Shown: positions 1-64,000 of the stretch, one piece after another
How positions within the stretch are numbered: position 1 is the stretch's first letter
Layout of the letters: each line of letters starts with the position of its first letter
Source: Gemmatimonadaceae bacterium
GTDB taxonomy: Bacteria > Gemmatimonadota > Gemmatimonadetes > Gemmatimonadales > Gemmatimonadaceae
Assembly (NCBI GenBank): GCA_037721215.1
Contig: JBBJNV010000005.1
Span: 1 to 64,000, forward strand
DNA length: 64,000 nt
Direction: 5' to 3'
Notes under the pieces: generated by a model
Database searches by the model: none
What the model was told of the DNA's origin: nothing
The model's input: only the letters and a program-made list of their open reading frames with translations
Translations under genes and position numbers: made by a program

Positions 1-130
1 GCGCACGTAGCCGCACGGCCGCCAGCGGGCCGGCCGTCAGCGGACGGCGTGTCCTGAGCCTGGCTCTTGGCCCATACCTGACCCACTGCCCAGCCTCGGG
101 GTAGTGGTACAGTTTGCATTTAAAGCGAAT

Positions 131-235
131 TGGCCGCCGGGGAGTCGAACCCCGTCCGAGCGCCGATGCCCTTGTCTGTTCGCGGGAGTCGAACCCGCCT
201 GCATAGGTATCCCAGAGTTAACCACCACGCGACCA
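131..235 (-). ncRNA. tRNA-like RNA candidate, identity unresolved
   Basis: On the minus strand a 7-nt segment at the 5' end (TGGTCGC, 235-229) pairs with GCGGCCA (137-131), giving a complete 7-bp acceptor stem with one G-U pair. It is preceded directly by a perfect T-arm (138-154: 5-bp stem CGGGG/CCCCG, loop TTCGACT). This is canonical tRNA 3' geometry. The span is 105 nt, too long for a normal tRNA, and I could not place a D-arm or an anticodon arm. A second hairpin (182-198) repeats the TTCGACT loop on a GCGGG/CCCGC stem. It could be a decayed or scrambled tRNA pair, or a tRNA with an insertion. No tmRNA tag sequence was recognised. Confidence 0.4.
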
Positions 236-269
236 CATTAAAGTTAATTGCTCAGTCATCAGTGGCCCT

Positions 270-1604
270 CTAATCCAGGTGCCCGGAAGCTTCATATTGA
301 TTCAGGTCCTCCCCGCCTTCCGTAGCCTGCGCAATCGGTAGCATGAGCGTAAAAGTCGCACCCTTGCCCGGCGCGCTTTCCACCACGATGCCCCCGCCCA
401 TCCTCTCCGCAAGGTCGCGGCTGATCGCCAACCCGAGACCGACGCCCGGCTGCTCAGCATCCATCCGCCGCTCGAGCTGCACGAAAGGCTCGAAGATCGA
501 TGACAGCTTGTCCGCAGGTATGCCCTGGCCCGTATCGCTTACCTGGATCCGCGCCGTCGCGCCGTCGCTCGACGAACACAGTTCCACTCTGCCGCCGGCA
601 GGCGTGAATTTCACCGCGTTCGTCAGCAGATTCAGGACTATCTGGACCATTTTGTCCCGGTCAGTTCGCACCTGAACACCCGCTGCAGCGGGAGAGAATT
701 TGTAGCTGACACCGCGGCTGGCCGCCTGCGGTTCGATAAGCGAGCCAATACTGCCGAGTTCGGCATCCAGGTCGATGTCAGCGAGATCGAGCTCGATCTT
801 GCCGGCCTCTACCTTGGCATAATTAAGGACGTCCGATATGAGCGTCGAAAGATGTTCCTGGCTCCGCTTGATGCGGGCGAGGTAATCCATCTGCAGTTCT
901 GACATCTCGCCACCGATCCCCATTTCCAGAAGCGACGCGTAACCACCGATCGCATTGAGGGGCGTTCGCAGCTCGTGGCTCATAGTGGCCAGGAACTCTG
1001 ATTTGGCCCGGTTGGCATCCTCTGCCCGCTGCCGGTCCAACTGGGCCTCCGCTGACGACAACTCGAGCGCAGCGTTTGTCTCTATCAGGTTTTGATTGGC
1101 GACCTCGATCGCTTCCTGCGAGCGGGTCAACTCCTCCGAAGCGGCACGCAGCTCCTCGTCCTGAAGCTCGAGCGCCACTCGAGCCTGCCCGCTGCTCTGA
1201 AGAGCGGTACGAAGCTTGTCACGCGACGCACCGAGCCACTGAGTGAGCACTTCCGCTTTTGCACTTGCATCAGCCCCCGCTCCGGCCTGCGCGGCGGCCA
1301 CGCTGATCTGATGCTCGCCCATCACAAGCGCGCTGAACAGGGGAAGGATTCTGAGCGCCGTCGCCAGCAGCCGCTCATCCGGCAACCCTCCGATCAAGAC
1401 CATCGCTGCATCGCTTGAGATCCGAATCCCGGTTGCAGGAACCGAGATGCTCTCCTCCTGCGCCGGAAACAAGCCAGTGCACCGTCCCTCTTGCATGCAT
1501 CTGGCGAGAAAAGCCCGCCAGTCCGAGCCCCGGGCCAGCGTCCTCGGAAATCCAGGCGCCGGCAGGAGACTGCCAGTGTCCTTGTCCCGCACAAAAACCA
1601 GCAT
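270..1604 (-). CDS. sensor histidine kinase (HisKA + HATPase)
   Basis: Cytoplasmic histidine kinase, 444 residues from this ATG. An N-terminal GAF-like region (about 1-110) is followed by a coiled coil (about 143-200), then HisKA with the phospho-acceptor in MSHELRTP (His210) and an HATPase_c domain showing NAVKFTP (N box), DTGQGIP (G1) and GVGLGLAIS (G2). No transmembrane segment is apparent. It sits directly downstream of a FIST-domain gene, so FIST probably supplies sensory input; there is no response regulator in the window. The reading frame extends 35 codons upstream of this ATG with coding-like sequence (RLVELLGRLGEPSGRQEL) as far as the FIST stop codon, with only a CTG as a possible start. 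The true N-terminus is therefore probably upstream. Confidence 0.9.
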   Translation of the reverse strand: MLVFVRDKDTGSLLPAPGFPRTLARGSDWRAFLARCMQEGRCTGLFPAQEESISVPATGIRISSDAAMVLIGGLPDERLLATALRILPLFSALVMGEHQISVAAAQAGAGADASAKAEVLTQWLGASRDKLRTALQSSGQARVALELQDEELRAASEELTRSQEAIEVANQNLIETNAALELSSAEAQLDRQRAEDANRAKSEFLATMSHELRTPLNAIGGYASLLEMGIGGEMSELQMDYLARIKRSQEHLSTLISDVLNYAKVEAGKIELDLADIDLDAELGSIGSLIEPQAASRGVSYKFSPAAAGVQVRTDRDKMVQIVLNLLTNAVKFTPAGGRVELCSSSDGATARIQVSDTGQGIPADKLSSIFEPFVQLERRMDAEQPGVGLGLAISRDLAERMGGGIVVESAPGKGATFTLMLPIAQATEGGEDLNQYEASGHLD

Positions 1605-1709
1605 CGAGTCGGCACCCAGTTCGCGACCGATTTCTGTTGCGAGCTCCTGGCGGCCGGACGGCTCGCCAAGGCGACCCAGGAGCTCAACGAGCCGTGTGTC
1701 GGACAGAGT

Positions 1710-2951
1710 TTATTCGGGGAAAACGCAGACGACTGCGGTACAATTGTGGAACCCGCTGAACTGATCATCGCTCCGCGCGATCTGGCCGTGCGTGTTGCAC
1801 CCTGCGTATGCTGCACTCCCGAGCTCAGTCTGCAATGCACCAAGCTCGAGATTGAAATCGTCGCCCATCCGCAGCCGAGTGGCCACACAGTCGAAGAACA
1901 ACGCTACCTGAGGTTTGTTCTCGCCAAGCTGGGCGAGCGCGGATTTGGTCGCGGTCCCCGCGGCCTCCACCGCCGATGCAACAGTAGCCCTCATGATGCT
2001 GGCCGTAAGTCCTTCTGGCACCTCGGCGGCGAATAGCAGGGAGCCATCTTCGCCAATAGAGAGCGGAACTCTGAGTTTGAAGCCGTGAGACGTCTGAATG
2101 CCGAGAACGTTGTGAAGAAAGAACGGGAGCGGATCCGCCCGGTTGAAAGTCTGACCGCTGGCAGCGGCGTGTGACTCGTAAGCCTCGATCGCCGGCGCGC
2201 CGTCGAGGCTCGTTACGCGCATCCCGGCGGCTTCGGTAACACGCATTGGCAATGTTGCCGGCAGCCAGCCATGCTCTACGCCAAGGCCGAGCGGTTTGTG
2301 CGAAAGGATCTCGAGACCTACCGCCGCGTTGCTCAGCACGTTATTCCCGGCGAATACTTCGGTGCGCAGGAATCTCGCGTTATCACCCGCGCCGCCGCCG
2401 AAGAACTGATAGGTGCCACCCGTCTGAACGGTCAGCTCGTCAACAAGCCGGTCAGCGAAGCCGGCCAGCGCATCCGTAAGCACCAGTGCACTCCGATATC
2501 GAAACTCCGGCAGGTCCTCACCCTTGAACGCCGAAAGAAATTCGGTCGCGGCATGCACGGGGTCATCGCCAACTCCCATTCCCACGGCACTCGAGAAGCG
2601 CATCTCGGGGGACCGAAAGGCAATTGCGCAGCTGAGTCCCGGGCCCGCAATGCCGGCAGCGAAACCTCCTGCCGACGAACAACCGACCATCTCGGCAGGG
2701 TCGCATGCAGCATTCAGAGCGTCGACCAGCGTCTGGAGGCGGTTATCTGGCGCGGAGAACAGGATAACGGCGTCCGGTGATTCGTTCCCAAGTGCCCGGC
2801 GGATCTGGTCTCCCATCTCGCGGCCGGCGGCTGCGTCGCGGAGGCTCGAGTAAACGACTGCTGACCTGCCCATGTTTCGTCCCGGCAAAAATAACGCGCC
2901 GGCCAGGATCTCTGGCGGGCAGCGTTCGATATCCGACAGTGGATGGTGCAC
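1710..2951 (-). CDS. FIST N/C domain sensory protein
   Basis: A 413-residue protein matching the FIST family (F-box and intracellular signal transduction; FIST_N then FIST_C), a proposed small-ligand sensor normally found with kinases or cyclases. Recognisable parts are the N-terminal AVVYSSLRDA segment, MVGCSSAGGF, and the C-terminal AYAGCNTHGQ segment. The annotated start is GTG; an ATG at 2873 (MGRSAVVY) is an equally good start because the domain begins just after it. It lies 15 bp downstream of the biotin carrier gene, and its TAA is in frame with the following kinase, so the two may form one signalling unit. Confidence 0.85.
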   Translation of the reverse strand: MHHPLSDIERCPPEILAGALFLPGRNMGRSAVVYSSLRDAAAGREMGDQIRRALGNESPDAVILFSAPDNRLQTLVDALNAACDPAEMVGCSSAGGFAAGIAGPGLSCAIAFRSPEMRFSSAVGMGVGDDPVHAATEFLSAFKGEDLPEFRYRSALVLTDALAGFADRLVDELTVQTGGTYQFFGGGAGDNARFLRTEVFAGNNVLSNAAVGLEILSHKPLGLGVEHGWLPATLPMRVTEAAGMRVTSLDGAPAIEAYESHAAASGQTFNRADPLPFFLHNVLGIQTSHGFKLRVPLSIGEDGSLLFAAEVPEGLTASIMRATVASAVEAAGTATKSALAQLGENKPQVALFFDCVATRLRMGDDFNLELGALQTELGSAAYAGCNTHGQIARSDDQFSGFHNCTAVVCVFPE

Positions 2952-2966
2952 AAGCTGTACCGAACA

Positions 2967-3494
2967 CTACTCAGAAGTGTGTGTGGCGGCAGAGTCCGTG
3001 ATCACGACCAGAATCGTCCCTTTTTCGACAGCTTCGCCAACAACCGCGTGGACGTTGCGGACGATACCGGTAGAAGGGGAGCGCAATTCATTCTCCATCT
3101 TCATTGCCTCCATCACGACCAGACCCTGACCCGCAGTTACGCTGTCGCCCGGCGCAACGTTCACCCGAACGATCAAACCCGGCATCGGAGCGATGACCGG
3201 AGCGGGCCCGCTGGGTTTCGCAGCAGCAGCGCTGATATCCCGAATCGCCCGGGTGCGTTCGTCCAATGCTTCTGCCTCGAACCTGTAGCCGTCGACCCAG
3301 ATTGTATATGCTCCGCGGCCTCGCCCGCGTCTGGCAATTACCCGGTGCACCACGCTGCCGATAGTAACCTGGCTTACCGGAGTATTGCCGATATCGGCCA
3401 CGTGCGCCGCTGCCGCTTCCTCACCGATGCGCGCGAAGCCTCCGTCGAGATGCACCTCATGACGTTCGCCGTTAAGCTCGACGATGTATTTCAT
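2967..3494 (-). CDS. biotin carboxyl carrier protein of acyl-CoA carboxylase
   Basis: 175 residues with a C-terminal biotinyl domain. The biotin-accepting lysine is Lys132 in EAMKMEN, preceded by a proline/alanine-rich linker (about 88-102). The N-terminal about 85 residues resemble the BT-like region that joins carrier and carboxylase in propionyl-CoA carboxylase alpha chains. Here carrier and biotin carboxylase are separate genes, with an RNA methyltransferase gene between them. It carries CO2 from the biotin carboxylase (4782-6320) to the carboxyltransferase (6372-7922). Confidence 0.9.
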   Translation of the reverse strand: MKYIVELNGERHEVHLDGGFARIGEEAAAAHVADIGNTPVSQVTIGSVVHRVIARRGRGRGAYTIWVDGYRFEAEALDERTRAIRDISAAAAKPSGPAPVIAPMPGLIVRVNVAPGDSVTAGQGLVVMEAMKMENELRSPSTGIVRNVHAVVGEAVEKGTILVVITDSAATHTSE

Positions 3495-3537
3495 TCAGCC
3501 GCGGAGATTCGGCTGCGACGAACTGCCGGAGAATAAA

Positions 3538-4782
3538 TCACTGACGCACTGGAATCAGCTCGCAGACAGTCTCAACGTGCGCCGTCTGAGGGAACATGTC
3601 GAATGCGAGAATCGACGCAATGCGGTAGGACTGCATTCGCGAGATATCACGAGCGAGCGTGGCAGGATTGCAACTGACGTAAACGACCACTGACGGTTTG
3701 TCGATTGCCGATTCGAGCGTCTCGGTAACTTTTGCATCTGCGCCAGCCCGAGGCGGATTCAGAACCACCGCGTCGGCGGGAAGCGCAGCAGGGAGCGCGT
3801 CTTCGACTCGCGCCCGCAACGAGCGCGAACCTTCCGGCAGACGTAACGCACACCATCGCGCAGCCTCATTGTCGAGCTCGATAGCCGTTACCCTCGCACC
3901 AGTCCTGGCAAACGCAACGGCGGTATCTCCGGCACCCGAGTATGCATCGACAATTGTCTGCGGCGAATGAGCGGCGACGATGGCAAGGACATGTGCCCTG
4001 AGGTCGGCTGCAACGGCCGGATTCACCTGCGAAAATGATGCTGCTGGCGGCTGAAGCGTTCTGGCCGGCCGTCTGTCGCCCACCAGTCGGCGAATGCCGT
4101 CGTCATTTTCCCACCACATCGCCGCCAGCGCCGGCACCGTATCGAACAGCCCGCTGGCACCCGGCCATCGCGTCGCGCCGGTCATTACGAAGATCGGCCC
4201 GTCTTTCGTCATTGTGACACTGCCGCGAAGAGACTGCGCATTTGGGAAGAAACTGGATCGGTCCAGAATTGCCTGCCACGTTGTAACCACTCGCCGGTCG
4301 GTGATCGGGCAGTCGGCAAGAGCGAAGATTCGCGAGGGATCATCATAATGATGAAGGCCCGCGCGCCAGGCTCCGTCCGGCTGGTGTTCCAGGGCGAGCG
4401 TCAGCTTGATGCGATAGCGCCATTCGGCAGGGCTCGGTCTGATTTCCGGAAGCGCAATCTCCCGCTTGCCAATTCGCAGGATTGCATCGCGAATTATCCG
4501 CTGCTTTGCGCGAAGCTGCGCCGCGTAATTGAGATGCTGAATCTGACAGCCGCCGCACCTGTCGCGCGTATAGTGAGGACATGGAGGGTCGATGCGTTGC
4601 TCTGACTCGCGGGCGATAGTTCGCAGCGCGCCCCTTGCAAAACTTCCCTTCCCGCTGATGCGCGCCGTCACCAGCTCGCCGGGCGCAGTGCGCGGCACAA
4701 AGACCACCAGTCCATTGTTACGGCCTACTCCATCACCGCCCGCTGCGATGGAGTCGATCTCCAGCGAGACCATCTGCGCCAT
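3538..4782 (-). CDS. 23S rRNA (uracil-5-)-methyltransferase, TrmA/RlmD family
   Basis: SAM-dependent RNA m5U methyltransferase. An N-terminal TRAM-like segment (SLEIDSIAAGGDGVGR) is followed by the Fe-S cysteine cluster CPHYTRDRCGGCQIQH, a SAM site around VDAYSGAGDTAVAFA, the motif VVLNPPRAGA, and the catalytic cysteine in VVYVSCNPATLARD. The start chosen is the ATG at 4782 (MAQMVSLE), which overlaps the TGA of the biotin carboxylase gene (TGATG) and follows a GGAGG; a longer frame reaches 4818. The family is certain, but whether the target is 23S U1939, U747 or a tRNA cannot be told from sequence. It is an unusual guest inside a carboxylase operon. Confidence 0.88.
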   Translation of the reverse strand: MAQMVSLEIDSIAAGGDGVGRNNGLVVFVPRTAPGELVTARISGKGSFARGALRTIARESEQRIDPPCPHYTRDRCGGCQIQHLNYAAQLRAKQRIIRDAILRIGKREIALPEIRPSPAEWRYRIKLTLALEHQPDGAWRAGLHHYDDPSRIFALADCPITDRRVVTTWQAILDRSSFFPNAQSLRGSVTMTKDGPIFVMTGATRWPGASGLFDTVPALAAMWWENDDGIRRLVGDRRPARTLQPPAASFSQVNPAVAADLRAHVLAIVAAHSPQTIVDAYSGAGDTAVAFARTGARVTAIELDNEAARWCALRLPEGSRSLRARVEDALPAALPADAVVLNPPRAGADAKVTETLESAIDKPSVVVYVSCNPATLARDISRMQSYRIASILAFDMFPQTAHVETVCELIPVRQ

Positions 4783-6320
4783 CAGCGAAGCCCCTCCAGG
4801 CGTCCGGCGCGCATCCATCCATCATTATTCGCGAGATGACCGTCAGCGCGCGCAGCCGACGGATCGGGCATCGCCCCGCCGTTCGGTAGCGGGCCGCCGC
4901 CTCTGTCACGCTCGGCGAACAGAGCGGCGGCGATCGCAGCGGAGCGTACCGATCGCGCGGGTGGGAGGGCTCCCGTCATCTGCGGCAGTCGTCTCTCCAG
5001 CCACTGGATGTCGATGTCGCCACGCCGGAATTCCTCATCTTCCATCAGCCTGAGATGAAAATCCCTCGATGTCTCGACACCGTCGATGGTGAGCTCGAGG
5101 AGTGCGCGGTGCATTCTTCCGATGGCGAGCTCGCGCGTCTCGGCCCAGACTATGAGCTTGGCCAGCATCGGATCGTAGTTGAGCCCGACGACGCTACCAG
5201 TCTCGATGCCGCTGTCCCACCGAACACCCGGACCTCCCGGAACATGCAGATAATCGATCCGGCCCGTCGATGGCAGGAACCCGTTGGCGGTGTCCTCGCT
5301 GGTAATGCGGCACTCGATGGCCCAGCCGCGCGGAGTCAGATCAGCCTGCGCGAACGGCAGTATCTCTCCGGCCGCTATGCGCAATTGCCACTGTACCAGG
5401 TCGATGCCGGTGACGAGCTCGGTAACGGGGTGTTCCACCTGCAGGCGGGTATTCATCTCGAGGAAGTAGAATTTGCCGTCCCGGTCGAGTAAAAATTCGC
5501 AGGTGCCGGCGTTCACATACCCAGCCGCCCGCGCCATGCGCACCGCCGTTTCGCCCATTTCGCGTCGCAGATCCCCCGACACTGCCACGCTCGGCGCTTC
5601 TTCGAGCATTTTCTGATGTCGCCGCTGTACCGAGCACTCCCGCTCGCCCAAAGAGAGTACGTTGCCGTGCATATCGGCCAGCACCTGGATCTCGACGTGC
5701 CGGGGCCCGTCGATGTATTTCTCGACGTAAACGGCGTCATCGCCGAACGCATTCTTCGCCTCTCGCCGCGCGGATTCGAGAGCCGCTTCCATTCCCGACT
5801 CTTCAGTCACGACGCGCATGCCTTTGCCCCCTCCCCCAGCCGCCGCCTTGAGTAGCACAGGGTAACCGAACTGCGAAGCAATCCTGCAGGCTGCATCGGC
5901 ATCCCGCAGCGCTTCAGTCGTTCCGGGCACAACAGGCACGCCGCTGGCAACCGCCAGCGTCCGTGCGGCGGTCTTGCTTCCCATCGCGGCGATGGCTTCA
6001 GCGGGCGGCCCTACAAATGAGAGCCCAGCGGCACGAACGCTTCGCGCAAACCATTCACGTTCCGACAGAAAGCCGTATCCGGGATGAATCGCCTCAGCGC
6101 CGCGATCCAGAGCCACTTCCACGATCCGATCTCCACGCAGATAGCTCTCGGTGGATGGCGCGGGCCCGACGTTCACCGCTTCGTCCGCTTCCCGGACATG
6201 GGGAGACGCAGCATCGGCGTCACTGAACACCGCGACACTTTTGACGCCCATCTCCCGACAGGCGCGGATGATACGGAGCGCAATCTCGCCACGATTTGCG
6301 ATCAGTACCTTATTGAACAT
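4782..6320 (-). CDS. biotin carboxylase subunit of acyl-CoA carboxylase
   Basis: ATP-dependent carboxylation of carrier-bound biotin. 512 residues. The start MFNKVLIANRGEIALRI is diagnostic; the ATP-grasp glycine loop (KAAAGGGGKGM), the ECSVQRRHQK block and the active-site EMNTRLQVEHPVTE are intact. The roughly 60-residue C-terminal tail after the RRGDIDIQWLERR region is low in similarity to AccC and more like the alpha chains of propionyl- or methylcrotonyl-CoA carboxylase, but without a fused biotinyl domain. It begins 52 bp after the carboxyltransferase gene. Confidence 0.93.
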   Translation of the reverse strand: MFNKVLIANRGEIALRIIRACREMGVKSVAVFSDADAASPHVREADEAVNVGPAPSTESYLRGDRIVEVALDRGAEAIHPGYGFLSEREWFARSVRAAGLSFVGPPAEAIAAMGSKTAARTLAVASGVPVVPGTTEALRDADAACRIASQFGYPVLLKAAAGGGGKGMRVVTEESGMEAALESARREAKNAFGDDAVYVEKYIDGPRHVEIQVLADMHGNVLSLGERECSVQRRHQKMLEEAPSVAVSGDLRREMGETAVRMARAAGYVNAGTCEFLLDRDGKFYFLEMNTRLQVEHPVTELVTGIDLVQWQLRIAAGEILPFAQADLTPRGWAIECRITSEDTANGFLPSTGRIDYLHVPGGPGVRWDSGIETGSVVGLNYDPMLAKLIVWAETRELAIGRMHRALLELTIDGVETSRDFHLRLMEDEEFRRGDIDIQWLERRLPQMTGALPPARSVRSAAIAAALFAERDRGGGPLPNGGAMPDPSAARADGHLANNDGWMRAGRLEGLR

Positions 6321-6371
6321 CGGCTATGAAGAAGAGGCGGCAAGCAGCAGACAAATGCGGGCCGGCGGTTA

Positions 6372-7922
6372 TCACAGCGGAATGTTGCCGTGCTTCTTCG
6401 GCGGGTTCCTGTCACGCTTGCCGCGCAACGTGTCCAACGCTTCGATGAGACGGGGACGGGTGTCGCGCGGATCGATGATGTCGTCGAGATACCCGCGGCC
6501 TGCCGCAATGTAGGGATGAGCGAATTTCGCGCGATAATCCTCTATTTTCTCGTCCGTGGCCTTCGCCGGATCGACGCTCTCAGCAATTTCTTTTCGGAAC
6601 AGAACCTCGACCGCACCCTTTGGACCCATAACCGCAATCTCGGCGGTCGGCCAGGCAACATTGAAATCGCCGCGGATGTGCTTGGAACTCATCACATCGT
6701 ATGCACCTCCATACGCTTTCCGGGTGATCACCGTCAGCTTCGGAACGGTGGCCTCGCAATACGCGTAGAGAAGCTTCGCGCCATGCTTGATGATTCCGCC
6801 GTGCTCCTGCGCAACGCCCGGTAGAAAGCCAGGCACGTCTTCAAAAGTCACGACGGGGACATTGAACGCATCACAGAAGCGGATAAACCGCGCTGCCTTG
6901 AGTGAAGCGTTGATGTCCAGAACACCCGCAAGGACTGCCGGCTGGTTGGCGACGATGCCGGCACTGAATCCACCAATGTGCGAAAAGCCACAGATAATGT
7001 TGTTGGCATAATCGGGCTGTATCTCGAAAAACTCGCCATCGTCAACGATTCGGCTGATGACGTCGTGCATATCGTACGGCTTGTTCGGATTGTCGGGCAC
7101 AATCTCGAGAAGCTCCTCGTCGCGCCGATTGCGTGGATCCGCGCTCGTCCCGCGCGGTGGATCGTCGACATTGTTCGAGGGAATGAAGCGAAAGAGATCA
7201 CGGATTGCCTGAAGGCAGGCGGGTTCCGAGTCGTAGGCGACGTGGGCAACTCCCGAGATTTCCGAATGTGTGCTGGCGCCTCCCAGCTTTTCCATTGTTA
7301 CGTCTTCGTGCGTCACCGTCTTCACGACGTTTGGCCCGGTGACGAACATGTAGGAGCTGCCACGGACCATGAACGTGAAGTCCGTGATCGCCGGAGAATA
7401 GACTGCACCTCCGGCGCACGGTCCGAGAATCGCCGAGATCTGAGGAACGACCCCTGAGGCAAGGGTGTTGCGCAGAAAAATCTCCGCGTAGCCCCCCAGC
7501 GAGACCACACCTTCCTGTATCCGTGCGCCACCCGAGTCATTCAGGCCGATCACGGGAGCACCGTTTCGCACCGCCAGATCCATGATCTTGCAGATTTTTT
7601 CGGCGAATGACTCGGAAAGCGACCCGCCGAAGACCGTGAAGTCCTGCGAGAATACATACACCAGCCGACCGTCGATCCGTCCATGACCGGTGATGACGCC
7701 GTCGCCAAAATACTTTTCATCTTCGAGGCCGAAGTCGTGCGAACGGTGCACCACAAAACGGTCGAGCTCGACAAAGCTGCCTTCATCGAGCAGCAGGTCC
7801 AGGCGCTCGCGAGCCGAGAGCTTGCCCTTTGCGTGCTGCGCCGACACCCGTTTCTCGCCGCCGCCCTTTTCCGACTCAGCGCGCCGTCTCTCGAGAAGCG
7901 CGAGCTTATCCCGCATCGTCAT
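6372..7922 (-). CDS. acyl-CoA carboxylase carboxyltransferase beta subunit (propionyl-CoA type)
   Basis: Carboxyltransferase of the PccB/AccD5 family, transferring the carboxyl group from biotin to propionyl-CoA or a related acyl-CoA. 516 residues, the usual length. Visible blocks: the N-terminal [32 protein letters not shown], the oxyanion-hole glycines of [14 protein letters not shown] and [17 protein letters not shown], and the C-terminal [15 protein letters not shown]. It is the promoter-proximal gene of the operon with the biotin carboxylase and carrier. Substrate choice (acetyl, propionyl) is inferred only. Confidence 0.93.
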
Positions 7923-7945
7923 AGGCGCAAAAAGCTAACGCTGGC

Positions 7946-7968
7946 GGCGAGGGGGTACTACCCTCGCC
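7946..7968. promoter_or_regulatory. inverted repeat in the divergent region upstream of the carboxylase operon
   Basis: A perfect 8-bp inverted repeat (GGCGAGGG / CCCTCGCC) with a 7-nt loop lies 24 bp upstream of the carboxyltransferase start, in the gap between this minus-strand operon and the plus-strand YdeI-like gene. A weaker 6-bp repeat (CAGATG / CATCTG) follows at 7973-7995. It could be an operator or a leader hairpin. No -10/-35 pair is convincing here. Confidence 0.35.
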
Positions 7969-8045
7969 TCAACAGATGCATACGCGACTCATCTGCGTTG
8001 AAGGGCCATGACTCCAGATTCACAACCGACAACAGGTGATGATCC

Positions 8046-8642
8046 ATGCACGCCGTATCCGCTGGCAAGCCAGCGCTCGTAGAGGTCTACCCGCGCACGC
8101 GGACTACGTGGCGCCGGTGGCTTGCAAACAACCACAAGGATTGTTCCGGAGTCTGGCTGATCTACGACAAGGCCAGCACTGGCCAGCAGAAGCTTTCGTA
8201 TGGTGACGCCGTCGAAGAGGCGCTCTGTTTCGGATGGATCGATAGCACCGTTCGCGGTATCGACGCCGGCCGGTACATGCAGTATTTCGCACCACGAAAA
8301 CCGAGAAGCGTATGGTCGGGCCCCAACAAGGAAAGGGTTGCGCGGCTAATCGATCAGAAGCAGATGCGACCAGCCGGGTTCGCATCAATAGAAATCGCAA
8401 AACAGAACGGATCGTGGGAGACACTGGATTCTGTCGAGGCGATGGTGATTCCCGAAGCCCTTGCCGCCGCGCTGGCGGAGGTTCCGGTCGCTGAGGCAAA
8501 CTTTGCCGCATTCTCGCCATCGTCGCGAAAAGGATATCTTTACTGGATCAACGCCGCGAAATCAGCCGAGACACGAGCGAAACGCATCGCGGAAACAGTT
8601 GCCCTGTCGGCCGTCAACAGAAAATCCCGCCACCTGCCGTAG
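8046..8642 (+). CDS. YdeI/OmpD-associated family protein
   Basis: A 198-residue cytoplasmic protein of the YdeI/OmpD-associated (bacteriocin-protection) family. The hallmark segments are TWRRWLANNHKDCSGVWLIYDK near the N-terminus, YGDAVEEALCFGWIDS and FAPRKPRSVWSGPNKERV in the middle, and the C-terminal FSPSSRKGYLYWI...AKRIAETV. The biochemical role of the family is poorly defined. Divergent from the carboxylase operon; no signal peptide. Confidence 0.85.
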   Translation: MHAVSAGKPALVEVYPRTRTTWRRWLANNHKDCSGVWLIYDKASTGQQKLSYGDAVEEALCFGWIDSTVRGIDAGRYMQYFAPRKPRSVWSGPNKERVARLIDQKQMRPAGFASIEIAKQNGSWETLDSVEAMVIPEALAAALAEVPVAEANFAAFSPSSRKGYLYWINAAKSAETRAKRIAETVALSAVNRKSRHLP

Positions 8643-8795
8643 CGATGAGCGATCACCCCTGCATCCGCAGGGCCCCTCGCCTGTGCCAATGTGCCATAAT
8701 TTGCGGCCATAACCGGAACTAACGGAGCCACAGAGGGGTTCCATTACGAGCATCAGCATTCCTGGATGCGCACCCCCCGAACCGAGAGAAAATCA

Positions 8796-9491
8796 ATGCG
8801 TCGTCCAACATTAGGCCGGTACGTCATCGGGCTGCTCGCAATTCCCGCTGTCGTCGTCCTGCTCGGGAAGACAGCCACCGCAACTATCGTCGAGCGGGCT
8901 GTCCCGCTTCCTCCTGCAACTGTCGACGCGCCGCTCGCGAACACTCGCGGGCAGGAAACCGCAGTGTTTGCAGGAGGTTGTTTCTGGGGCATCGAAGCGG
9001 TATTCGAGCATGTCAAGGGAGTCAAGTCGGCCGTATCCGGCTATACGGGTGGGAAGACGTTGAATCCCACCTACTCGGACATCGGGACTGGCAGAAGCGG
9101 TCACGCTGAAGCTGTCAGCGTTGTATTCGATCCCTCGCAGGTGACTTACGGGCAGCTGCTCCGGATTTTCTTTTCCGTGGCGCACGACCCGACTCAGCTC
9201 ACTCGCCAGGGCCCCGACGTCGGCACCCAATACCGTTCGGCAGTCTTCTATCGGGGCGATGCGCAGAAGCGGATAGCCACCGCGTATGTCGACCAGCTTT
9301 CGAAGGGCAAATTCTTCAAGCGACCGATTGTCACGCAGCTTACCGCGCTCGAGAAGTTCAACGTCGCCGAGGAGTACCATCAGGACTACGCCGCGGCAAA
9401 TCCGGGTAGCATGTATATCGTGATACATGATGCACCGAAGGTTGAGAACCTGAAGCGGAGCCTGAAGGAATTTTATCGCGAGTCGAAGTAG
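8796..9491 (+). CDS. msrA: exported peptide methionine-S-sulfoxide reductase
   Basis: Reduces methionine-S-sulfoxide in proteins. The catalytic motif GCFWG is present about 55 residues in, followed by GYTGGKTLNPTYSDIGTGRSGHAEAV, VGTQYRSAVFY and AEEYHQDYAAANPG, covering the whole MsrA domain. The ATG at 8796 is chosen over 8766 because it follows GAGAG at good spacing and begins a hydrophobic signal/anchor (YVIGLLAIPAVVVLLG). The enzyme therefore acts in the periplasm, unlike typical cytosolic MsrA. No MsrB domain is fused. A terminator follows at 9533. Confidence 0.93.
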   Translation: MRRPTLGRYVIGLLAIPAVVVLLGKTATATIVERAVPLPPATVDAPLANTRGQETAVFAGGCFWGIEAVFEHVKGVKSAVSGYTGGKTLNPTYSDIGTGRSGHAEAVSVVFDPSQVTYGQLLRIFFSVAHDPTQLTRQGPDVGTQYRSAVFYRGDAQKRIATAYVDQLSKGKFFKRPIVTQLTALEKFNVAEEYHQDYAAANPGSMYIVIHDAPKVENLKRSLKEFYRESK

Positions 9492-9532
9492 AATCTGAAG
9501 CTGGAAGTTGATGGCAGACTCAGTGAGTTGGT

Positions 9533-9556
9533 CCGGGGAGCAGAATCCCCGGATTT
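9533..9556 (+). terminator. rho-independent terminator after msrA
   Basis: A 7-bp stem CCGGGGA / TCCCCGG with a 6-nt loop, followed by ATTTT, 41 bp after the msrA stop. Confidence 0.6.
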
Positions 9557-9612
9557 TCTCAGTTTAATCCCGTTGAGGCCGCTGTTCGGGACACGGCCTG
9601 GAGAGACCCATA

Positions 9613-9792
9613 ATGCAGTCGAAGCGCGCCGACGAACTCAGGCAGGCCTGGAATGGCAAGCCGTGTGAGCACCCGGCTTTTGCGAAGCGCTATGACCTCG
9701 GTAAACGAACCGGCGATTATGTATGCACGCAGTGCGGCCGGATCATCTCATTCCGGGAGAGGGCCGAGGTAATGGCCGCGCGCAGCCGCTGA
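9613..9792 (+). CDS. small zinc-ribbon-like protein (59 aa)
   Basis: ATG preceded by GGAGAGA at good spacing; 59 codons and TGA. The protein has a KPCEHPAF segment and, 19 residues later, VCTQCGRIISF, that is C-x-H ... C-x2-C, which could bind one zinc ion. It is positively charged and lacks a signal peptide. It lies between the msrA terminator and the TonB receptor gene. It has no recognised family from memory. A DNA-, RNA- or protein-binding role would be a guess. Confidence 0.6.
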   Translation: MQSKRADELRQAWNGKPCEHPAFAKRYDLGKRTGDYVCTQCGRIISFRERAEVMAARSR

Positions 9793-9853
9793 AAGTCGTG
9801 TAAACTCTCCGGTAGATGCACGTGTCGAACGCTCGACGCCTTCCCGAGTGACA

Positions 9854-12800
9854 ATGTCCCATCGTTTGCTGGTCGCCGCTTTAATGCTGATTGCCGGCAG
9901 TATCTTCGCCCGGCCATCGTCAGCCCAGCAAGCCGACGTCATCCGCGGCCGCGTGATCGATACCGACAGCGTCGCGCTCGAGAATGTTGTCGTTACCGCA
10001 ACGTCTGTCTCCGGAAATGTCACCCGAACTGCGAGAACCGATCGAAACGGCCGGTTCACCGTGACATTTCCCGGCGGTGACGGCGATTACATGGTCACGT
10101 TTGCATCGCTCGGGTTCGCCGCGAGGCGGTTTCAGGTGAAGCGCGCGGCTGACGAAGACATTCTGGTGGCCGACGCCAGACTCACGCGCATCGGGGCGAT
10201 TCTCGATCCCGTCCAGGTAACTGCGCAGCGTGAACGGGTGCAACGCGGAGAAATTTCACCTGACGTGAGTGGAACCGGGCAGCAGCTCACCGACCCCGCG
10301 GTACCGGTCGATCTGCTCGGCGATCTCGCTGCCATGGCCGCTTCATTGCCGGGAGTGCAATCGGTTCCCGGCGCCGACGGGGGGGCCGACGGTTATTCGG
10401 TGCTCGGACTGGGAGCCGATCAAAACAATACGACTCTCGACGGAATGCAGTTCGGCGGATCGAGCATGCCCCGCGACGCTCTGGTCGGAAGCTCGCTGAT
10501 AACGTCTCCGTATGACGTATCGCGCGGCGGATTCAGCGGGGCGCAGATGGCGCTTCGCACCCGCTCCGGCTCCAACTTCGTGACCCGTGGTATGAGCGCC
10601 AACGTCGATGCACCTCAGCTCCAGTGGAGCGATCGCACGGCGCGGTCTCTCGGCCAGGAGTATTCGAATCTGTCGATTGGAGGCAGAGCATCTGGACCGC
10701 TCAGCTTTGACAAGGCCTTCTACAATGTTTCTTATCAGCTGGGCCGCCGGGCCAGTGACCTGCAGACCTTGCTCAACACCGAGGCTTCGGCGCTCGAGAC
10801 TGCCGGAGTGTCATCCGATTCGGTTGCGCGGTTTCTCTCGATTCTTCAGCGAGCGGGCGTGCCGCTTTCGGTAGGACCGGTGGCTGACAGCCGCATCGGT
10901 GACCAGGGATCGCTGTTCGGGAACTTCGACTTCGCACCGCCGTCATCGAGCTCCGGTCAGGCGTTCAGTCTGGCTTTCAACGGAAACTGGAGCCGGCAGA
11001 GCCCCGCTGGTGGATTGGTAACAGAGCTTCCGGCGCGCAGCGGAGAACGTACCGGCTGGCGCGGAAGTGTTCAGGGCAGGCATAACACTTACGTCAGGAA
11101 CACCGTCCTGAGCGAAACATCGGTGGGTGCCAGCACATCAAGGTCTGCCGCGTCGCCGTATCTGCAGTTGCCGTCCGGGTTCGTCAGGGTGAACTCGAGT
11201 TTTCCCGACGGTGCCAGCAGCCTGCAGAATCTGCTGTTCGGCGGCAGTCCGTCGCTGAACAATGCATCAGGCACCACCACGATAAACCTGTTGAACCAGC
11301 TTTCATGGTTCAGCACGAACAACAAGCACCGGGTGAAACTGGCCACTGAGCTGAGACATGATGCGGCCTCGCAGGAGCAGGCAAATAATCTGCTCGGCAC
11401 ATTCGCTTTCAACTCGCTCGCCGATCTGGATGCGTCGAGACCGTCGTCATTCACCCGGCAATTGAGTGCCCGCGATCGTGACCTGAGTCAGATCACCGTC
11501 GGCATTTCTGTCGGAGACTCATACCGTCGTACCCGAAATCTCCAGATTCAGTACGGCCTCCGCGTGGATGCCAATCGCTATCTCGTCGATCCGGTCCGGA
11601 ACGATCAGCTGCAGTCGCTTTTTGGCACCGTTAACGACGAAGTGCCCGATGGGCTGTATGTCAGCCCGCGTATCGGGTTCTCGTGGACGTATGGCTACGC
11701 CGCACAGGTTTCCAGCTTCGTCGGAGCGGCGCGAGTGCCGAGGGCCGTTCTGCGGGGTGGTATCGGCATCTTTCAAAACACGCCGTCCACCAATCTCATC
11801 GGATCGTCAATCGACAACACCGGCCTGCCGGGGGGAGTTCAACAACTGACGTGCGTCGGAGGGGCGACTCCGTTTCCTGACTGGAACGCATACGCATCTG
11901 ACAATTCGCGAGTTCCCGATCTGTGCGCCGACGGTACCATGGGATCCATATTTTCCAACAGCGCACCAAACGTCTCGCTGTTCGCCGCGGATTTTTCCGC
12001 CCCGCGCAGCGTCAGGTCGAATCTCCAGTGGAGCGGACCGAGCGTCGGCAACCGGTTTTCGACCCAGATCGAAGCGACGTGGTCGGTGAATACCAGTCAA
12101 CAGAGCTTTGTCGACCTCAACTTTACTCCCGTCCAGCGCTTCGCACTCGCAAGTGAGAACGATCGTCCGGTTTTTGTAAATCCCGGAAGCATCGTGGCTG
12201 CATCCGGTGCGATTGCCTCCCGCGATGCGCGGGTGTCGTCAGCTTTCTCCCGCGTTACGCAGCTGAGATCGGACCTCCGTTCACGCAGTGCTCAGCTTCG
12301 GCTTGGATTGTCGCCAGTGAGCTTCAGCTCTTCTTTCAGCTGGAGCGCGTCGTACGTGTACTCGAGCGTGCGCGAGCAGACGCGGGGTTTCAACAGCACA
12401 GCAGGCAACCCTCTCGCGGTGGAGTGGGCTCGCTCTCCATTTGACTCGCGGCATCAGCTGGTATACAACGTCGGCTACAACTTTTTCGACTTCGTGCGTG
12501 TGAACTGGTTCGGGAATTTCCGGTCTGGCAATCCGTTCACACCGATGATTGCTGGCGACGTGAATGGAGATGGATACTCAAACGACCGTGCGTTTGTATT
12601 TGACCCTGCGAATACTGCCGATCCCGCTGTTGCGTCGGCGATGCAATCGTTGCTGGAAACGGGTTCGGACGCTGCCCGGAGCTGTCTGTCCAGACAGCTT
12701 GCGCGGCTCGCCGCGCGGAATGCATGCCAGGGTCCCTGGAGCTCATCGGCATCGATGTCAGTTTCGTTCAATCCGGTCAAGGTGCGCATGCCCAGGCGAG

Positions 12801-13609
12801 CCACGCTCTCCTTCCAGCTGTCGAATCCACTCGGCGCAGCGGATAGGCTGGTGAACGGACCGAAGAGTCTGCGCGGTTGGGGGCAGCCGGCATTTCCCGA
12901 TCAGGCATTGCTGTACGTCAGAGGTTTCGATCCGGCTTCCGCCAGCTACCGCTACGAGGTCAATCAGCGCTTCGGCACAACGAACCAGGCGTTGGGTGGA
13001 TTGAGGGTTCCGGTGAGTCTCACTGCTTTGCTTCGCTTCGATATCGGCCCGACTCGTGAACGGCAGCTACTGTCACAGCAGCTCGATCGCGGCCGGACAC
13101 GGCCCGGGACGCGTGTTTCGGAAGCGCTGCTGAAGGCGATTTACGGCAGCGGTGGAATCGCAAATCCGATGGCCGCAATACTGCGCCAGCAGGATTCGCT
13201 GCGGCTCACGGGAGTGCAGGCGGATAGCATCGCCGCCATCAACCGGCTCTACGTAATCCGCACGGACGCGATCTGGTCGCCAATCGCAAAAACTTTCGGC
13301 GAGCTGGGAAATGCTTACAATGCGGATGTCGCGTATGACCGGTACATCGATGCGCGGAAGGCAACGGTCGATCTGCTGACGAGCTTTGCGCCTTCGGTGA
13401 AGCGATTACTTACTGCCGAGCAGCAAAGGAAGCTTCCGCCATCGGTGGCAAGCGCACTCGACACTCGCTACCTGGCATCGATCCGGTCTGGAACCGCGAG
13501 CTTCACAAGCAACCCGGCGTTCAGTGGCGGCGGGCCAGTTTTCGCCGGTAGTGATTTTACGCTGCCCGCGGGCGCGGGCGGTGGTACGATAGTAATCATC
13601 AAGCAGTAG
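9854..13609 (+). CDS. large TonB-dependent outer-membrane receptor with carboxypeptidase-regulatory-like domain
   Basis: About 1250 residues. Signal peptide MSHRLLVAALMLIAGSIFARPSSAQ, then a CarboxypepD_reg-like beta-sandwich (VIRGRVIDTDSVALENVVV ... RNGRFTVTFPGGDGDYMVTFASLGFA), then a plug-like region (LPGVQSVPGADGGADGYSVLGLG) and a long beta-barrel. The C-terminal about 200 residues after the barrel contain a helical segment (LLTAEQQRKLPPSVA) and a glycine-rich end. Predicted to import or bind a polymeric substrate with energy from TonB; the ligand is unknown. A GTG two codons upstream (9848) is an alternative start. The downstream exported propeller-like gene is a likely partner. Confidence 0.85.
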   Translation: MSHRLLVAALMLIAGSIFARPSSAQQADVIRGRVIDTDSVALENVVVTATSVSGNVTRTARTDRNGRFTVTFPGGDGDYMVTFASLGFAARRFQVKRAADEDILVADARLTRIGAILDPVQVTAQRERVQRGEISPDVSGTGQQLTDPAVPVDLLGDLAAMAASLPGVQSVPGADGGADGYSVLGLGADQNNTTLDGMQFGGSSMPRDALVGSSLITSPYDVSRGGFSGAQMALRTRSGSNFVTRGMSANVDAPQLQWSDRTARSLGQEYSNLSIGGRASGPLSFDKAFYNVSYQLGRRASDLQTLLNTEASALETAGVSSDSVARFLSILQRAGVPLSVGPVADSRIGDQGSLFGNFDFAPPSSSSGQAFSLAFNGNWSRQSPAGGLVTELPARSGERTGWRGSVQGRHNTYVRNTVLSETSVGASTSRSAASPYLQLPSGFVRVNSSFPDGASSLQNLLFGGSPSLNNASGTTTINLLNQLSWFSTNNKHRVKLATELRHDAASQEQANNLLGTFAFNSLADLDASRPSSFTRQLSARDRDLSQITVGISVGDSYRRTRNLQIQYGLRVDANRYLVDPVRNDQLQSLFGTVNDEVPDGLYVSPRIGFSWTYGYAAQVSSFVGAARVPRAVLRGGIGIFQNTPSTNLIGSSIDNTGLPGGVQQLTCVGGATPFPDWNAYASDNSRVPDLCADGTMGSIFSNSAPNVSLFAADFSAPRSVRSNLQWSGPSVGNRFSTQIEATWSVNTSQQSFVDLNFTPVQRFALASENDRPVFVNPGSIVAASGAIASRDARVSSAFSRVTQLRSDLRSRSAQLRLGLSPVSFSSSFSWSASYVYSSVREQTRGFNSTAGNPLAVEWARSPFDSRHQLVYNVGYNFFDFVRVNWFGNFRSGNPFTPMIAGDVNGDGYSNDRAFVFDPANTADPAVASAMQSLLETGSDAARSCLSRQLARLAARNACQGPWSSSASMSVSFNPVKVRMPRRATLSFQLSNPLGAADRLVNGPKSLRGWGQPAFPDQALLYVRGFDPASASYRYEVNQRFGTTNQALGGLRVPVSLTALLRFDIGPTRERQLLSQQLDRGRTRPGTRVSEALLKAIYGSGGIANPMAAILRQQDSLRLTGVQADSIAAINRLYVIRTDAIWSPIAKTFGELGNAYNADVAYDRYIDARKATVDLLTSFAPSVKRLLTAEQQRKLPPSVASALDTRYLASIRSGTASFTSNPAFSGGGPVFAGSDFTLPAGAGGGTIVIIKQ

Positions 13610-13655
13610 TCGCACGAACGTTCAGCACCCAACCAATCCAGACCATAATACAAAT

Positions 13656-14993
13656 ATGAAATACCCATTTGTTCTTGCGGCTTCGCTGTCGTGCGTCGCG
13701 GCGCCCCTCGCGGGGGCGCAGACTCGGCCTGCCGTCCGGCAGCTTGGCGCAATCGAAGCACGATCGAAGGAGCCACTGGGCTCGGCCGCCAGTGTGCGCA
13801 CTTTGCCCGGAGGAAAGCTGCTCGTCAACGACGTCGCCAAGCGCCGCGTGCTGCTGTTCGACGGCGCGCTGTCGGCGTTCACCGTCGTTGCTGACTCCAC
13901 CAGTGCAACGGCGAATGCGTACAGCGGGCGTTCCGGCGGGTTGATCGCGTATCGTGGCGACTCATCTCTCTTCGTGGACCCGGCGTCCATGTCAATGCTG
14001 GTGATCGACCCCGCTGGGAAAGTCGCACGAGTGATGTCGGTGCCGCGTTCCGAAGACGCGGTGCTGCTTGGCAGTCCGGTTGGCGGCGGGGCGTTCGACG
14101 GCAAGGGCCGCTTGTTGTACCGCGGGGCGCTGAGACGCCGGTTTGGCGGCGGCGGCCTCCCCGGTGGCGGCGGCGGTGCCCCCTTTGCCATTCCCGAACC
14201 CCCGGACTCCGCGCCAATCTTCCGAATCGACCTTCAGACGCGCCAGCTCGACACCGTCGCGTTCATCAAGACGCCGAAGGTCAAGATTGACATTTCGCGC
14301 GACAGCAGCGGCGGCATGACGATCGCGACGCAGGTCAATCCACTTCCAGTCATCGACGACTGGGCGGTGCTTTCCGACGGGTCGCTGGCGATCGTGCGCG
14401 GCCGGGATTATCACGTTGATTTCACCAATTCCGAAGGCGCGAAAGTTTCGGCGCCCAAAATTCCCTTCGAGTGGCAGCGCCTTACCGACGAAGACAAGGT
14501 TGCGTTCATCGATTCGTTGAAGGTGGCGCGAGAACGTATGGGACCCAATGCACCTGGGGTTGGCGGCGTGCCGGGGTTTCCGGGAGCTGGCGGCGCGACC
14601 GGGGAAGGCGGTGGCATGAGGATCGAGATCGGGACCACTATCATCGGCGGGGGCGGGGGCGCGAATGCCGCTCCCCGGCCTGGGCCAGCCCGGACGGCGC
14701 CGACGACACAGGTGAGCTTTGTGGCGCCGGCCGACCTGCCCGATTACAAGCCGGCGTTTTTTGGCGGGTCGGCGAGGGCCGATGCACAAGGCAATCTCTG
14801 GATCCGCACCATCCCGACCTCCGCAATCGCCGGTGGTCCTGTTTACGATGTGATCAACAGGCAGGGACAGCTCGTCGAGCGGGTGCAGATTCCGGCGGGT
14901 CGGACGATCATCGCCTTCAGTGCTGATGGCGCTGTATTTCTAGCGGGGCGCGAGAACAACGTTGCATTCGTCGAGCGTGCCCGGGTGAGGTAA
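13656..14993 (+). CDS. exported protein, probable 6-bladed propeller (NHL-like), function unknown
   Basis: 445 residues with a signal peptide (MKYPFVLAASLSCVAAPLAGAQ). Repeating units such as VRTLPGGKLLVNDVAKRRVLLFDGAL and YDVINRQGQLVERVQIPAGRTIIAFSADGAVFLA resemble NHL/6-bladed beta-propeller strands. Two glycine-rich inserts (about residues 165-175 and 290-325, including FGGGGLPGGGGG) interrupt it. It starts 46 bp after the TonB receptor, suggesting co-transcription and a periplasmic or surface binding role. No enzymatic motif is visible. Confidence 0.7.
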   Translation: MKYPFVLAASLSCVAAPLAGAQTRPAVRQLGAIEARSKEPLGSAASVRTLPGGKLLVNDVAKRRVLLFDGALSAFTVVADSTSATANAYSGRSGGLIAYRGDSSLFVDPASMSMLVIDPAGKVARVMSVPRSEDAVLLGSPVGGGAFDGKGRLLYRGALRRRFGGGGLPGGGGGAPFAIPEPPDSAPIFRIDLQTRQLDTVAFIKTPKVKIDISRDSSGGMTIATQVNPLPVIDDWAVLSDGSLAIVRGRDYHVDFTNSEGAKVSAPKIPFEWQRLTDEDKVAFIDSLKVARERMGPNAPGVGGVPGFPGAGGATGEGGGMRIEIGTTIIGGGGGANAAPRPGPARTAPTTQVSFVAPADLPDYKPAFFGGSARADAQGNLWIRTIPTSAIAGGPVYDVINRQGQLVERVQIPAGRTIIAFSADGAVFLAGRENNVAFVERARVR

Positions 14994-15104
14994 CCGGCGG
15001 TAGGTTCCGCGCGGAAGGTACCGGCGGAGGTTGCGGCTGTCATGGTTGGCGCCGACATTGGGGCACACCCGGCAACTAACCTTCACCGGCAAAGGTTTTC
15101 CAGC

Positions 15105-16988
15105 ATGCTAAGCGCAGTGATGAGGGCAGCGGTGTTCGCCTTCGCCGTATCGGTTGCGCAGACCGCCACCAGTGCGCAGGCGCCTGCAACGTCTTCTCCG
15201 CCCCGCGCAGACTCGGCACGCAGGGTTTTCGTAGTCCCGGGCGAGAGGGCGGGAATCAGTGTCTTCCCGTTCGCCGAGTATAAGGAGGTCAGGCCTCTCG
15301 TGCCCGGAAAACTCGACTGGAAGCACTATCACTCATCTGTAGAGATCGAGGATTTCATGCGACGGTGGGCGAAAGACCACCCAGGCATCGTTCAGCTTTA
15401 CACCGTTGGAAAAAGCTTTGGTGGGCGCGACATCTGGCAGTTGACGCTGACGAACAAAAAAACGGGCGCCGATACCGATAAGCCGGCAGCATTTTTTGAA
15501 GGCGGCCGGCATTCAGGTGAGATCACGAGCACTGAGAGTGCTTTCTACCTCGCGTGGTATCTCATCGAGAATTACGCCAGAGATCCGGGCGTCCGCCGTC
15601 TTCTGGATACAAAGGCCATCTACATCCGGCCGCTCAACAATCCCGACGGTTCTGACATGTACCGGCTTACTGCGCAATCCAATCGCAGCTCGGTGCGCCC
15701 GGTGGATAACGATACCGACGGCCTGCTCGACGAGGACCCGGGCGAAGATCTCGACAACGATGGGTTCATCCGCGAGATGCGCAAGTACGTCGGCGCCGGA
15801 AAGGGTGATGCAGTGCTCGACACGATGGATAAGAGCAGGCGGCTGATGCGGCGCGTCCCCGAGAATCGTGGCGACTATCTGCTCTACTCTGAAGGCGTGG
15901 ACAATGACATCGACGGCCGGTTCAACGAAGACGGGATAGGAGGACTCGACCTCCACCGTAACTATCCCACCAACTGGCGACCGGAACGTGAGTCCACTGG
16001 TCGAGGCTCGACTCAGTTCGGAGCGGGCGAGTATCCAACATCGGAGCCCGAGACTCGCGCAGTTGTGCTATGGGTTCTGACACACCCGAACATTGCGGTT
16101 GCGAACAGTATGGACACTGCCGTTCCGATGCACCTGCGGGGCCCGTCGACATGTGAGGAAACGGAATGCATGTTCGCATCCGATCTCAAATGGTATCGCC
16201 ATTTCGATTCTGCCGGCGTTGCCCGCACGGGATACCCGTGGGCCGGAGACGTTTATCGCACCTACAACACGCGCGGTATCACCAACCCGGCGACTGGTGA
16301 TACGCTCCGCCCGCAGCCGCTTTTCGGACATGGCCCGGATTTCGGATACTTTCACATCGGCGCAATCTGGTACGGTGATGAGCTCTGGAACGGCGGCCGC
16401 GAACGCGATTACGACGGCAACGGCCGCATCGACAACTGGGAAGTTCTCCGGTATTGCGATGAGGCGTTCGGCGGAACGTGTTTCAAGCCCTGGAAGAAAA
16501 TGCAGCATCCAACGCTGGGCGAAGTTGAAATCGGCGGGTTCAACCCCAAATTCTTTTCGCAGAACGGTCCGCCGCAGGTGTTGGAGAAGTGGGCGCGCAA
16601 CCAGGCAATGTTCAATCTCTACCTGGCGCAGTCGTTGCCGCAGATGGAGATAATCGGTGTCACATCCTCGAGAGTTTCTGCATCACGGGATTCAGCGACG
16701 CATGAGATACGCGTTACTGTGCGTAATACCGGCCGTCTGCCGACCGCACTCGAACAGGCGAAGCGGGTGCACATCGTCCAGCCCGATAGAGTTGTGCTGG
16801 TAGTGCCAAAGGAGAGCTCCAGTCGAACCGTCGGGCGGGTGCAGGAATTCTGGCTGAGCGGTGGAGAAACGAAAGTCGTGACCCTCCGCATGCGCGCGGC
16901 TGAAAGGAATGCCGATCGCGAGATCACCGTTCGTGCGTTGAGCACCCGGGGCGGTGTCGCCGAGAGGAAAATGAGGCTGGATCGATGA
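15105..16988 (+). CDS. exported M14 family zinc carboxypeptidase
   Basis: Secreted metallopeptidase. Start chosen at 15105 because it opens a signal peptide (MLSAVMRAAVFAFAVSVAQTATSAQA) with AAAGG upstream; the frame is open from 15042. The M14 domain shows GKSFGGRDIWQLTLT, the zinc ligands in GGRHSGEITSTES (His and Glu), the arginine/asparagine block IRPLNNPDGSDMY and GLDLHRNYPTNW. A third ligand is probably the histidine in VPMHLRGPS. A C-terminal CARDB/Ig-like domain (about 120 residues) follows. It may trim peptides in the periplasm alongside the TldD/TldE pair just downstream. Confidence 0.88.
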   Translation: MLSAVMRAAVFAFAVSVAQTATSAQAPATSSPPRADSARRVFVVPGERAGISVFPFAEYKEVRPLVPGKLDWKHYHSSVEIEDFMRRWAKDHPGIVQLYTVGKSFGGRDIWQLTLTNKKTGADTDKPAAFFEGGRHSGEITSTESAFYLAWYLIENYARDPGVRRLLDTKAIYIRPLNNPDGSDMYRLTAQSNRSSVRPVDNDTDGLLDEDPGEDLDNDGFIREMRKYVGAGKGDAVLDTMDKSRRLMRRVPENRGDYLLYSEGVDNDIDGRFNEDGIGGLDLHRNYPTNWRPERESTGRGSTQFGAGEYPTSEPETRAVVLWVLTHPNIAVANSMDTAVPMHLRGPSTCEETECMFASDLKWYRHFDSAGVARTGYPWAGDVYRTYNTRGITNPATGDTLRPQPLFGHGPDFGYFHIGAIWYGDELWNGGRERDYDGNGRIDNWEVLRYCDEAFGGTCFKPWKKMQHPTLGEVEIGGFNPKFFSQNGPPQVLEKWARNQAMFNLYLAQSLPQMEIIGVTSSRVSASRDSATHEIRVTVRNTGRLPTALEQAKRVHIVQPDRVVLVVPKESSSRTVGRVQEFWLSGGETKVVTLRMRAAERNADREITVRALSTRGGVAERKMRLDR

Positions 16989-17010
16989 ACAACCAGAACT
17001 GATTGCAGAC

Positions 17011-18603
17011 ATGACGACAAACCGACGCGATTTTCTCATTGCTACCGCGGCAATGGCCGCTGCGACCGGCGCTCGTGCTGCATTCGGCGCGCCGCGAGGC
17101 ATCCGCATGCTGCCGACGCCGGCTTCCGATCCGTTCGTCGACGAGCTCGCGATGGAGGCTCTCAATGCGGCCCGCGCCGCCGGTGCATCCTATGCCGACG
17201 TCAGAGTTGGCCGCTATCGGCGCCAGTTCGTGAATACGCGGGAACGTCAGGTCACCGGCGTCAACGATTCCGAGTCGTATGGCATCGGGGTAAGAACACT
17301 GGTAAACGGGTCGTGGGGTTTCGCGTCCACCAGCGCGATGACGCGGGATGGGGTGCAACAGGTTGCGCGCGAAGCAGCGCGACTGTCGAGAGCTGCCCGC
17401 ATCGTGCAACGGCGCCCTGTCGTGCTGGCTCCGGTTGTTGCGGTCAAGGGAACGTGGAGCACGCCTATCACCCGCGACCCGCTCGAGGTGCCGATCGAAG
17501 AAAAAGTGGCGTTGCTGCTCGCCGCGAACGAGGCTGCGCTGAGAGTCCCCAAGGTTCGTTTTGTTACGTCGGGGATGGCATTGCTCCGCGAAGAGAAAAC
17601 ACTTGCCACCACCGATGGTACCCTCGTCACCCAGACTTTTTTCCGGGTTGGCCCTCAGTTTACGGCCACCGCCGTTACGGACGGTGATTTTCAGGCGTAC
17701 AGCGAAGAGCTTGCTCCCCGCGGAAACGGATGGGAGTACATACAATCACTCGACATGCCCGGCAACGCTGAGCGCTGGGCATCGCTTGCCGCCGAGAAGC
17801 TGACTGCCCGTTCGGTGCAGGTGGGCCGGTATGATCTCATCCTCGACCCGACAAATCTCTGGCTCACCATCCACGAATCCATCGGCCACCCGACAGAGCT
17901 CGATCGCGCCCTGGGTTACGAGGCAAACTTTGCCGGAACGAGCTTCATTGCTCCGCCCGAGAAATACATCAACAAGTTCCGTTACGGCCGCGAGTTCATG
18001 AACATCCAGGCCGACCGCACGCAGGAGGGATCATTGTCCCGCGTCGCGTGGGACGACGAAGGAGTTCCGGCTGAAAAGTGGATGATCGTCGACAAGGGGA
18101 TCTTCAAGGACTATCAGACGACGCGCGAGCAGGCAGCATTGATTGAGCCGCTCACGGGAGTGAAGCGCTCGCACGGGTGCGCATTCGCCGACTCATGGTC
18201 GAGCGTGCCTTTCCAGCGGATGCCAAACATTTCGCTGATGCCCGGTGCGCGCGATATCGGTCTCGATGATATCGTTGCCGCAACTGACCGCGGTATAATC
18301 GTCAAGAACCGTGGCTCCTGGTCGATAGATCACCAGCGTTTCAATTTCCAGTTTTCCGGGCAGGTGTATTACGAGGTGAAAAACGGAAAGATCACCGGCA
18401 TGTTGAAGGACGTCGCATATCAGAGCCGCACCCCCGACTTCTGGAACAGCATGGACATGATCGGCGGCCCGAAAAGCTACTGGCTCGGCGGATCGTTCGG
18501 TGACGGCAAGGGCGAGCCGTCGCAATCGAATTCCGTGAGCCACGGTTGCGTCCCCGCGCGCTTCAGTCAGGTGAATATTGTCAACACCGGGAGGAGCGCA
18601 TGA
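17011..18603 (+). CDS. tldD: TldD-family metalloprotease with Tat signal peptide
   Basis: Homologue of TldD, the zinc subunit of the TldD/TldE protease. 530 residues. The N-terminus TTNRRDFLIATAAMAAATGARA is a clear twin-arginine signal, so the folded enzyme is exported; enterobacterial TldD is cytosolic. The zinc motif HESIGHPTE is intact (first His about residue 288). Conserved stretches GVKRSHGCAFADSW and the C-terminal GHGCVP-like segment (VSHGCVPARF) are present. It overlaps the next gene by ATGA, giving 1:1 production with TldE. Confidence 0.92.
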   Translation: MTTNRRDFLIATAAMAAATGARAAFGAPRGIRMLPTPASDPFVDELAMEALNAARAAGASYADVRVGRYRRQFVNTRERQVTGVNDSESYGIGVRTLVNGSWGFASTSAMTRDGVQQVAREAARLSRAARIVQRRPVVLAPVVAVKGTWSTPITRDPLEVPIEEKVALLLAANEAALRVPKVRFVTSGMALLREEKTLATTDGTLVTQTFFRVGPQFTATAVTDGDFQAYSEELAPRGNGWEYIQSLDMPGNAERWASLAAEKLTARSVQVGRYDLILDPTNLWLTIHESIGHPTELDRALGYEANFAGTSFIAPPEKYINKFRYGREFMNIQADRTQEGSLSRVAWDDEGVPAEKWMIVDKGIFKDYQTTREQAALIEPLTGVKRSHGCAFADSWSSVPFQRMPNISLMPGARDIGLDDIVAATDRGIIVKNRGSWSIDHQRFNFQFSGQVYYEVKNGKITGMLKDVAYQSRTPDFWNSMDMIGGPKSYWLGGSFGDGKGEPSQSNSVSHGCVPARFSQVNIVNTGRSA

Positions 18604-20009
18604 GGCCGCGAACGCTTTTCGGCGATTCCGTCGAAATGCCCGTGCGCCCTGCCGCCGCGTCGCTGCTTTCCCGCGAACAGGCCAAATCGTTGGCTGACCG
18701 TATTCTGGCCATGGCAAAGTCGGATGAGACCCGGGTCAACATCTCAAGCGGCTGGGCGGGAAACACACGCTTTGCCGGCGGCGAGATAACGACCTCTGGC
18801 GAGATTGCGGATACCACTGTCACTCTCACCAGTACTGTGGGGAAGCGGCGCGCCTCCGCTACAACGAACGTTCTCGACGATGCGTCACTCAGGCGGACGA
18901 TCGATTTCTCGGAACGGCTGGCGAGGCTTTCTCCGGAAGATCCGGAGATCATGCCGGAGCTCGGGCCGCAGAATTATGCATCGGTCGACGGCTACATCGA
19001 TTCGACCGCAGACCTCAGTCCCGAAACCCGCGCCACCGCGGCTCGCCGTGTTATCGAGCGCGCCGTGACAACCGGCCGGCCCGCAGGCGATGTGTTCGTT
19101 GCCGGCTTCCTCAGTGCGAGCGCAGGTGCAAACGCGATTGCGACGAGCAAGGGGTTGTTTGCGTATCACCGAAACACCGGGGTCGATCTTTCCGCGACCG
19201 TTCGTACTCCCGATACAACCGGATCCGGATGGGCCTCCGCCGGTGCGCGCGACTGGCGCGCGATCGACCCCGCCGTGCTTGGCGCACGGGCCGCGCAGAA
19301 GGCTGTCGCCTCACGGAATCCACAGGCAATTGAACCGGGGATGTACACAGTAGTACTCGAGCCACAGGCGGTCGCCGACCTCATTCCCCTGCTCGGTGCA
19401 GCTTTCAATGCGCGTTCCACAGACGAAGGGCGCGGACCGTTCTCGAAACGCGGAGGCGGCACCCGGCTCGGAGAGAAGATCGCCGACTCGCGGGTGACGC
19501 TGTATTCAGACCCGGCCGACAGCGACTTGCTTGCGCAGCCTTTTGACGGAGAAGGGCTCCCGATACAGCGTCGCATGTGGATAGAAAAGGGCATTCTAAG
19601 GAATCTCGCGTACTCGCGGTTCTGGGCTCGGAAGCAGGGCGTTGCGCCAACCGGGGGCGGAGGTGGGGGCGGCCTGCCCGGCGGGCTCAAGATGGTGGGT
19701 GGGACGAAGACGACCGAAGAGCTGATCGCGTCGACCCAGCGGGGTATTCTCGTCACGCATTTTTTTTACATAAGGTTTCTGGATCCGCGTACGGTGCTGC
19801 TGACAGGGCTCACCCGCGACGGGACTTTTCTCATCGAGAACGGAAAGGTGACGCAAAGCCTCAAGAACTTCAGATGGAACGAGAGTCCGCTGTTCATGCT
19901 CAACAAAATTGAAGACATCGGGCGAACTGAGCGGACTTCGGTGGGGCAGATGATGCCTGCGATCAAGGCGAAGGATTTCAATTTCACGTCGCTCTCCGAC
20001 GCGGTCTGA
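18600..20009 (+). CDS. tldE: TldE/PmbA-family subunit
   Basis: Partner of TldD, about 470 residues. The start at 18600 overlaps the tldD stop (ATGA) and follows GGGAGGAG; the longer frame from 18546 is rejected. Family segments visible: RVNISSGWAGNTRFAGGEITTSGE near the N-terminus and EPGMYTVVLEPQAVADLIPLL and GILVTHFFYIRFLDPR towards the end. It lacks the HExxxH motif, as expected. It has no signal peptide, in contrast with TldD, so it would need to travel with TldD through Tat or stay in the cytosol. A glycine-rich loop (GGGGGGGLPGG) is inserted at about residue 370. Confidence 0.88.
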   Translation: MRPRTLFGDSVEMPVRPAAASLLSREQAKSLADRILAMAKSDETRVNISSGWAGNTRFAGGEITTSGEIADTTVTLTSTVGKRRASATTNVLDDASLRRTIDFSERLARLSPEDPEIMPELGPQNYASVDGYIDSTADLSPETRATAARRVIERAVTTGRPAGDVFVAGFLSASAGANAIATSKGLFAYHRNTGVDLSATVRTPDTTGSGWASAGARDWRAIDPAVLGARAAQKAVASRNPQAIEPGMYTVVLEPQAVADLIPLLGAAFNARSTDEGRGPFSKRGGGTRLGEKIADSRVTLYSDPADSDLLAQPFDGEGLPIQRRMWIEKGILRNLAYSRFWARKQGVAPTGGGGGGGLPGGLKMVGGTKTTEELIASTQRGILVTHFFYIRFLDPRTVLLTGLTRDGTFLIENGKVTQSLKNFRWNESPLFMLNKIEDIGRTERTSVGQMMPAIKAKDFNFTSLSDAV

Positions 20010-20728
20010 TGCTGCCGCAACAACCGCCCGCGGTCACCCCCGCGACTCCCGCGACTCCCGCGACTCCCGCGACCCCGCCGTCGGTGCTCTTACCGGGCCA
20101 GGTCACAGTCGGCGGCACGTCGCTGGCCGGACCGGCGGACATCTACCGCGGATTGCGGGCACAGCGCGAAGAACTCGGTGATCAGCTCTCGCTGCTCAGC
20201 AATCGGCGCGAGGATATATCCAGCCAGCTCGAAGACCCGATGATGCGCGGTGCGAGCCGCACTGGACTCGAGCAGCGCATTACCGAGATCGACGCGCGCA
20301 TTTCCGCTCTCGATAAGCAGATTGCCGACGCCGATGCGCAGGTTGCTCGCGCCGCAGCCGTTCCCGGTGCGACGGTGCGCCCGCCGGAGCTTCCGCGCAG
20401 GGGGCCACCCGAAGAGGTATGGCCGCTCAGCGCGCTGTTCATGGTCATTGCCCTGCTTCCGCTGAGCATCGCCTTTGCACGGCGAGTCTGGCGCCGAAGC
20501 GCGACAGCAGGAGCTGTCGTGGCGAGCTTTCCAAGGGAGATGAGCGATCGGTTTATTCGCATGGAACAGGCGGTGGAAGCAACCGCTCTGGAAGTAGAGC
20601 GAATCGGCGAAGGCCAGCGGTTCATCACGCGGGTACTGAGCGACACCAACGCTTCTTCGCCGCGTGAGCTGGCGCTGCCCGCCTCCAATCAAGAGCGAGT
20701 CAGTCCGCCGGCCGGGTTGCGACCTTAG
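20009..20728 (+). CDS. coiled-coil single-pass membrane protein, unknown function
   Basis: 239 residues, starting in the tldE stop codon (TGATG). A Pro/Ala/Thr-rich N-terminus encoded by 9-bp tandem repeats, a coiled coil (about 50-115, RAQREELGDQLSLLSNRREDI...), one transmembrane helix (about 143-160, LSALFMVIALLPLSIAF) and a charged cytoplasmic tail ending with ERIGEGQRFITRVLSD. That tail motif recurs in the small membrane protein at 28323. Translational coupling suggests it anchors or assists the TldD/TldE complex; this is inference. Confidence 0.7.
   Translation: MLPQQPPAVTPATPATPATPATPPSVLLPGQVTVGGTSLAGPADIYRGLRAQREELGDQLSLLSNRREDISSQLEDPMMRGASRTGLEQRITEIDARISALDKQIADADAQVARAAAVPGATVRPPELPRRGPPEEVWPLSALFMVIALLPLSIAFARRVWRRSATAGAVVASFPREMSDRFIRMEQAVEATALEVERIGEGQRFITRVLSDTNASSPRELALPASNQERVSPPAGLRP
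20037..20075 (+). repeat. tandem 9-bp repeat coding for Ala-Thr-Pro
   Basis: Four near-identical copies of GCGACTCCC in frame near the start of the coiled-coil protein gene, coding ATP-ATP-ATP-ATP. A candidate for slipped-strand length variation of the N-terminal tail. Confidence 0.8.
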
Positions 20729-20799
20729 TTCAGTAATGGAGGCAGAGGTTAACTTTCAGCACTAATGGCATTCGTTTCCACTTCACACCCTGCCCCACG

Positions 20800-21237
20800 C
20801 TGACTCCCTCGCGTCGCCAGCCGCGCCGTCGCGCATATCGCGCTGCTCCGCAGGAAACGTCGCTGCCCACGAGCCGCAATGCTTACAACGAGACGCGCCA
20901 GTGGCTACTCGACAGGCACGGCCCCGTTTGCGCCTACTGCGAGCGAAAGGTCGGCGTGCGGTCAATCACTCTCGACCACGTCACACCACGCCGCGGACAG
21001 ACCGCCTACGACAGGAGGGACAACCTTGTCCTGGCCTGCCCCGCCTGCAACATTGAGAAGGCGGACAAGCACATCCTTGCATTTCTGCTTGCGCGTCGTG
21101 CGCGCGCCGCGAGCCTTCTTCGGTACGGCGATCACCTGAGCACCATGCTCGTCGATCTCGCCAGCGAAATTGCCGGACCGGATGCCATTGCCCGAATAGC
21201 ACGGCTTGCCGATCCCGAATACCCGTATAGCGACTGA
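20800..21237 (+). CDS. HNH endonuclease family protein, start uncertain
   Basis: HNH nuclease domain: NAYNETRQWLLDRHGPVCAYCERKVG, then ITLDHVTPRRGQ (HNH first His), RRDNLVLACPACNIEKAD (Asn and second CxxC). Zinc cysteines are CAYC and CPAC. The domain begins well upstream of the only conventional start (GTG at 20956), which would delete the first CxxC. In that frame upstream I find no ATG, GTG or TTG, only CTG (20800) and ATT (20770). An ATG at 20764 opens a different frame that ends at 20804, so a small frameshift near 20800 is possible. Confidence 0.72.
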   Translation: MTPSRRQPRRRAYRAAPQETSLPTSRNAYNETRQWLLDRHGPVCAYCERKVGVRSITLDHVTPRRGQTAYDRRDNLVLACPACNIEKADKHILAFLLARRARAASLLRYGDHLSTMLVDLASEIAGPDAIARIARLADPEYPYSD

Positions 21238-21310
21238 TCTTTTGGACGCGCTGCACAGATTGACCGCAACTGAAACGTTTTCGACACCTGCACTCTTCCT
21301 TTCAACTCTG

Positions 21311-21790
21311 ATGACAATGCGAAACTCCCGTCCGCTGATGATTGCTTATGCGTCTCTCTTTGTGCTGGCCGGTTGCAGCTCCGATTCAGTCGCGCCCGCA
21401 GCAACCATCGAGACAACCACTTTCGCGCCGTCGCTGAGCGTCGACCTTGCTGCGATGACGCGTACACAAGCCGGCGTATACCGGCGGGATCTGGTCGTCG
21501 GCAACGGCCCGGTGGTCGCGAGATCACAGACCCTTGACGTGCGTTACACCGGATGGCTGGCGAATGGCAATCAGTTCGACTCGAACCCGGCACCAAAGCC
21601 GGTGTTCTCCTTCCGGCTTGGCAGCGGGCAGGTAATCGCGGGCTGGGACGATGGCATAGAGGGAATGCGCGTCGGAGGACGACGGCAGTTGATTATTCCG
21701 CCCGGTCTCGGCTACGGAAGCTCCGGGAGTGGGCCGATTCCCGCTAACGCGGTACTGGTATTCGTCGTTGAGGTGGTCAGCGCGCAGTGA
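21311..21790 (+). CDS. FKBP-type peptidyl-prolyl isomerase lipoprotein
   Basis: About 160 residues. A lipoprotein signal (MIAYASLFVLAGCSS, lipobox LAGC) is followed by one FKBP domain: VARSQTLDVRYTGWLANGNQFDSN, FRLGSGQVIAGWDDGIEGMRVGGRRQLIIPPGLGYG, PANAVLVFVVEVVS. All core FKBP positions are present. It assists protein folding in the periplasm. ATG at 21311 or 21317 are both possible; the frame extends to 21206 without a good site. Confidence 0.9.
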   Translation: MTMRNSRPLMIAYASLFVLAGCSSDSVAPAATIETTTFAPSLSVDLAAMTRTQAGVYRRDLVVGNGPVVARSQTLDVRYTGWLANGNQFDSNPAPKPVFSFRLGSGQVIAGWDDGIEGMRVGGRRQLIIPPGLGYGSSGSGPIPANAVLVFVVEVVSAQ

Positions 21791-21876
21791 TACCCCACGC
21801 CGGCAAATAGCGACAGAGCCTCAATCGCTTTGCGTCAAGTCCGCTTCGGCATTTGCGACGCGGTCCCTGCCTGCTT

Positions 21877-22113
21877 CTAAACGTCCGACGCTGGACGGTC
21901 CACGCTCTCTGGAACAGCCGCCTCGGCAGCTACGAATCCCGCACGGGAGTGCGTGCCGTCGCAGAATGGCTTGGTAGTGGAAGCGCCGCACCTGCAGAGC
22001 GAAAACGCCCGGGGATTCTTCGGACGATACTGAACTCCTTGCCAATCGACGACAGTGACATCGTCACCTTCCACTCTGTAGGGTCCGTTCTCTCTGACTG
22101 TGATCGTTACCAT
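21877..22113 (-). CDS. CDGSH iron-sulfur domain protein
   Basis: 78 residues from the ATG at 22113 (MVTITVRENGPYRVEGDD). The CDGSH signature is CRCGASTTKPFCDGTHSRAGF: three cysteines and one histidine that coordinate a 2Fe-2S cluster as in mitoNEET-like proteins. A longer frame reaches 22185 but adds no conserved sequence. Small redox or cluster-transfer proteins of this type are cytosolic. Monocistronic by appearance. Confidence 0.88.
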   Translation of the reverse strand: MVTITVRENGPYRVEGDDVTVVDWQGVQYRPKNPRAFSLCRCGASTTKPFCDGTHSRAGFVAAEAAVPESVDRPASDV

Positions 22114-22427
22114 AATTCGCAGTGTACTCGGGTGGGACTGTGGGTGAAATAATTCGTGGCTCGCGAGGCTCGCCTCGCAGCCCAATCTACACCACCGCCC
22201 ACCACGGCGCGGCGACGATCTCCGGCTCGACGATCAGTATCTCCTTATCGCTGGCACATGCGAACTTCACCAGACACGCCTCCCTCGCCTGCAAGCCACG
22301 GGAAAAAGTGCGTAGAACAATCACCCGCATGGCGCCCGCCGCGACCACGCTTCAATTTTCACCAGCGCTTCCTGCCGACTGACCGGCGGCAGGCTGCCTT
22401 CGCCGGTTTTCTTCTGGAGAGTTCTGA
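22114..22427. other. intergenic region without a supported gene
   Basis: About 310 bp between the divergent CDGSH gene and the BNR protein gene. It must hold promoters for both. The only clear structure is a 6-bp hairpin GCGAGG / CCTCGC near 22162-22177. Short open frames here lack ribosome-binding sites and family signals. Confidence 0.5.
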
Positions 22428-25400
22428 ATGTCGCAACTAGGATCCCGGTGGTTTCTGTGGACTGCTCGGCACGCACTGCGGTTCGTGCCAGTTGTGTTGC
22501 CGTTTATCGCAACCGGTCCACAAGCTGCGGCGCAACGGTCGCCTGCGACCACAGCGGGCAGTCGGGGGGTTGTTTCCTCGCTCGACACATCGCGGCTTCG
22601 CGGTCTTCGGTATCGCATGGTCGGGCCCGCACGTGGCGGACGCGTCACGGCCGTGACCGGAGTCATTCAGGAGCCCTCGACGTTTTACATGGGCACCACC
22701 GGCGGCGGCGTTTTCAAGACGACAAACGCCGGGCAGACCTGGCTCAATGTCTCTGATCGATTCTTCGAAACAGGATCAATCGGATCGCTCGACGTCTCGG
22801 ACACGGACCCCAGAATCGTTTACGCAGGGACCGGATCGGAAGGACTGCGCAGCAATGTTTCCATCGGGCTCGGCGTATATCGTTCAACTGATGCCGGCAC
22901 CACATGGACGAGAGCGGGACTGCGATCGGCCGGCCAGATCGGAGCCATCGCCGTGCATCCAACCGACCCCAACGTGGCGTTCGCAGCGGCGGTGGGAAAT
23001 CCTTTCAGGCGAAGCGCCGACCGTGGCGTTTATCGCACCCGCGACGGCGGCCGCAGCTGGCAGCGGGTCCTGTTCATTTCCGATTCGACCGGCGCGGTGG
23101 ACCTTGAATTTCAGCCCGGCAATCCCCGTGTGGTCTACGCCGCGGCGTGGCGCGCGGAGCGAAAGCCCTGGACGATCATCAGTGGCGCGCGGGAGGGCGG
23201 CGTATACCGAAGCATCAATGGCGGCGACACCTGGACTCGACTGACCGGCGGATTGCCCAACGGTCTGGTGGGCAAGGCCGACCTGGCGGTGTCTCCGGCA
23301 ATGCCAAACCGGCTTTTCGTGCTCATCGAAGCAGCTCCGGGCGGTGGTCTCTACCGCTCCGACGACGCGGGCGAGTCGTTCACTGCGGTCGATACGACCA
23401 CTCGCGGCCTCATCACCCGCCCATTTTACTACACCAACGTCGACGCCGACCCGAACAATGCTGACATCGTTTACATCGGCACCGAAGGTTTCTACAAGAG
23501 CGTCGATGGCGGCAAGGCCTGGACGACCGTGTCGACACCCCACGGGGACAACCACGATCTATGGATCAATCCGCGCAACTCGGCGGTGATGATCCAGTCG
23601 AATGACGGCGGGGCCAACGTTTCGCTCGACGGCGGCCGACACTGGTCAACGCAATACAACCAGCCGACTGCAGAGATTTACCAGGTGTATGCCGACAACC
23701 AGTTTCCGTACCGCATTTATGGAGCTCAGCAGGATAACTCGACGCTGATACTTCCGAGCCTGCCGGTGTCATCGAGCTCGCCCGACGACCCCATTCAGCT
23801 GTGGAGGGCCGGACCTGGGTGCGAGACCGGACCGATAATTCCGCACTCCACCAATCCCGACACGGTTTACGGATCCTGCAAAGGGCAGTTTTCGCGCATG
23901 TCTCTCCGCTCGGGCCAGGAAAAACAATACTGGGTTGGTGCGCAATCGCTCTATGGCATGCCCGGAAAAGATCTGATCCTCCGCTTTCAGCGCGTCTCCC
24001 CGATGGAGGTCTCTCCGCACGATGCGGGCGCCGTGTATTATGGCTCACAATACGTGCACCGCACCCGCGACGAAGGTGTCACATGGGAGCGCATCTCGCC
24101 CGACCTTACATGGAATCCGCCCGCGCGGCAGCAACGCACGGCCGGTGAGCCAATCACCATCGACGCTACCGGTGAAGAGACGTACAGCACACTCTACGCG
24201 ATTCGGGAGTCTCCACTTCAGCGGGGCGTGATCTGGACGGGTGCGAACGACGGCCCGTTTCATGTGACGCGCGATAACGGGGCTACGTGGAACAAAGTCA
24301 CCCCGAAAAATCAGCCGCCGGGTTGCCGGGTCCAGAATATCGAACCATCGCCACACCGGGCCGGTTCCGCATACTACGCCGTACTCTGTTATCTCCTCGG
24401 TGACTTCCGCCCGTTTCTCTGGCGGACAGATGACTACGGGCGCACGTGGACACTCCTCACATCGGGCAGGAACGGCATTCCTGCGGATCATCCAACTCGA
24501 GTTGTCCGGGAGGATCCGGCCAGGCCCGGGCTGCTGTACGCAGGCACTGAATTCGGGGCATTCGTTTCGTTCGATAATGGTGGCAAGTGGCATTCGCTGC
24601 AGCTGAATCTTCCTGCAACTCCGATCACGGACATGAAGGTTCATCGTGGCGATCTTGTACTTTCGACTCAAGGAAGGTCTTTCTGGATCCTTGACGATCT
24701 GTCACCGCTACAGCGCATGACCGGCCAGATCGCAGCCGCGCGAATGACACTCCTTCGTTCCCGCGACAGCTACCGCATGCGTTACCGCGCCAGTTTTGGC
24801 GGCGAAGAGTCGAGCCGGGCCTCCAGCGGGGATCCCGAATTTCCACCCGCTGGTGCTACTATCAACTACTGGCTGGCGAACGACGTTCGAGGCCCGGTAA
24901 CTCTCGATATTCTGGCCGCTGACGGGCGAGTGGTGCGCAGCTTTTCGAGCGAAGCGCAGGGTGAGCGCGCAACAGCACCCGCAGAGCCCGGGATGCGGGC
25001 GCCGGTACTCGAGATGACCGGTACGCCGCGGCTGCCGGCGGGTGCGGGGTTAAACCGATTTGTATGGGATCTCATGTATCCGGGTCCGTGGGATTCAAAT
25101 CCGCGGCGCAGCGCGCGTAACGGCCCGATGGCGTCGCCAGGTACATACTCCGTCCGGCTCAATGCCGAAGGCAACTCACAGACGCTGCCGTTGATTCTGC
25201 ACGCCGACCCGCGTGGTGCAGCAGACGGAATAACGATGCAGGTGTTGACTGGACAGCTCGCGCACAATATGCGCGTGCGTGATCTGGTATCCGATGTGAA
25301 CATGGCGGTGTCGCGCGTCCAGGCCGCGGGCACCGCGGCCACGGGCGCGACGCCCTTGAACGCAGAGACGCGGCGCAAGGTTGCTGACCTCGAGGCGCGG

Positions 25401-25580
25401 CTCGTAACGCCCTCAGTTCGTTACAGCCGGCCCGGTCTGCAGGCGCAGATTCAGTATCTCTACGGTGCAAGCATGAAAGCAGATCAAACAGTCGGACAGG
25501 ATGCTGTTTCGAGATATCAAGTGCTGCGCGCAGAGCTGGATGGCGTGCTCAACGACATGCGCGCAGCCATGGTGCGGTAG
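22428..25580 (+). CDS. secreted BNR/sortilin-type beta-propeller protein (glycosyl hydrolase-like)
   Basis: 1050 residues, signal peptide ending near AAAQ (residue about 36). Repeated blades with the Asp-box/BNR pattern S/T-x-D-x-G-x-T-W occur at KTTNAGQTWLN, STDAGTTWTR, TRDGGRSWQR, SINGGDTWTR, SVDGGKAWTT and TDDYGRTWTL, forming two propellers like VPS10/sortilin ectodomains. A C-terminal FlgD/Ig-like beta domain and helices follow. Automatic annotation often calls these glycosyl hydrolases, but no sialidase catalytic residues are evident. Probably an extracellular binding protein; many paralogues occur in Gemmatimonadota genomes (knowledge, not checked). Confidence 0.85.
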   Translation: MSQLGSRWFLWTARHALRFVPVVLPFIATGPQAAAQRSPATTAGSRGVVSSLDTSRLRGLRYRMVGPARGGRVTAVTGVIQEPSTFYMGTTGGGVFKTTNAGQTWLNVSDRFFETGSIGSLDVSDTDPRIVYAGTGSEGLRSNVSIGLGVYRSTDAGTTWTRAGLRSAGQIGAIAVHPTDPNVAFAAAVGNPFRRSADRGVYRTRDGGRSWQRVLFISDSTGAVDLEFQPGNPRVVYAAAWRAERKPWTIISGAREGGVYRSINGGDTWTRLTGGLPNGLVGKADLAVSPAMPNRLFVLIEAAPGGGLYRSDDAGESFTAVDTTTRGLITRPFYYTNVDADPNNADIVYIGTEGFYKSVDGGKAWTTVSTPHGDNHDLWINPRNSAVMIQSNDGGANVSLDGGRHWSTQYNQPTAEIYQVYADNQFPYRIYGAQQDNSTLILPSLPVSSSSPDDPIQLWRAGPGCETGPIIPHSTNPDTVYGSCKGQFSRMSLRSGQEKQYWVGAQSLYGMPGKDLILRFQRVSPMEVSPHDAGAVYYGSQYVHRTRDEGVTWERISPDLTWNPPARQQRTAGEPITIDATGEETYSTLYAIRESPLQRGVIWTGANDGPFHVTRDNGATWNKVTPKNQPPGCRVQNIEPSPHRAGSAYYAVLCYLLGDFRPFLWRTDDYGRTWTLLTSGRNGIPADHPTRVVREDPARPGLLYAGTEFGAFVSFDNGGKWHSLQLNLPATPITDMKVHRGDLVLSTQGRSFWILDDLSPLQRMTGQIAAARMTLLRSRDSYRMRYRASFGGEESSRASSGDPEFPPAGATINYWLANDVRGPVTLDILAADGRVVRSFSSEAQGERATAPAEPGMRAPVLEMTGTPRLPAGAGLNRFVWDLMYPGPWDSNPRRSARNGPMASPGTYSVRLNAEGNSQTLPLILHADPRGAADGITMQVLTGQLAHNMRVRDLVSDVNMAVSRVQAAGTAATGATPLNAETRRKVADLEARLVTPSVRYSRPGLQAQIQYLYGASMKADQTVGQDAVSRYQVLRAELDGVLNDMRAAMVR

Positions 25581-25663
25581 GGCCGCCGCCCGCCTCGGGA
25601 ACGCGGTTTGCCCTGGCCCGGCGCGCCGTCGCCCGCAGGGCAGCGCAAGCGAACAGATTCGAC

Positions 25664-26707
25664 TTAAGAGGCGGAGAACATCGACTCGCCCGAGCTGTCG
25701 GAGAGCGGGAACTCCAGGATCGGCGGGCGAATTGCCGGAGCAATCGGAAGATCAGCGATCTTGTCAATGAACTCCGCGGGGGCGTGGCAGATCACGGGCG
25801 GCAGTCTTCGTCTCGCGAGCATGGGCCGAGCCCCGCGCTGCATCCGCCGCCAGCATTGCGGCGTGGCGTTATGAGCGCGCCGGAACTGACGTATAAAGTG
25901 CCCAGGGTCGTCGTAGCCGATTCTTGTACAAATATCCTTGACGCAAAGGTCTGTCGCGAGCAGTAGCGCGCACGCCTCCCTCATTCGGCGAGCGATGATC
26001 CACTGTAACACCGTCTGCCCCGTCTCACGACGCACGAGATCGGTGAGATAGCTCGGCGACCGGCTCACTGCCCTCGCCACGTCGGCGAGACCGATCGGCG
26101 CGGTAAACTTCTTCTCGATGAAGGCCGCAACGGATTCGACCACTGGAGAACGCCGGACGGCTGCATAAGACTGCGGCTGGTGCGCCAGTCGGACGATGTC
26201 GATCAACATCAGTTGAAGAACCGCGGCGGCCGCCTCGTCTGCTCCGAGCCGGTGATGCTCGAGTTCCTGCTGTAATTGCTCGAGTCGCATTCCCCAGATC
26301 ATTCCGTCACCGGCCCCAACGGTGAACTTGCGCCAGATGCAAGCTGCGTCATCTGGTGCCGCTGGCAATTCAATCGGGGACAGACGTTCCAGCAACTGTT
26401 CCGCAACGGCCACGCCTTTCAGTCCATTGCCGCCGAAGGTGATGTGCCACCATCTGGCACGCAGCATATCCATGGACTCCCATATACATCCAGCCGGGAG
26501 CCAGAGCAGATTGCACGCGCCGATTCCCATTGGAACGCCGTCAACCACGCACGAGCCGTTGCCTGAATCGACGTAGATGATGGAAGAGCACGCCGCCTGT
26601 GCCGGCGGCGCAGGCTTACCCCGGTCGCGCCCCGGAATGTGCCGCATGATGGTGATCGACCGCCTGTCATTGCCCGAACTGATCCCTGCAGATGCCACGC
26701 TACCCAT
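25664..26707 (-). CDS. AraC-family transcriptional regulator
   Basis: 347 residues. An N-terminal cupin-like sensing region (SIIYVDSGNGSCVVDGVPMGIGACNLLWLPAG) and a C-terminal AraC DNA-binding domain with two helix-turn-helices: IGLADVARAVSRSPSYLTDLVRRETG and LCVKDICTRIGYDDPGHFIRQFRRAHNATPQ. A C-terminal tail of about 60 residues follows the domain. It lies 44 bp downstream of the SDR gene on the same strand, so it may regulate that gene and itself. Inducer unknown. Confidence 0.88.
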   Translation of the reverse strand: MGSVASAGISSGNDRRSITIMRHIPGRDRGKPAPPAQAACSSIIYVDSGNGSCVVDGVPMGIGACNLLWLPAGCIWESMDMLRARWWHITFGGNGLKGVAVAEQLLERLSPIELPAAPDDAACIWRKFTVGAGDGMIWGMRLEQLQQELEHHRLGADEAAAAVLQLMLIDIVRLAHQPQSYAAVRRSPVVESVAAFIEKKFTAPIGLADVARAVSRSPSYLTDLVRRETGQTVLQWIIARRMREACALLLATDLCVKDICTRIGYDDPGHFIRQFRRAHNATPQCWRRMQRGARPMLARRRLPPVICHAPAEFIDKIADLPIAPAIRPPILEFPLSDSSGESMFSAS

Positions 26708-26751
26708 CCATGTGATCGATGCCCAGCGTCTTGGCGTACCGGCATGCCCGG

Positions 26752-27459
26752 CTACATGGGAGAAGTCCGGAGGGCTGGTATTGGTTCCGGGAGCGTCGGT
26801 GCCGGCAACGTCTCTGTCGGCTCTATCACCTTTATTCCAGGGCTTGCGGCAATCGCCGCGTCCACAATGGCCCGCGCAACATCGACGGCCGTCACTGGGC
26901 GGTACTTGGCGGGGAAGGCAAACGACAACGCACCCGCAATTCGCTCCGCCGTTCTCGGGCGCGCCCTGGAGCCGGCAAGGAGCGAAGGGCGGAAGAGCGT
27001 CAGGCAGGGATATGACAACGCCCGCAATGCATCCTCGAGTTCGCCCTTTGTTCGATTGTAGAAGATTCGGGAGCCGGAATCTGCACCGACGGCACTCACG
27101 ACCAGGAAGTGCGATGCGCCCCTTTCGAGGCCTAGATGAGCAGCAGTGAGGGGATAGACGAGATCAACCGTGCGGAATCGCGCCCGCGACCCGGCCTGTT
27201 TCATAGTCGTCCCGAGCGCACAGATGATATCCACCTCGAATCTGTCCGCGTGCAGAGTCAGGTGCTCGAAGTCGGCCACATGCCGTTCGAGCTTCGCTGA
27301 GTTGCGTTCGGGCTCGAACGGCGTGCGTGTCACGACGACGACTCGTAAGAATGCATCGTCCGCGAGCAGCCGGCGAAGGCACTCATTTCCCACCAGACCC
27401 GTAGCACCGAGCAGCGGCGCTGACCGGCCGGTTGTCGTCACAGGCAGCGAATTTCCCAC
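26752..27459 (-). CDS. atypical SDR / NAD(P)-binding oxidoreductase
   Basis: 235 residues with a Rossmann nucleotide-binding loop (LLGATGLVGNECLRRLL) near the N-terminus, a CALGTT strand end, and FYNRTKGELEDALRAL supplying the catalytic lysine region. Resembles the HTATIP2/YbjT-like atypical short-chain dehydrogenases (NmrA-like), which often bind NADPH without a defined substrate. The start appears to be GTG. Paired with the downstream AraC regulator. Confidence 0.75.
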   Translation of the reverse strand: MGNSLPVTTTGRSAPLLGATGLVGNECLRRLLADDAFLRVVVVTRTPFEPERNSAKLERHVADFEHLTLHADRFEVDIICALGTTMKQAGSRARFRTVDLVYPLTAAHLGLERGASHFLVVSAVGADSGSRIFYNRTKGELEDALRALSYPCLTLFRPSLLAGSRARPRTAERIAGALSFAFPAKYRPVTAVDVARAIVDAAIAASPGIKVIEPTETLPAPTLPEPIPALRTSPM

Positions 27460-27602
27460 TGGCGCCTCCGGGCGAGCAGTGATTGCATCTCATGATGGAC
27501 GCCCGGCAACCAGTTTCTGTTACACGATCGCTGGCGATGAGACCATTGCAGCGACTAGTATCCATGCAGATACAGATCACTTTGCACATTTCTGGGGGAT
27601 GG

Positions 27603-28289
27603 ATGAAAGCTTCTAAAATCGCGGTGGTGGCCCTTTGTCTCTGCAGCGCAACACTTGGTGCGCAGGGAAAGGATCCGGATAAGCTGGTCGCCGACGGCGG
27701 TGTCAGGGTGGCGGGGTGGACGGGCCGGATTGACCCCCGGCCCGCCGCGGCGGGGCGGAAGATTACCGAGGCGAAATTTTACACCATGGGCAAGGGCATA
27801 CATGCAACGGCAGGCCCCGCCGCAATTTACTGGAACCCTGCGAACGCGGCCCGAGGCAACTACACCGTCCAGGCAACGTTCGCCCAATCCAAAGCGTCAT
27901 CTCATCCGGAAGCCTACGGGGTGTTTTTCGCGGGCGAAAGGCTCAATGCCCCAAATCAGAGCTACACCTACTTCGTCATCAGGCAGGACGGAAAGTTTCT
28001 CATCAATCACCGCGCAAATGATTCGACCGTCCACAAGATGGTCGACTGGAAAGCACACCCAGCGGTGAAGCCGATGGACGCGAATGGAAAGGCTGCCAAT
28101 GCCATTTCCGTGGTTGTCGGGGCGGCAAATCTCAGCTTCCGCGTGAATGGAACGGAAGTGCATTCGATCGCCCGTTCCGTGATCGACTCCGGGGGTCCGC
28201 ACTCAGGTACTTCAGGCGTCGCCGGAATCCGTGTGAACCACAACCTCGACGTCCATATCGACGGATTCGCACTGACGCCGGCGAAATAA
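27603..28289 (+). CDS. secreted concanavalin-like (family-16-type fold) protein
   Basis: 228 residues from the ATG at 27603, which has GGGGG just upstream and begins a signal peptide (MKASKIAVVALCLCSATLGAQ). The mature part (YTVQATFAQSKASSHPEAYGVFFAGERL ... YTYFVIRQDGKFLINHR ... GVAGIRVNHNLDVHIDGFAL) looks like a jelly-roll of the LamG/DUF1080 type that binds carbohydrate. No catalytic residues recognised. Upstream in-frame codons to 27483 lack conservation and are left out. Confidence 0.75.
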   Translation: MKASKIAVVALCLCSATLGAQGKDPDKLVADGGVRVAGWTGRIDPRPAAAGRKITEAKFYTMGKGIHATAGPAAIYWNPANAARGNYTVQATFAQSKASSHPEAYGVFFAGERLNAPNQSYTYFVIRQDGKFLINHRANDSTVHKMVDWKAHPAVKPMDANGKAANAISVVVGAANLSFRVNGTEVHSIARSVIDSGGPHSGTSGVAGIRVNHNLDVHIDGFALTPAK

Positions 28290-28322
28290 CCGTCTTACCT
28301 GGGCGAATCAGGCCGGATCACA

Positions 28323-28601
28323 GTGTTCCTTCTCCTGCTGCTTTGCGTGGCGTTTGCCGGGTTTGGCGCGGTGCTGTTTCTGAAGAGCCGTGCAGGCGCC
28401 GGTGAAGGATCGCGCCGGCAGATCGCCGATCTATATCAGCGAGTAGTTGAGCTGGAGCAGAACGCGGTAGCTGCAACGAACGAACTTCGCCGGCTTGAGG
28501 ATTCGCAACGGTTTACGGAGCGATTGCTGGCAGCCCGGACGCTGGCCCGGTCCGATGCGGTTTCCTCTGATGCACCGGCACCTGCACCCGGGAACCAGTG
28601 A
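28323..28601 (+). CDS. small membrane-anchored coiled-coil protein
   Basis: 92 residues, GTG start. One N-terminal transmembrane helix (FLLLLLCVAFAGFGAVLFL), then a coiled coil (RRQIADLYQRVVELEQNAVAATNELRRLEDSQRFTERLL). The end of the coil resembles the tail of the membrane protein at 20009-20728 (GQRFITRVL versus SQRFTERLL), hinting at a shared family. Function unknown. Confidence 0.6.
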   Translation: MFLLLLLCVAFAGFGAVLFLKSRAGAGEGSRRQIADLYQRVVELEQNAVAATNELRRLEDSQRFTERLLAARTLARSDAVSSDAPAPAPGNQ

Positions 28602-28633
28602 CCGACGCACGGCCCGGCGCCGCGCCGTAGATT

Positions 28634-29335
28634 TTGCTCCCCGCAGATGGGATCGGGGATGTCGGTTATAACGAGCCCAGCCCGCCGTTGCGCAGGCGCA
28701 TGGGCGAAGACATTGCAAACAGCATCACACACGGGCTGGGATTCATCGCCAGCCTCTTCGCGCTCCCCGTCGTAGTGATAGCGGCCGCAGCACGCAATGA
28801 CCCGTGGCAGCTGGCCGGCGCCGTGATATACGGTTTGTCGCTGGTGATACTTTATGGAGCCTCGACGATTTATCACTCGTTCCCGGCATCGAAGTCGACG
28901 ACCACACTTCGGATCATCGATCACTCCGCGATTTATCTTCTTATCGCCGGAACGTACACGCCCTTTGCGCTTGGTCCGTTGCGCGGGCCTTGGGGCTGGT
29001 CATTGCTTGCCGCGGTATGGACTCTTGCCGTCGCTGGTATCGCTTTCAAAACTACCCGGGGATTCGGACCAGCCTGGCTTTCGACAGGCATGTACGTCGT
29101 AATGGGCTGGCTCGCCATTCTCGCTATCAAGCCGATGATTGAGCACATCGGACCAGCCGGCATGGCCTGGCTCGCCGGTGGAGGTCTCTGCTATTCGGCC
29201 GGAGTTGTGTTCTTCGCCACCGACAAGCGGGTGCGATACGGACACGCGATCTGGCACGTGTTCGTTCTGGCCGGCAGTGCCTGCCACTTTATCGCAGTGC
29301 TGCGGTACGGGGGAGGGGTCACACCCCAGGTGTAG
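28634..29335 (+). CDS. hemolysin III / PAQR-type membrane protein
   Basis: Seven-helix integral membrane protein of the hemolysin III (YqfA-like) family. Key motifs: NSITHGLGFIASL, YGASTIYHSFP, IIDHSAIYLLIAGTYTPF and the C-terminal GHAIWHVFVLAGSACHF. The conserved histidines and the aspartate of the PAQR metal site are present. The ATG at 28700 (MGEDIANSITHG) fits the family start better than 28634. Its 3' end overlaps the convergent gene by 17 bp. Confidence 0.88.
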   Translation: MLPADGIGDVGYNEPSPPLRRRMGEDIANSITHGLGFIASLFALPVVVIAAAARNDPWQLAGAVIYGLSLVILYGASTIYHSFPASKSTTTLRIIDHSAIYLLIAGTYTPFALGPLRGPWGWSLLAAVWTLAVAGIAFKTTRGFGPAWLSTGMYVVMGWLAILAIKPMIEHIGPAGMAWLAGGGLCYSAGVVFFATDKRVRYGHAIWHVFVLAGSACHFIAVLRYGGGVTPQV

Positions 29336-30647
29336 GGCCGGTGGCCGCGATGGCGTTGATATCGCCGAGCCGCCGCGGAACGCCCGCAACCCGCGCACCA
29401 AACAGACACGCCTCCCGAAACTCTGCCTCGGCCGGCTCGCAGAGCGCAGTCCGTTCAGCAGACGCGTTTCGCAGGGTTCCAATCTGCTCACCAACCGCTT
29501 CGTAGCATTTGAGCTTGTTCGCTTCACCCGTCAGTTTGCGGCAGAACGCCAGGCCTTCACCTGCGCTGGCATTCTGATTGACGAAACTCTTAACCAGACC
29601 GAAGTAACACCAGGGTCGATACGCCTCGGTCCCCCGTCCGCACATTTCGATCGCTGCACCGTGCTCCCGAAACGACAGGGCGCTGATGTCGCGGCCCAGG
29701 CTCTGATAACAGACGTAGCGCATGGCTCTGGGAGCAGTGTCGCAGGTCTTTGCCGTCGCGCCAATGTTGCCACCATTGAGGTGCAGAATCGCGGCCGTCT
29801 GCATCTCGTAGCATGCGGTCAGGTATCGCTCTTCCATGATCGAGCATGGGTAAAGCGGATTGGCCGAATCGAGCGCCTTGAAGGGCTTTGCTCTCTTCGG
29901 AGGGGCACTCGGCATGTCCATACCCTCGTGATTGATCCCATCATGTCCGGCCATGTGTTCTGCAGGGTGCGGCTTCTGGGCATTCACGATATTCTCCATG
30001 AAAACACCCGCGTAGCATGAGCGCCTGTCGCAGTCGCCAGTCAGGTAGTCGCAGCTGCGAAGTGCCTGGCGGACATCGTGCGCATAGTACATGGTGAGTC
30101 CGTGACCGGTGCCACGGACACACTGAAACTTGATCCACCTGTCCGCGTCCGGTCCATTGAAAGACTCGCATGCTCCGTTTACTTCCGCTGGTCCGACCTG
30201 GCTGGCGGTGAGAAAGTATCCCTGGAGCACGCCGTGGTAGCATCCTGATTCGCTGCTCTCGTCGCACTGCGCAAACAGCTTCGCGATGTCCCTCTTGCTC
30301 TTCCCCGCAGCGATGCCGATGCCATGCGCGAAGACGTGACCGTCGCCTTTGGCCCCGGCATCGGTTTCGAGAATGCGTTTGAGCGACACCATGGCAAGGC
30401 GCACCTCGCCCAGTGACGCGAGCGAGTCGAGCGTTGTGGAATAACATTGCGTTTTGCCGCCGGCGGCGCGAGCACAGCGGGCGATGATCGAATCGCCGAC
30501 GGCACTCGAATCATCGACCACCGCGGTTTGCTGCACCGGTTGGACGGGTTCAGCGCTGTTTCGTCCGTACTGATACGAGGCGCCAGCGGCAATCAGTGCC
30601 ACGGCCACCGCGGCCGACACCAAGAATTTTGGTTTGAACAGGCTCAT
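29319..30647 (-). CDS. exported cysteine-repeat protein, unknown function
   Basis: 442 residues with an N-terminal signal/anchor (FLVSAAVAVALIAAGASYQYG). The mature protein carries paired cysteines in a repeating unit ending C-Y/L-x-G/A-x-hydrophobic: CYHGVLQGYF, CYAGVFMENI, CYEMQTAAIL, CYQSLGRDIS, CYFGLVKSFV, CYEAVGEQIG, CLFGARVAGV. The units look like helical hairpins each held by a disulfide, as in Sel1-like solenoids. Two HG-rich motifs (FAHGIGIAAG, GTGHGLTMYY) and a His/Met-rich loop (PAEHMAGHDGINHEGMDM) could bind metal. I do not recognise the family. Confidence 0.72.
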   Translation of the reverse strand: MSLFKPKFLVSAAVAVALIAAGASYQYGRNSAEPVQPVQQTAVVDDSSAVGDSIIARCARAAGGKTQCYSTTLDSLASLGEVRLAMVSLKRILETDAGAKGDGHVFAHGIGIAAGKSKRDIAKLFAQCDESSESGCYHGVLQGYFLTASQVGPAEVNGACESFNGPDADRWIKFQCVRGTGHGLTMYYAHDVRQALRSCDYLTGDCDRRSCYAGVFMENIVNAQKPHPAEHMAGHDGINHEGMDMPSAPPKRAKPFKALDSANPLYPCSIMEERYLTACYEMQTAAILHLNGGNIGATAKTCDTAPRAMRYVCYQSLGRDISALSFREHGAAIEMCGRGTEAYRPWCYFGLVKSFVNQNASAGEGLAFCRKLTGEANKLKCYEAVGEQIGTLRNASAERTALCEPAEAEFREACLFGARVAGVPRRLGDINAIAATGPTPGV

Positions 30648-30756
30648 TTTGCTTTATAAATTCGCTTTTGCGCACGGCATTAGTAAACGGTTTTTTTCTG
30701 GGGCACACGCTAGCCGCACGACATTGAGCCTTGCCCATTACCCGGGATGTGAAAGC

Positions 30757-32139
30757 TCATCGGAACGTACCCACCACCTGGCCAGCGTTGTTGATTCCCG
30801 CGGGTTTGACGTAGACCACTCCGGGCGGCATACCGAGGTCGATAAGCTCCCCCCCTCCCGTCCATAGCCAACCTCGGTTCTCCACATAACGCTTCCCCGA
30901 CACCCCAACCATATCGCCGCCATCGTTCATCGCAGTCGCCCGGCTGGCACCGAAGCCGTTCATCTCCGGAATGCGATTGATGCCTTCTGACACGCTCCAG
31001 CGAAACGCGCGTCCGTCGTGATTACCTGCCACCTGCGCGCGGTCGTTGAGAGCAACAACCTGCATTTCGCACGGCCGGTCGCAGCCGGCAACCTGAGTGC
31101 GCCCGCCGACAGCATCCCACAGGACTGGCATCGGGCCGCTGAGGTCGCCGTACCACTCGCTGGGCCCGTCGGATCCGACTACCTGCCCAGAGTTATTTAT
31201 GGCGACCGCAAACGAAGAGCGAACGGTGTCCACCGGGAGCACTTGGAGCCCTCCCACGGAGCTCCAGCGAAAAGCCCTCTCGACGCCGAAGGCAACGGAC
31301 GCAATGCCGGCGATCTGACCGGCGGAATTGATCGATTTGCCACTGGAGTAATCTTCCTTGGCATATGCCGGGAGTATCGTCATCCCGGATTCCGGACTCC
31401 AGACGAAAGCGTGGAAGCCACTCTGAAAACCGGCCGTCTCGCCGGTGACCGTGCCCGACGCATTTATCGCGTTCGCGATCGACCTGCCGCGGAAATCGGG
31501 TGGATTGAGGTACGTGAAGCCGCTTGAGGCGGACCATACGAAAGCGCGCCTCGAGGACGCCTGGCCGTCCAATTCGACACTTCCTACAACCTGGCCAGCG
31601 TCGTTGATAGCTCGTGGAAACACCTTGCTTGCGCCTTGTGGCGGCGTGATCCGGGTAAATCCCGCCGCGCGCGTCCAGATGAATGCCTGCCCTTCCCGGG
31701 CTGAAAGTTCCGTTACCGGAGGGAGGGCGACGAAGATACGACCGGTGACAGCCGGGGCTCCGGCGCGCGTGCTCGCCGACGCGACGACGTAAAACGTCAT
31801 ATACCCCATCGTCACGAGGGCCGTCCGTTCACCGGTTGGGGTGATTGAAGGCACGGCAGGTCCGGGGCTGCCAGGTCTGATCTCCCACGTGACTGGCGAG
31901 CCACTGATCGATTTCCCCTGAGAATCGCGGACAGTGGCAGTCACGCTGATAGTATCGAATTGCAGGAGCGCGCGGTCTGGAACCCTCGAAAATGAGACTT
32001 CAATAGAACTGGCTGTCTGAGGGGGCGCCTGCAACTCGGTTCCGGAACATGCCAAGGTACTCCATAGTGCGGATGACGCCGCCAGTACCCGCAGAAGAAC
32101 ATGTCCTGACGTTTCGCGGCGTGGACGGAATCGAATCAT
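30757..32139 (-). CDS. HAF-repeat surface lipoprotein
   Basis: 460 residues. A signal with lipobox-like end (SALWSTLACSG), a Big/Ig-like domain (SIEVSFSRVPDRALLQFDTISVTATVRDSQGKSISG), then about eight HAF-type repeats with the pattern xAxNxxGQVVGxxxxxxxxRAFxW (for example INDAGQVVGS, INSAGQIAGI, INNSGQVVGS, MNDGGDMVGV, INNAGQVVGT). These repeats form a beta-propeller-like surface domain of unknown ligand. SD GGGGG lies just before the ATG; a TTGACT at 32216-32211 may be a -35 element. Confidence 0.82.
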   Translation of the reverse strand: MIRFRPRRETSGHVLLRVLAASSALWSTLACSGTELQAPPQTASSIEVSFSRVPDRALLQFDTISVTATVRDSQGKSISGSPVTWEIRPGSPGPAVPSITPTGERTALVTMGYMTFYVVASASTRAGAPAVTGRIFVALPPVTELSAREGQAFIWTRAAGFTRITPPQGASKVFPRAINDAGQVVGSVELDGQASSRRAFVWSASSGFTYLNPPDFRGRSIANAINASGTVTGETAGFQSGFHAFVWSPESGMTILPAYAKEDYSSGKSINSAGQIAGIASVAFGVERAFRWSSVGGLQVLPVDTVRSSFAVAINNSGQVVGSDGPSEWYGDLSGPMPVLWDAVGGRTQVAGCDRPCEMQVVALNDRAQVAGNHDGRAFRWSVSEGINRIPEMNGFGASRATAMNDGGDMVGVSGKRYVENRGWLWTGGGELIDLGMPPGVVYVKPAGINNAGQVVGTFR

Positions 32140-32310
32140 AAGACCCCCAGGTAGTGAATAAAAACGGCACAGTGGGGCATCCAGCAGGAAAACGACGCGC
32201 TGAGTGCTCTAGTCAAGTACTCGGAAAAAGCGAGAGAATCGGCTCATGACGAGCCCTCCCGAACAGCGGGATGCGGTGACCCATGGGACATAGCACGGCA
32301 AACCGGCACA

Positions 32311-32343
32311 AAAAAGCCCGCCGGTTTCTCGGCGGGCTTTTTC
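32311..32343 (-). terminator. rho-independent terminator of rpsA
   Basis: A 13-bp GC-rich hairpin (AAAAAGCCCGCCG / CGGCGGGCTTTTT) with a short loop, flanked by A and T runs on both sides, 12 bp beyond the rpsA stop. It could also work for plus-strand transcription. Confidence 0.85.
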
Positions 32344-32354
32344 AACGGAGTCAG

Positions 32355-34211
32355 CTACTCGTCAACTATATCGAAAGTCACGGGCATCGGGATGGGATCG
32401 GACATGTTGTAATCGTCCGACTCCATCGGAATGACCTTGGAGGGGGTTTCCGGCCGCGGCGGCTGCTCGGCCGGGATATTGGTGACCGCCAACACGATGC
32501 GGCGCTGAATGGGATCGACCTCGAGGACCCGCACGTCGAGTTTCATGGTCTCCCATACAATATCAGCCGGGCTGTCGACCGGCTCGCCGAAGTTGAGCTG
32601 GCTGACCGGAATGAACCCTTCGATATCGTTGCCGATATCGAGGACGACACCCTTATCCATCAGCCGCACCACTGTACCCTGCAGCTCGGTATTGACAGGA
32701 TACGTCTCCCCGATCTTGAGCCACGGATCGTCCTGCGCCTGCTTGAGGCCAAGAGAGATGCGCTTGTTGTCGGCGTCGATATTGAGAATCACGACATCCA
32801 CGGTATCACCTTTCTTGACGACTTCCGACGGATGCTGCACCCGCTTGGTCCACGACATGTCCGAGATATGGATGAGGCCGTCAATACCCGGCTCGATTTC
32901 CACGAACGCACCGAAGCTCGTGAGGTTCCTCACCTTTCCGTTGAGCCGCGTGCCGACCGGATACTTCTGCGGCAGCATCATCCAGGGATCCTGCTCAGTC
33001 TGCTTCATGCCGAGCGAGATCTTCTCTTCGTTTGGATCGACCTTGAGGACGACCGCCTCGATCGCTTCGCCGATTGAGACAAGCTTCGACGGGTGACGCA
33101 CGTTGCGGGTCCAGCTCATTTCACTGATGTGCACCAGTCCCTCGATTCCAGGCTCGAGCTCGATGAAAGCACCGTAGTTCGTGATCGATACCACCTTTCC
33201 GGAAACACGCGTGCCAACCGGATACTTCTCGGCGACATCCTTCCACGGGTAGCTCTGCAGCTGCTTGAGGCCGAGCGAGATACGCTCGCGCTCCCAGTCG
33301 ATGTCGAGAACCTTGACCTCGAGCTCCATGCCGATCTGAACCATCTCAGACGGATGCTGGATGCGGCCGTACGACATGTCGGTAATGTGAAGCAGTCCGT
33401 CAACGCCGCCCAGGTCGATGAACGCGCCGAAGTCGGTGATGTTCTTGACCACACCCTTTCTGACCTGATCCTTCTGCAGATCCTTCATCAACCTGTCGCG
33501 CTTCCCAGCCCGCTCCTGCTCGAGGATCACACGGCGTGACACGACGATGTTGCGGCGGCGCTTGTTGAGCTTGATGATCTTGAACTCGAACGACTGGCCG
33601 AGAAGCTCGTCGACATTCGGTACGCGGCGGAGAGCGATCTGCGAGCCGGGCAGGAATGCGTCGACTCCCATGAGGTCGACGACAACTCCACCCTTGATCT
33701 TCTTGACCAGGGTGCCGTTGACTGGCTGATCGCTTTCGTACGCAACGCGGATTCGCTCCCAGACTCGCATGAAGTCGGCTTTCTTCTTCGAAAGCACGAC
33801 CGAGCCTTCCATGTCCTCGAGATGCTCGAGGAGAACTTCGACCTCATCGCCATTCTTGAGATCGGGCAGGTCCTTGAATTCCTCCAGCGGAATCGTGCCT
33901 TCGGATTTGAAACCGATGTCGAGCACCACCATGTTGTCACGGATGTCGAGGACGGTCGCCTTGACGATCTCGCCCTCCTCGATCGACGCCATGGTGCCAT
34001 TGTACATCGCCATCATCGACTCGAGCTCGTCCGGCGAATAGTCGTCCTCGTCGTACAGCTCGGGGCGGAGGTTGGCGAGCGGGCGCAGCTGCGCCTTTTG
34101 CAGATCGCGCTTCTCGCGCGGTGTCAGCGCATTGGCGGCGGCAGCGGAAAAATCGCCGTCGTTGTCGGACTCAGTGCTGTCGTTGTCAGTTTCAGTATCG
34201 AGTTCTTGCAA
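32355..34211 (-). CDS. rpsA: 30S ribosomal protein S1
   Basis: 618 residues with six S1 OB-fold domains; repeats such as GAFIDLGGVDGLLHITDMSYGRIQHPSEMVQ, GAFIELEPGIEGLVHISEMSW and GAFVEIEPGIDGLIHISDMSW are unmistakable. An acidic N-terminal tail (about 45 residues, DTETDNDSTESDNDGD) precedes the domains. S1 binds mRNA upstream of start codons and aids initiation. It belongs after cmk on the minus strand, but a plus-strand TonB receptor now separates them, so it needs its own promoter. Confidence 0.97.
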   Translation of the reverse strand: MQELDTETDNDSTESDNDGDFSAAAANALTPREKRDLQKAQLRPLANLRPELYDEDDYSPDELESMMAMYNGTMASIEEGEIVKATVLDIRDNMVVLDIGFKSEGTIPLEEFKDLPDLKNGDEVEVLLEHLEDMEGSVVLSKKKADFMRVWERIRVAYESDQPVNGTLVKKIKGGVVVDLMGVDAFLPGSQIALRRVPNVDELLGQSFEFKIIKLNKRRRNIVVSRRVILEQERAGKRDRLMKDLQKDQVRKGVVKNITDFGAFIDLGGVDGLLHITDMSYGRIQHPSEMVQIGMELEVKVLDIDWERERISLGLKQLQSYPWKDVAEKYPVGTRVSGKVVSITNYGAFIELEPGIEGLVHISEMSWTRNVRHPSKLVSIGEAIEAVVLKVDPNEEKISLGMKQTEQDPWMMLPQKYPVGTRLNGKVRNLTSFGAFVEIEPGIDGLIHISDMSWTKRVQHPSEVVKKGDTVDVVILNIDADNKRISLGLKQAQDDPWLKIGETYPVNTELQGTVVRLMDKGVVLDIGNDIEGFIPVSQLNFGEPVDSPADIVWETMKLDVRVLEVDPIQRRIVLAVTNIPAEQPPRPETPSKVIPMESDDYNMSDPIPMPVTFDIVDE

Positions 34212-34314
34212 AATGAGTCTTGGCTTGGTGGGACGCGGAGGCGCGGCCGCGCACCAGCACGATGTTGCGGGTCGCGGCGCGAGCGGAAGTCGTCCGTTTC
34301 TGGGTGAACCCGGA

Positions 34315-34320
34315 AGTATA
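34315..34320 (-). promoter_or_regulatory. rpsA: candidate -10 element of rpsA
   Basis: TATACT on the minus strand about 100 bp before the rpsA start, a near-perfect sigma-70 -10 hexamer. No strong -35 is seen at 16-18 bp, so the assignment is tentative. It would give a long leader, common for autoregulated rpsA. Confidence 0.35.
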
Positions 34321-34400
34321 GACGACCCGCAACAGAAACGAAAGATTCAAAGTGACGCAGTGCCGGCAGGAGGACATTTTTTTTGACCGCCGAACTCTCC

Positions 34401-34429
34401 TTGACTACCGGCTGCGCTCGCGTTTATGT
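34401..34429 (+). promoter_or_regulatory. sigma-70-like promoter of the FecA-type receptor
   Basis: TTGACT (34401-34406), a 17-bp spacer, and TTATGT (34424-34429), about 60 bp before the receptor start codon. Confidence 0.45.
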
Positions 34430-34442
34430 TCGCCAGCGCAAT

Positions 34443-34461
34443 CCCGACAGCGCGTGTCGGG
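34443..34461 (+). promoter_or_regulatory. leader hairpin or operator before the FecA-type receptor
   Basis: A perfect 7-bp inverted repeat CCCGACA / TGTCGGG with a 5-nt loop lies between the candidate promoter and the start codon. It is not a Fur-box sequence; it could be an operator or a 5' UTR hairpin. Confidence 0.4.
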
Positions 34462-34490
34462 TATAAAACCGCCGACCGTTAATCTCTAAT

Positions 34491-36716
34491 ATGAATTCCG
34501 TTCGAATACTCACCGTAGCTGCGATTGTCGTTGCATTCCTTCCCCATACCGGGGCTTCCCAGACCGCTACTGTCCCTGCAAAGCCTGATACCGCAGCCAC
34601 CGACGATCGTGCCGCTCGCAAGCTGTCCGTCGTCGAAATAATTGGAGCCCGGCCGGTTGACCTCTCCCGCATTCCCGGATCCGCATCGCTGATTTCTTCC
34701 AGGCAGCTGAAAGCGCAGCAACCCCTGTCCGGCAACGAGGTCCTGCGCACGGTTCCAGGCGTGTTTCTTCAGGAGGAAGAAGGGCTCGGGCTGCGGGCGA
34801 ATATCGGCATCCGCGGCCTCGATCCCGATCGGAGCCGCACCGTTCTGGTCCTCGAAGACGGTGTCCCTGTTTCGCTCGCGCCGTATGGTGAGCCGGAGAT
34901 GTACTACACACCTCCGGTGAACCGCATGGAACGCATGGAAGTTATAAAGGGAAGCGGGTCGATCATGTTCGGCCCGCAGACTATTGGCGGCGTCGTCAAC
35001 TACATCACTCCCGACGCTCCGCAAACGCCGGGTGCCCGGGCCTCTGTAACTGGCGGCTCAGGCCGGTCACTCAGCGCTCAGCTTGGCTACGGAGGCACCT
35101 GGGGGATGTTTCGCGCAACGAGCGGACTTCTCCGAAAACAGGCGCATGACATCAATGGGCTGATGTTCGACGTCACTGATTTCACCGCCAAAACGGGCTA
35201 TCGCACCGACAAATCAGACATGCTCGCAAAACTGAGCCTGTACGCCGAGAATTCCAATGCGACATATCTCGGCCTTACGGATTCGATGTTTCGAGCACAA
35301 TCCAGGAACCACCCGTCTCCCAACGACCGGCTCAGGCTGAGGCGAGCCGCGCTGACGGCGGTCTTCGAGCGCGAGTTGTCGGAAACGACGGAACTAAAAA
35401 CCCTGGCGTATGCCTATGAAACTGCCCGTGACTGGCAGCGGCAGGACTACACGTATTCGCCCAGCGGAAACAGCATCGCCTTCAGAAACAGCACCGGAAA
35501 CCGCGATCGTTCCTTCCAGGTTGCGGGCATCGAACCGCGCATCAGCACAGTGTGGTCGCTGGGCCGCATGTCGAATGTGCTCGATTTCGGGGCCCGCGCC
35601 CACATCGAGCATACGCGCGATCAGTACCTGACCGGCGCATCGGCCACCGCTCGCACCGGCAGTGTTCGGGACGATGAAAAGCGTAATGGGCGAGCCCTGT
35701 CAGCGTTCATTCAGAACAGGCTGTTCGCGACACCCGCTCTGGAAATCACACCGGGGGTGCGAGTCGAGAGATTCGCATTTGATCGCAACGTGCTACGCAC
35801 ACGGGTAAAGCGAACTGTCAACGGCGTGACGACTAACAGTCCCGAAGATGTGGATATAAGTAACGACGACGGAATATTCGGCGTCATTCCGGGGATCGGT
35901 GCCGCCTGGAACTTTAAAGAATCCCTCACGCTGTTCGCCGGGGGTCACGCGGGTTTTGCGCCACCCCGTACCAAAGACGCTCTCATTTACGAGAACAGGC
36001 AGCTTGCGCCCGATGAGCAGGTGCCGAGCCCGGTGTCACTGGAGCTGGACGCAGAGCGCAGCTGGAATTACGAGATCGGCGTCAGGGGGCGACCAAATGC
36101 GTTTGCAAGTTTCGAGGCGACCGCGTTTCTGCTCGACTTTTCCAATCAGATAATCGAGCCCTCGCTTTCCTCAGGTTCCGTCTCGCAGTCCGCACTTGCG
36201 AATCAGGGACGCACCCGGCATACCGGCGTCGAAGCCGCAGTTTCGGTGGATGTCGGGAGGGCGTTGGCGCAAAGCGTCTCACTGATCCTGACGGCGGCTG
36301 GAACGCTGACCAGCGCCGTATTTTCCGCCGACCGCCTCTTGCCGCACGGAACGCTGGTGGAGAACGTGCGCGGTAACCGGCTGCCTTACTCCCCGCGTCT
36401 GACGTCGCACCTCTCAGCTTCGTTAGACCATCCATCCGGCGTTGGCCTGCGGATTGATGCCACCGCCGTCGGACGGCAATTCACCGACAATTTCGAAACG
36501 ATAACCGGCTCACCCAACGGGCGAACGGGAGCGATCCCCGGCTACCGCGTCGTGGATGCTTCCGCCAGATACCTGATTCCAGGCAGCGATGGCCTCGAAC
36601 TGACGGCAAGCGCGAAGAATCTCGTCGACAAGTACTACATCGCGTCGCGGCGTCCGGAAGGTATCAAGCCGGGACTGCCGCGACTATTTTCGGTCGGTTT
36701 CAGGTGGGGTATTTAA
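34491..36716 (+). CDS. TonB-dependent receptor, FecA/siderophore type
   Basis: 741 residues. Signal peptide (VRILTVAAIVVAFLPHTGASQ), then a plug domain with VVEIIGARPVDLSRIPGSASLIS, EVLRTVPGVFLQEEEGLGLRANIGIRGLDPDRSRTVLVLEDGVPV and RMERMEVIKGSGSIMFGPQTIGGVVNYIT, then a 22-strand-type barrel closing with LPRLFSVGFRWGI (aromatic-rich last strand). Closest in pattern to FecA-like iron-chelate receptors; ligand unknown. Inserted on the opposite strand between cmk and rpsA; its 3' end overlaps cmk by about 33 bp. Confidence 0.88.
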   Translation: MNSVRILTVAAIVVAFLPHTGASQTATVPAKPDTAATDDRAARKLSVVEIIGARPVDLSRIPGSASLISSRQLKAQQPLSGNEVLRTVPGVFLQEEEGLGLRANIGIRGLDPDRSRTVLVLEDGVPVSLAPYGEPEMYYTPPVNRMERMEVIKGSGSIMFGPQTIGGVVNYITPDAPQTPGARASVTGGSGRSLSAQLGYGGTWGMFRATSGLLRKQAHDINGLMFDVTDFTAKTGYRTDKSDMLAKLSLYAENSNATYLGLTDSMFRAQSRNHPSPNDRLRLRRAALTAVFERELSETTELKTLAYAYETARDWQRQDYTYSPSGNSIAFRNSTGNRDRSFQVAGIEPRISTVWSLGRMSNVLDFGARAHIEHTRDQYLTGASATARTGSVRDDEKRNGRALSAFIQNRLFATPALEITPGVRVERFAFDRNVLRTRVKRTVNGVTTNSPEDVDISNDDGIFGVIPGIGAAWNFKESLTLFAGGHAGFAPPRTKDALIYENRQLAPDEQVPSPVSLELDAERSWNYEIGVRGRPNAFASFEATAFLLDFSNQIIEPSLSSGSVSQSALANQGRTRHTGVEAAVSVDVGRALAQSVSLILTAAGTLTSAVFSADRLLPHGTLVENVRGNRLPYSPRLTSHLSASLDHPSGVGLRIDATAVGRQFTDNFETITGSPNGRTGAIPGYRVVDASARYLIPGSDGLELTASAKNLVDKYYIASRRPEGIKPGLPRLFSVGFRWGI

Positions 36717-37394
36717 CCGTAACTGCTTGAGCCTCACCGCGCGAGCGAGAGCAACAATCTGCTCGACCTGCTCGTCCTGGCTAAGCGATGTGGTGTCGAT
36801 CAGGATTGCCTCACTCGCCATTCCGCTCTGTACGGCATCCATCTCGTCACGGCTGTTAATCGTCAATGTTTCAGCCGCGACCTCGTCCGGGCGAGGCTCG
36901 CGATCGAGCCGTTCGCGCAACCTCCGCCTGGCCCTTTCCGCCGGGTTTGCTATCAGAAAAATCTTCAGCGGCGCGTCGGGAAAGACGACCGTTCCGATGT
37001 CCCTTCCATCGACCACGACATCGTAATGCAGACCCGCCCTTCGCACTTCACCATTCACCCACTGGCGAATCGATCCCATTCTCGCCACCAGGGAAACGTT
37101 TCCAGTGACGTTGTCGCTTCGCAATTCGGCTTCGGCCGGCCGGCCATCGATCACGGGTGTGAACCCTGCTGCATTCGCTTCGAGAGTCACTGACCTTGCC
37201 GCATCGAGCACGGAACTTTCAGCCCAGCTCGATGGATCACCGCCTCTCATGGACCGCGCTGCCGTTGCGGCTCGATATAACGCGCCCGAATCAACGTGAC
37301 GAAAGCCGAGGATCCGCGCGACGCTCCTGGCTGTGGACGATTTGCCGGATGCTGCAGGTCCGTCGATTGCAATTGCCATCTTGTGGTCGGTCAT
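36684..37394 (-). CDS. cmk: cytidylate kinase
   Basis: Phosphorylates CMP and dCMP. The ATG at 37394 (MTDHKMAIAIDGPAASGKSS) puts the P-loop GPAASGKSST near the N-terminus as in the family; the frame remains open to 37481. Further motifs: GFRHVDSGALYRA, VVDGRDIGTVVFPDAPLKIFLIAN, and the LID-region RARRRLRERL. Lies between aroA and rpsA in the classical aroA-cmk-rpsA order, but both intervals carry plus-strand sequence. Confidence 0.95.
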   Translation of the reverse strand: MTDHKMAIAIDGPAASGKSSTARSVARILGFRHVDSGALYRAATAARSMRGGDPSSWAESSVLDAARSVTLEANAAGFTPVIDGRPAEAELRSDNVTGNVSLVARMGSIRQWVNGEVRRAGLHYDVVVDGRDIGTVVFPDAPLKIFLIANPAERARRRLRERLDREPRPDEVAAETLTINSRDEMDAVQSGMASEAILIDTTSLSQDEQVEQIVALARAVRLKQLRLNTPPETDRK

Positions 37395-37509
37395 GACAGA
37401 AACTATTACGGATCCAGGACCAACAGCAATTGACGATCGGCGACTTATTGAGGATCGAACAACCATTGTGACATGAACCATAGCTGGCGCCCTTGCCGAC
37501 CTGATAGCG

Positions 37510-38064
37510 GTGGTCGGGTTTCTCGCGCTTTACCTGCCGTTTGCCTTTCTCATCACGAAGGCACCGAATTACACGAGGCTTCTCGTCATCCTCCCATTCG
37601 TGAGCTATCTCGCGGGCACGGCCGTATGGCGGACATTGCACTGGTTGACGCGCCGTCGTGGCGAGCGCCACACGCGCGCCCGCGGGTTCGCGGTTGCTGG
37701 CGCAGCGTGTGGCGCAGTTTTCTTCATCGCTCTCTGGAACGTCAGAATTTTCAACGACTTTGCAACGCTCGGTCGTAAGGAAGGAAATGACGTGGGAAGC
37801 ACAGCACGCTACGTCGAAGCGAGGAAGAACGTCGCAAACCACACATGGGTTCTCGCAGCAGACAAGAACTATCCCTACTACAGTTGGGGACAAGCATGGC
37901 AGTGGAAGGACTGGGTGGGTTTCTTCGCAGGCCCCCACCAGACGATGCGAGTCCCTACCATCGATGAGCTCGGCAAGCTCGATCTGCCTGGAGCTTTTAC
38001 CGTCTTCATCAGCCGGTCTGCCTGGGAATTTGACGGCGCCGCTTTTCGGGCTCGCCAACAGTAA
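37510..38064 (+). pseudogene. C-terminal fragment of a membrane glycosyltransferase-like protein
   Basis: About 184 codons opening with GTG; the frame is closed upstream by TGA at about 37473. It holds two or three hydrophobic helices (VVGFLALYLPFAFLI, YTRLLVILPFVSYLAGTAVW, FAVAGAACGAVFFIALW) followed by a soluble tail (TWVLAADKNYPYYSWGQAW). This looks like the last part of a multi-pass ArnT/PMT-type glycosyltransferase whose N-terminal catalytic half is missing. Lodged between aroA and cmk on the opposite strand, so probably a relic. A short functional membrane protein cannot be excluded. Confidence 0.5.
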
Positions 38065-38205
38065 GTCCTGAAACCCGTTACACCCGATGCGCGGTTGCTG
38101 GCTGTAGAAATACAACCCAAGAGATGACGCAATAGAGACATGCGCTGGCTCACGGCGTCGAATGATATACGTCGTGACTCCGGGAACCCATCGCCGCGGT
38201 AATGG

Positions 38206-39465
38206 TCACATGCTGCAGACGGCTTCCAGATCGCTCCAGAATTCGGGATAGGAAACCGCGACACAATCGCGGTCATCCACCTCGATTTGATTGCCCGGCA
38301 GTGCTGCCAATACCCCGAACGACATTGCGATGCGGTGATCCCCACGCGTGACTACGCGGCCGCTAAGCGCGCGTCGCGTACCGTACACGCGGAAACCATC
38401 AGCCGTCTCTTCTGCCTCTGCACCGATCGCGCGCAGATTCGACACGAGCGTTGCGATTCGGTCGCTTTCCTTCACTCTCAGCTCGGCGGCGCCGGATATT
38501 TCGAGGTTGACACCCGCCGCAGCGGCGACACAGCCGAGCAGCGGAATCTCGTCGATCATCGACGGAACACGATCGCCTCCTGCCCTGAACCCTCGCAAAT
38601 AAGCAGGTGCTGCCACCACAGTCGCGACGTCGTCGCCCGCCACGCAGCGTTTGCCGACGTATCTCACCGATCCCCCCATTTGGCGCAGGACCTCGAAGAA
38701 ACCAGTGCGTGTTGGATTGATGCAGACATCTGGAAGTCGAACTTCGCCCTCGCTTGCCAGGCTTGCCAATGCCGTGAGGTAAACCGCGGATGACGGATCC
38801 GCGGGGACATCGATGTCGAGTGGCGCGAGTTCCTGAACCGGCGACAATGAAATGCTCAGATTGTCGACCGTGATGGGCACTCGGAGCGATGCAAGCATAC
38901 GCTCTGTGTGATCCCTCGACTTGCCCGACTCTCGCACCGAAACCGGCACACGCGCTACAAGGGCGGCCAGCAAAATTGCGCTTTTTGTTTGAGCACTTGC
39001 CGCTCGGGTACTCCACGCCAGTCCCAACAGATTTCCACCATGCACCGTCATCGGCAGCCTGTCGCCGCGCTCGAACTCAAAGCGCGCTCCCATGGCGGTA
39101 AGCGGATCGGCGATACGTTGCATTGGCCTCTGGCTTAGACTTGCATCGCCCTCAAACCGCGAAGCAAATGAGCACGCGGATACGACACCAGCCAGCAGGC
39201 GCGCGGTGGTACCGCTGTTGCCGCATTGGAGAGCGGCGTGCGAAGCGACAAGACCCTGCAGGCCGACACCGGAGATCGTGATTTCCCCGGAGAGATCTGG
39301 TACGTCAACGCCGAGTTGGCGGAGCACGCCGGCGGTCGACCGTACGTCGTCCGAAAGCAGGATACCGCGAATATGAGACTTGCCGGTCGCGAGGGCGGCA
39401 AGGATCAGTGCACGATGAGAAATCGACTTGTCGCCGGGCACGCGGACAGTGCCGCGCATTTTCAC
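38206..39465 (-). CDS. aroA: 3-phosphoshikimate 1-carboxyvinyltransferase (EPSP synthase)
   Basis: Shikimate pathway. 419 residues with VPGDKSISHRALILAALATG, the QCGNSGTTARLLAG motif, SRDHTERML, and IPLLGCVAAAAG... with the catalytic Asp in PSMIDEIPLLG. The start is GTG at 39465 (overlapping the dapD stop by GTGA) or ATG at 39459. Full length. Confidence 0.97.
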   Translation of the reverse strand: MKMRGTVRVPGDKSISHRALILAALATGKSHIRGILLSDDVRSTAGVLRQLGVDVPDLSGEITISGVGLQGLVASHAALQCGNSGTTARLLAGVVSACSFASRFEGDASLSQRPMQRIADPLTAMGARFEFERGDRLPMTVHGGNLLGLAWSTRAASAQTKSAILLAALVARVPVSVRESGKSRDHTERMLASLRVPITVDNLSISLSPVQELAPLDIDVPADPSSAVYLTALASLASEGEVRLPDVCINPTRTGFFEVLRQMGGSVRYVGKRCVAGDDVATVVAAPAYLRGFRAGGDRVPSMIDEIPLLGCVAAAAGVNLEISGAAELRVKESDRIATLVSNLRAIGAEAEETADGFRVYGTRRALSGRVVTRGDHRIAMSFGVLAALPGNQIEVDDRDCVAVSYPEFWSDLEAVCSM

Positions 39466-40385
39466 CTGAGCCAGCTCTCGAGCGCGGTCGAGGTGTCTGT
39501 CTTGTCATCGCGGTACTTCACGATCACCGGCGTCTGGAGCGACAAACCCTCTCCCTTCCCCCAATCCGACGTGACATGCCGTGCGCCAGGAACCACCACT
39601 GCATTCTCAGGAATGATGAGCGGCTGTTCGGAACTCCCCTTATACACGGTTTCCCGAACCAGGTCGAACACCGGCGTTCCGCGGGTCAACACAACTCCAG
39701 CACCAATTACCGCGCGCTTCCGAACCACGGTGCCTTCATAAATTCCGCAGTTTCCCCCGATGATGACGTCGTCCTCGACGACGACCGGCGAAGCGTTCAC
39801 CGGCTCGAGTACGCCGCCAATCTGAGCAGCGGCGCTGAGATGTACACGCTCTCCAACCTGCGCGCACGACCCAACCAGCGCATGCGAATCGACCATCGTC
39901 CCCGCGCCGACATATGCTCCAACGTTGATATACATGGGCGGCATGCAGACGACTCCCTTCGCAACGAAGGCTCCCCTTCTGATGGCGGACCCGCCGGGTA
40001 CGACGCGCACAGCGTCGGTCAGCTGGAGGGCCCGCAGCGGGTAAGTGTCCTTATCGAAAAATCTGAAAGTCGCGCTCGCGCCGCGCCCTTTTCCGTCCGG
40101 AGTACCGCGAGTCTCCGTAACATCGGCCTGCGCCACCTCGCTCGGTGACATGTCTATGAGTTCTCCAATCTGGAAGCCGAGCAGAATTCCGCGCTTCACC
40201 CAGGGCACGGCATGCCAGACTCCACTTGCGTCGCATCGCGCTGCGCGCGCTTCACCCCTTTCCAGCGCATCGAGCAGCTCTTCCACCAGCGCTCGCGCAC
40301 CAGAGGGCGCTCCCCCCACGGCGATCTCGCCGAGTGCACGGTCGATCCGCGACTGAAGAGTGAGCTCCATTCGCACAGGGGTCAT
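39462..40385 (-). CDS. dapD: 2,3,4,5-tetrahydropyridine-2,6-dicarboxylate N-succinyltransferase
   Basis: Succinylase branch of lysine/DAP synthesis. The ATG at 40385 overlaps the dapA stop (ATGA), giving 307 residues. Left-handed beta-helix hexapeptide repeats are clear (GVVCMPPMYINVGAYVGAGTMVDSHALVGSCAQVGERVHLSAAAQIGGVLEP). An N-terminal helical domain (LQSRIDRALGEIA) and the C-terminal loop with VFDLVRETVYKGSSEQPLIIPENAVVVPGAR fit the family. The longer frame to 40604 only overlaps dapA. Confidence 0.95.
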   Translation of the reverse strand: MTPVRMELTLQSRIDRALGEIAVGGAPSGARALVEELLDALERGEARAARCDASGVWHAVPWVKRGILLGFQIGELIDMSPSEVAQADVTETRGTPDGKGRGASATFRFFDKDTYPLRALQLTDAVRVVPGGSAIRRGAFVAKGVVCMPPMYINVGAYVGAGTMVDSHALVGSCAQVGERVHLSAAAQIGGVLEPVNASPVVVEDDVIIGGNCGIYEGTVVRKRAVIGAGVVLTRGTPVFDLVRETVYKGSSEQPLIIPENAVVVPGARHVTSDWGKGEGLSLQTPVIVKYRDDKTDTSTALESWLR

Positions 40386-41287
40386 GGCATCGCGCCGGCG
40401 TCTTTTAGCGCGTCGGTGAGGCGGGCCGCATGGACACTGAGCATAGGCACCAGTGGAAGCCGCAGCACGTTGTCGATTTTCCCCATGGCTGTCAGGGCAG
40501 CCTTGGCCGGGATGGGATTCGACTCGATGAATGCCATGGTCGTCCATGCCGACAGACGTTTCGATATGGCACGAGCTTGAAGGAGATCGCCTTTGTCGCA
40601 ACACTCTACCTGCCGCGCCGTCAACCTGGGTGTGACGTTCGACGTGACCGAGATGACGCCATCGCCTCCCTCTCCCATCACCGCGAGCGTCAGCGCATCA
40701 TCGCCGGACAGCACGCTGAACTGTTCCGGCCGATTCCGGATTATCTCGGCAATCTGCACCAGATTGCCGGAGGCTTCCTTCACCGCGGTGATGTTCTCGT
40801 GCTCCGCGAGCTCGAGAGTTGTTCCGGCCTCGACATTGCTGCCCGTTCGCCCGGGCACGTTGTACACGATCAACGGAAGGTCAACCGCGTCGGCGATCGC
40901 GCGAAAGTGTGCAACGATGCCGCGCTGCGGCGGCTTGTTGTACATCGGTGACGTATGAAGCAGATGAGTTGCGCCGACGGCCTGCATCTCGCGCGAAATC
41001 GCAATCGCCTTTTTCGTGTCGTTCGAGCCAGCACCCGCAACCACTGGCACTCGGCCCGCGACCTGGTCGACCGTGATCGCCACAACCCGTCTGTGCTCGT
41101 CAGCTGACAGCGTTGCCGCTTCTCCGGTCGATCCGCACGGCACGAGGAAGTGAATGCCCTCGTCGATCTGCCATTCGATCAGGGCTCTCATCCGCCGCTC
41201 GTCCACCTGGCCATCGGCGGTGAATGGAGTGACGAGGGCAGTTCCGCAGCCTCGAAGTATTACGCGCTCACGCGCGTCCAGACGCAT
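40382..41287 (-). CDS. dapA: 4-hydroxy-tetrahydrodipicolinate synthase
   Basis: Condenses pyruvate with aspartate semialdehyde. About 301 residues from the ATG at 41287, which overlaps the dapB 3' end. Motifs: GCGTALVTPF, FLVPCGSTGEAATLS, TSPMYNKPPQRG (catalytic Tyr), YNVPGRTG, and the Schiff-base lysine in ITAVKEASGN. The GVISVTSNV segment is standard. The frame upstream to 41377 is not conserved. Confidence 0.96.
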   Translation of the reverse strand: MRLDARERVILRGCGTALVTPFTADGQVDERRMRALIEWQIDEGIHFLVPCGSTGEAATLSADEHRRVVAITVDQVAGRVPVVAGAGSNDTKKAIAISREMQAVGATHLLHTSPMYNKPPQRGIVAHFRAIADAVDLPLIVYNVPGRTGSNVEAGTTLELAEHENITAVKEASGNLVQIAEIIRNRPEQFSVLSGDDALTLAVMGEGGDGVISVTSNVTPRLTARQVECCDKGDLLQARAISKRLSAWTTMAFIESNPIPAKAALTAMGKIDNVLRLPLVPMLSVHAARLTDALKDAGAMP

Positions 41288-41292
41288 CTCGA

Positions 41293-42018
41293 TCACTGGC
41301 TTGCATCCTCCCCGGAGGGCGCCGAAAACCCGAGCACATCGCGCATTGTGAAAACTCCCTTTTTGCCAATGAGCCATTGCGCTGCACGTAGCGCGCCGTC
41401 CGCGAACACTCGTCTGTCCCGTGCCTCGTGTCGCATGGTGATCTGTTCGAACGGTCCGTCGAAGATCAGCTCATGAGTGCCGGGAACCGAACCCGTTCGC
41501 ACGCTCGTCACAGGGATCGTCCGGTCCAGCGGGCCCTGCATTGCTGCGACAATTGCGATCGCTGTACCTGATGGAGCGTCCTTTTTCGCGGAGTGATGCG
41601 TCTCCACCAGATGCGCGGCGAACTCAGGGGTCGCAGCCATGATCAGGGCGGCCTGCCGTGCCAGCTCCGTGAACAACGTCACGCCAATGGAGAAATTGGG
41701 CGCCCAGAGCAGTGCGCCGCCGCGCTCGATTGCGGCCGCCGTGACAAAAGGCAGCGAATTGTACCAGCCAGTGGTGCCGACGACGATCGGGACGCCGTCG
41801 CTGATGCATGCCATGATATTGTTCACTGCCGAACCCGGTTCGGTGAACTCGATCGCGACATCGGGATCGCCGAGCGACCGCCGCGAGATGCCGTCTCCGT
41901 TTCGGTTGTGCGCTTCGTCGAGCATCGCCGACACCTGCCAGCCCCGCTCCTGGGTCATCTGCGCAATCGTACTCCCCATCTTTCCGTCACCGATAATCGC
42001 GATATGGGGCGTGTTCAC
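41293..42018 (-). CDS. dapB: 4-hydroxy-tetrahydrodipicolinate reductase
   Basis: 241 residues, GTG start overlapping lysC by GTGA. The nucleotide-binding site IAIIGDGKMGSTIAQ, VGTTGWY (substrate-binding region), the signature LVETHHSAKKDAPSGTA and the C-terminal REGDR-like stretch (TMRHEARDRRVFADGALRAAQWL) are intact. Second dedicated step of DAP synthesis. Slightly shorter than E. coli DapB, as in several other phyla. Confidence 0.95.
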   Translation of the reverse strand: MNTPHIAIIGDGKMGSTIAQMTQERGWQVSAMLDEAHNRNGDGISRRSLGDPDVAIEFTEPGSAVNNIMACISDGVPIVVGTTGWYNSLPFVTAAAIERGGALLWAPNFSIGVTLFTELARQAALIMAATPEFAAHLVETHHSAKKDAPSGTAIAIVAAMQGPLDRTIPVTSVRTGSVPGTHELIFDGPFEQITMRHEARDRRVFADGALRAAQWLIGKKGVFTMRDVLGFSAPSGEDASQ

Positions 42019-43373
42019 GTTCTGCCGGCTCCAAAGAATTCGCGATGGAGATTGACTATTGCCGGGGTCACCTGGTCTGCGTCCACGATCAGCGTCAGGT
42101 TGATGCCCGTCGCACTGAGCGACATCATGTGCACCTTTGTATTGCCCAGCGCCATCAGCGCACGACCCATGGCGCCGCCCGCATCGCGAATTCCAGCGCC
42201 GACAATCGCGACGATTCCCCGGTTGCGCTCGATCGACACATCACCCAGCGACCGCAGGTCGACCAGAAGCGCGTCGAGATGGGCGGGGTCGTCGATCGTC
42301 ACCGACACCGATACTTCAGATGTAGCGACGACGTCCACCGAGGTGAGATGGCGTTCGAAGATTTCGAACACCCGCCTGAGGAATCCATGGGCGAGAAGCA
42401 TTCGTGCCGCGGTAACCTTGAGAACGGTGATATCGCTTTTTCCCGCAATGGCGCTCACCGGCCGGTGTGGCGCATCGAACGTGATTCGCGTTCCCTTCCC
42501 CTCCGCCCGGCGCGAATTGTACACAAATACCGGAATGCCCAAACGTACCGCCGGCGCAATGGTATTCGGATGCAGCACCTTTGCCCCGAACGACGCAAGC
42601 TCGGACGCTTCGTCAAACCTGATCTGCTCGATCAGCTGCGCGCCCTCGACGACTCGTGGATCCGCCGTGAGCATGCCATCGACATCGGTCCAGATTTCGA
42701 TTGCGTCCGCGCCGAGTGCTGCGCCGACGAGTGATGCGGTGTAGTCCGAGCCGCCGCGTCCGAGAGTCGTCGTCGTTCCTCCGGCGGTAGCACCGATAAA
42801 GCCGCCCATCACCGGAATCCTGCCCTGCTGCACCAGCGGCTGCACGATCTCACGGCATCGTTCAGCGATTGCCTCTGTCTGAGGTTCGGCCTCCATGAAG
42901 CAACCATCGGTGATCATGACTTCGCGCGCATCGACGAGCTCCGCCGGCAGACCCGCCCTCTGGAAATACGCAGTCACAAGCTGCGACGAAAGCTGTTCTC
43001 CGAAAGACGCTATGGTGTCGAGGGATCTGGGGGTTACGTGCCCGAGCGTCGACAGCGCCTCGGCAAGGTGCGCAAGCTCGTCGAACATTGCACTCAGCTC
43101 ACCCGCCACATCGGCTGCCGTGCTGGAATCTCCGAGCAGCGATTCGCACGCCTGGAGATGCCGGTCGCGGAGCGTTTCGACTCCGCGAAGCGCACCGATC
43201 AAATGTCCTTTCGCAGACTGTTCACCAACAGCTAGCAGCGAATTGGTTGCGCCGCCGAGGGCAGAGACGACGACAATCGGGCGGCGGTCGAGGCGTCCCC
43301 TGACAATATCGGCCGCGCGCTCGATGGCCGCAGAATCGCCCACTGACGTGCCACCGAACTTGACGACGATCAC
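42015..43373 (-). CDS. lysC: aspartate kinase
   Basis: 452 residues, GTG start (GTGATCGTC) overlapping the asd stop. The kinase domain opens with VVKFGGTSVGDS and contains VMGGFIGATAGGTTTTLGRGGSDYTAS. Two C-terminal ACT domains (ITVLKVTAARMLLAHGFLRRVFEIFERHLTSVDVVATSEVSVSVTI and GIVAIVGAGIRDAGGAMGRALMALGNTKVHMMSLSATGINLTLIV) predict feedback inhibition by lysine and/or threonine. Full-length fused alpha chain. Confidence 0.96.
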   Translation of the reverse strand: MIVVKFGGTSVGDSAAIERAADIVRGRLDRRPIVVVSALGGATNSLLAVGEQSAKGHLIGALRGVETLRDRHLQACESLLGDSSTAADVAGELSAMFDELAHLAEALSTLGHVTPRSLDTIASFGEQLSSQLVTAYFQRAGLPAELVDAREVMITDGCFMEAEPQTEAIAERCREIVQPLVQQGRIPVMGGFIGATAGGTTTTLGRGGSDYTASLVGAALGADAIEIWTDVDGMLTADPRVVEGAQLIEQIRFDEASELASFGAKVLHPNTIAPAVRLGIPVFVYNSRRAEGKGTRITFDAPHRPVSAIAGKSDITVLKVTAARMLLAHGFLRRVFEIFERHLTSVDVVATSEVSVSVTIDDPAHLDALLVDLRSLGDVSIERNRGIVAIVGAGIRDAGGAMGRALMALGNTKVHMMSLSATGINLTLIVDADQVTPAIVNLHREFFGAGRT

Positions 43374-44449
43374 GCGCGAGCGAGCCGGCCCGTGGCCATG
43401 AGAAGTTCGGCGTTGAGCACCGAGCCGCCGGCCGCACCGCGAATCGTGTTATGACCGAGTGCGACGAGCCGAATGTGCAACACGCTGTCGTCGCGTACAC
43501 GGCCGACCGTGACCGTCATTCCGTTGCCGGCGTTAACGTCGCGCCGTGGCTGGGGGCGGTCTGGCGCATCAGTGACCAGGAGAGGGTATTCGGGACGGCC
43601 TGGAAGTGTCCACGTCGCTTCTGCCCCCCTCCACTGGCGCAAGGTCTCCACCGCCTGCTCTGCCGTCGGGCGTTCTCTGAATGAAATGGTGGCACACACA
43701 GTATGTCCGTGTTCCACCGCCACACGGTTCGTCTGCGCGCTGACGCGCATATCGGCATCCGTCACCGATCCATTTTCGAAACGTCCCAGCAGCTTGAGCA
43801 TTTCGCGCTCGAGCTTGGGCTCTTCATCCGCGATGTACGGAATGACGTTGCCGAGAATATCGAGCGATGGGACACCTGGATATCCAGCGCCTGACACTGC
43901 CTGCATCGTCGTCAGAAAAAGCGTCTCAATTCCGAATCGTTCATGAAGCGGTGCCAATGCCAGCGCCGCCACCGTCGCCGCGCAATTCGCGTTGGTGACA
44001 ATCGCGCCGCTCCACCCGCGGTTGGCACGCTGACAATCGATCAACTGCAGATGGTCGGCATTTACTTCGGCGATTACGAGCGGGACATCAGCGTCCATGC
44101 GAAAATTCTTCGCGTTGCTCAGGACGAATCGGCCGGCCTCGGCGAACGTGCGTTCGGCCTCACCCGCAACCGACGAGTCGAGCGCTGAAAAAACTATCGG
44201 CGCTGTCACCTTTGCGGGATCAACGGGGAGGACCGTCATTCCGGCAACGGCCGGGGGCATCGCGCCCTCGAGCCATTTCGCCGCCTCGTCGTAACGCTTG
44301 CCAGCACTTCTCTCGGACGCCGCCAGCTCGGCGACCTCGAACCAGGGATGATTCGCCAGCAGCCGAGCGAATGTCTGTCCAACCGTCCCCGTCGCACCAA
44401 GGATTGCCACCGGCAACCGCCTGCCGCTAAATGGAACGGGAGCGTTCAC
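43370..44449 (-). CDS. asd: aspartate-semialdehyde dehydrogenase
   Basis: 359 residues from a GTG at 44449 (overlaps the dapE stop). The NADP-binding loop VAILGATGTVGQTFARLL and the catalytic cysteine in TNANCAATVAAL are clear; the QAVSGAGYPGVPSLDILGNVIPYI segment places it in the archaeal/fungal-type ASADH group rather than the E. coli type. The longer frame to 44581 reads into dapE and lacks similarity. Confidence 0.93.
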   Translation of the reverse strand: MNAPVPFSGRRLPVAILGATGTVGQTFARLLANHPWFEVAELAASERSAGKRYDEAAKWLEGAMPPAVAGMTVLPVDPAKVTAPIVFSALDSSVAGEAERTFAEAGRFVLSNAKNFRMDADVPLVIAEVNADHLQLIDCQRANRGWSGAIVTNANCAATVAALALAPLHERFGIETLFLTTMQAVSGAGYPGVPSLDILGNVIPYIADEEPKLEREMLKLLGRFENGSVTDADMRVSAQTNRVAVEHGHTVCATISFRERPTAEQAVETLRQWRGAEATWTLPGRPEYPLLVTDAPDRPQPRRDVNAGNGMTVTVGRVRDDSVLHIRLVALGHNTIRGAAGGSVLNAELLMATGRLARA

Positions 44450-45441
44450 GCTGAAAGCAGATGACGCGCGATGCGCTCGTAAGCATCGACGCTCGACCGG
44501 AGCTCGTTGATATCGACATACTCGTCCGGGGTGTGCGCAACGTGGATCGAGCCGGGCCCGAACATGAGTGGCGTGCCCCACCGCGAGAGCAGCGGTATGT
44601 CCGATGTATAGGCCATTGGTGCGGTGTCGAATCCAGGCACCGTGTGAAAATGTTGAGCGGGGATGTACGACCCAAACTCCACTTCGGCACGGCCCTCCGC
44701 CCAGTCGCCGACCATCTTCCGAATCGGCTCTACATCGCCAACGAGGCGAATCATCATCTCTGCTTCTGCATGGGCCGGGATGATATTTGCCGCGGTTCCG
44801 CCCCGCAGCACTCCAATGTTCACCGTTGTCTCGCCCAGCACCGGATCGTTGGGAAGTGGCAGTTCCCTGATCGTCGGAAGCAGCTCCAGCATCGGCTCGA
44901 TTGCCGATTGCCCCAGATGCGGATACGCGGAATGAGCCTCGCGCCCACGCGTGCGGACGATCACGCGCAACGATCCTTTGGCGCCACTGGCAAGCTTGCT
45001 CTCAGTGGGTTCGCCGTTCACGAGAAACCGGCTGGTGGGTGAAAGATTGTTGGCGGCACGCGCCCCATCGGAGCCTTTCTCTTCGCCGACGACAAACAGG
45101 AGATCGATGCGCCGTTCGCCCGCTTCGACAAGTCTGTCGGCGGTTGCGAGCATCGCGGCGGCAATCCCTTTGGCATCGCAGGCTCCGCGGCCGTACAGCC
45201 GGTCGCCCTCCAGCCGCGGGACGAGATGCGGCGCCACCGTATCTAGATGGGTCGAGAGTGTCACACCGCCGCCGTCGCGGGACGCCCAGATGTTTCCTCG
45301 CCCCTTCGATACTTCCTGCACCGTGACGTTCCACCCGCGCGCTACGAGCCAGCGGGAAACGAAATCCACCACCGCGCTTTCACTCGACGAGAGGGACGGA
45401 ATTGCGAGCAGCTCGGCGGCAAGTGCGACAACGTCGGTCAT
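44446..45441 (-). CDS. dapE: succinyl-diaminopimelate desuccinylase-like M20 peptidase
   Basis: 331 residues, ATG start. The M20 zinc-peptidase signature is present: STHLDTVAPHLVPRLEGDRLYGRGACDAKG (His and bridging Asp), VVGEEKGSDGA (catalytic and zinc Glu), and the C-terminal MFGPGSIHVAHTPDEYVDI (last His). Somewhat short for DapE, closer in length to LysK/ArgE-type deacylases, but its place as first gene of the dap operon supports desuccinylation. It would follow dapD and an unlinked aminotransferase. Confidence 0.85.
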   Translation of the reverse strand: MTDVVALAAELLAIPSLSSSESAVVDFVSRWLVARGWNVTVQEVSKGRGNIWASRDGGGVTLSTHLDTVAPHLVPRLEGDRLYGRGACDAKGIAAAMLATADRLVEAGERRIDLLFVVGEEKGSDGARAANNLSPTSRFLVNGEPTESKLASGAKGSLRVIVRTRGREAHSAYPHLGQSAIEPMLELLPTIRELPLPNDPVLGETTVNIGVLRGGTAANIIPAHAEAEMMIRLVGDVEPIRKMVGDWAEGRAEVEFGSYIPAQHFHTVPGFDTAPMAYTSDIPLLSRWGTPLMFGPGSIHVAHTPDEYVDINELRSSVDAYERIARHLLSA

Positions 45442-45456
45442 TGCGAGAAGTTACAC

Positions 45457-45499
45457 GAATGCAAAGGCGCGGGCGATGCTGCCCCGCGCCCTTGCATTC
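45457..45499 (-). promoter_or_regulatory. strong hairpin immediately before the dap operon
   Basis: A 17-bp stem with a single A-C mismatch (halves GAATGCAAAGGCGCGGG and CCCGCGCCCTTGCATTC) and a 9-nt loop, ending 15 bp before the dapE ATG and 34 bp after the preceding gene. No U-run follows on the minus strand, so it may be a leaky terminator, an RNA processing site or a translational leader. It is not a lysine riboswitch, which is far larger. Confidence 0.6.
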
Positions 45500-45532
45500 A
45501 GCGGCTGCGCTGCGGTGCCGCCACAGGATGGC

Positions 45533-46063
45533 TCAGACGCGCGACGGGCTGGGAATATCCCGCGTTGTGTCGAAGGTCGCGTCGGGCGCAATGTCTCTGA
45601 CGTGTTCGACAAAGATCTGCTGTACGAGGCGATTGGCCTCACGACTGTAGTCATCATGATCCTTTTCGCCGGTTTCGCCGATCTGCGCCAGCTCCGCGTT
45701 GCCGAGAGTTCGTCCCGCATCGCGAAACGTCTTGAAAGTATCTTCGGACTGCCGTGACATGACGATGTCGCCAACAAGTCTCAGGAAATCACTTTCCCGC
45801 ACTGAGTCGGCAAGATCGCGTGCTTTGCCAAGCATTGCGCCGAGTACTTTCTTCCCCGCGCCGGCTTCAGCACCGAGAGTCTGCTGATACGACTCGAGCA
45901 TGCGCTGATGCTCCCGCATTTTGGGCAGGTAGCGGCTGCAGAGGTCGCGGAAGCGAATATCTTCAGCCTGTCCTTCGTGATCCTTGAGTGCTTCGAGAAA
46001 GGTCTGATGCTGCATGACTGCATTGTTGACCTGGCTTTTGAGAAAATCGTTGCCCCGATCCAT
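45533..46063 (-). CDS. hypothetical helical protein, possible ferritin-like bundle
   Basis: 176 residues from the ATG at 46063, which has AGGAG at good spacing; the frame is open to 46174. Sequence is almost entirely amphipathic helix (DFLKSQVNNAVMQHQTFLEALKDHEGQAEDIRFRDLCSRYLPKMREHQRMLESYQQTLG ...), with regularly spaced H, E and D as in ferritin-like four-helix bundles, and a disordered tail. Cytosolic. Family not recognised with certainty. Confidence 0.65.
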   Translation of the reverse strand: MDRGNDFLKSQVNNAVMQHQTFLEALKDHEGQAEDIRFRDLCSRYLPKMREHQRMLESYQQTLGAEAGAGKKVLGAMLGKARDLADSVRESDFLRLVGDIVMSRQSEDTFKTFRDAGRTLGNAELAQIGETGEKDHDDYSREANRLVQQIFVEHVRDIAPDATFDTTRDIPSPSRV

Positions 46064-46178
46064 ATGTGCTCCTTGTGTGATTGGCCTGCTGATCACCTGC
46101 TGGTAATGGGCATAAATCAACGCACAACGCAGGCCAGCACCACGGCCGGCTGATGCCTCAGCGCGGTGACGCATACCG

Positions 46179-48125
46179 TCAGCGAACGATGATTTTTCTT
46201 AAATACCTCGGCGGCGTGTTGGCGTTTCCGATCGCGAGCGTGTACTCACCCGGAAATGGTGGCAGGAACTCCACGTCGACGGTCTCTCCCACGTCGAGGC
46301 GCGCAATCGCCGGAACAACGCGTGCGGCGCTCGGCGGAAGGTCGGCCCCGTCCTTGGCGCGCCGGCGCCACTTCACGGCAGTTGTATCGCGGCGAAGAGT
46401 TATTGCGACTATTCCGCCCGGACTGATGTTGATAAATCTCATCCGGTGAGGCACACCCGCGCCCATTACCAGCGGCGGCGAAACAGCGGCCCCGTTCACG
46501 ATGACTTTGTTCGGCCGCGCTGACCCGTCAGTGCCGGCGATGAAGAGATGATCGGTCAACGGATCGAAACGATCACCCGGGTCAAGCACTACGAGAGCGC
46601 CGTAGAGTCCGGAAGTGAGTCCCTCGACGTCATTGAGGTGAGTGTGGTAGATGAACGTTCCGGAACGAGGCATCGTGAGCCGGGCGGTGAACGATCCGCC
46701 AGGAGCAATGGCCGGGGCCACCCGGTTCATATCCCCACTCCAGCCGGCAACTCCATCCGAAAAACTTTCCAGCTCGAGCCCGTGCCAGTGCACCGCCATC
46801 TCCTCGGCGAGTCGATTCACAACCGTTATGTCGGTTGGCTCACCTCGTTTCAGCACGAGCACGGTACCAGGAATCTCGACGGAGTCGGCTGCCGGTGGAT
46901 GGTCACCACGCTGGAGGACAAAGCTCATCGCCCGAGGCGCGAGGCGAGTGGGTTTGCCTTCATTTACGAAAAGACGAAGCCGTCGCGCGGGACCGCGTAT
47001 GCTTTCCACAAACCCGGCGGCAGGACGAACTTCCACACCAAGCACGAGACCGGCCATGTGCCCCATGGGGTCATGACCGGGCACGGAATGAGATGTTTTC
47101 ATTGTTGCAGGCAGGCGCGCTTCGTCTGTCACATGCTGGGCGACATGACAATGGAACAGCCAGTTGCCTGGCCGCTCAGGACTCCATGCCATCGACATCG
47201 TCTCACCGGGAGGGAGACTCTCCGTCACGGCCAGCCGGCGATTGACCGGCGCGTACGTGCTGTCGCGCAGCCACGATCCGCGCGAGTCCACCCGAAAGTA
47301 GAACCCATGGAGATGCATCGGATGGTTGCGCGCGCTGCCGTTGATCACCCGCCAGCGCAGACTGTCACCGGTCGTAGCGCCGATTCGCTCGGTGTTGGGC
47401 CATGACTTTCCATTGAGGGTGAGGACGTTTCTATATCCCCTCGCGTCTGTCGAATCGCCCCAGACGTTGACGACGAAGATTCGGTCGTCGGTACTTCCCG
47501 TTGTGGAATCGACGACGAATGCCCCCGAAAGCTGCTCTCGTTCCATGATCACGCGTCGCGACTGGGGGTTCGGTCGCAGCACATAGCGGTTGGTCGTGCC
47601 GAGCGTGGCGTAGTACAGGTAGGTTCCCACCGCGCCTGCGGGAAAGGTGATGGTGCGCGACTCACCCGGACGTAGTGAAATGGTGTCGCGGGCTACGGAT
47701 GGCCTGGTGGCGAGCCCGTGGATGTAGACGGTGGAGTCAGGGAGCGAGTTGCGAACGGTGGCAACGACCGTTGTCCCGACCGGAACGCGGATGAGCGGAG
47801 CGGGGACTTGCGGCCGGCCACCTTCTTCGGCAAATGCCGCGACGTCTACTGAAGGGCCGTTGTCGGCCTCCGGGTACCACTTCGCCATTCCCACTGTAAG
47901 CCGGAGCTCGAGCTTCCCCGCTCGCAGCGTCCCGGCCGGCTTGCGATTGTCGTTCGCATGGACCGTTGAAGCGGAACTGCGCGCGTTCGATTCGGATTTC
48001 GCGAGGGGTGTTCGAGCTACGCCCGAGCCGCACGAGACTGTCATCAGCGTAAGACCCGTCACCACCAACAGCCGGGGTGCACACGGCACAGCGAAAGGGG
48101 GCCAGGGGAGCACGGTTCCGGGCAT
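46179..48125 (-). CDS. multicopper oxidase lipoprotein
   Basis: About 648 residues from the ATG at 48125 (MPGTVLPWPPF...), with a hydrophobic signal ending LMTVSCGSG, probably lipidated. All four copper-binding blocks of a three-domain laccase-like enzyme are visible: HPMHLHG, NWLFHCHVAQHVTDE, AVHWHGLELE and TFIYHTHLND. Their order is unusual: the HPMHLHG/HCH pair lies in the first half and HWHG/HTH in the second, the reverse of ordinary laccases. Could oxidise metals or phenols. The frame upstream to 48239 crosses the att repeat and is not used. Confidence 0.88.
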   Translation of the reverse strand: MPGTVLPWPPFAVPCAPRLLVVTGLTLMTVSCGSGVARTPLAKSESNARSSASTVHANDNRKPAGTLRAGKLELRLTVGMAKWYPEADNGPSVDVAAFAEEGGRPQVPAPLIRVPVGTTVVATVRNSLPDSTVYIHGLATRPSVARDTISLRPGESRTITFPAGAVGTYLYYATLGTTNRYVLRPNPQSRRVIMEREQLSGAFVVDSTTGSTDDRIFVVNVWGDSTDARGYRNVLTLNGKSWPNTERIGATTGDSLRWRVINGSARNHPMHLHGFYFRVDSRGSWLRDSTYAPVNRRLAVTESLPPGETMSMAWSPERPGNWLFHCHVAQHVTDEARLPATMKTSHSVPGHDPMGHMAGLVLGVEVRPAAGFVESIRGPARRLRLFVNEGKPTRLAPRAMSFVLQRGDHPPAADSVEIPGTVLVLKRGEPTDITVVNRLAEEMAVHWHGLELESFSDGVAGWSGDMNRVAPAIAPGGSFTARLTMPRSGTFIYHTHLNDVEGLTSGLYGALVVLDPGDRFDPLTDHLFIAGTDGSARPNKVIVNGAAVSPPLVMGAGVPHRMRFINISPGGIVAITLRRDTTAVKWRRRAKDGADLPPSAARVVPAIARLDVGETVDVEFLPPFPGEYTLAIGNANTPPRYLRKIIVR

Positions 48126-48173
48126 GGGGAAATATAGGCGTGAATAGCTCAAACCGCCCAGGTGATTCATTAC

Positions 48174-48233
48174 AATGCTCGGGGCGGGGCTCGAACCCGC
48201 ATGGCCTTTCAGCCGAGGGATTTTAAGTCCCTT
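48174..48233. repeat. left attachment site (60-bp tRNA-Leu 3' fragment)
   Basis: Identical base for base to 56416-56475. It carries the 3' part of tRNA-Leu(UAA): acceptor 3' strand, T-arm, variable arm and the anticodon loop, but not the 5' half. The sequence diverges from the intact tRNA immediately after the shared ...CCCTT on the plus strand. Confidence 0.95.
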
Positions 48234-48341
48234 TTCCATCGCTACCGAGGATTTTCTTATATAGTTAAGTGGCGCACTGACATAGGGTTAGCATTTTTCC
48301 AGAAAACTACAAACCTCCCCTCGCAGCAATTTGGGAGAGGT

Positions 48342-48363
48342 GTCCCGCCACAAGTCCCGCCAC
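48342..48363 (+). repeat. candidate arm-type recombinase-binding repeats, left end
   Basis: Two direct copies of GTCCCGCCAC spaced 12 bp, inside the left end of the island; the 14-bp version ACAAGTCCCGCCAC (48350-48363) recurs exactly at 56345-56358. Confidence 0.55.
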
Positions 48364-48607
48364 ACCGTTAAAATACGGACAAGCAGAACGTCGGCGTTGC
48401 TGGGGCATGGCCATAACCGTGAACGGTTTCAGACGTACGACCGTTTCTAGCAGCTGCGGGCACCATGCTCCGTTTTCTTTGGGAGACAAACCGGCATGAA
48501 AGGATGACGCACGTAGAAAAACGATTGTGTGTCAGCGATTAGTGGCAGTGAGATTTCGCAATCACTCAATGGAGAATTTATGGAGACAACCTGGACAATT
48601 TGAAGTG

Positions 48608-48635
48608 AAAGGGCCATCGTCGGCCCTTTTTCTTT
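48608..48635 (+). terminator. rho-independent terminator at the left end of the island
   Basis: An 8-bp stem AAAGGGCC / GGCCCTTT, a 6-nt loop, then TTCTTTT. It would insulate the methyltransferase from transcription entering from the left. Confidence 0.6.
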
Positions 48636-48792
48636 TCCGGCGGCGAATCCGGATCGCGCATTAGCATTCCTTCCGACATTGGCGGCTCATCACGTAGGTG
48701 CTCGGCCTGCCATTCCCGCAACGCATTCGTGGCGCGACATTTCGCCGTGCGTGGTACTACAGTTGACCGAAGGTATGGATTGAGACCCGATA

Positions 48793-49743
48793 ATGCCAAA
48801 ACATAAAAACGGCACCGCCCCTACGCTATTTCCTCCCGGTGTTCGGATAGGAGAGCACTTCAACGCGCCACCCGATGACGTGACGGCCCCCTACATACAA
48901 TACAAGCACCCTCGGGGTGAACTCTGGTGCGGCAACTCGATTCAATGGCTCGACAGCTTGCCATCCGCTTCGGTCGACATGGTTTTCGCTGACCCTCCGT
49001 ACAACATCAATAAGGCGGACTGGGACAGCTTCGAAAGCCAAGAAGCTTATATCCACTGGTCGATATCGTGGATTTCCCAAATCGCTCGGGTTCTACGGCC
49101 GGAAGGTTCGGCTTATGTGTGCGGGTTTTCCGAAATCTTGGCCGACATTAAGCATCCCTCTTCACGCTACTTCGCTTCGTGCCGTTGGTTGGTTTGGCAC
49201 TACAAGAACAAAGCAAACTTAGGAAACGACTGGGGGCGTTCACACGAAAGCATTCTTCATCTTAGAAAATCGAAAAAAGTGCGCCTTAACCTAGACGACA
49301 TACGCATCCCTTACGGTGCGCATACTCTGAAATATCCCTCCCATCCGCAGGCCGAAACCAGCAATTTTGGAAGCGGCGCGGAGAGGGATAACTGGACACC
49401 TCATCCTCTCGGCGCGAAGCCAAAGGACGTCATCGAGATACCTACTACCTGTAACGGTATGGGGGAGAAAACTCCGCACCCAACACAAAAGCCTGAAGAG
49501 CTGGTTCGTAGATTTGTGCTTGCTTCCTCCACCGAAGGGTCCGTTGTTCTTGACCCATTCTCCGGATCAGGAACTACGCTGGTGGTCGCCGAACAGTTAG
49601 GGCGCCGATGGCTCGGGTGTGACCTTAGCTCTGAGTACAACGATTGGGCGATCTCACGGATTGACAACGTAAAACAGAAATCGGTCCGTCAGTGGATAGA
49701 TCACGATCGGATGGTAGCCCAGCGTCGGGAGAGTATTAGATGA
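48793..49743 (+). CDS. type II DNA methyltransferase, beta class (N6-adenine or N4-cytosine)
   Basis: 316 residues. The catalytic motif IV DPPYN (FADPPYNINKADWD) is N-terminal, followed by a target-recognition region, motif X (TPHPTQKPEELVRRF) and motif I (DPFSGSGTTLVVAEQLGRRWLG), the beta-class order. It modifies the element's own and host DNA, protecting it from the downstream nuclease. The AT content is visibly higher than in neighbouring chromosomal genes, consistent with acquisition. The specificity cannot be read from sequence. The stop overlaps the next gene by ATGA. Confidence 0.93.
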   Translation: MPKHKNGTAPTLFPPGVRIGEHFNAPPDDVTAPYIQYKHPRGELWCGNSIQWLDSLPSASVDMVFADPPYNINKADWDSFESQEAYIHWSISWISQIARVLRPEGSAYVCGFSEILADIKHPSSRYFASCRWLVWHYKNKANLGNDWGRSHESILHLRKSKKVRLNLDDIRIPYGAHTLKYPSHPQAETSNFGSGAERDNWTPHPLGAKPKDVIEIPTTCNGMGEKTPHPTQKPEELVRRFVLASSTEGSVVLDPFSGSGTTLVVAEQLGRRWLGCDLSSEYNDWAISRIDNVKQKSVRQWIDHDRMVAQRRESIR

Positions 49744-50702
49744 GTTTGACGGATCTCGTTAATAATGCGAAGGACAAGACTCGCTTTACTACCGTAAAAA
49801 ACTACGTCGATTTCTGCCTGAAATACCTAACATTCGCAAGAAACGGCTTACAAGCCGAAATCGTTTCGCAGAACGAAACCAACTACAGGTTTTTTCAATA
49901 CAAGGCGGATGGAGGCTACCGCATTACTCGGCCTTTAAACGCCAACCTGATGTATTCCGTCGACGACAGCGAAGCCCTTGGCCGAGAGTTTCCGAGCATG
50001 TTGAGGTCGGCACGAGAGATCGAACAAGGTGACCCGCGTCGGGAAGTATTTCTCCGCAGCATTTACACGATCCAACAAACAATAGGTGCCGCGCTTGATG
50101 CTTTGCCCGGAGAGCAGTCAAACACGGCGAGGAAAGTCAATGGCGACCTGTTCGAACGCTTTATCTCGTTACTCGTCAACGCGGTCGGCGTTAGCTGTCA
50201 GGCCGGCGTAGTCCAAGTTCCAATCGTAGTGGACGGAAATAATGAAGGCTTCATGTCATACCAGCACGACCTAATTATCAAGAACGAAAACGAGCTCAAA
50301 ATCATCGGTTCGGTAAAGACCTCAAGCAAGGACCGCATCGATAAGATCTTTCTCGACAAATTTCTTTATTCGAAACTGACCGAGACCTCCATCCCTCATA
50401 TCGCCATATTCTTGAACGATGTTCAGAGGAAAAAGGGGCGGCTGGCGAACCAGTACGGGGTAAATTCAACGTTCCTTTCCGGTCACTTCCGGGCATTCAC
50501 AATAAAACTGAACGCGCTCGATGGCGTGTACTACTGCGACCTGCGTCCGAATATGAAGACCGACGCTGTACTCAGCAGACACATTCGAACAATCGACAAC
50601 TTCTTCTTTGGCGACCTTTGGTCCTTCATGGGAACGCATGGTCTAATCGTCGCAAAAGAAGAGGTGGTGGATGGTGAGATAGTCGAAGTGGTGGAGCCGT
50701 AA
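49740..50702 (+). CDS. putative type II restriction endonuclease
   Basis: 320 residues, coupled to the methyltransferase (ATGA overlap), the usual arrangement for R-M pairs. A PD-(D/E)xK-like core is suggested by NGDLFERFISLL (conserved Glu), HDLIIKNENELKIIGSVKTSSK with the Asp about 18 residues before V-K, and the following KDRIDKIFL. The K-x-S-x-K-D-R pattern recalls the CCGG-family enzymes, but this is only a resemblance. I do not recognise a named prototype. Confidence 0.75.
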   Translation: MSLTDLVNNAKDKTRFTTVKNYVDFCLKYLTFARNGLQAEIVSQNETNYRFFQYKADGGYRITRPLNANLMYSVDDSEALGREFPSMLRSAREIEQGDPRREVFLRSIYTIQQTIGAALDALPGEQSNTARKVNGDLFERFISLLVNAVGVSCQAGVVQVPIVVDGNNEGFMSYQHDLIIKNENELKIIGSVKTSSKDRIDKIFLDKFLYSKLTETSIPHIAIFLNDVQRKKGRLANQYGVNSTFLSGHFRAFTIKLNALDGVYYCDLRPNMKTDAVLSRHIRTIDNFFFGDLWSFMGTHGLIVAKEEVVDGEIVEVVEP

Positions 50703-50732
50703 TCAACGCAGCCGAAAATTCGTTGAGCTTCG

Positions 50733-51761
50733 TTAGCGACTTCGCGTCTTTGGGCGCTTGCCCGCGGGTTGGTGGTGTGGCTCGGACTTTTTTCTGTCAA
50801 GTGCGATAGCAGCTCGGTACCTCTCAATGATTGTGGCCCGTTCGACTTCTCGCTGTTTGTCGCGTTCGGGTACTCGTGTTTCACTTAACCTTTGTTCGTC
50901 AATCGCGGTTTCGAGCTCTTGGCCTCGCTCGACATTCGGAAGAGGTACCGGTCTGGATGCCGCGGACTTGGCCGGTCGAAGGTTGTTGCGCTTCTTTCTC
51001 CGGATCATCTCTTCGCTCTGACGGGTCCCGGAGCCGCGTCGTTCAAGCTCCAAGACGGCCCGGCTGTAGTTTATTGGCTCCCTGTCGAGCATCTGGTCCG
51101 CAAGCGTTCTTCTGTCAACCTGGCTGAGCACTCCGGCATCGGTTAGAGCCGTATTAGCCATGATTTCAAATTGCTCCCGCACTTGGTCGACGCAGCCTTT
51201 GCCACATGTTGCCCGTCCATTTGTTTGGTCGCGGTCGCTTGCGAGAACACCTGGGCCCGGCCGCGCGTCCCATTCTCGTGTCTTTTCCCCAAAGCTTCCG
51301 CTGGTTAGATCAACGCGCCGCGTAGTAAATAAAAAATGAGCGTGGGGGTTACTGTCTAGCCGCGTTGCTCTGACTGGCCGGTGGATGGACGTATCAACCG
51401 CAACCCCGTACGTGTTGGAAAGCCACGATGCGAAGCTGCGGCAAAGTTCCGTGCCTTGGTCGTCCGTCAACTCGCGGGGAATGGATGCTTGAACCTCACG
51501 GGCAACTGTACTGTTCATCCGCTTTTCGGCTTGCTCCGCCCCATTCCACAATGCTGAGCGGGTACCGGTCCATCCAGTAAGCCATGACGAAGCCACGCCC
51601 GACTTACCCCTATAATCAAAGCGCTGCCCTGTCCAGGCTGTCATTCGGTTTCCCGCCCGATAGCACGCAGCGGCGACGGCGCTCTGCCCTCTCGCTCGTG
51701 AAAATGTTGAAACGCGCAGATGGTAGATTGCCAAGTTTTTCGCAGTAGCTGGTAAGAGCAC
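50733..51761 (-). CDS. MobA/MobL (MobQ) family relaxase
   Basis: Nicks the island's oriT for mobilization. 342 residues, start GTG (TTG at codon 10 also possible). The N-terminus AIYHLRVSTFSRARGQSAVAAACYRAG aligns with RSF1010 MobA, putting Tyr34 at the place of its catalytic Tyr25 (alignment from memory). The HxH metal motif is NPHAHFLFTTRR (His140, His142) with His127 in IHRP. The C-terminus is short and basic; there is no primase domain as in RSF1010 MobA/RepB. Transcribed away from the adjacent oriT. Confidence 0.9.
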   Translation of the reverse strand: MLLPATAKNLAIYHLRVSTFSRARGQSAVAAACYRAGNRMTAWTGQRFDYRGKSGVASSWLTGWTGTRSALWNGAEQAEKRMNSTVAREVQASIPRELTDDQGTELCRSFASWLSNTYGVAVDTSIHRPVRATRLDSNPHAHFLFTTRRVDLTSGSFGEKTREWDARPGPGVLASDRDQTNGRATCGKGCVDQVREQFEIMANTALTDAGVLSQVDRRTLADQMLDREPINYSRAVLELERRGSGTRQSEEMIRRKKRNNLRPAKSAASRPVPLPNVERGQELETAIDEQRLSETRVPERDKQREVERATIIERYRAAIALDRKKSEPHHQPAGKRPKTRSR

Positions 51762-51840
51762 CTAGGTAACCTTACGGGCTTAGATACTCCGGCGGCCAGA
51801 TTGGGCACTGCGCTGGTTTCACTGCCGTGGCCGCCCCGGT

Positions 51841-51861
51841 CCAAGGAAAAACTTTCCTTGG
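51841..51861 (+). repeat. hairpin 1 of the oriT region
   Basis: A perfect 9-bp inverted repeat CCAAGGAAA / TTTCCTTGG with loop AAC, immediately upstream of the oriT core. Confidence 0.7.
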
Positions 51862-51866
51862 CACGC

Positions 51867-51897
51867 CAAACTCAACGAGTTTGCCTAAGCGTGCCCT
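51867..51897 (+). other. oriT: origin of transfer (RSF1010/R1162-like oriT core)
   Basis: A 7-bp inverted repeat CAAACTC-AAC-GAGTTTG (51867-51883) is followed directly by CCTAAGCGTGCCCT (51884-51897). RSF1010-type oriTs have the same architecture: a short inverted repeat with a 3-nt loop, then a core ending TAA..GCGCCCT, nicked just before CCCT. By analogy the nick would fall between 51893 and 51894. It lies about 100 bp from the start of the MobA-type relaxase, which is expected. The strand entering first would carry the genes to the right and the relaxase last. Confidence 0.75.
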
Positions 51898-51899
51898 TC

Positions 51900-52013
51900 G
51901 TGTCGCGTTGCGACACCAAGGGACGGTGCTTGTTACCGGCCCGAGTTCGCGCGCTCGAAGGCTCTGCGAAGCAGAGACAAGAGCGTAAGCAACTGCCCGG
52001 CGGGAGGCCGGGC
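51900..52013 (+). repeat. further hairpins downstream of oriT
   Basis: Three more inverted repeats: GTGTCGC-GTT-GCGACAC (51900-51916), CTCTGC-GAA-GCAGAG (51962-51976) and GCCCGGC-GGGAG-GCCGGGC (51995-52013). Together with the two before them they make a palindrome-rich intergenic strip of 170 bp with no supported gene, fitting a transfer and possibly replication control region. Confidence 0.6.
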
Positions 52014-52080
52014 TGCCCTGGGAGTTGTTTTGTGCTCCGACGAACCGGTATGGTCTCTTTGTACCCGGTCCAAAAAAGCG

Positions 52081-52458
52081 ATGGCAAACCAGCGGGACGC
52101 CTCAACCTCTGTACATCCTCGCATTCAAGCTTTGCGAATGGAGACAGCTGCGCGCGGGGAGTTCTTGGCCCGAGCCTTTCGTGACGTTGACCTTATCCAA
52201 GCGGGCGGAGCGCCGGAGACTTTGGCGCTTATTGGTGGGCCGTCGGTCCGCACTCTCGCGCAAGCTTGGCCCGTTGCGTTCTGGCTTTGGAGCGAAGCGG
52301 AGCGAGCTGGACTAAACACCCCTGCCGCGGTTCTGTATAACGCAATCGCTCATAACTCATACCCCGGCCCGCGCCTGGGCGAAGACTCTGGCTGGCATTT
52401 TCCAGCCGTACACGCGCCGCGATGGCCCTCGCTCGGCAACTACTCAACGCCGCCCTGA
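52081..52458 (+). CDS. hypothetical protein of the mobilizable element
   Basis: 125 residues from the ATG at 52081 (MANQRDASTSVHPRIQAL). Moderately acidic with an alpha-helical middle (RGEFLARAFRDVDLIQAGGAPETLALIG) and no membrane segment. It is the first gene on the leading side of oriT, a position where anti-defence or establishment genes are common. I do not recognise a family. Confidence 0.45.
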   Translation: MANQRDASTSVHPRIQALRMETAARGEFLARAFRDVDLIQAGGAPETLALIGGPSVRTLAQAWPVAFWLWSEAERAGLNTPAAVLYNAIAHNSYPGPRLGEDSGWHFPAVHAPRWPSLGNYSTPP

Positions 52459-52772
52459 AAGCCGCCAGTACCGAGGACCCTCGGCCGCCAGACCCGAAAC
52501 CACATGACTTAAGCGGTGCGATGGGTGAGTGGTGGGCTTCCATGCTCGAAGGCGCTGGTCTTTCGGAGGAAGCCGCAACGCTTTACCAAATGCGCGAGGC
52601 TGGCGAGGCACCTAAAGCCACGCGACGAGACATGGCGGTGCTCTACAAGCACTCTCGCCAATCGGCAGCCTCGCCGGACCCAAAACTACCAGACGCACCG
52701 GCCGAAAATCCGACCCGCAACGCTTCCCCTGGGCTGTTGGTACCTGAGGCCACACCTCAAACCGGAGAGTAA
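52422..52772 (+). CDS. hypothetical protein of the mobilizable element
   Basis: 116 residues (MALARQLLNAALKAASTED...). Contains GEWWASMLEGAGLSEEAATLYQM and RDMAVLYKHSR, two helical segments, and a disordered Pro-rich end. The 5' end overlaps the previous gene by 37 bp, so the start may lie further in. The next gene follows after 3 bp, implying one transcript. No family recognised. Confidence 0.5.
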   Translation: MALARQLLNAALKAASTEDPRPPDPKPHDLSGAMGEWWASMLEGAGLSEEAATLYQMREAGEAPKATRRDMAVLYKHSRQSAASPDPKLPDAPAENPTRNASPGLLVPEATPQTGE

Positions 52773-52775
52773 CAA

Positions 52776-53189
52776 ATGAAACACCCAGTCCTACTAACGC
52801 AGAAGATACGGAAAGCCTTGCCCGCGATTTACAGCCAGGAAAAAACAGCAGACCCTATCGTCCACGCGAAGTTTTTTACACCGGACGCGCAAGCCACATG
52901 GTTTGCGCTAGAGTTTGATGGGGTTGATGAGTTTTTCGGCTGGGCTTCGCTTGGAGACCCAGACATGGCCGAACTTGCGTATTTCTCGCTAGCCGAACTT
53001 CAGGCTATACGAGGGCCTTTGGGTTTGCGAATAGAACGAGACCTGTATTTCACGCCGTGCCCCTTGAGCGTGGCCAAGACCGGCGCCAATCCGTATCAGT
53101 TTTGCGTCGATCCGGATCGCGCACGGGACACCCTAAGGTCGCAAGAACCCGCCGATGAAACGCGTGACGATGAAACCTCCATCCGCTAA
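52776..53189 (+). CDS. DUF2958 family protein
   Basis: 137 residues. MKHPVLLTQKIRKALPAIYSQEKTADPIVHAKFFTPDAQATWFALEFDG and FFGWASLGDPDMAELAYFSLAELQAIRGPLGLRIERDLYFTPCPLS match DUF2958, a family common on plasmids and conjugative elements, with unknown function. Sits in the rightward operon of the island, 3 bp after the previous gene and 3 bp before the next. Confidence 0.82.
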   Translation: MKHPVLLTQKIRKALPAIYSQEKTADPIVHAKFFTPDAQATWFALEFDGVDEFFGWASLGDPDMAELAYFSLAELQAIRGPLGLRIERDLYFTPCPLSVAKTGANPYQFCVDPDRARDTLRSQEPADETRDDETSIR

Positions 53190-53192
53190 ACC

Positions 53193-53477
53193 ATGCCGAA
53201 AGCAAAACAAACTGCCGATGTAATGCGCGAACGAGCTCGTGCCCTGCTTGCGCGAGCGGCGGCGAAGGACGCCCGAGCGAACGCTGTCTTGCGCAAGAAG
53301 GAAACTCACAAAAAAATCGTGGCCGGCGGCTTCTTCTTATCGCTCGTCGGAGCGGATCTATCTCGGCTCACCCCCGAGGTCCGCGCCAAAATGGAGCGCG
53401 ACATACAGCGGCCTCACGACCGCCGCGCTCTCGGACTTCCCCCGCTCCCAACCCCAACCCAATCTTCCAATGAATAG
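53193..53477 (+). CDS. TraD/MobC-like mobilization accessory protein
   Basis: 94 residues, very basic. ALLARAAAKDARANAVLRKKETHKKIVAGGFFLSLVGADLSRLTPEV has the layout of the small TraD-type proteins (KRKxxTRRKIxLGG...) that accompany MobQ/Ti-type relaxases and help at oriT. The match is by pattern only. Its stop overlaps the next start. Confidence 0.6.
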   Translation: MPKAKQTADVMRERARALLARAAAKDARANAVLRKKETHKKIVAGGFFLSLVGADLSRLTPEVRAKMERDIQRPHDRRALGLPPLPTPTQSSNE

Positions 53478-54075
53478 CGCTGATATAACTCGTCGTATAT
53501 GGGAACTGCTCCATGCTGGCCCTCACCCCGACGCTGAACGAAATCCCGACGAAACCCTGCCGGTTCTGTACGCTGAGAGTGACCCGGACTCATGGCGACT
53601 AAGCGTTCACCCAGGCGATGAAATGGACACGAAGGACCGCGAATTCATTTGGGAGGAGTTTGCTCGGGCGGTAGAGATCGTTATGGCTGCTAACCTACCC
53701 GCTGGTGTCAACGTGGTTGTTCACCCGCCGACAGAGTTCCCCGATGGTTCTGCGGTGGCGGGCGCAGTGGCATACACGTATCCAGTCCCGCCACCCGCTT
53801 CAGAAGCTGCGTCGGCGCATTGGTGGGGGATAATGTCTGGACTCCTGCCAGAAGTTTCGCGCATTGCGCAGCGTAGTATCGGGCGACAATGGCATGCGTT
53901 TCAAGCCGAGAAGGTTGCGCGGATGTCACCAGACGAGCGCCGGGTTCACCGCATTCGTGCGCGACTTGACGCGATCGAGAAGGCACGCGAACGAAACCGT
54001 CCGGACTATGCTCCGCCTCCACGCCGGGCGGCCTCTCCTCCGGCAAGGGATAAGCGAAAGGGCCCCCGACTGTAG
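53470..54075 (+). CDS. hypothetical protein of the mobilizable element
   Basis: 201 residues from the ATG at 53470, which overlaps the previous gene by 8 bp; the frame is open from 53239 but that part overlaps the TraD-like gene. Segments: SADITRRIWELLHAGPHPDAERNPDETLPVLYAES, EEFARAVEIVMAANLPAGVNVVVHPP, and a basic Pro-rich end. No metal or nucleotide motif. Unknown function. Confidence 0.5.
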   Translation: MNSADITRRIWELLHAGPHPDAERNPDETLPVLYAESDPDSWRLSVHPGDEMDTKDREFIWEEFARAVEIVMAANLPAGVNVVVHPPTEFPDGSAVAGAVAYTYPVPPPASEAASAHWWGIMSGLLPEVSRIAQRSIGRQWHAFQAEKVARMSPDERRVHRIRARLDAIEKARERNRPDYAPPPRRAASPPARDKRKGPRL

Positions 54076-54146
54076 ACGAGCCTGACCCTGCCCTCAGCTC
54101 GACCGAGTGGCAGACTTGTGGGTGCCAATAAAAGCCTCGCATAGTG

Positions 54147-54177
54147 AAAGAGCCGCCGAACCATTCGGCGGCTCTTT
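54147..54177 (+). terminator. rho-independent terminator of the mobilization operon
   Basis: A perfect 14-bp stem (AAAGAGCCGCCGAA / TTCGGCGGCTCTTT) with a 3-nt loop, then ACTTTT, about 70 bp after the previous stop. It isolates the rep gene. Confidence 0.85.
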
Positions 54178-54235
54178 ACTTTTGCTCGTCGCTCGGGTCT
54201 CGCCCTCGAGAAATGCCGATTGGAGGCGGCAACGC

Positions 54236-55120
54236 ATGGATGATACAAGTCAAAGACACCCCCGAGCCAGCGAAATCCGTGACGGTGTAATCGGAACAAT
54301 CTTGAATGCCGTTCAAGGCATGGGCGACGATCCGGAAGAAGTGCGCGAAAGGATCGCTGAGCGGAAACGAGGCTTAGACGTAAAGCCCGAAACGGCTGTG
54401 TGGATTGAGGACCTAAAGACTGGAGAGTTCTTAAAATCGAGCCTTGAACTGCGAGCGCCGCGTCAAAAACGCGCCAGATCCATCGGATATTTTGTACGCG
54501 TTTCTCGGAAGGAGCTTTACGAAATGGCGATTAACCCGCCGCCCCGGTCGGCGCGTACTGTTCTTGATTACCTGCTAGCAACCTGTGATTGGAACAACAG
54601 TGTCGACGTAAGACATCACGAGATCGCGGATGCCGTGAATATGAAACGACCCAATGTTTCCCGTGCCATCCGCTGGCTCATCGACGCAACCTACCTCGTA
54701 GTTCCGCCGGTCAAGCCGAACGCTCTCCCATGGATGCCTGGAAAACGGAAACGGTACTGGCTCAATCCCGACATTTTCGCTTTTGGCGATGACAAGGAAA
54801 ACGCAGCCCTCCAAAATGAAATCGAGGAGTACGAGCGAGAGAAACAAAAAGTCTCCGCCGATATGGATCAACTCTACGGGCGGGGCCTATACCGATGGCC
54901 ATCCGAAAAAAGCCACATTCTCCTTTGTATCACCACAGATACCAAGTGGTATCACGGGCGATACCTGGCCGTAGAGGGAAATAGTAGGCTTCCTATATTA
55001 GTCTTGGGGTCTGGGGTGTTTCGCTGCTTTTCCCACCTGCTTCCGGTTGCCCGTTTTTCGCCCCGCGCTGTGCCTTCTGGGGCTCCGGATCGACCCGGAC
55101 AAAACAGCCATGACGACTGA
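54236..55120 (+). CDS. RepL-like plasmid replication initiator
   Basis: 294 residues from the ATG at 54236, preceded by GGAGGCGGC. A winged-helix DNA-binding core ARTVLDYLLATCDWNNSVDVRHHEIADAVNMKRPNVSRAIRWLIDATYLVV, then PGKRKRYWLNPDIFAFGDDKE, matches the pattern of RepL-type and similar plasmid initiators. A coiled coil (EIEEYEREKQKVSADM) follows. The last about 65 residues look non-conserved, and the DNA there carries GATACC repeats, so part may be a read-through after a frameshift. The longer frame to 54107 crosses the terminator and is rejected. Confidence 0.72.
   Translation: MDDTSQRHPRASEIRDGVIGTILNAVQGMGDDPEEVRERIAERKRGLDVKPETAVWIEDLKTGEFLKSSLELRAPRQKRARSIGYFVRVSRKELYEMAINPPPRSARTVLDYLLATCDWNNSVDVRHHEIADAVNMKRPNVSRAIRWLIDATYLVVPPVKPNALPWMPGKRKRYWLNPDIFAFGDDKENAALQNEIEEYEREKQKVSADMDQLYGRGLYRWPSEKSHILLCITTDTKWYHGRYLAVEGNSRLPILVLGSGVFRCFSHLLPVARFSPRAVPSGAPDRPGQNSHDD
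54938..54965 (+). repeat. GATACC direct/inverted repeat within the rep 3' end
   Basis: GATACC (54938-54943), GGTATC (54948-54953) and GATACC (54960-54965): two direct copies 22 bp apart, with an inverted copy between. Possible initiator-binding site or origin element. Confidence 0.4.
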
Positions 55121-55161
55121 AGTTGCTTGACTTCCCCGCCTGTCGATTTGTTGTTTAGTGG

Positions 55162-56337
55162 ATGCCAAAGAAGAAAAGCCGACCCGCACCCTGGTCCGGC
55201 GCGGCAGGTCATCGAAACACCAACGGCCGAGGGAGTCTAAAAATAGACCGGGTGTTCCGGGATGTGGGTCGAATAAATCGACACACAGGTACAAACTCTC
55301 TCGTTGTATTTCGACAAATCTCGCAAACGCTCACGGCTTTATACGAACACGGGCATTTGGGATACTTGCGAGAAATCAAAGCGGGCAGACTGTCGATGCT
55401 TGCGGCCTTGGAAGCACACAAGAAAATGGGTATGGAGGGCATTCCCTCACCAGAACTTGCGCGACCAATCTCCGTCGCGTGGGGCGAATGGCTGGGCCAG
55501 TTTCGCGTAGGCAACGACATTTCGGAGGTTCATGCCGATGATCTTGCGCGCCGGCTGCGACAGCTCACCACCCGTAAAGTCCCTGCGGAATACGATCCGA
55601 CGCGGCTTGAGCTTGACGAAGTCGCAACTGCCAACAACCTCGCACGTCCCGTAATCGAACTACCCAAGCTTCTCGCAGAATATCGGGATTATACGTTAGG
55701 AATTACGACTTTCAATCGGGTCCGGGCTGCGTGCCAGGCTTTCGCCCGCGACAACGGCGGGCGACAATCGTTGCTCTGGAAGGAGATCACAAATACACGG
55801 CGTTACAAAGAGAGACCACTCAGCCAACGCAAGCGGTACCCACTCGAAGTTTCTGAGTTAGTGAAGCTGGCTGAAGCGAGCGACGACGACAGCGCGCGCG
55901 CAGTGTTGTCCATGGCGCTCACCGGAATGGGCATCACAGAATATTGGGGGTTTTGGGAAGACAGCCCACAGCTGATTTATGTCCACGGTGAAAAGCGCAA
56001 AGGGAGGGATCGCCCCATTCTGCGCCTCGTCAAACCGTGGCAGCCGGATAATTTCACTGCGGACGCTTTCCGGCGGCGGCTAACAAAAATCGCCAATACT
56101 TCTGGTCTTCCGGTTCGCCCTTATGACCTGCGCCGAACTTTCGCCCGCCTGCTTGAAAATGCCGGGGTAGTGCGATCCAACTGCTCGGCGTACATGGGGC
56201 ACGGTCCGAAGTCCTTATTCGATTTATACGCCCACGGAGACGCCATTCGCTTTATTGGGGCGGATGCCGAACGAGTACGCGCCCACCTCGCGCCACTTAC
56301 CCCAATCTTGGAACGTCTCGGGCTAAATCCTGAATAA
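55162..56337 (+). CDS. int: tyrosine recombinase (integrase) of the element
   Basis: 391 residues. Site-specific integration and excision at tRNA-Leu. N-terminal about 190 residues form the arm/core-binding part; the C-terminal catalytic domain shows the lysine-bearing turn GEKRKGRDRPI, YDLRRTFARLLENAG (Arg324), MGHGPKS (His347) and the nucleophile in LFDLYAHGD (Tyr356). Two canonical residues differ: the Arg of the TG-x-R motif is Gly257 (LTGMGITEY), and the His of HxxR is Tyr321. Its 3' end lies 80 bp from the tRNA end, the normal position. Confidence 0.9.
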   Translation: MPKKKSRPAPWSGAAGHRNTNGRGSLKIDRVFRDVGRINRHTGTNSLVVFRQISQTLTALYEHGHLGYLREIKAGRLSMLAALEAHKKMGMEGIPSPELARPISVAWGEWLGQFRVGNDISEVHADDLARRLRQLTTRKVPAEYDPTRLELDEVATANNLARPVIELPKLLAEYRDYTLGITTFNRVRAACQAFARDNGGRQSLLWKEITNTRRYKERPLSQRKRYPLEVSELVKLAEASDDDSARAVLSMALTGMGITEYWGFWEDSPQLIYVHGEKRKGRDRPILRLVKPWQPDNFTADAFRRRLTKIANTSGLPVRPYDLRRTFARLLENAGVVRSNCSAYMGHGPKSLFDLYAHGDAIRFIGADAERVRAHLAPLTPILERLGLNPE

Positions 56338-56344
56338 CCCCGCT

Positions 56345-56358
56345 ACAAGTCCCGCCAC
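56345..56358 (+). repeat. candidate arm-type recombinase-binding repeat, right end
   Basis: ACAAGTCCCGCCAC, identical to 48350-48363, lies between the integrase stop and the attachment repeat. Confidence 0.55.
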
Positions 56359-56415
56359 GGCTCAACGACAGTCAGCCTTTTCATAATCGTCGTTTTTGGT
56401 GGATTTTACCTATGA

Positions 56416-56475
56416 AATGCTCGGGGCGGGGCTCGAACCCGCATGGCCTTTCAGCCGAGGGATTTTAAGTCCCTT
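56416..56475. repeat. right attachment site (60 bp)
   Basis: Exact copy of 48174-48233; forms the 3' portion of the intact tRNA-Leu gene. Confidence 0.95.
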
Positions 56476-56501
56476 GCGTCTACCGGTTTCGCCACCCGAG
56501 C
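56418..56501 (-). tRNA. tRNA-Leu(UAA)
   Basis: 84 nt. Acceptor GCTCGGG / CCCGAGC with discriminator A, D-arm, anticodon arm GGGAC-TTAAAAT-CCC with anticodon UAA, long class II variable arm (TCGGCTGAAAGGCCAT), T-arm GCGGG-TTCGAGC-CCCGC. The 3' CCA is not encoded. Target of integration of the neighbouring element. Confidence 0.95.
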
Positions 56502-56584
56502 GACGACTGGAAGCTATTTACGCTCTGAACTCCATTCAAGCAAAGGCTCTGCACGGATTCTGCGCGACACATTATCATTAAAAA

Positions 56585-57466
56585 ATGCGAAAACCCTGGC
56601 TATCTGTCCTTCGCCGATCGGGCGTTACCGGTCTCCTGCTCGTGTGCCCGGCGCTGGCGATTGGCGCGTGTAAGGACGTTTCGGGCCCGCCCGTGCCGAC
56701 CGGGCCCGACGTCACATCGCCTTCCGTGATGACATCGTCCCCTGTCAACCGGGCCTCGGACGTCAGTGCGACAACGGCCGTCCGCGTCACGTTCAGCGAG
56801 CCGATCAATCCGGCTACACTGACGGACTCGACCTTTACCATCAAGTCGTTTTCGCCTACTGGCTCGGTTGTGATTAATGGCATTCGATCGTACGACGCTG
56901 CAACGAACACAGCGATTTTTACGGCGACATTGCCCTACCGGAATTATGTGAGCTACGCGGTAACGATTACCACCGGCGTGAGGGACATGGCGGGCAACCG
57001 GGTAGCCTCGCAATACACATCGTGCTTCACGCCGACCGCCGGGTCAGGAGTTGCGAGAACGCTCAACGGTGCTCACTGGAGTGGAAACGATGCCTGCGTC
57101 GAGGTCCACTGGCACCTCCCGATCGATCAGACGGGGACTGTTCTCAGCCGAAACGCTTCCTGCGGGCTGAACGATGTCGATTGCAGACTCACGGCTGTGA
57201 GTGAAGCAGGCAGGGCGGTGCTCGGCGGCTCTACCTGCAGACCAGCCAACCGGCCTGCGCCGAGCCTGTGCGATGTGCTGGTTGTGTCTCTCACCGGCAC
57301 GGCCAACGGCACATCCGTTTCATTCAACTTCACAACTGACAACGGCCTCACTTTCAGGTTTGTTGGTGCGTTTGCTTCGTCAAGAACGATCAGTCCTTAC
57401 CTGACGGGAACCATCAGCGGAACCTCGCTGACTGCGGTGGGCATAAACTTTTCGCAGGAGCATTGA
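56585..57466 (+). CDS. Ig-like (Big_5 type) surface lipoprotein
   Basis: 293 residues. A signal with lipobox (LAIGACKD), then a Big_5-like Ig domain (TSSPVNRASDVSATTAVRVTFSEPINPATLTDSTFTIKS ... TLPYRNYVSYAVTITTGVRDMAGNRV), then a second beta domain with four cysteines (CGLNDVDC, STC, SLC). Cell-surface binding or structural protein of unknown ligand. First chromosomal gene to the right of the island. Confidence 0.8.
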   Translation: MRKPWLSVLRRSGVTGLLLVCPALAIGACKDVSGPPVPTGPDVTSPSVMTSSPVNRASDVSATTAVRVTFSEPINPATLTDSTFTIKSFSPTGSVVINGIRSYDAATNTAIFTATLPYRNYVSYAVTITTGVRDMAGNRVASQYTSCFTPTAGSGVARTLNGAHWSGNDACVEVHWHLPIDQTGTVLSRNASCGLNDVDCRLTAVSEAGRAVLGGSTCRPANRPAPSLCDVLVVSLTGTANGTSVSFNFTTDNGLTFRFVGAFASSRTISPYLTGTISGTSLTAVGINFSQEH

Positions 57467-57524
57467 TTAGGCTCGAATAAAGGCCGGCCCAGATTACGTA
57501 AACCGCAGCCCTACAATGCGCCCC

Positions 57525-57557
57525 CGCCCTCGGTGCTACAGTTTTGCTCCGAGGGCG
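57525..57557 (-). terminator. hairpin at the convergent 3' ends
   Basis: A 9-bp perfect stem CGCCCTCGG / CCGAGGGCG with a 15-nt loop that includes the stop codon of the minus-strand glycosidase gene. No clear U-run, so the role as terminator is uncertain. Confidence 0.4.
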
Positions 57558-59317
57558 TGAATGGCGTACCAGACCGTGTAGGCGAGCAGGCCCGACAATG
57601 CAGCATCGCCCCCATTCCCGGTAGCCCGTCCTTCGGCATCCACAAACTCTGCTGCAATGCCCCCATCGAGCGGGGCGCGACGTAGCCAGTCGAGCGCGGC
57701 CGAACTATCCACACCCACCAGCCGCGCACAACGAACCACCAGCGCATCAGGGGCCTCGGCATCAAGCCGCTTCGCAGTCCGCCTGTACGCAGAATCGTCG
57801 CGGCTCACGAGGTCATAATATGGGAGCCAATACAATGACGCGCCCGGCTCATCGGTCAGCGAAACACTTCCCGCTAAATCGGAAGCCGCCGCAAATGCAT
57901 GCTTGGGCTGCGCGGCGTCCGAAAACTGGCGAAGCGTCGCGGCGCGGATCGCCGCCGAATCAGGAATTTTTTCTGCAGTTTTTTCGTCGAGCGTATGGCG
58001 GAGGATATCCAGTGCCAGCGCTACGACGGCGTTGCCGTGAGCAGTGCACGGCTTCGACGGAACTGTCCCGTCCGGATTGACCTCAGTCGAGTACAGAGAA
58101 AGCCGGCTGTCGCGGCGCGCCCCGATATCTTCCTGCGCGCCGTACAGGGAGTCTGCGAGAACCGGATCTTCCACGACTTTGTCATCGCCGGTGTTCACGA
58201 TATAGGCATCGACCGCGATGGGGAAAGCAGCCGCACCCTCGAGTGAGAAGCCGGCCTCGAATACCGAACCGTCGAGATAATGAACACCCCCGCCGGGCGA
58301 ATGGCCGTGAAGCTCGCATATCCTCAGCAGAACTTCCCTCGCAAGACCGGCATCGGCCAGCTGAATCGCAGGAAGCACCCACATCAGTGCATCCCAGTCG
58401 CGAACCGTCATGCCCCGCCCGTTCCACGGCAGCCTGCTCCTTACGACATATACATGCGCGTCGTCGAGAGCGCGCGCCACAGCACAGAAGTAGGCGAAGA
58501 ACATGTTGCGCGCTATCAGACGGTCCGCTGTCACCGAGCCTGTGGAGGGCTCCATCACCCGGAGTGCTCCGCGTGTTGCGTCCAGGAGCTTGCGCCATCC
58601 CCGCCTCTTGAGAGCGCCAAGTGTCGCCGTCGCGCCGTCCCGTTCGGAACCGGCGGCAACGAAGAACGCCTCCTCGCGCATTTCACCTGCATCTATGGTG
58701 AAACCGCTCTCGATCGTCCACGACGGCAAGTCGCCGTGCTTGACGCTGACAACAGAATCATCCGAACCGCCGATGGCGACCGCGAGATGGCTCACAGCGC
58801 TGTCGCCATCGATCACCACACCCGCTGCGATACCGGTAACTCTGTGGGAGTCCTTGAACACGCCGGGGGTCCGGACGCGCAACTGGCGATGGCCCAGTGT
58901 GCCTTCAATCGCAAGCTGGATACTCGTAGAAGTGGACGCCCTGTTCTCAATGCTTATCGCCACAATTGCACCGGCAATATCCGCATCCGGGCCGTGAGGG
59001 GCGCAGATGGTGCCACGGATTGCAACGTCCCCAATCCTGCAGCTGAATGTGGGAAGCCATCCCAGCTCACGCTCCCACGCGAGTCCCGTAGCGCCCAACG
59101 TATGCCGAACGCCGTCAATTACGAGTACAATTCTCGCCAGCGGATCGGCGTTGCCATCCGCATAGCCGACGCCCCCGGCAAATTCCACCGCGCCTCTCGC
59201 GCCCGCGTGTACGACGCCAACCAGATGAATCGACGCATCTGCCGGATGGATGCAAGGCAACGTCAACCAGTGGTTTCCGGTGACCTGCCAGGGAATCTGC
59301 GGCGCGGGTATGATCAT
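57536..59317 (-). CDS. six-hairpin glycosidase (glucoamylase/debranching-like)
   Basis: 593 residues without a signal peptide. An N-terminal beta-sandwich (about 1-230) is followed by an (alpha/alpha)6 barrel with SRLPWNGRGMTVRDWDALMWVLPAIQLADAGLAREVLLRICELHG, GVHYLDGSVFEAGFSLEGAAAFPIAVDAYI and SLYSTEVNPDGTVPSKPCTAHGNAVVALALD. This order is that of cytosolic GH15/GH63/GH125-like enzymes and glycogen-debranching-type proteins. The substrate is probably an alpha-glucan, by family only. Overlaps the recN stop by 4 bp (ATGA), so it is the last gene of the operon. Confidence 0.78.
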   Translation of the reverse strand: MIIPAPQIPWQVTGNHWLTLPCIHPADASIHLVGVVHAGARGAVEFAGGVGYADGNADPLARIVLVIDGVRHTLGATGLAWERELGWLPTFSCRIGDVAIRGTICAPHGPDADIAGAIVAISIENRASTSTSIQLAIEGTLGHRQLRVRTPGVFKDSHRVTGIAAGVVIDGDSAVSHLAVAIGGSDDSVVSVKHGDLPSWTIESGFTIDAGEMREEAFFVAAGSERDGATATLGALKRRGWRKLLDATRGALRVMEPSTGSVTADRLIARNMFFAYFCAVARALDDAHVYVVRSRLPWNGRGMTVRDWDALMWVLPAIQLADAGLAREVLLRICELHGHSPGGGVHYLDGSVFEAGFSLEGAAAFPIAVDAYIVNTGDDKVVEDPVLADSLYGAQEDIGARRDSRLSLYSTEVNPDGTVPSKPCTAHGNAVVALALDILRHTLDEKTAEKIPDSAAIRAATLRQFSDAAQPKHAFAAASDLAGSVSLTDEPGASLYWLPYYDLVSRDDSAYRRTAKRLDAEAPDALVVRCARLVGVDSSAALDWLRRAPLDGGIAAEFVDAEGRATGNGGDAALSGLLAYTVWYAIHALGAKL

Positions 59318-60984
59318 CGTGCCGCCGCAGTCTCGAGCAGCTCCCTTGCGTGAGCGCGGCTCAGCTTGCTCTCCGGATCACCACCGAGCATCCGCGCAAT
59401 CTCGACGACGCGCGCTGGCCCTTCCAGAACGGTTATGTCGGCTGTTGTCACTCCTCCCCTGGAAGCTTTCGCAACCACTATATGCGTGTGCGCACGAGCT
59501 GCGATCTGCGGCAAGTGCGAGATCGCAAAAACCTGATGATGCTCGGCGACGCGTCGAAGAGTGTCGCCCACCTGCAGACCGACGGTTCCGCCAATGCCTG
59601 CATCGACTTCGTCGAATACCAGCGTTGGTACCTCATCCGCTCGCGCCAGAATAGTCTTCAGCGCAAGCATTACCCGCGACAGTTCACCGCCCGATGCAAC
59701 TCTCGCTAACGGCCTTGACTCGTACCCGACATTGAGTGCCACCCTGAACTCGATGTCCTCGGCGCCCTCCGCATCACACATGGGCTTGCCATGCAGCAAG
59801 ACACTGAACCGGCCGACGCCCATTCCGAGTTCAGGGAGAACCACGTCGACCGCCGCTGCAAGCTTCAATGAGGCGGCGCTCCGCATCGCCGACAGCTGGG
59901 CCGCGTCGCAGCGAAGGCACTCCGCAGCCGCCGACTCCTGCTGAGCAAGTTGAGCAAGGTCGAACGATGCCGAGCTCACCAGCTCGAGCTCTGCTCGTGA
60001 CCTCCGCCCCATCTCGACAACTTCGTCGAGCGTGGGCCCGTATTTCTTTACCAGCGAGTAGATCAGGTCTCGACGGCGCCGTGTGGCCTCGAGCCGCTCC
60101 GGATCGAGATCCACCGAGTGCGAATAATCGTCGATTGCACGCCCCAGTTCATCCAGGGCATAAAAGCCTGCATCGAACAACTCCCGCAGTCTGGCCGCTG
60201 ACGGGTCGAAACGCTCCACCGCGCTGAGTGAGCGGCCGACTGTTCTGAGCCGGTCAATCACGCCCTCGTCGTCCGCGTTCAACGAGCGCCCGATACCGTC
60301 GGCCAGATTCCTCAGCTCGTCTGCATTTTCGAGCACACGAGCTTCATCCTCCAGTCGAGTATCCTCACCAGCGATCAAATGCGCATCTTCGATTTCCCGC
60401 GCAACGTGGGCAAGGTAGTCAGCTCTTTTTTCCGCGTCGGCACGGCGCGACGAAAGCAGCTTTTTTTTCTGTCGAATAGCAGATAGTTCGGCGTAGGCAG
60501 CGCGAACCTTCCCCGCCTGGGCGGCCGCTCCGCCAAAGGCGTCGAGTATCTGACGCTGCGATTCCCCATCGAGGAGCGTCTGCGCCTCGTGCTGACCGTG
60601 AAGATTCACGAGCGAGCGCCCAATTTCACCGAGCAGAGTAGCGGTCACGGGCGAACCGTTGGCCCAGGACCGCCCACGTCCCTGGGCGGATATTTCCCGT
60701 TTCAACACCATCGTTCCGTCATCGGCGTCAATGCCGCGTTCGTCGGCCATCGTCGCGATGGTGGCCGACGCCGAGATATCGAACACCCCTTCAACCGTCG
60801 CCTTCAAAGCCCCCGTGCGAATGAGGTCCGCGTTGCCACGCTCTCCGAGCAGAAAGCCGAGGGCACCAACGATGATCGACTTCCCGGCGCCAGTCTCGCC
60901 CGAAAGAACGTTGAAGCCACCGGCCAGTGGCAGCGTCAGGGATTCTATGATCGCGAAATTTGTGATCCGGAGCTCGGTCAGCAT
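59314..60984 (-). CDS. recN: DNA repair protein RecN
   Basis: 556 residues, SMC-like ATPase that holds DNA ends in double-strand-break repair. Opens with MLTELRITNFAIIESLTLPLAGGFNVLSGETGAGKSII (Walker A GETGAGKS), has a long coiled coil (about 150-370), and closes with the ABC signature LARVASGGELSRVMLALK and Walker B TLVFDEVDAGIGG, then QVFAISHLPQIAA. Overlaps nadK by 7 bp. Confidence 0.97.
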   Translation of the reverse strand: MLTELRITNFAIIESLTLPLAGGFNVLSGETGAGKSIIVGALGFLLGERGNADLIRTGALKATVEGVFDISASATIATMADERGIDADDGTMVLKREISAQGRGRSWANGSPVTATLLGEIGRSLVNLHGQHEAQTLLDGESQRQILDAFGGAAAQAGKVRAAYAELSAIRQKKKLLSSRRADAEKRADYLAHVAREIEDAHLIAGEDTRLEDEARVLENADELRNLADGIGRSLNADDEGVIDRLRTVGRSLSAVERFDPSAARLRELFDAGFYALDELGRAIDDYSHSVDLDPERLEATRRRRDLIYSLVKKYGPTLDEVVEMGRRSRAELELVSSASFDLAQLAQQESAAAECLRCDAAQLSAMRSAASLKLAAAVDVVLPELGMGVGRFSVLLHGKPMCDAEGAEDIEFRVALNVGYESRPLARVASGGELSRVMLALKTILARADEVPTLVFDEVDAGIGGTVGLQVGDTLRRVAEHHQVFAISHLPQIAARAHTHIVVAKASRGGVTTADITVLEGPARVVEIARMLGGDPESKLSRAHARELLETAAAR

Positions 60985-61850
60985 TGCCGCGGTTCATCCC
61001 GCTCCGGCAATCCTCCCCATCCAAGTTTTACGCGCAACCGTTCGAAAAAGCTCGCTCCCGGCAATCGCACGATCAGCACTGGATGTTCGCCCCGCTTCAC
61101 GATGAGCTTCTCGCCTGCCACCAGATGAGTTCCCACCTGCCCGTCGACCGTGACAAGCAGCTCCTCCGATCCTTCGTCGGTCTCGACCGATATCTCGGCA
61201 TCGGGGCCGATGACGAGTGGCCGGACCGCCAGAGTATGCGCCGATATGGGCGTGAGAATTATGGACTCAACGGTGGGTACCACAATTGGCCCGCCGGCCG
61301 AGAGACTGTATGCTGTCGAGCCGGTGGGTGTGGAAATGATGATACCATCGGCCGCGTACGTGCCGATGGAGTCACCGTTCACTGATATCGCCAGCCGCAC
61401 GACCCGCGCAAAACCTCCCTTGTGCAGCACGAAATCATTGAGCGCCAGCCAGCTCTGGCGAACGGCTCCGCTGGCGTCCACCGCACTTCCGCTAATGGTC
61501 ATCCTCGCCTGCGCCTCGTACCGGTTCGAAGCCAGCAGCCGCAGAGCTTCATCGAGATCGCCGCTCCGGCAGGTGGTGAGGAATCCCAGTCGGCCGAGGT
61601 TTACGCCGAGCACTGGGACAGGCTTGCCAGCGAGGAATCTGGCCCCGCGCAGCAACGTTCCGTCACCGCCAAGCGTCAGGAGCGCGTCGATGCCGCCTGG
61701 ATCGTCGAGGCGTTCTCCGGCACCGGCTACCTCATGAAGCTCGCGCTCGAACAGCAGCTCAATGCCAAGTGAGGGCGCTGTGGTAAAAAGTGTCTGCAGT
61801 ATCTCGGGAAGAGCCTGGTATCCCGTGTGGCCGATTACTCCGAGCCGCAT
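60978..61850 (-). CDS. nadK: NAD kinase
   Basis: Phosphorylates NAD to NADP. 290 residues with the diagnostic LLTLGGDGTLLRGARFLAG (GGDG), VLGVNLGRLGFLT and the ADGIIISTPTGSTAYSLSAGGP motif. The start codon overlaps the dxs stop by 1 bp. Confidence 0.96.
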   Translation of the reverse strand: MRLGVIGHTGYQALPEILQTLFTTAPSLGIELLFERELHEVAGAGERLDDPGGIDALLTLGGDGTLLRGARFLAGKPVPVLGVNLGRLGFLTTCRSGDLDEALRLLASNRYEAQARMTISGSAVDASGAVRQSWLALNDFVLHKGGFARVVRLAISVNGDSIGTYAADGIIISTPTGSTAYSLSAGGPIVVPTVESIILTPISAHTLAVRPLVIGPDAEISVETDEGSEELLVTVDGQVGTHLVAGEKLIVKRGEHPVLIVRLPGASFFERLRVKLGWGGLPERDEPRQC

Positions 61851-63778
61851 CAGCCCGCGCGGAGTTGCGCACCCGGCGCGTCGGTCTGCCTGATCTGTTT
61901 CACGCGCGCAGCGATGCCGGCCGCGTCGAGTCTCGCGCTGGCAAGCTGTTTCACGCGGGAAGCCTGCTCGATGAATTCATCCGGCACGCCGTGAGCGATT
62001 ACGCACACCTTCCTGTCGAGCTTGGCGACGACCGAAGCCATGTAGGCACCGAATCCATTGACGACCGTTCCCTCCTCGACAACAAGGAGATATCTGTTGT
62101 CCTTTACGAGTGAGTCGAGAACCGCCTCATCGTATGGCTTGAGAAATCTGCAGTTGACAACAGTCGAGCTGATGCCTTCCTGAGCCAGAATCTCACTCGC
62201 CGCGACCGAGGGCAGCACCATCGTTCCAACCGCGAGAATCGCAACGCCGCCGGCAGCATCCCTCGACCCTGCACCGCGCCGCATAATTTCCCACGACCCG
62301 TATTCCACGGCATCTATTTCGGTTATCGGTGGAGCAATATCAGGAGCCGCGTCGCGCGGATAGCGCAGACACGACGGGCCCGTGAGGTGCGACACCGCGG
62401 TGCGAAGCAGGCCCAGCATCTCGGTGCCGTTCTTTGGTGCCATTACCGTCATCCCCGGAACAGCGAGCATGTAGGCAATGTCGTACAGCCCCATGTGCGT
62501 TGGCCCGTCCTCTCCCACCAGTCCCGCGCGATCCATCGCGAAAACAACAGGCAGGTGCTGAATTGCCACATCATGAATCACATTGTCGTACGCGCGCTGC
62601 AGGAATGTCGAATAAATGACGCACACCGGCACAATACCGCGCGTCGCCAGACCCGCCGCGAAGGTCACGGCATGTCCTTCGGCGATACCTACATCGAAGA
62701 ACCTGTCCGGATGTGAACTCGCGAAAAGCCCCGTGCCCGTGCCACTCGGCATAGCCGCAGTGATGGCGACCAGTTTTGAATTTTCGTCCGCCAGCTCGCT
62801 CAGCCCTTTTCCGAACGTTGCTGTATAGCCGGCATTGGCCGAAGACACTTTGAGTTGCTTGCCAGTCGCCGGATCGTGTCCGGGAGGAAGTGCATGCCAT
62901 TTTTCGACCGAATCGCCGGCCGGGAAGCCCTTGCCCTTCTGCGTAATGACATGGATCAAGCGGGGGCCGGTAAAATCACGCACCGCCGAAAGGGTATCCA
63001 TGAGCACGTCGATATCGTGGCCATCGATTGGGCCGAAATAACGGAACCCCAATTCTTCGAATAGAACTCCGGGCGTAAGGAAAGCCTTCATGCTTTCTTC
63101 CCACTTCCGAACGAGCGCGCCAACACTGGCAAGCTTGCCGGGCCCTGAATCCATCACCGAGCCAATCTTCGACCGAACGCGATTGTACAACGGATTGCGC
63201 TGGATGGACGTGAGATACTTCGACATCGCGCCGACGTTCGGAGCGATGGACATCTCGTTGTCATTGAGAATCACGACAAAATCACGTCCTGACGCGCCAG
63301 CGTTGTTCAGTCCTTCGTAGGCAAGTCCGCAGGTCAGAGCGCCGTCGCCGAGTATCGATACGACCTTGAAGTTTTCGCCATTGATGTCTCGGGCCGTTGC
63401 CATTCCAAGCCCCGCTGAGATCGCCGTTGCCGCATGGCCCGCCCCAAATGTGTCGTACTCGCTCTCGTTGCGTTTAAGGAAGCCCGATAGCCCGTCTTCC
63501 TGCCGCAGCGTGTCCATGCCCCGGTTACGGCCGGTCAGGAGTTTGTGAGGATAGCCCTGGTGGCCGACATCCCACACAACCTGATCACGTGGCGTATCGA
63601 ACGCCGCGTGTATCGCAACAGAAAGTTCAACTACTCCAAGCCCGGCGCCGATATGTCCGCCGGTGTGCGAGCAGACAGCGATCATGCGCTCGCGAATCGC
63701 GGCGGAGACAGCGCGAAGCTGGTCCCTCGACATTCCCCTTAAAGCAGCGGTAGATCCAATTTCATCCAGAAGTGACAT
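61850..63778 (-). CDS. dxs: 1-deoxy-D-xylulose-5-phosphate synthase
   Basis: First step of the MEP isoprenoid pathway. 642 residues: VWDVGHQGYPHKLLTGR, the thiamine-diphosphate motif SILGDGALTCGLAYEGLNNAGASGRDFVVILNDNEMSI, FRYFGPIDGHDIDVL, VGEDGPTHMGLYDIAYML and the C-terminal EEGTVVNGFGAYM. Located 16 bp after the prenyl-transferase gene, with GGA before the ATG. Supplies C5 units to that enzyme. Confidence 0.97.
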   Translation of the reverse strand: MSLLDEIGSTAALRGMSRDQLRAVSAAIRERMIAVCSHTGGHIGAGLGVVELSVAIHAAFDTPRDQVVWDVGHQGYPHKLLTGRNRGMDTLRQEDGLSGFLKRNESEYDTFGAGHAATAISAGLGMATARDINGENFKVVSILGDGALTCGLAYEGLNNAGASGRDFVVILNDNEMSIAPNVGAMSKYLTSIQRNPLYNRVRSKIGSVMDSGPGKLASVGALVRKWEESMKAFLTPGVLFEELGFRYFGPIDGHDIDVLMDTLSAVRDFTGPRLIHVITQKGKGFPAGDSVEKWHALPPGHDPATGKQLKVSSANAGYTATFGKGLSELADENSKLVAITAAMPSGTGTGLFASSHPDRFFDVGIAEGHAVTFAAGLATRGIVPVCVIYSTFLQRAYDNVIHDVAIQHLPVVFAMDRAGLVGEDGPTHMGLYDIAYMLAVPGMTVMAPKNGTEMLGLLRTAVSHLTGPSCLRYPRDAAPDIAPPITEIDAVEYGSWEIMRRGAGSRDAAGGVAILAVGTMVLPSVAASEILAQEGISSTVVNCRFLKPYDEAVLDSLVKDNRYLLVVEEGTVVNGFGAYMASVVAKLDRKVCVIAHGVPDEFIEQASRVKQLASARLDAAGIAARVKQIRQTDAPGAQLRAG

Positions 63779-63794
63779 TGGTTGAATAATGTCC

Positions 63795-64000
63795 TCAGTG
63801 ACTGCGCGAAACTATGAACCACGCAAGACCGTCCAGCTCGGAGGTGAGCAGTCCGTTCTCCTGCAGAGCCGCGCGACCTTCATCAATCAACGTTCCTGCC
63901 GCCGCAACCGCGCCTTCGATGCCCAGAAGCGCGGGATACGTGCTCTTTCCGAGGGCGATATCCCGGCCCGCCGTTTTTCCCAGTCTGTCGCTCGACGATG
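63795..64000 (-). CDS. ispA: polyprenyl (geranyl/farnesyl) diphosphate synthase, C-terminal part
   Basis: Partial at the window edge; 67 or so C-terminal codons are visible. The segment DRLGKTAGRDIALGKSTYP followed by ALLGIEGA corresponds to the C-terminal end of IspA-type short-chain trans-prenyl synthases, where the second Asp-rich motif lies just upstream (outside the window). It ends with TGA at 63795, 16 bp before dxs. The order ispA-dxs-nadK-recN is a common arrangement. Confidence 0.85.
   Translation of the reverse strand, partial: SSSDRLGKTAGRDIALGKSTYPALLGIEGAVAAAGTLIDEGRAALQENGLLTSELDGLAWFIVSRSH

Follow-up and report, generated by a model that had tools for sequence, protein, structure and literature searches.

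A covarying outer helix at the predicted nick of MOBQ transfer origins, examined from an integrative mobilizable element of Gemmatimonadaceae

Origins of transfer (oriTs) are usually predicted by seeking a hairpin together with a nic core. In the MOBV1 plasmid pMV158, the inner hairpin is nested in a longer stem (IR3) that has a 3-nt bulge and carries the nick at the 3' end of its arm (PMC5863519). MobM converts IR3 to IR1 and thereby exposes the nick, and the authors of that study call the hairpin layout different from other known systems (PMC5863519). When we searched the open-licence literature for a comparable outer, or lock, helix in MOBQ oriTs, we found no description of one, and pMV158 alone came up.

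Among described MOBQ systems, the IncQ1 plasmids RSF1010 and R1162 (MOBQ1) provide the reference for the locus described here. They share with it a nic core identical at 10 of 12 positions, the G^C nick dinucleotide, a hairpin with a 3-nt loop just upstream, the catalytic motifs of the relaxase and a MobC homologue. However, the inverted repeat (IR) differs in sequence, and its loop is AAC here but GAA there. For the mobile element that carries the locus, the relevant comparison is with integrative mobilizable elements (IMEs) in the 3' ends of tRNA genes, such as NBU1, MTnPi4 (tRNA-Leu) and BcenGI2, which has Rep_3 (PMC5704250).

In this report, we analyze a window (the whole stretch of DNA under study, 64,000 nucleotides) from a Gemmatimonadaceae bacterium. 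We consider that positions 51860-51897 are probably the oriT of an 8.2-kb IME in the 3' end of a tRNA-Leu(UAA) gene, and we propose that an outer helix there locks the nick until the relaxase binds. A broader proposal, for which we judge the chances to be about even, is that most MOBQ origins, including that of pSC101 and this one, bear a covarying second helix that locks the nick. A hairpin switch known only from the MOBV plasmid pMV158 would thus be general to two relaxase families. The helix would have been overlooked in MOBQ because the two best-studied origins have an arm that is either displaced (IncQ1/RSF1010) or weak (pIP501 type).

The element and its transfer origin

The element is 8,242 bp long and has a G+C content of 55.5%, as against 60.6-61.7% in its flanks. 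Its principal features are as follows.

48174-48233: attL, a 60-bp exact copy of the 3' part of tRNA-Leu
48793-49743, + strand: type II DNA methyltransferase of a passenger restriction-modification system (Pfam PF01555, E 7.9e-48; PADLOC, E 1.1e-64)
49740-50702, + strand: its type II restriction endonuclease partner (PADLOC REase_II, E 1.4e-97)
50733-51761, - strand: MOBQ-class relaxase, MobA/MobL (Pfam PF03389, E 1.2e-37, 130.3 bits against a cut-off of 26.7)
53193-53477, + strand: MobC homologue, 94 aa, about 1.3 kb from the oriT with other reading frames between
54236-55120, + strand: Rep-like (winged-helix/HTH) gene (weak RepL/HTH matches; PHROG replication initiation O-like; 25-34% identity to HTH proteins of small plasmids)
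55162-56337, + strand: tyrosine recombinase (integrase) beside the tRNA gene (Pfam PF00589, E 0.0015, under the cut-off; PHROG integrase, E 7.9e-6)
56416-56475: attR, the same 60 bp within the intact tRNA-Leu(TAA) gene (56418-56501, - strand)

This is an integrative mobilizable element of a known type, a small IME in a tRNA gene: it has an integrase, att sites in direct repeat, and a relaxase with an oriT, and it has no transfer channel of its own. It resembles the tRNA-associated IMEs cited above (PMC5704250) in its tyrosine integrase, its site in a tRNA 3' end, its relaxase and oriT without a channel, its replication gene, and passengers of the restriction-modification or toxin-antitoxin kind. 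In contrast to NBU1, MTnPi4 and BcenGI2, to whose genes its own are unrelated, it encodes a relaxase that is MOBQ and is absent from the other genus members searched. A DUF2958 gene is also among the passengers. The element itself is ordinary, apart from the displaced mobC and the Rep gene behind a terminator-like leader hairpin. Identity of the att copies throughout their 60 bp suggests a recent insertion, and the reading frames of the relaxase, MobC, integrase, methyltransferase and endonuclease are intact. A gene for a coupling protein (PF12696) was not found in the host genome, so transfer would proceed through the conjugation channel of another element. In a search of 60 other related genomes, this relaxase was not detected. 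The same tRNA-Leu is present in most genomes of the genus, with the same downstream gene beside it in three, and no IME proteins adjoin the tRNA-Leu in the related loci checked.

Two observations concern other genes of the region. The leader of the Rep-like gene contains a perfect 14-bp hairpin (54147-54177, loop CCA) followed by a T-rich stretch, which is terminator-like; the gene itself has a GGAGG Shine-Dalgarno sequence and an ATG at 54236. The Rfam model ctRNA_p42d scores 22.7 on this leader, under its gathering score of 50. The hairpin looks like an attenuator for Rep on the integrated element. At the other end, a multicopper oxidase reading frame (46179-48239 at its annotated length) includes the attL tRNA fragment in its N-terminal part (MEKGLKIPRLKGHAGSSPAPSIV), and therefore its true start is probably further in. 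None of the multicopper oxidase homologues searched in the genus adjoins this tRNA.

PF03389 is the only domain detected in the 342-aa relaxase. The NCBIfam MobQ equivalog (NF041496) matches with E 4e-47 and 160.6 bits, under its 200-bit cut-off, and we therefore file the protein in the MOBQ class, outside that equivalog. Its start is probably the TTG at 51734, because AIYHL aligns there with the MAIYHL start of relatives. In numbering from the GTG at 51761, Tyr34, E89, H127, H140 and H142 align with Y25, E74, H112, H120 and H122 of MobA, whose catalytic residues were taken from PMC6856555; the second Glu of MobA (E76) is Q91 here. The assignment of Tyr34 to the position of the MobA nucleophile, made previously from the sequence, holds in alignments with the corresponding Tyr of MobA_R1162 (PDB 2ns6) and of NES (4ht4). 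The relaxase is a singleton, with a best identity of 49% and a long branch on the tree, and its own oriT therefore has no close relative for comparison.

The MobC homologue is 40% identical to IncQ1 MobC over 60 aa (E 1e-9, pairwise; E 1.6e-4 over all fetched loci). A tblastn search of the plasmid collection gave no match at E 0.001, and the assignment therefore rests on pairwise comparisons. Another reading frame, orf142 (52081-52458), was considered as MobC on account of its place beside the oriT and was rejected, as it has no similarity. With mobC displaced, the module departs from the usual MOBQ gene order.

The oriT consists of the following parts, all on the + strand.

51860-51866: left arm of the outer helix, GGCACGC, with a 0-nt gap to the inner repeat; covariation is seen in relatives
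51867-51883: inner (relaxase-recognition) inverted repeat, CAAACTC-AAC-GAGTTTG, a perfect 7/3/7 hairpin whose position and geometry recur in 55 non-redundant related oriTs
51886-51897: nic core, TAAGCGTG^CCCT, identical at 10 of 12 positions to the IncQ1/pSC101/pSK41 core
51889-51895: right arm of the outer helix, GCGTG^CC, which is part of the nic core and spans the predicted nick

The inner repeat is thus followed by CC and then by TAAGCGTGCCCT. By analogy with the related cores, the nick is predicted on the + strand between G51893 and C51894. As expected of a MOBQ oriT, the hairpin is succeeded within a few nucleotides by a core resembling TAAGTGCG^CCCT, and it lies upstream of a MOBQ relaxase gene and opposite to it: the distance is 152 nt, and in relatives the oriT lies 34-470 nt from the relaxase match. 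When the window was scanned for a MOBQ core with at most three mismatches and an adjacent inverted repeat, 51867-51897 was the best site, and the remaining hits, elsewhere in the window, had weaker repeats.

The sequence-only reading had recognized this repeat and an RSF1010-type nic core, and both are borne out. It had also made its case depend on the core being conserved in related elements, which it is: all 55 related oriTs have G^C at the nick and nearly all have TAAG, within a set that is not a census, because our locating procedure favoured consensus-like cores. The loops of the nic hairpins in relatives are mostly GNA, with AAC in 3 of 55.

Its description of the oriT as RSF1010-like is apt as regards the core and the existence of a MobC homologue, but not as regards the IR, whose sequence is unrelated to that of RSF1010. 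We qualify the term for this reason, and also because the exact core TAAGCGTGCCCT is common to Sphingobium loci and a gammaproteobacterial locus and because the relaxase matches RSF1010 MobA weakly (33 bits). The features that mark RSF1010-type MOBQ1 systems, namely, a divergent mobC adjacent to the oriT, MobB and a fusion of MobA to a primase, were not found: MobB was not recognised, and the 342-aa relaxase contrasts with an RSF1010 MobA that bears a C-terminal primase. Moreover, mobC is not beside the oriT here, and the element is chromosomal and has an integrase. The oriTs that share the core exactly with 51886-51897 are MOBQ oriTs of Sphingobium and Sphingomonas (L038, L040, L063, L071 and L082) and the gammaproteobacterial L183. 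These also have a CACGC arm abutting the hairpin, but their inner hairpins differ in sequence and their relaxases lie elsewhere on the tree.

The outer helix and its recurrence in MOBQ oriTs

A feature that the sequence-only reading missed is that GGCACGC (51860-51866) is exactly complementary to GCGTGCC (51889-51895). With the inner repeat, this outer helix makes one 14-bp stem that is interrupted on one side by the bulge CCTAA (51884-51888) and has the predicted nick inside it. The fold has a predicted energy of -13.1 kcal/mol (z -5.3).

We compared the region with other MOBQ oriTs at relaxase loci drawn from genome contigs (80), viral contigs (20), plasmids and genome searches. In the genome contigs, a single relaxase sequence retrieved no relatives, and the 80 loci were obtained with an alignment as the query. 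At each locus, the best hairpin and core near the relaxase start were chosen, and the upstream arm was not used in this choice. The resulting set comprises 109 oriTs, or 55 without near-duplicates. As one fixed register undercounted helices that were shifted, the registers were widened and matched controls were used.

An outer helix of at least four contiguous Watson-Crick pairs is present in 32 of the 55 non-redundant oriTs, and one of at least five pairs in 24, whereas control registers 8-27 nt further upstream give such helices in 2.1% and 1.1% of cases, respectively. By the strict criterion, a helix of at least 4 bp is absent in 23 of the 55 clusters, especially those of Acinetobacter and of several Rhizobiales. 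The geometry of the 32 helices is regular. In 31, the 5' arm follows the inner stem with a 0-nt gap, for inner stems of 6 to 9 bp, and on the 3' side ATAA is the most frequent bulge (20 cases). The last pair falls at the nick in 15 helices, one position short of it in 11, and one or two positions past it in 6.

Evidence of covariation was sought in several ways. When arms were dealt to other cores, total pairing averaged 146 and never exceeded 175 over 3000 trials, as compared with 203 observed. Cells in which both sides had changed numbered 17 by pair counting, against 5.6 +/- 2.0, a value that none of 500 shuffles reached. The covariation score was 0.230 versus 0.157, with slid versions at 0.131 or less. 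At least 13 changes of core state fall on the relaxase tree, and variant cores often occur with matching arms.

Specifically, where a core departs from GTGCG, whose arm is CGCAC, the upstream arm often departs too. The GCGTG core is found with a CACGC arm in this element, in the Sphingobium loci and in L183; GTGGG with CCCAC in Paracoccus-type loci and, separately, in L048; CTGCG with CGCAG in L029 and L062; GTGAG with CTCACT in L081; ATGCG with GCATTT in L026; ATGGG with CCATTT in L174; and GCGCG with AGCGC in L069, L130, L181 and L184. The double change in L048 (GTGGG/CCCAC) lies inside a GTGCG/CGCAC clade and is accompanied by an identical inner hairpin.

Described plasmids vary in this respect. 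Outer pairing is available in pSC101 (GGGCGCAC/GTGCGCCC) and pSK41 (GCAC/GTGC), and any such pairing in the pIP501-type plasmid pRE25 is weak (GCAT/GTGC). In the IncQ1 plasmid at locus L113, an upstream GCGCAC can pair with GTGCGC, but the arm that is adjacent to the hairpin in our element is 22 nt away in IncQ1, with extra hairpins. A 38-bp oriT of R1162 suffices for transfer; it would exclude this distant arm, and therefore the outer helix is not strictly essential there.

The sequence around the IncQ1 arm has a counterpart elsewhere in our set. In L113 (1150-1260), 22 nt separate AGCGCAC from the known inverted repeat downstream of it, and the surrounding sequence, CTCGGAGAGCGCAC, is nearly identical to that of L060, where AGCGCAC abuts the hairpin. 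The 22-nt insert of L113 can fold on itself, so the outer stem can close.

Proposed role of the helix, and alternatives

Covariation alone does not tell one function of the pairing from another. The arrangement nevertheless resembles that of the pMV158 oriT, in that a bulged outer stem surrounds an inner hairpin and ends at or across the nick. The two differ in relaxase family (that of pMV158 uses a His nucleophile) and in sequence, and it is from covariation alone that we infer the MOBQ helix.

On this model, the MOBQ relaxase would, after excision of the element, bind the inner hairpin (51867-51883), cut the + strand at G51893^C51894 by means of Tyr34, and remain on C51894. The strand would then exit 5' to 3' in the direction of mobC, rep and int, and the relaxase gene would be the last to leave. 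Where the DNA is single-stranded or extruded, the nic core would be paired, GCGTGCC with GGCACGC, and the nick would be held in the bulged 14-bp stem. Binding of the relaxase would melt the outer helix yet keep the inner hairpin, as MobM does at IR3 of pMV158 (PMC5863519). Acting as a lock, the outer helix would therefore expose the nick to the cognate relaxase alone, at initiation and again at termination.

The main rival to this proposal, which we regard as unlikely, is that the upstream arm is an inverted second half-site for the relaxase on double-stranded DNA, the copies of which change together as the specificity of the protein changes. Such half-sites would likewise give correlated changes, and TraA of pIP501 binds the left half repeats on double-stranded DNA and represses its own promoter (PMC4981023). 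However, the mirrored part starts at the pairing segment of the core and omits the nearly invariant TAA; TTA occurs within the last 8 upstream nucleotides in 3 of 55 oriTs only. Also, the arm joins the inner stem without a gap and the other side has a 4-nt bulge, so half-sites would not be symmetrically spaced. With TAA left out of the mirrored segment, and with that segment anchored on the inner stem, half-sites fit less well than a helix. Imperfect pairs point weakly in the same direction. Twelve helices have a single such pair, which is G-T or T-G in 6, A-G in 6, and A-C or C-A in none, a pattern that favours pairing on the transferred strand, given in small numbers and biased by core composition.

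Less probable still is that the helix acts in RNA, with the oriT forming part of the relaxase mRNA leader (bottom strand) and its stems controlling transcription or translation. The spacing between the oriT and the relaxase given above, here and in relatives, would suit a leader, and many mob promoters overlap the oriT (PMC4981023). On the other hand, wobble pairs on the transferred strand would be A-C mismatches in the mRNA, which is a weak argument, and it is the nic core on which the helix is anchored. A search of 51650-52200 revealed no sigma-70-like promoter.

Should the outer helix prove real, oriT prediction would gain a third criterion, one based on structure, which ties each variant of the core to its partner arm and should sharpen prediction. 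The helix would also give a simple account of how cleavage of the single strand is held off until the cognate relaxase binds. Finally, a mechanism shown in one MOBV plasmid becomes testable in the MOBQ class by paired mutations.

The hairpins around the origin

The inner repeat is the second in a strip of five hairpins, the others being these, all on the + strand.

51841-51861: hairpin 1, CCAAGGAAA-AAC-TTTCCTTGG, flanking upstream; 9 of 55 relatives have hairpins here, against 1.9% in shuffles
51894-51922: hairpin 3, CCCTTCGTGTCGC-GTT-GCGACACCAAGGG, with its perfect part at 51900-51916; rare in relatives (3 of 55)
51962-51976: hairpin 4, with a GAA loop
51995-52013: hairpin 5, G+C-rich, GCCCGGC-GGGAG-GCCGGGC

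That five hairpins lie within 51841-52013 had been reported from the sequence, and we find five non-overlapping perfect hairpins there (arms of at least 6, loops of 3-5). The whole window has 64 such hairpins, with at most two in any 173-bp stretch outside the strip. The expectation is 0.17 per 173 bp, for which five have a Poisson probability of about 1e-6, or about 4e-4 when corrected for the number of windows. A 201-nt strip folds 5.1 standard deviations better than its shuffles (z -5.1). The outer arms of hairpin 3, which had been missed, begin at the predicted nick, where the transferred strand is expected to have its 5' end. As CC at 51894-51895 is common to hairpin 3 and the outer helix, the two full forms compete. 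Among relatives, a strong hairpin lies immediately downstream of nic in 3 of 55, and 9 of 55 have one immediately upstream (1.9% in the shuffled control).

The same reading had noted flanking hairpins with an AAC loop on the left (51841-51861) and a GTT loop on the right (51900-51916), which are indeed present, and had taken the loops to mark repeated binding sites for relaxosome proteins. Every hairpin of the window with an AAC or GTT loop (three) falls in the strip, and upstream hairpins are enriched in relatives at the frequencies just given. Nevertheless, we doubt strongly that the strip is an array of such sites, and we reject repeated AAC sites: the stems are unrelated and have no common sequence, and neither AAC loops nor downstream hairpins are common to relatives. 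Least credible is that the oriT has decayed, the element being a non-mobile remnant and the hairpins relics, as might be argued from the singleton status of the element, the PF12696 gene not found in the host genome and the non-contiguous mob genes, but against which stand the intact reading frames, the att copies identical over 60 bp, and the perfect core, IR and outer helix.

A further complementarity was observed within this region. AAGTTTTTC, at the start of the relaxase gene (51733-51741), and GAAAAACTT, in hairpin 1 (51846-51854), are exact complements, which possibly reflects a long-range pairing in a mob transcript, or chance.
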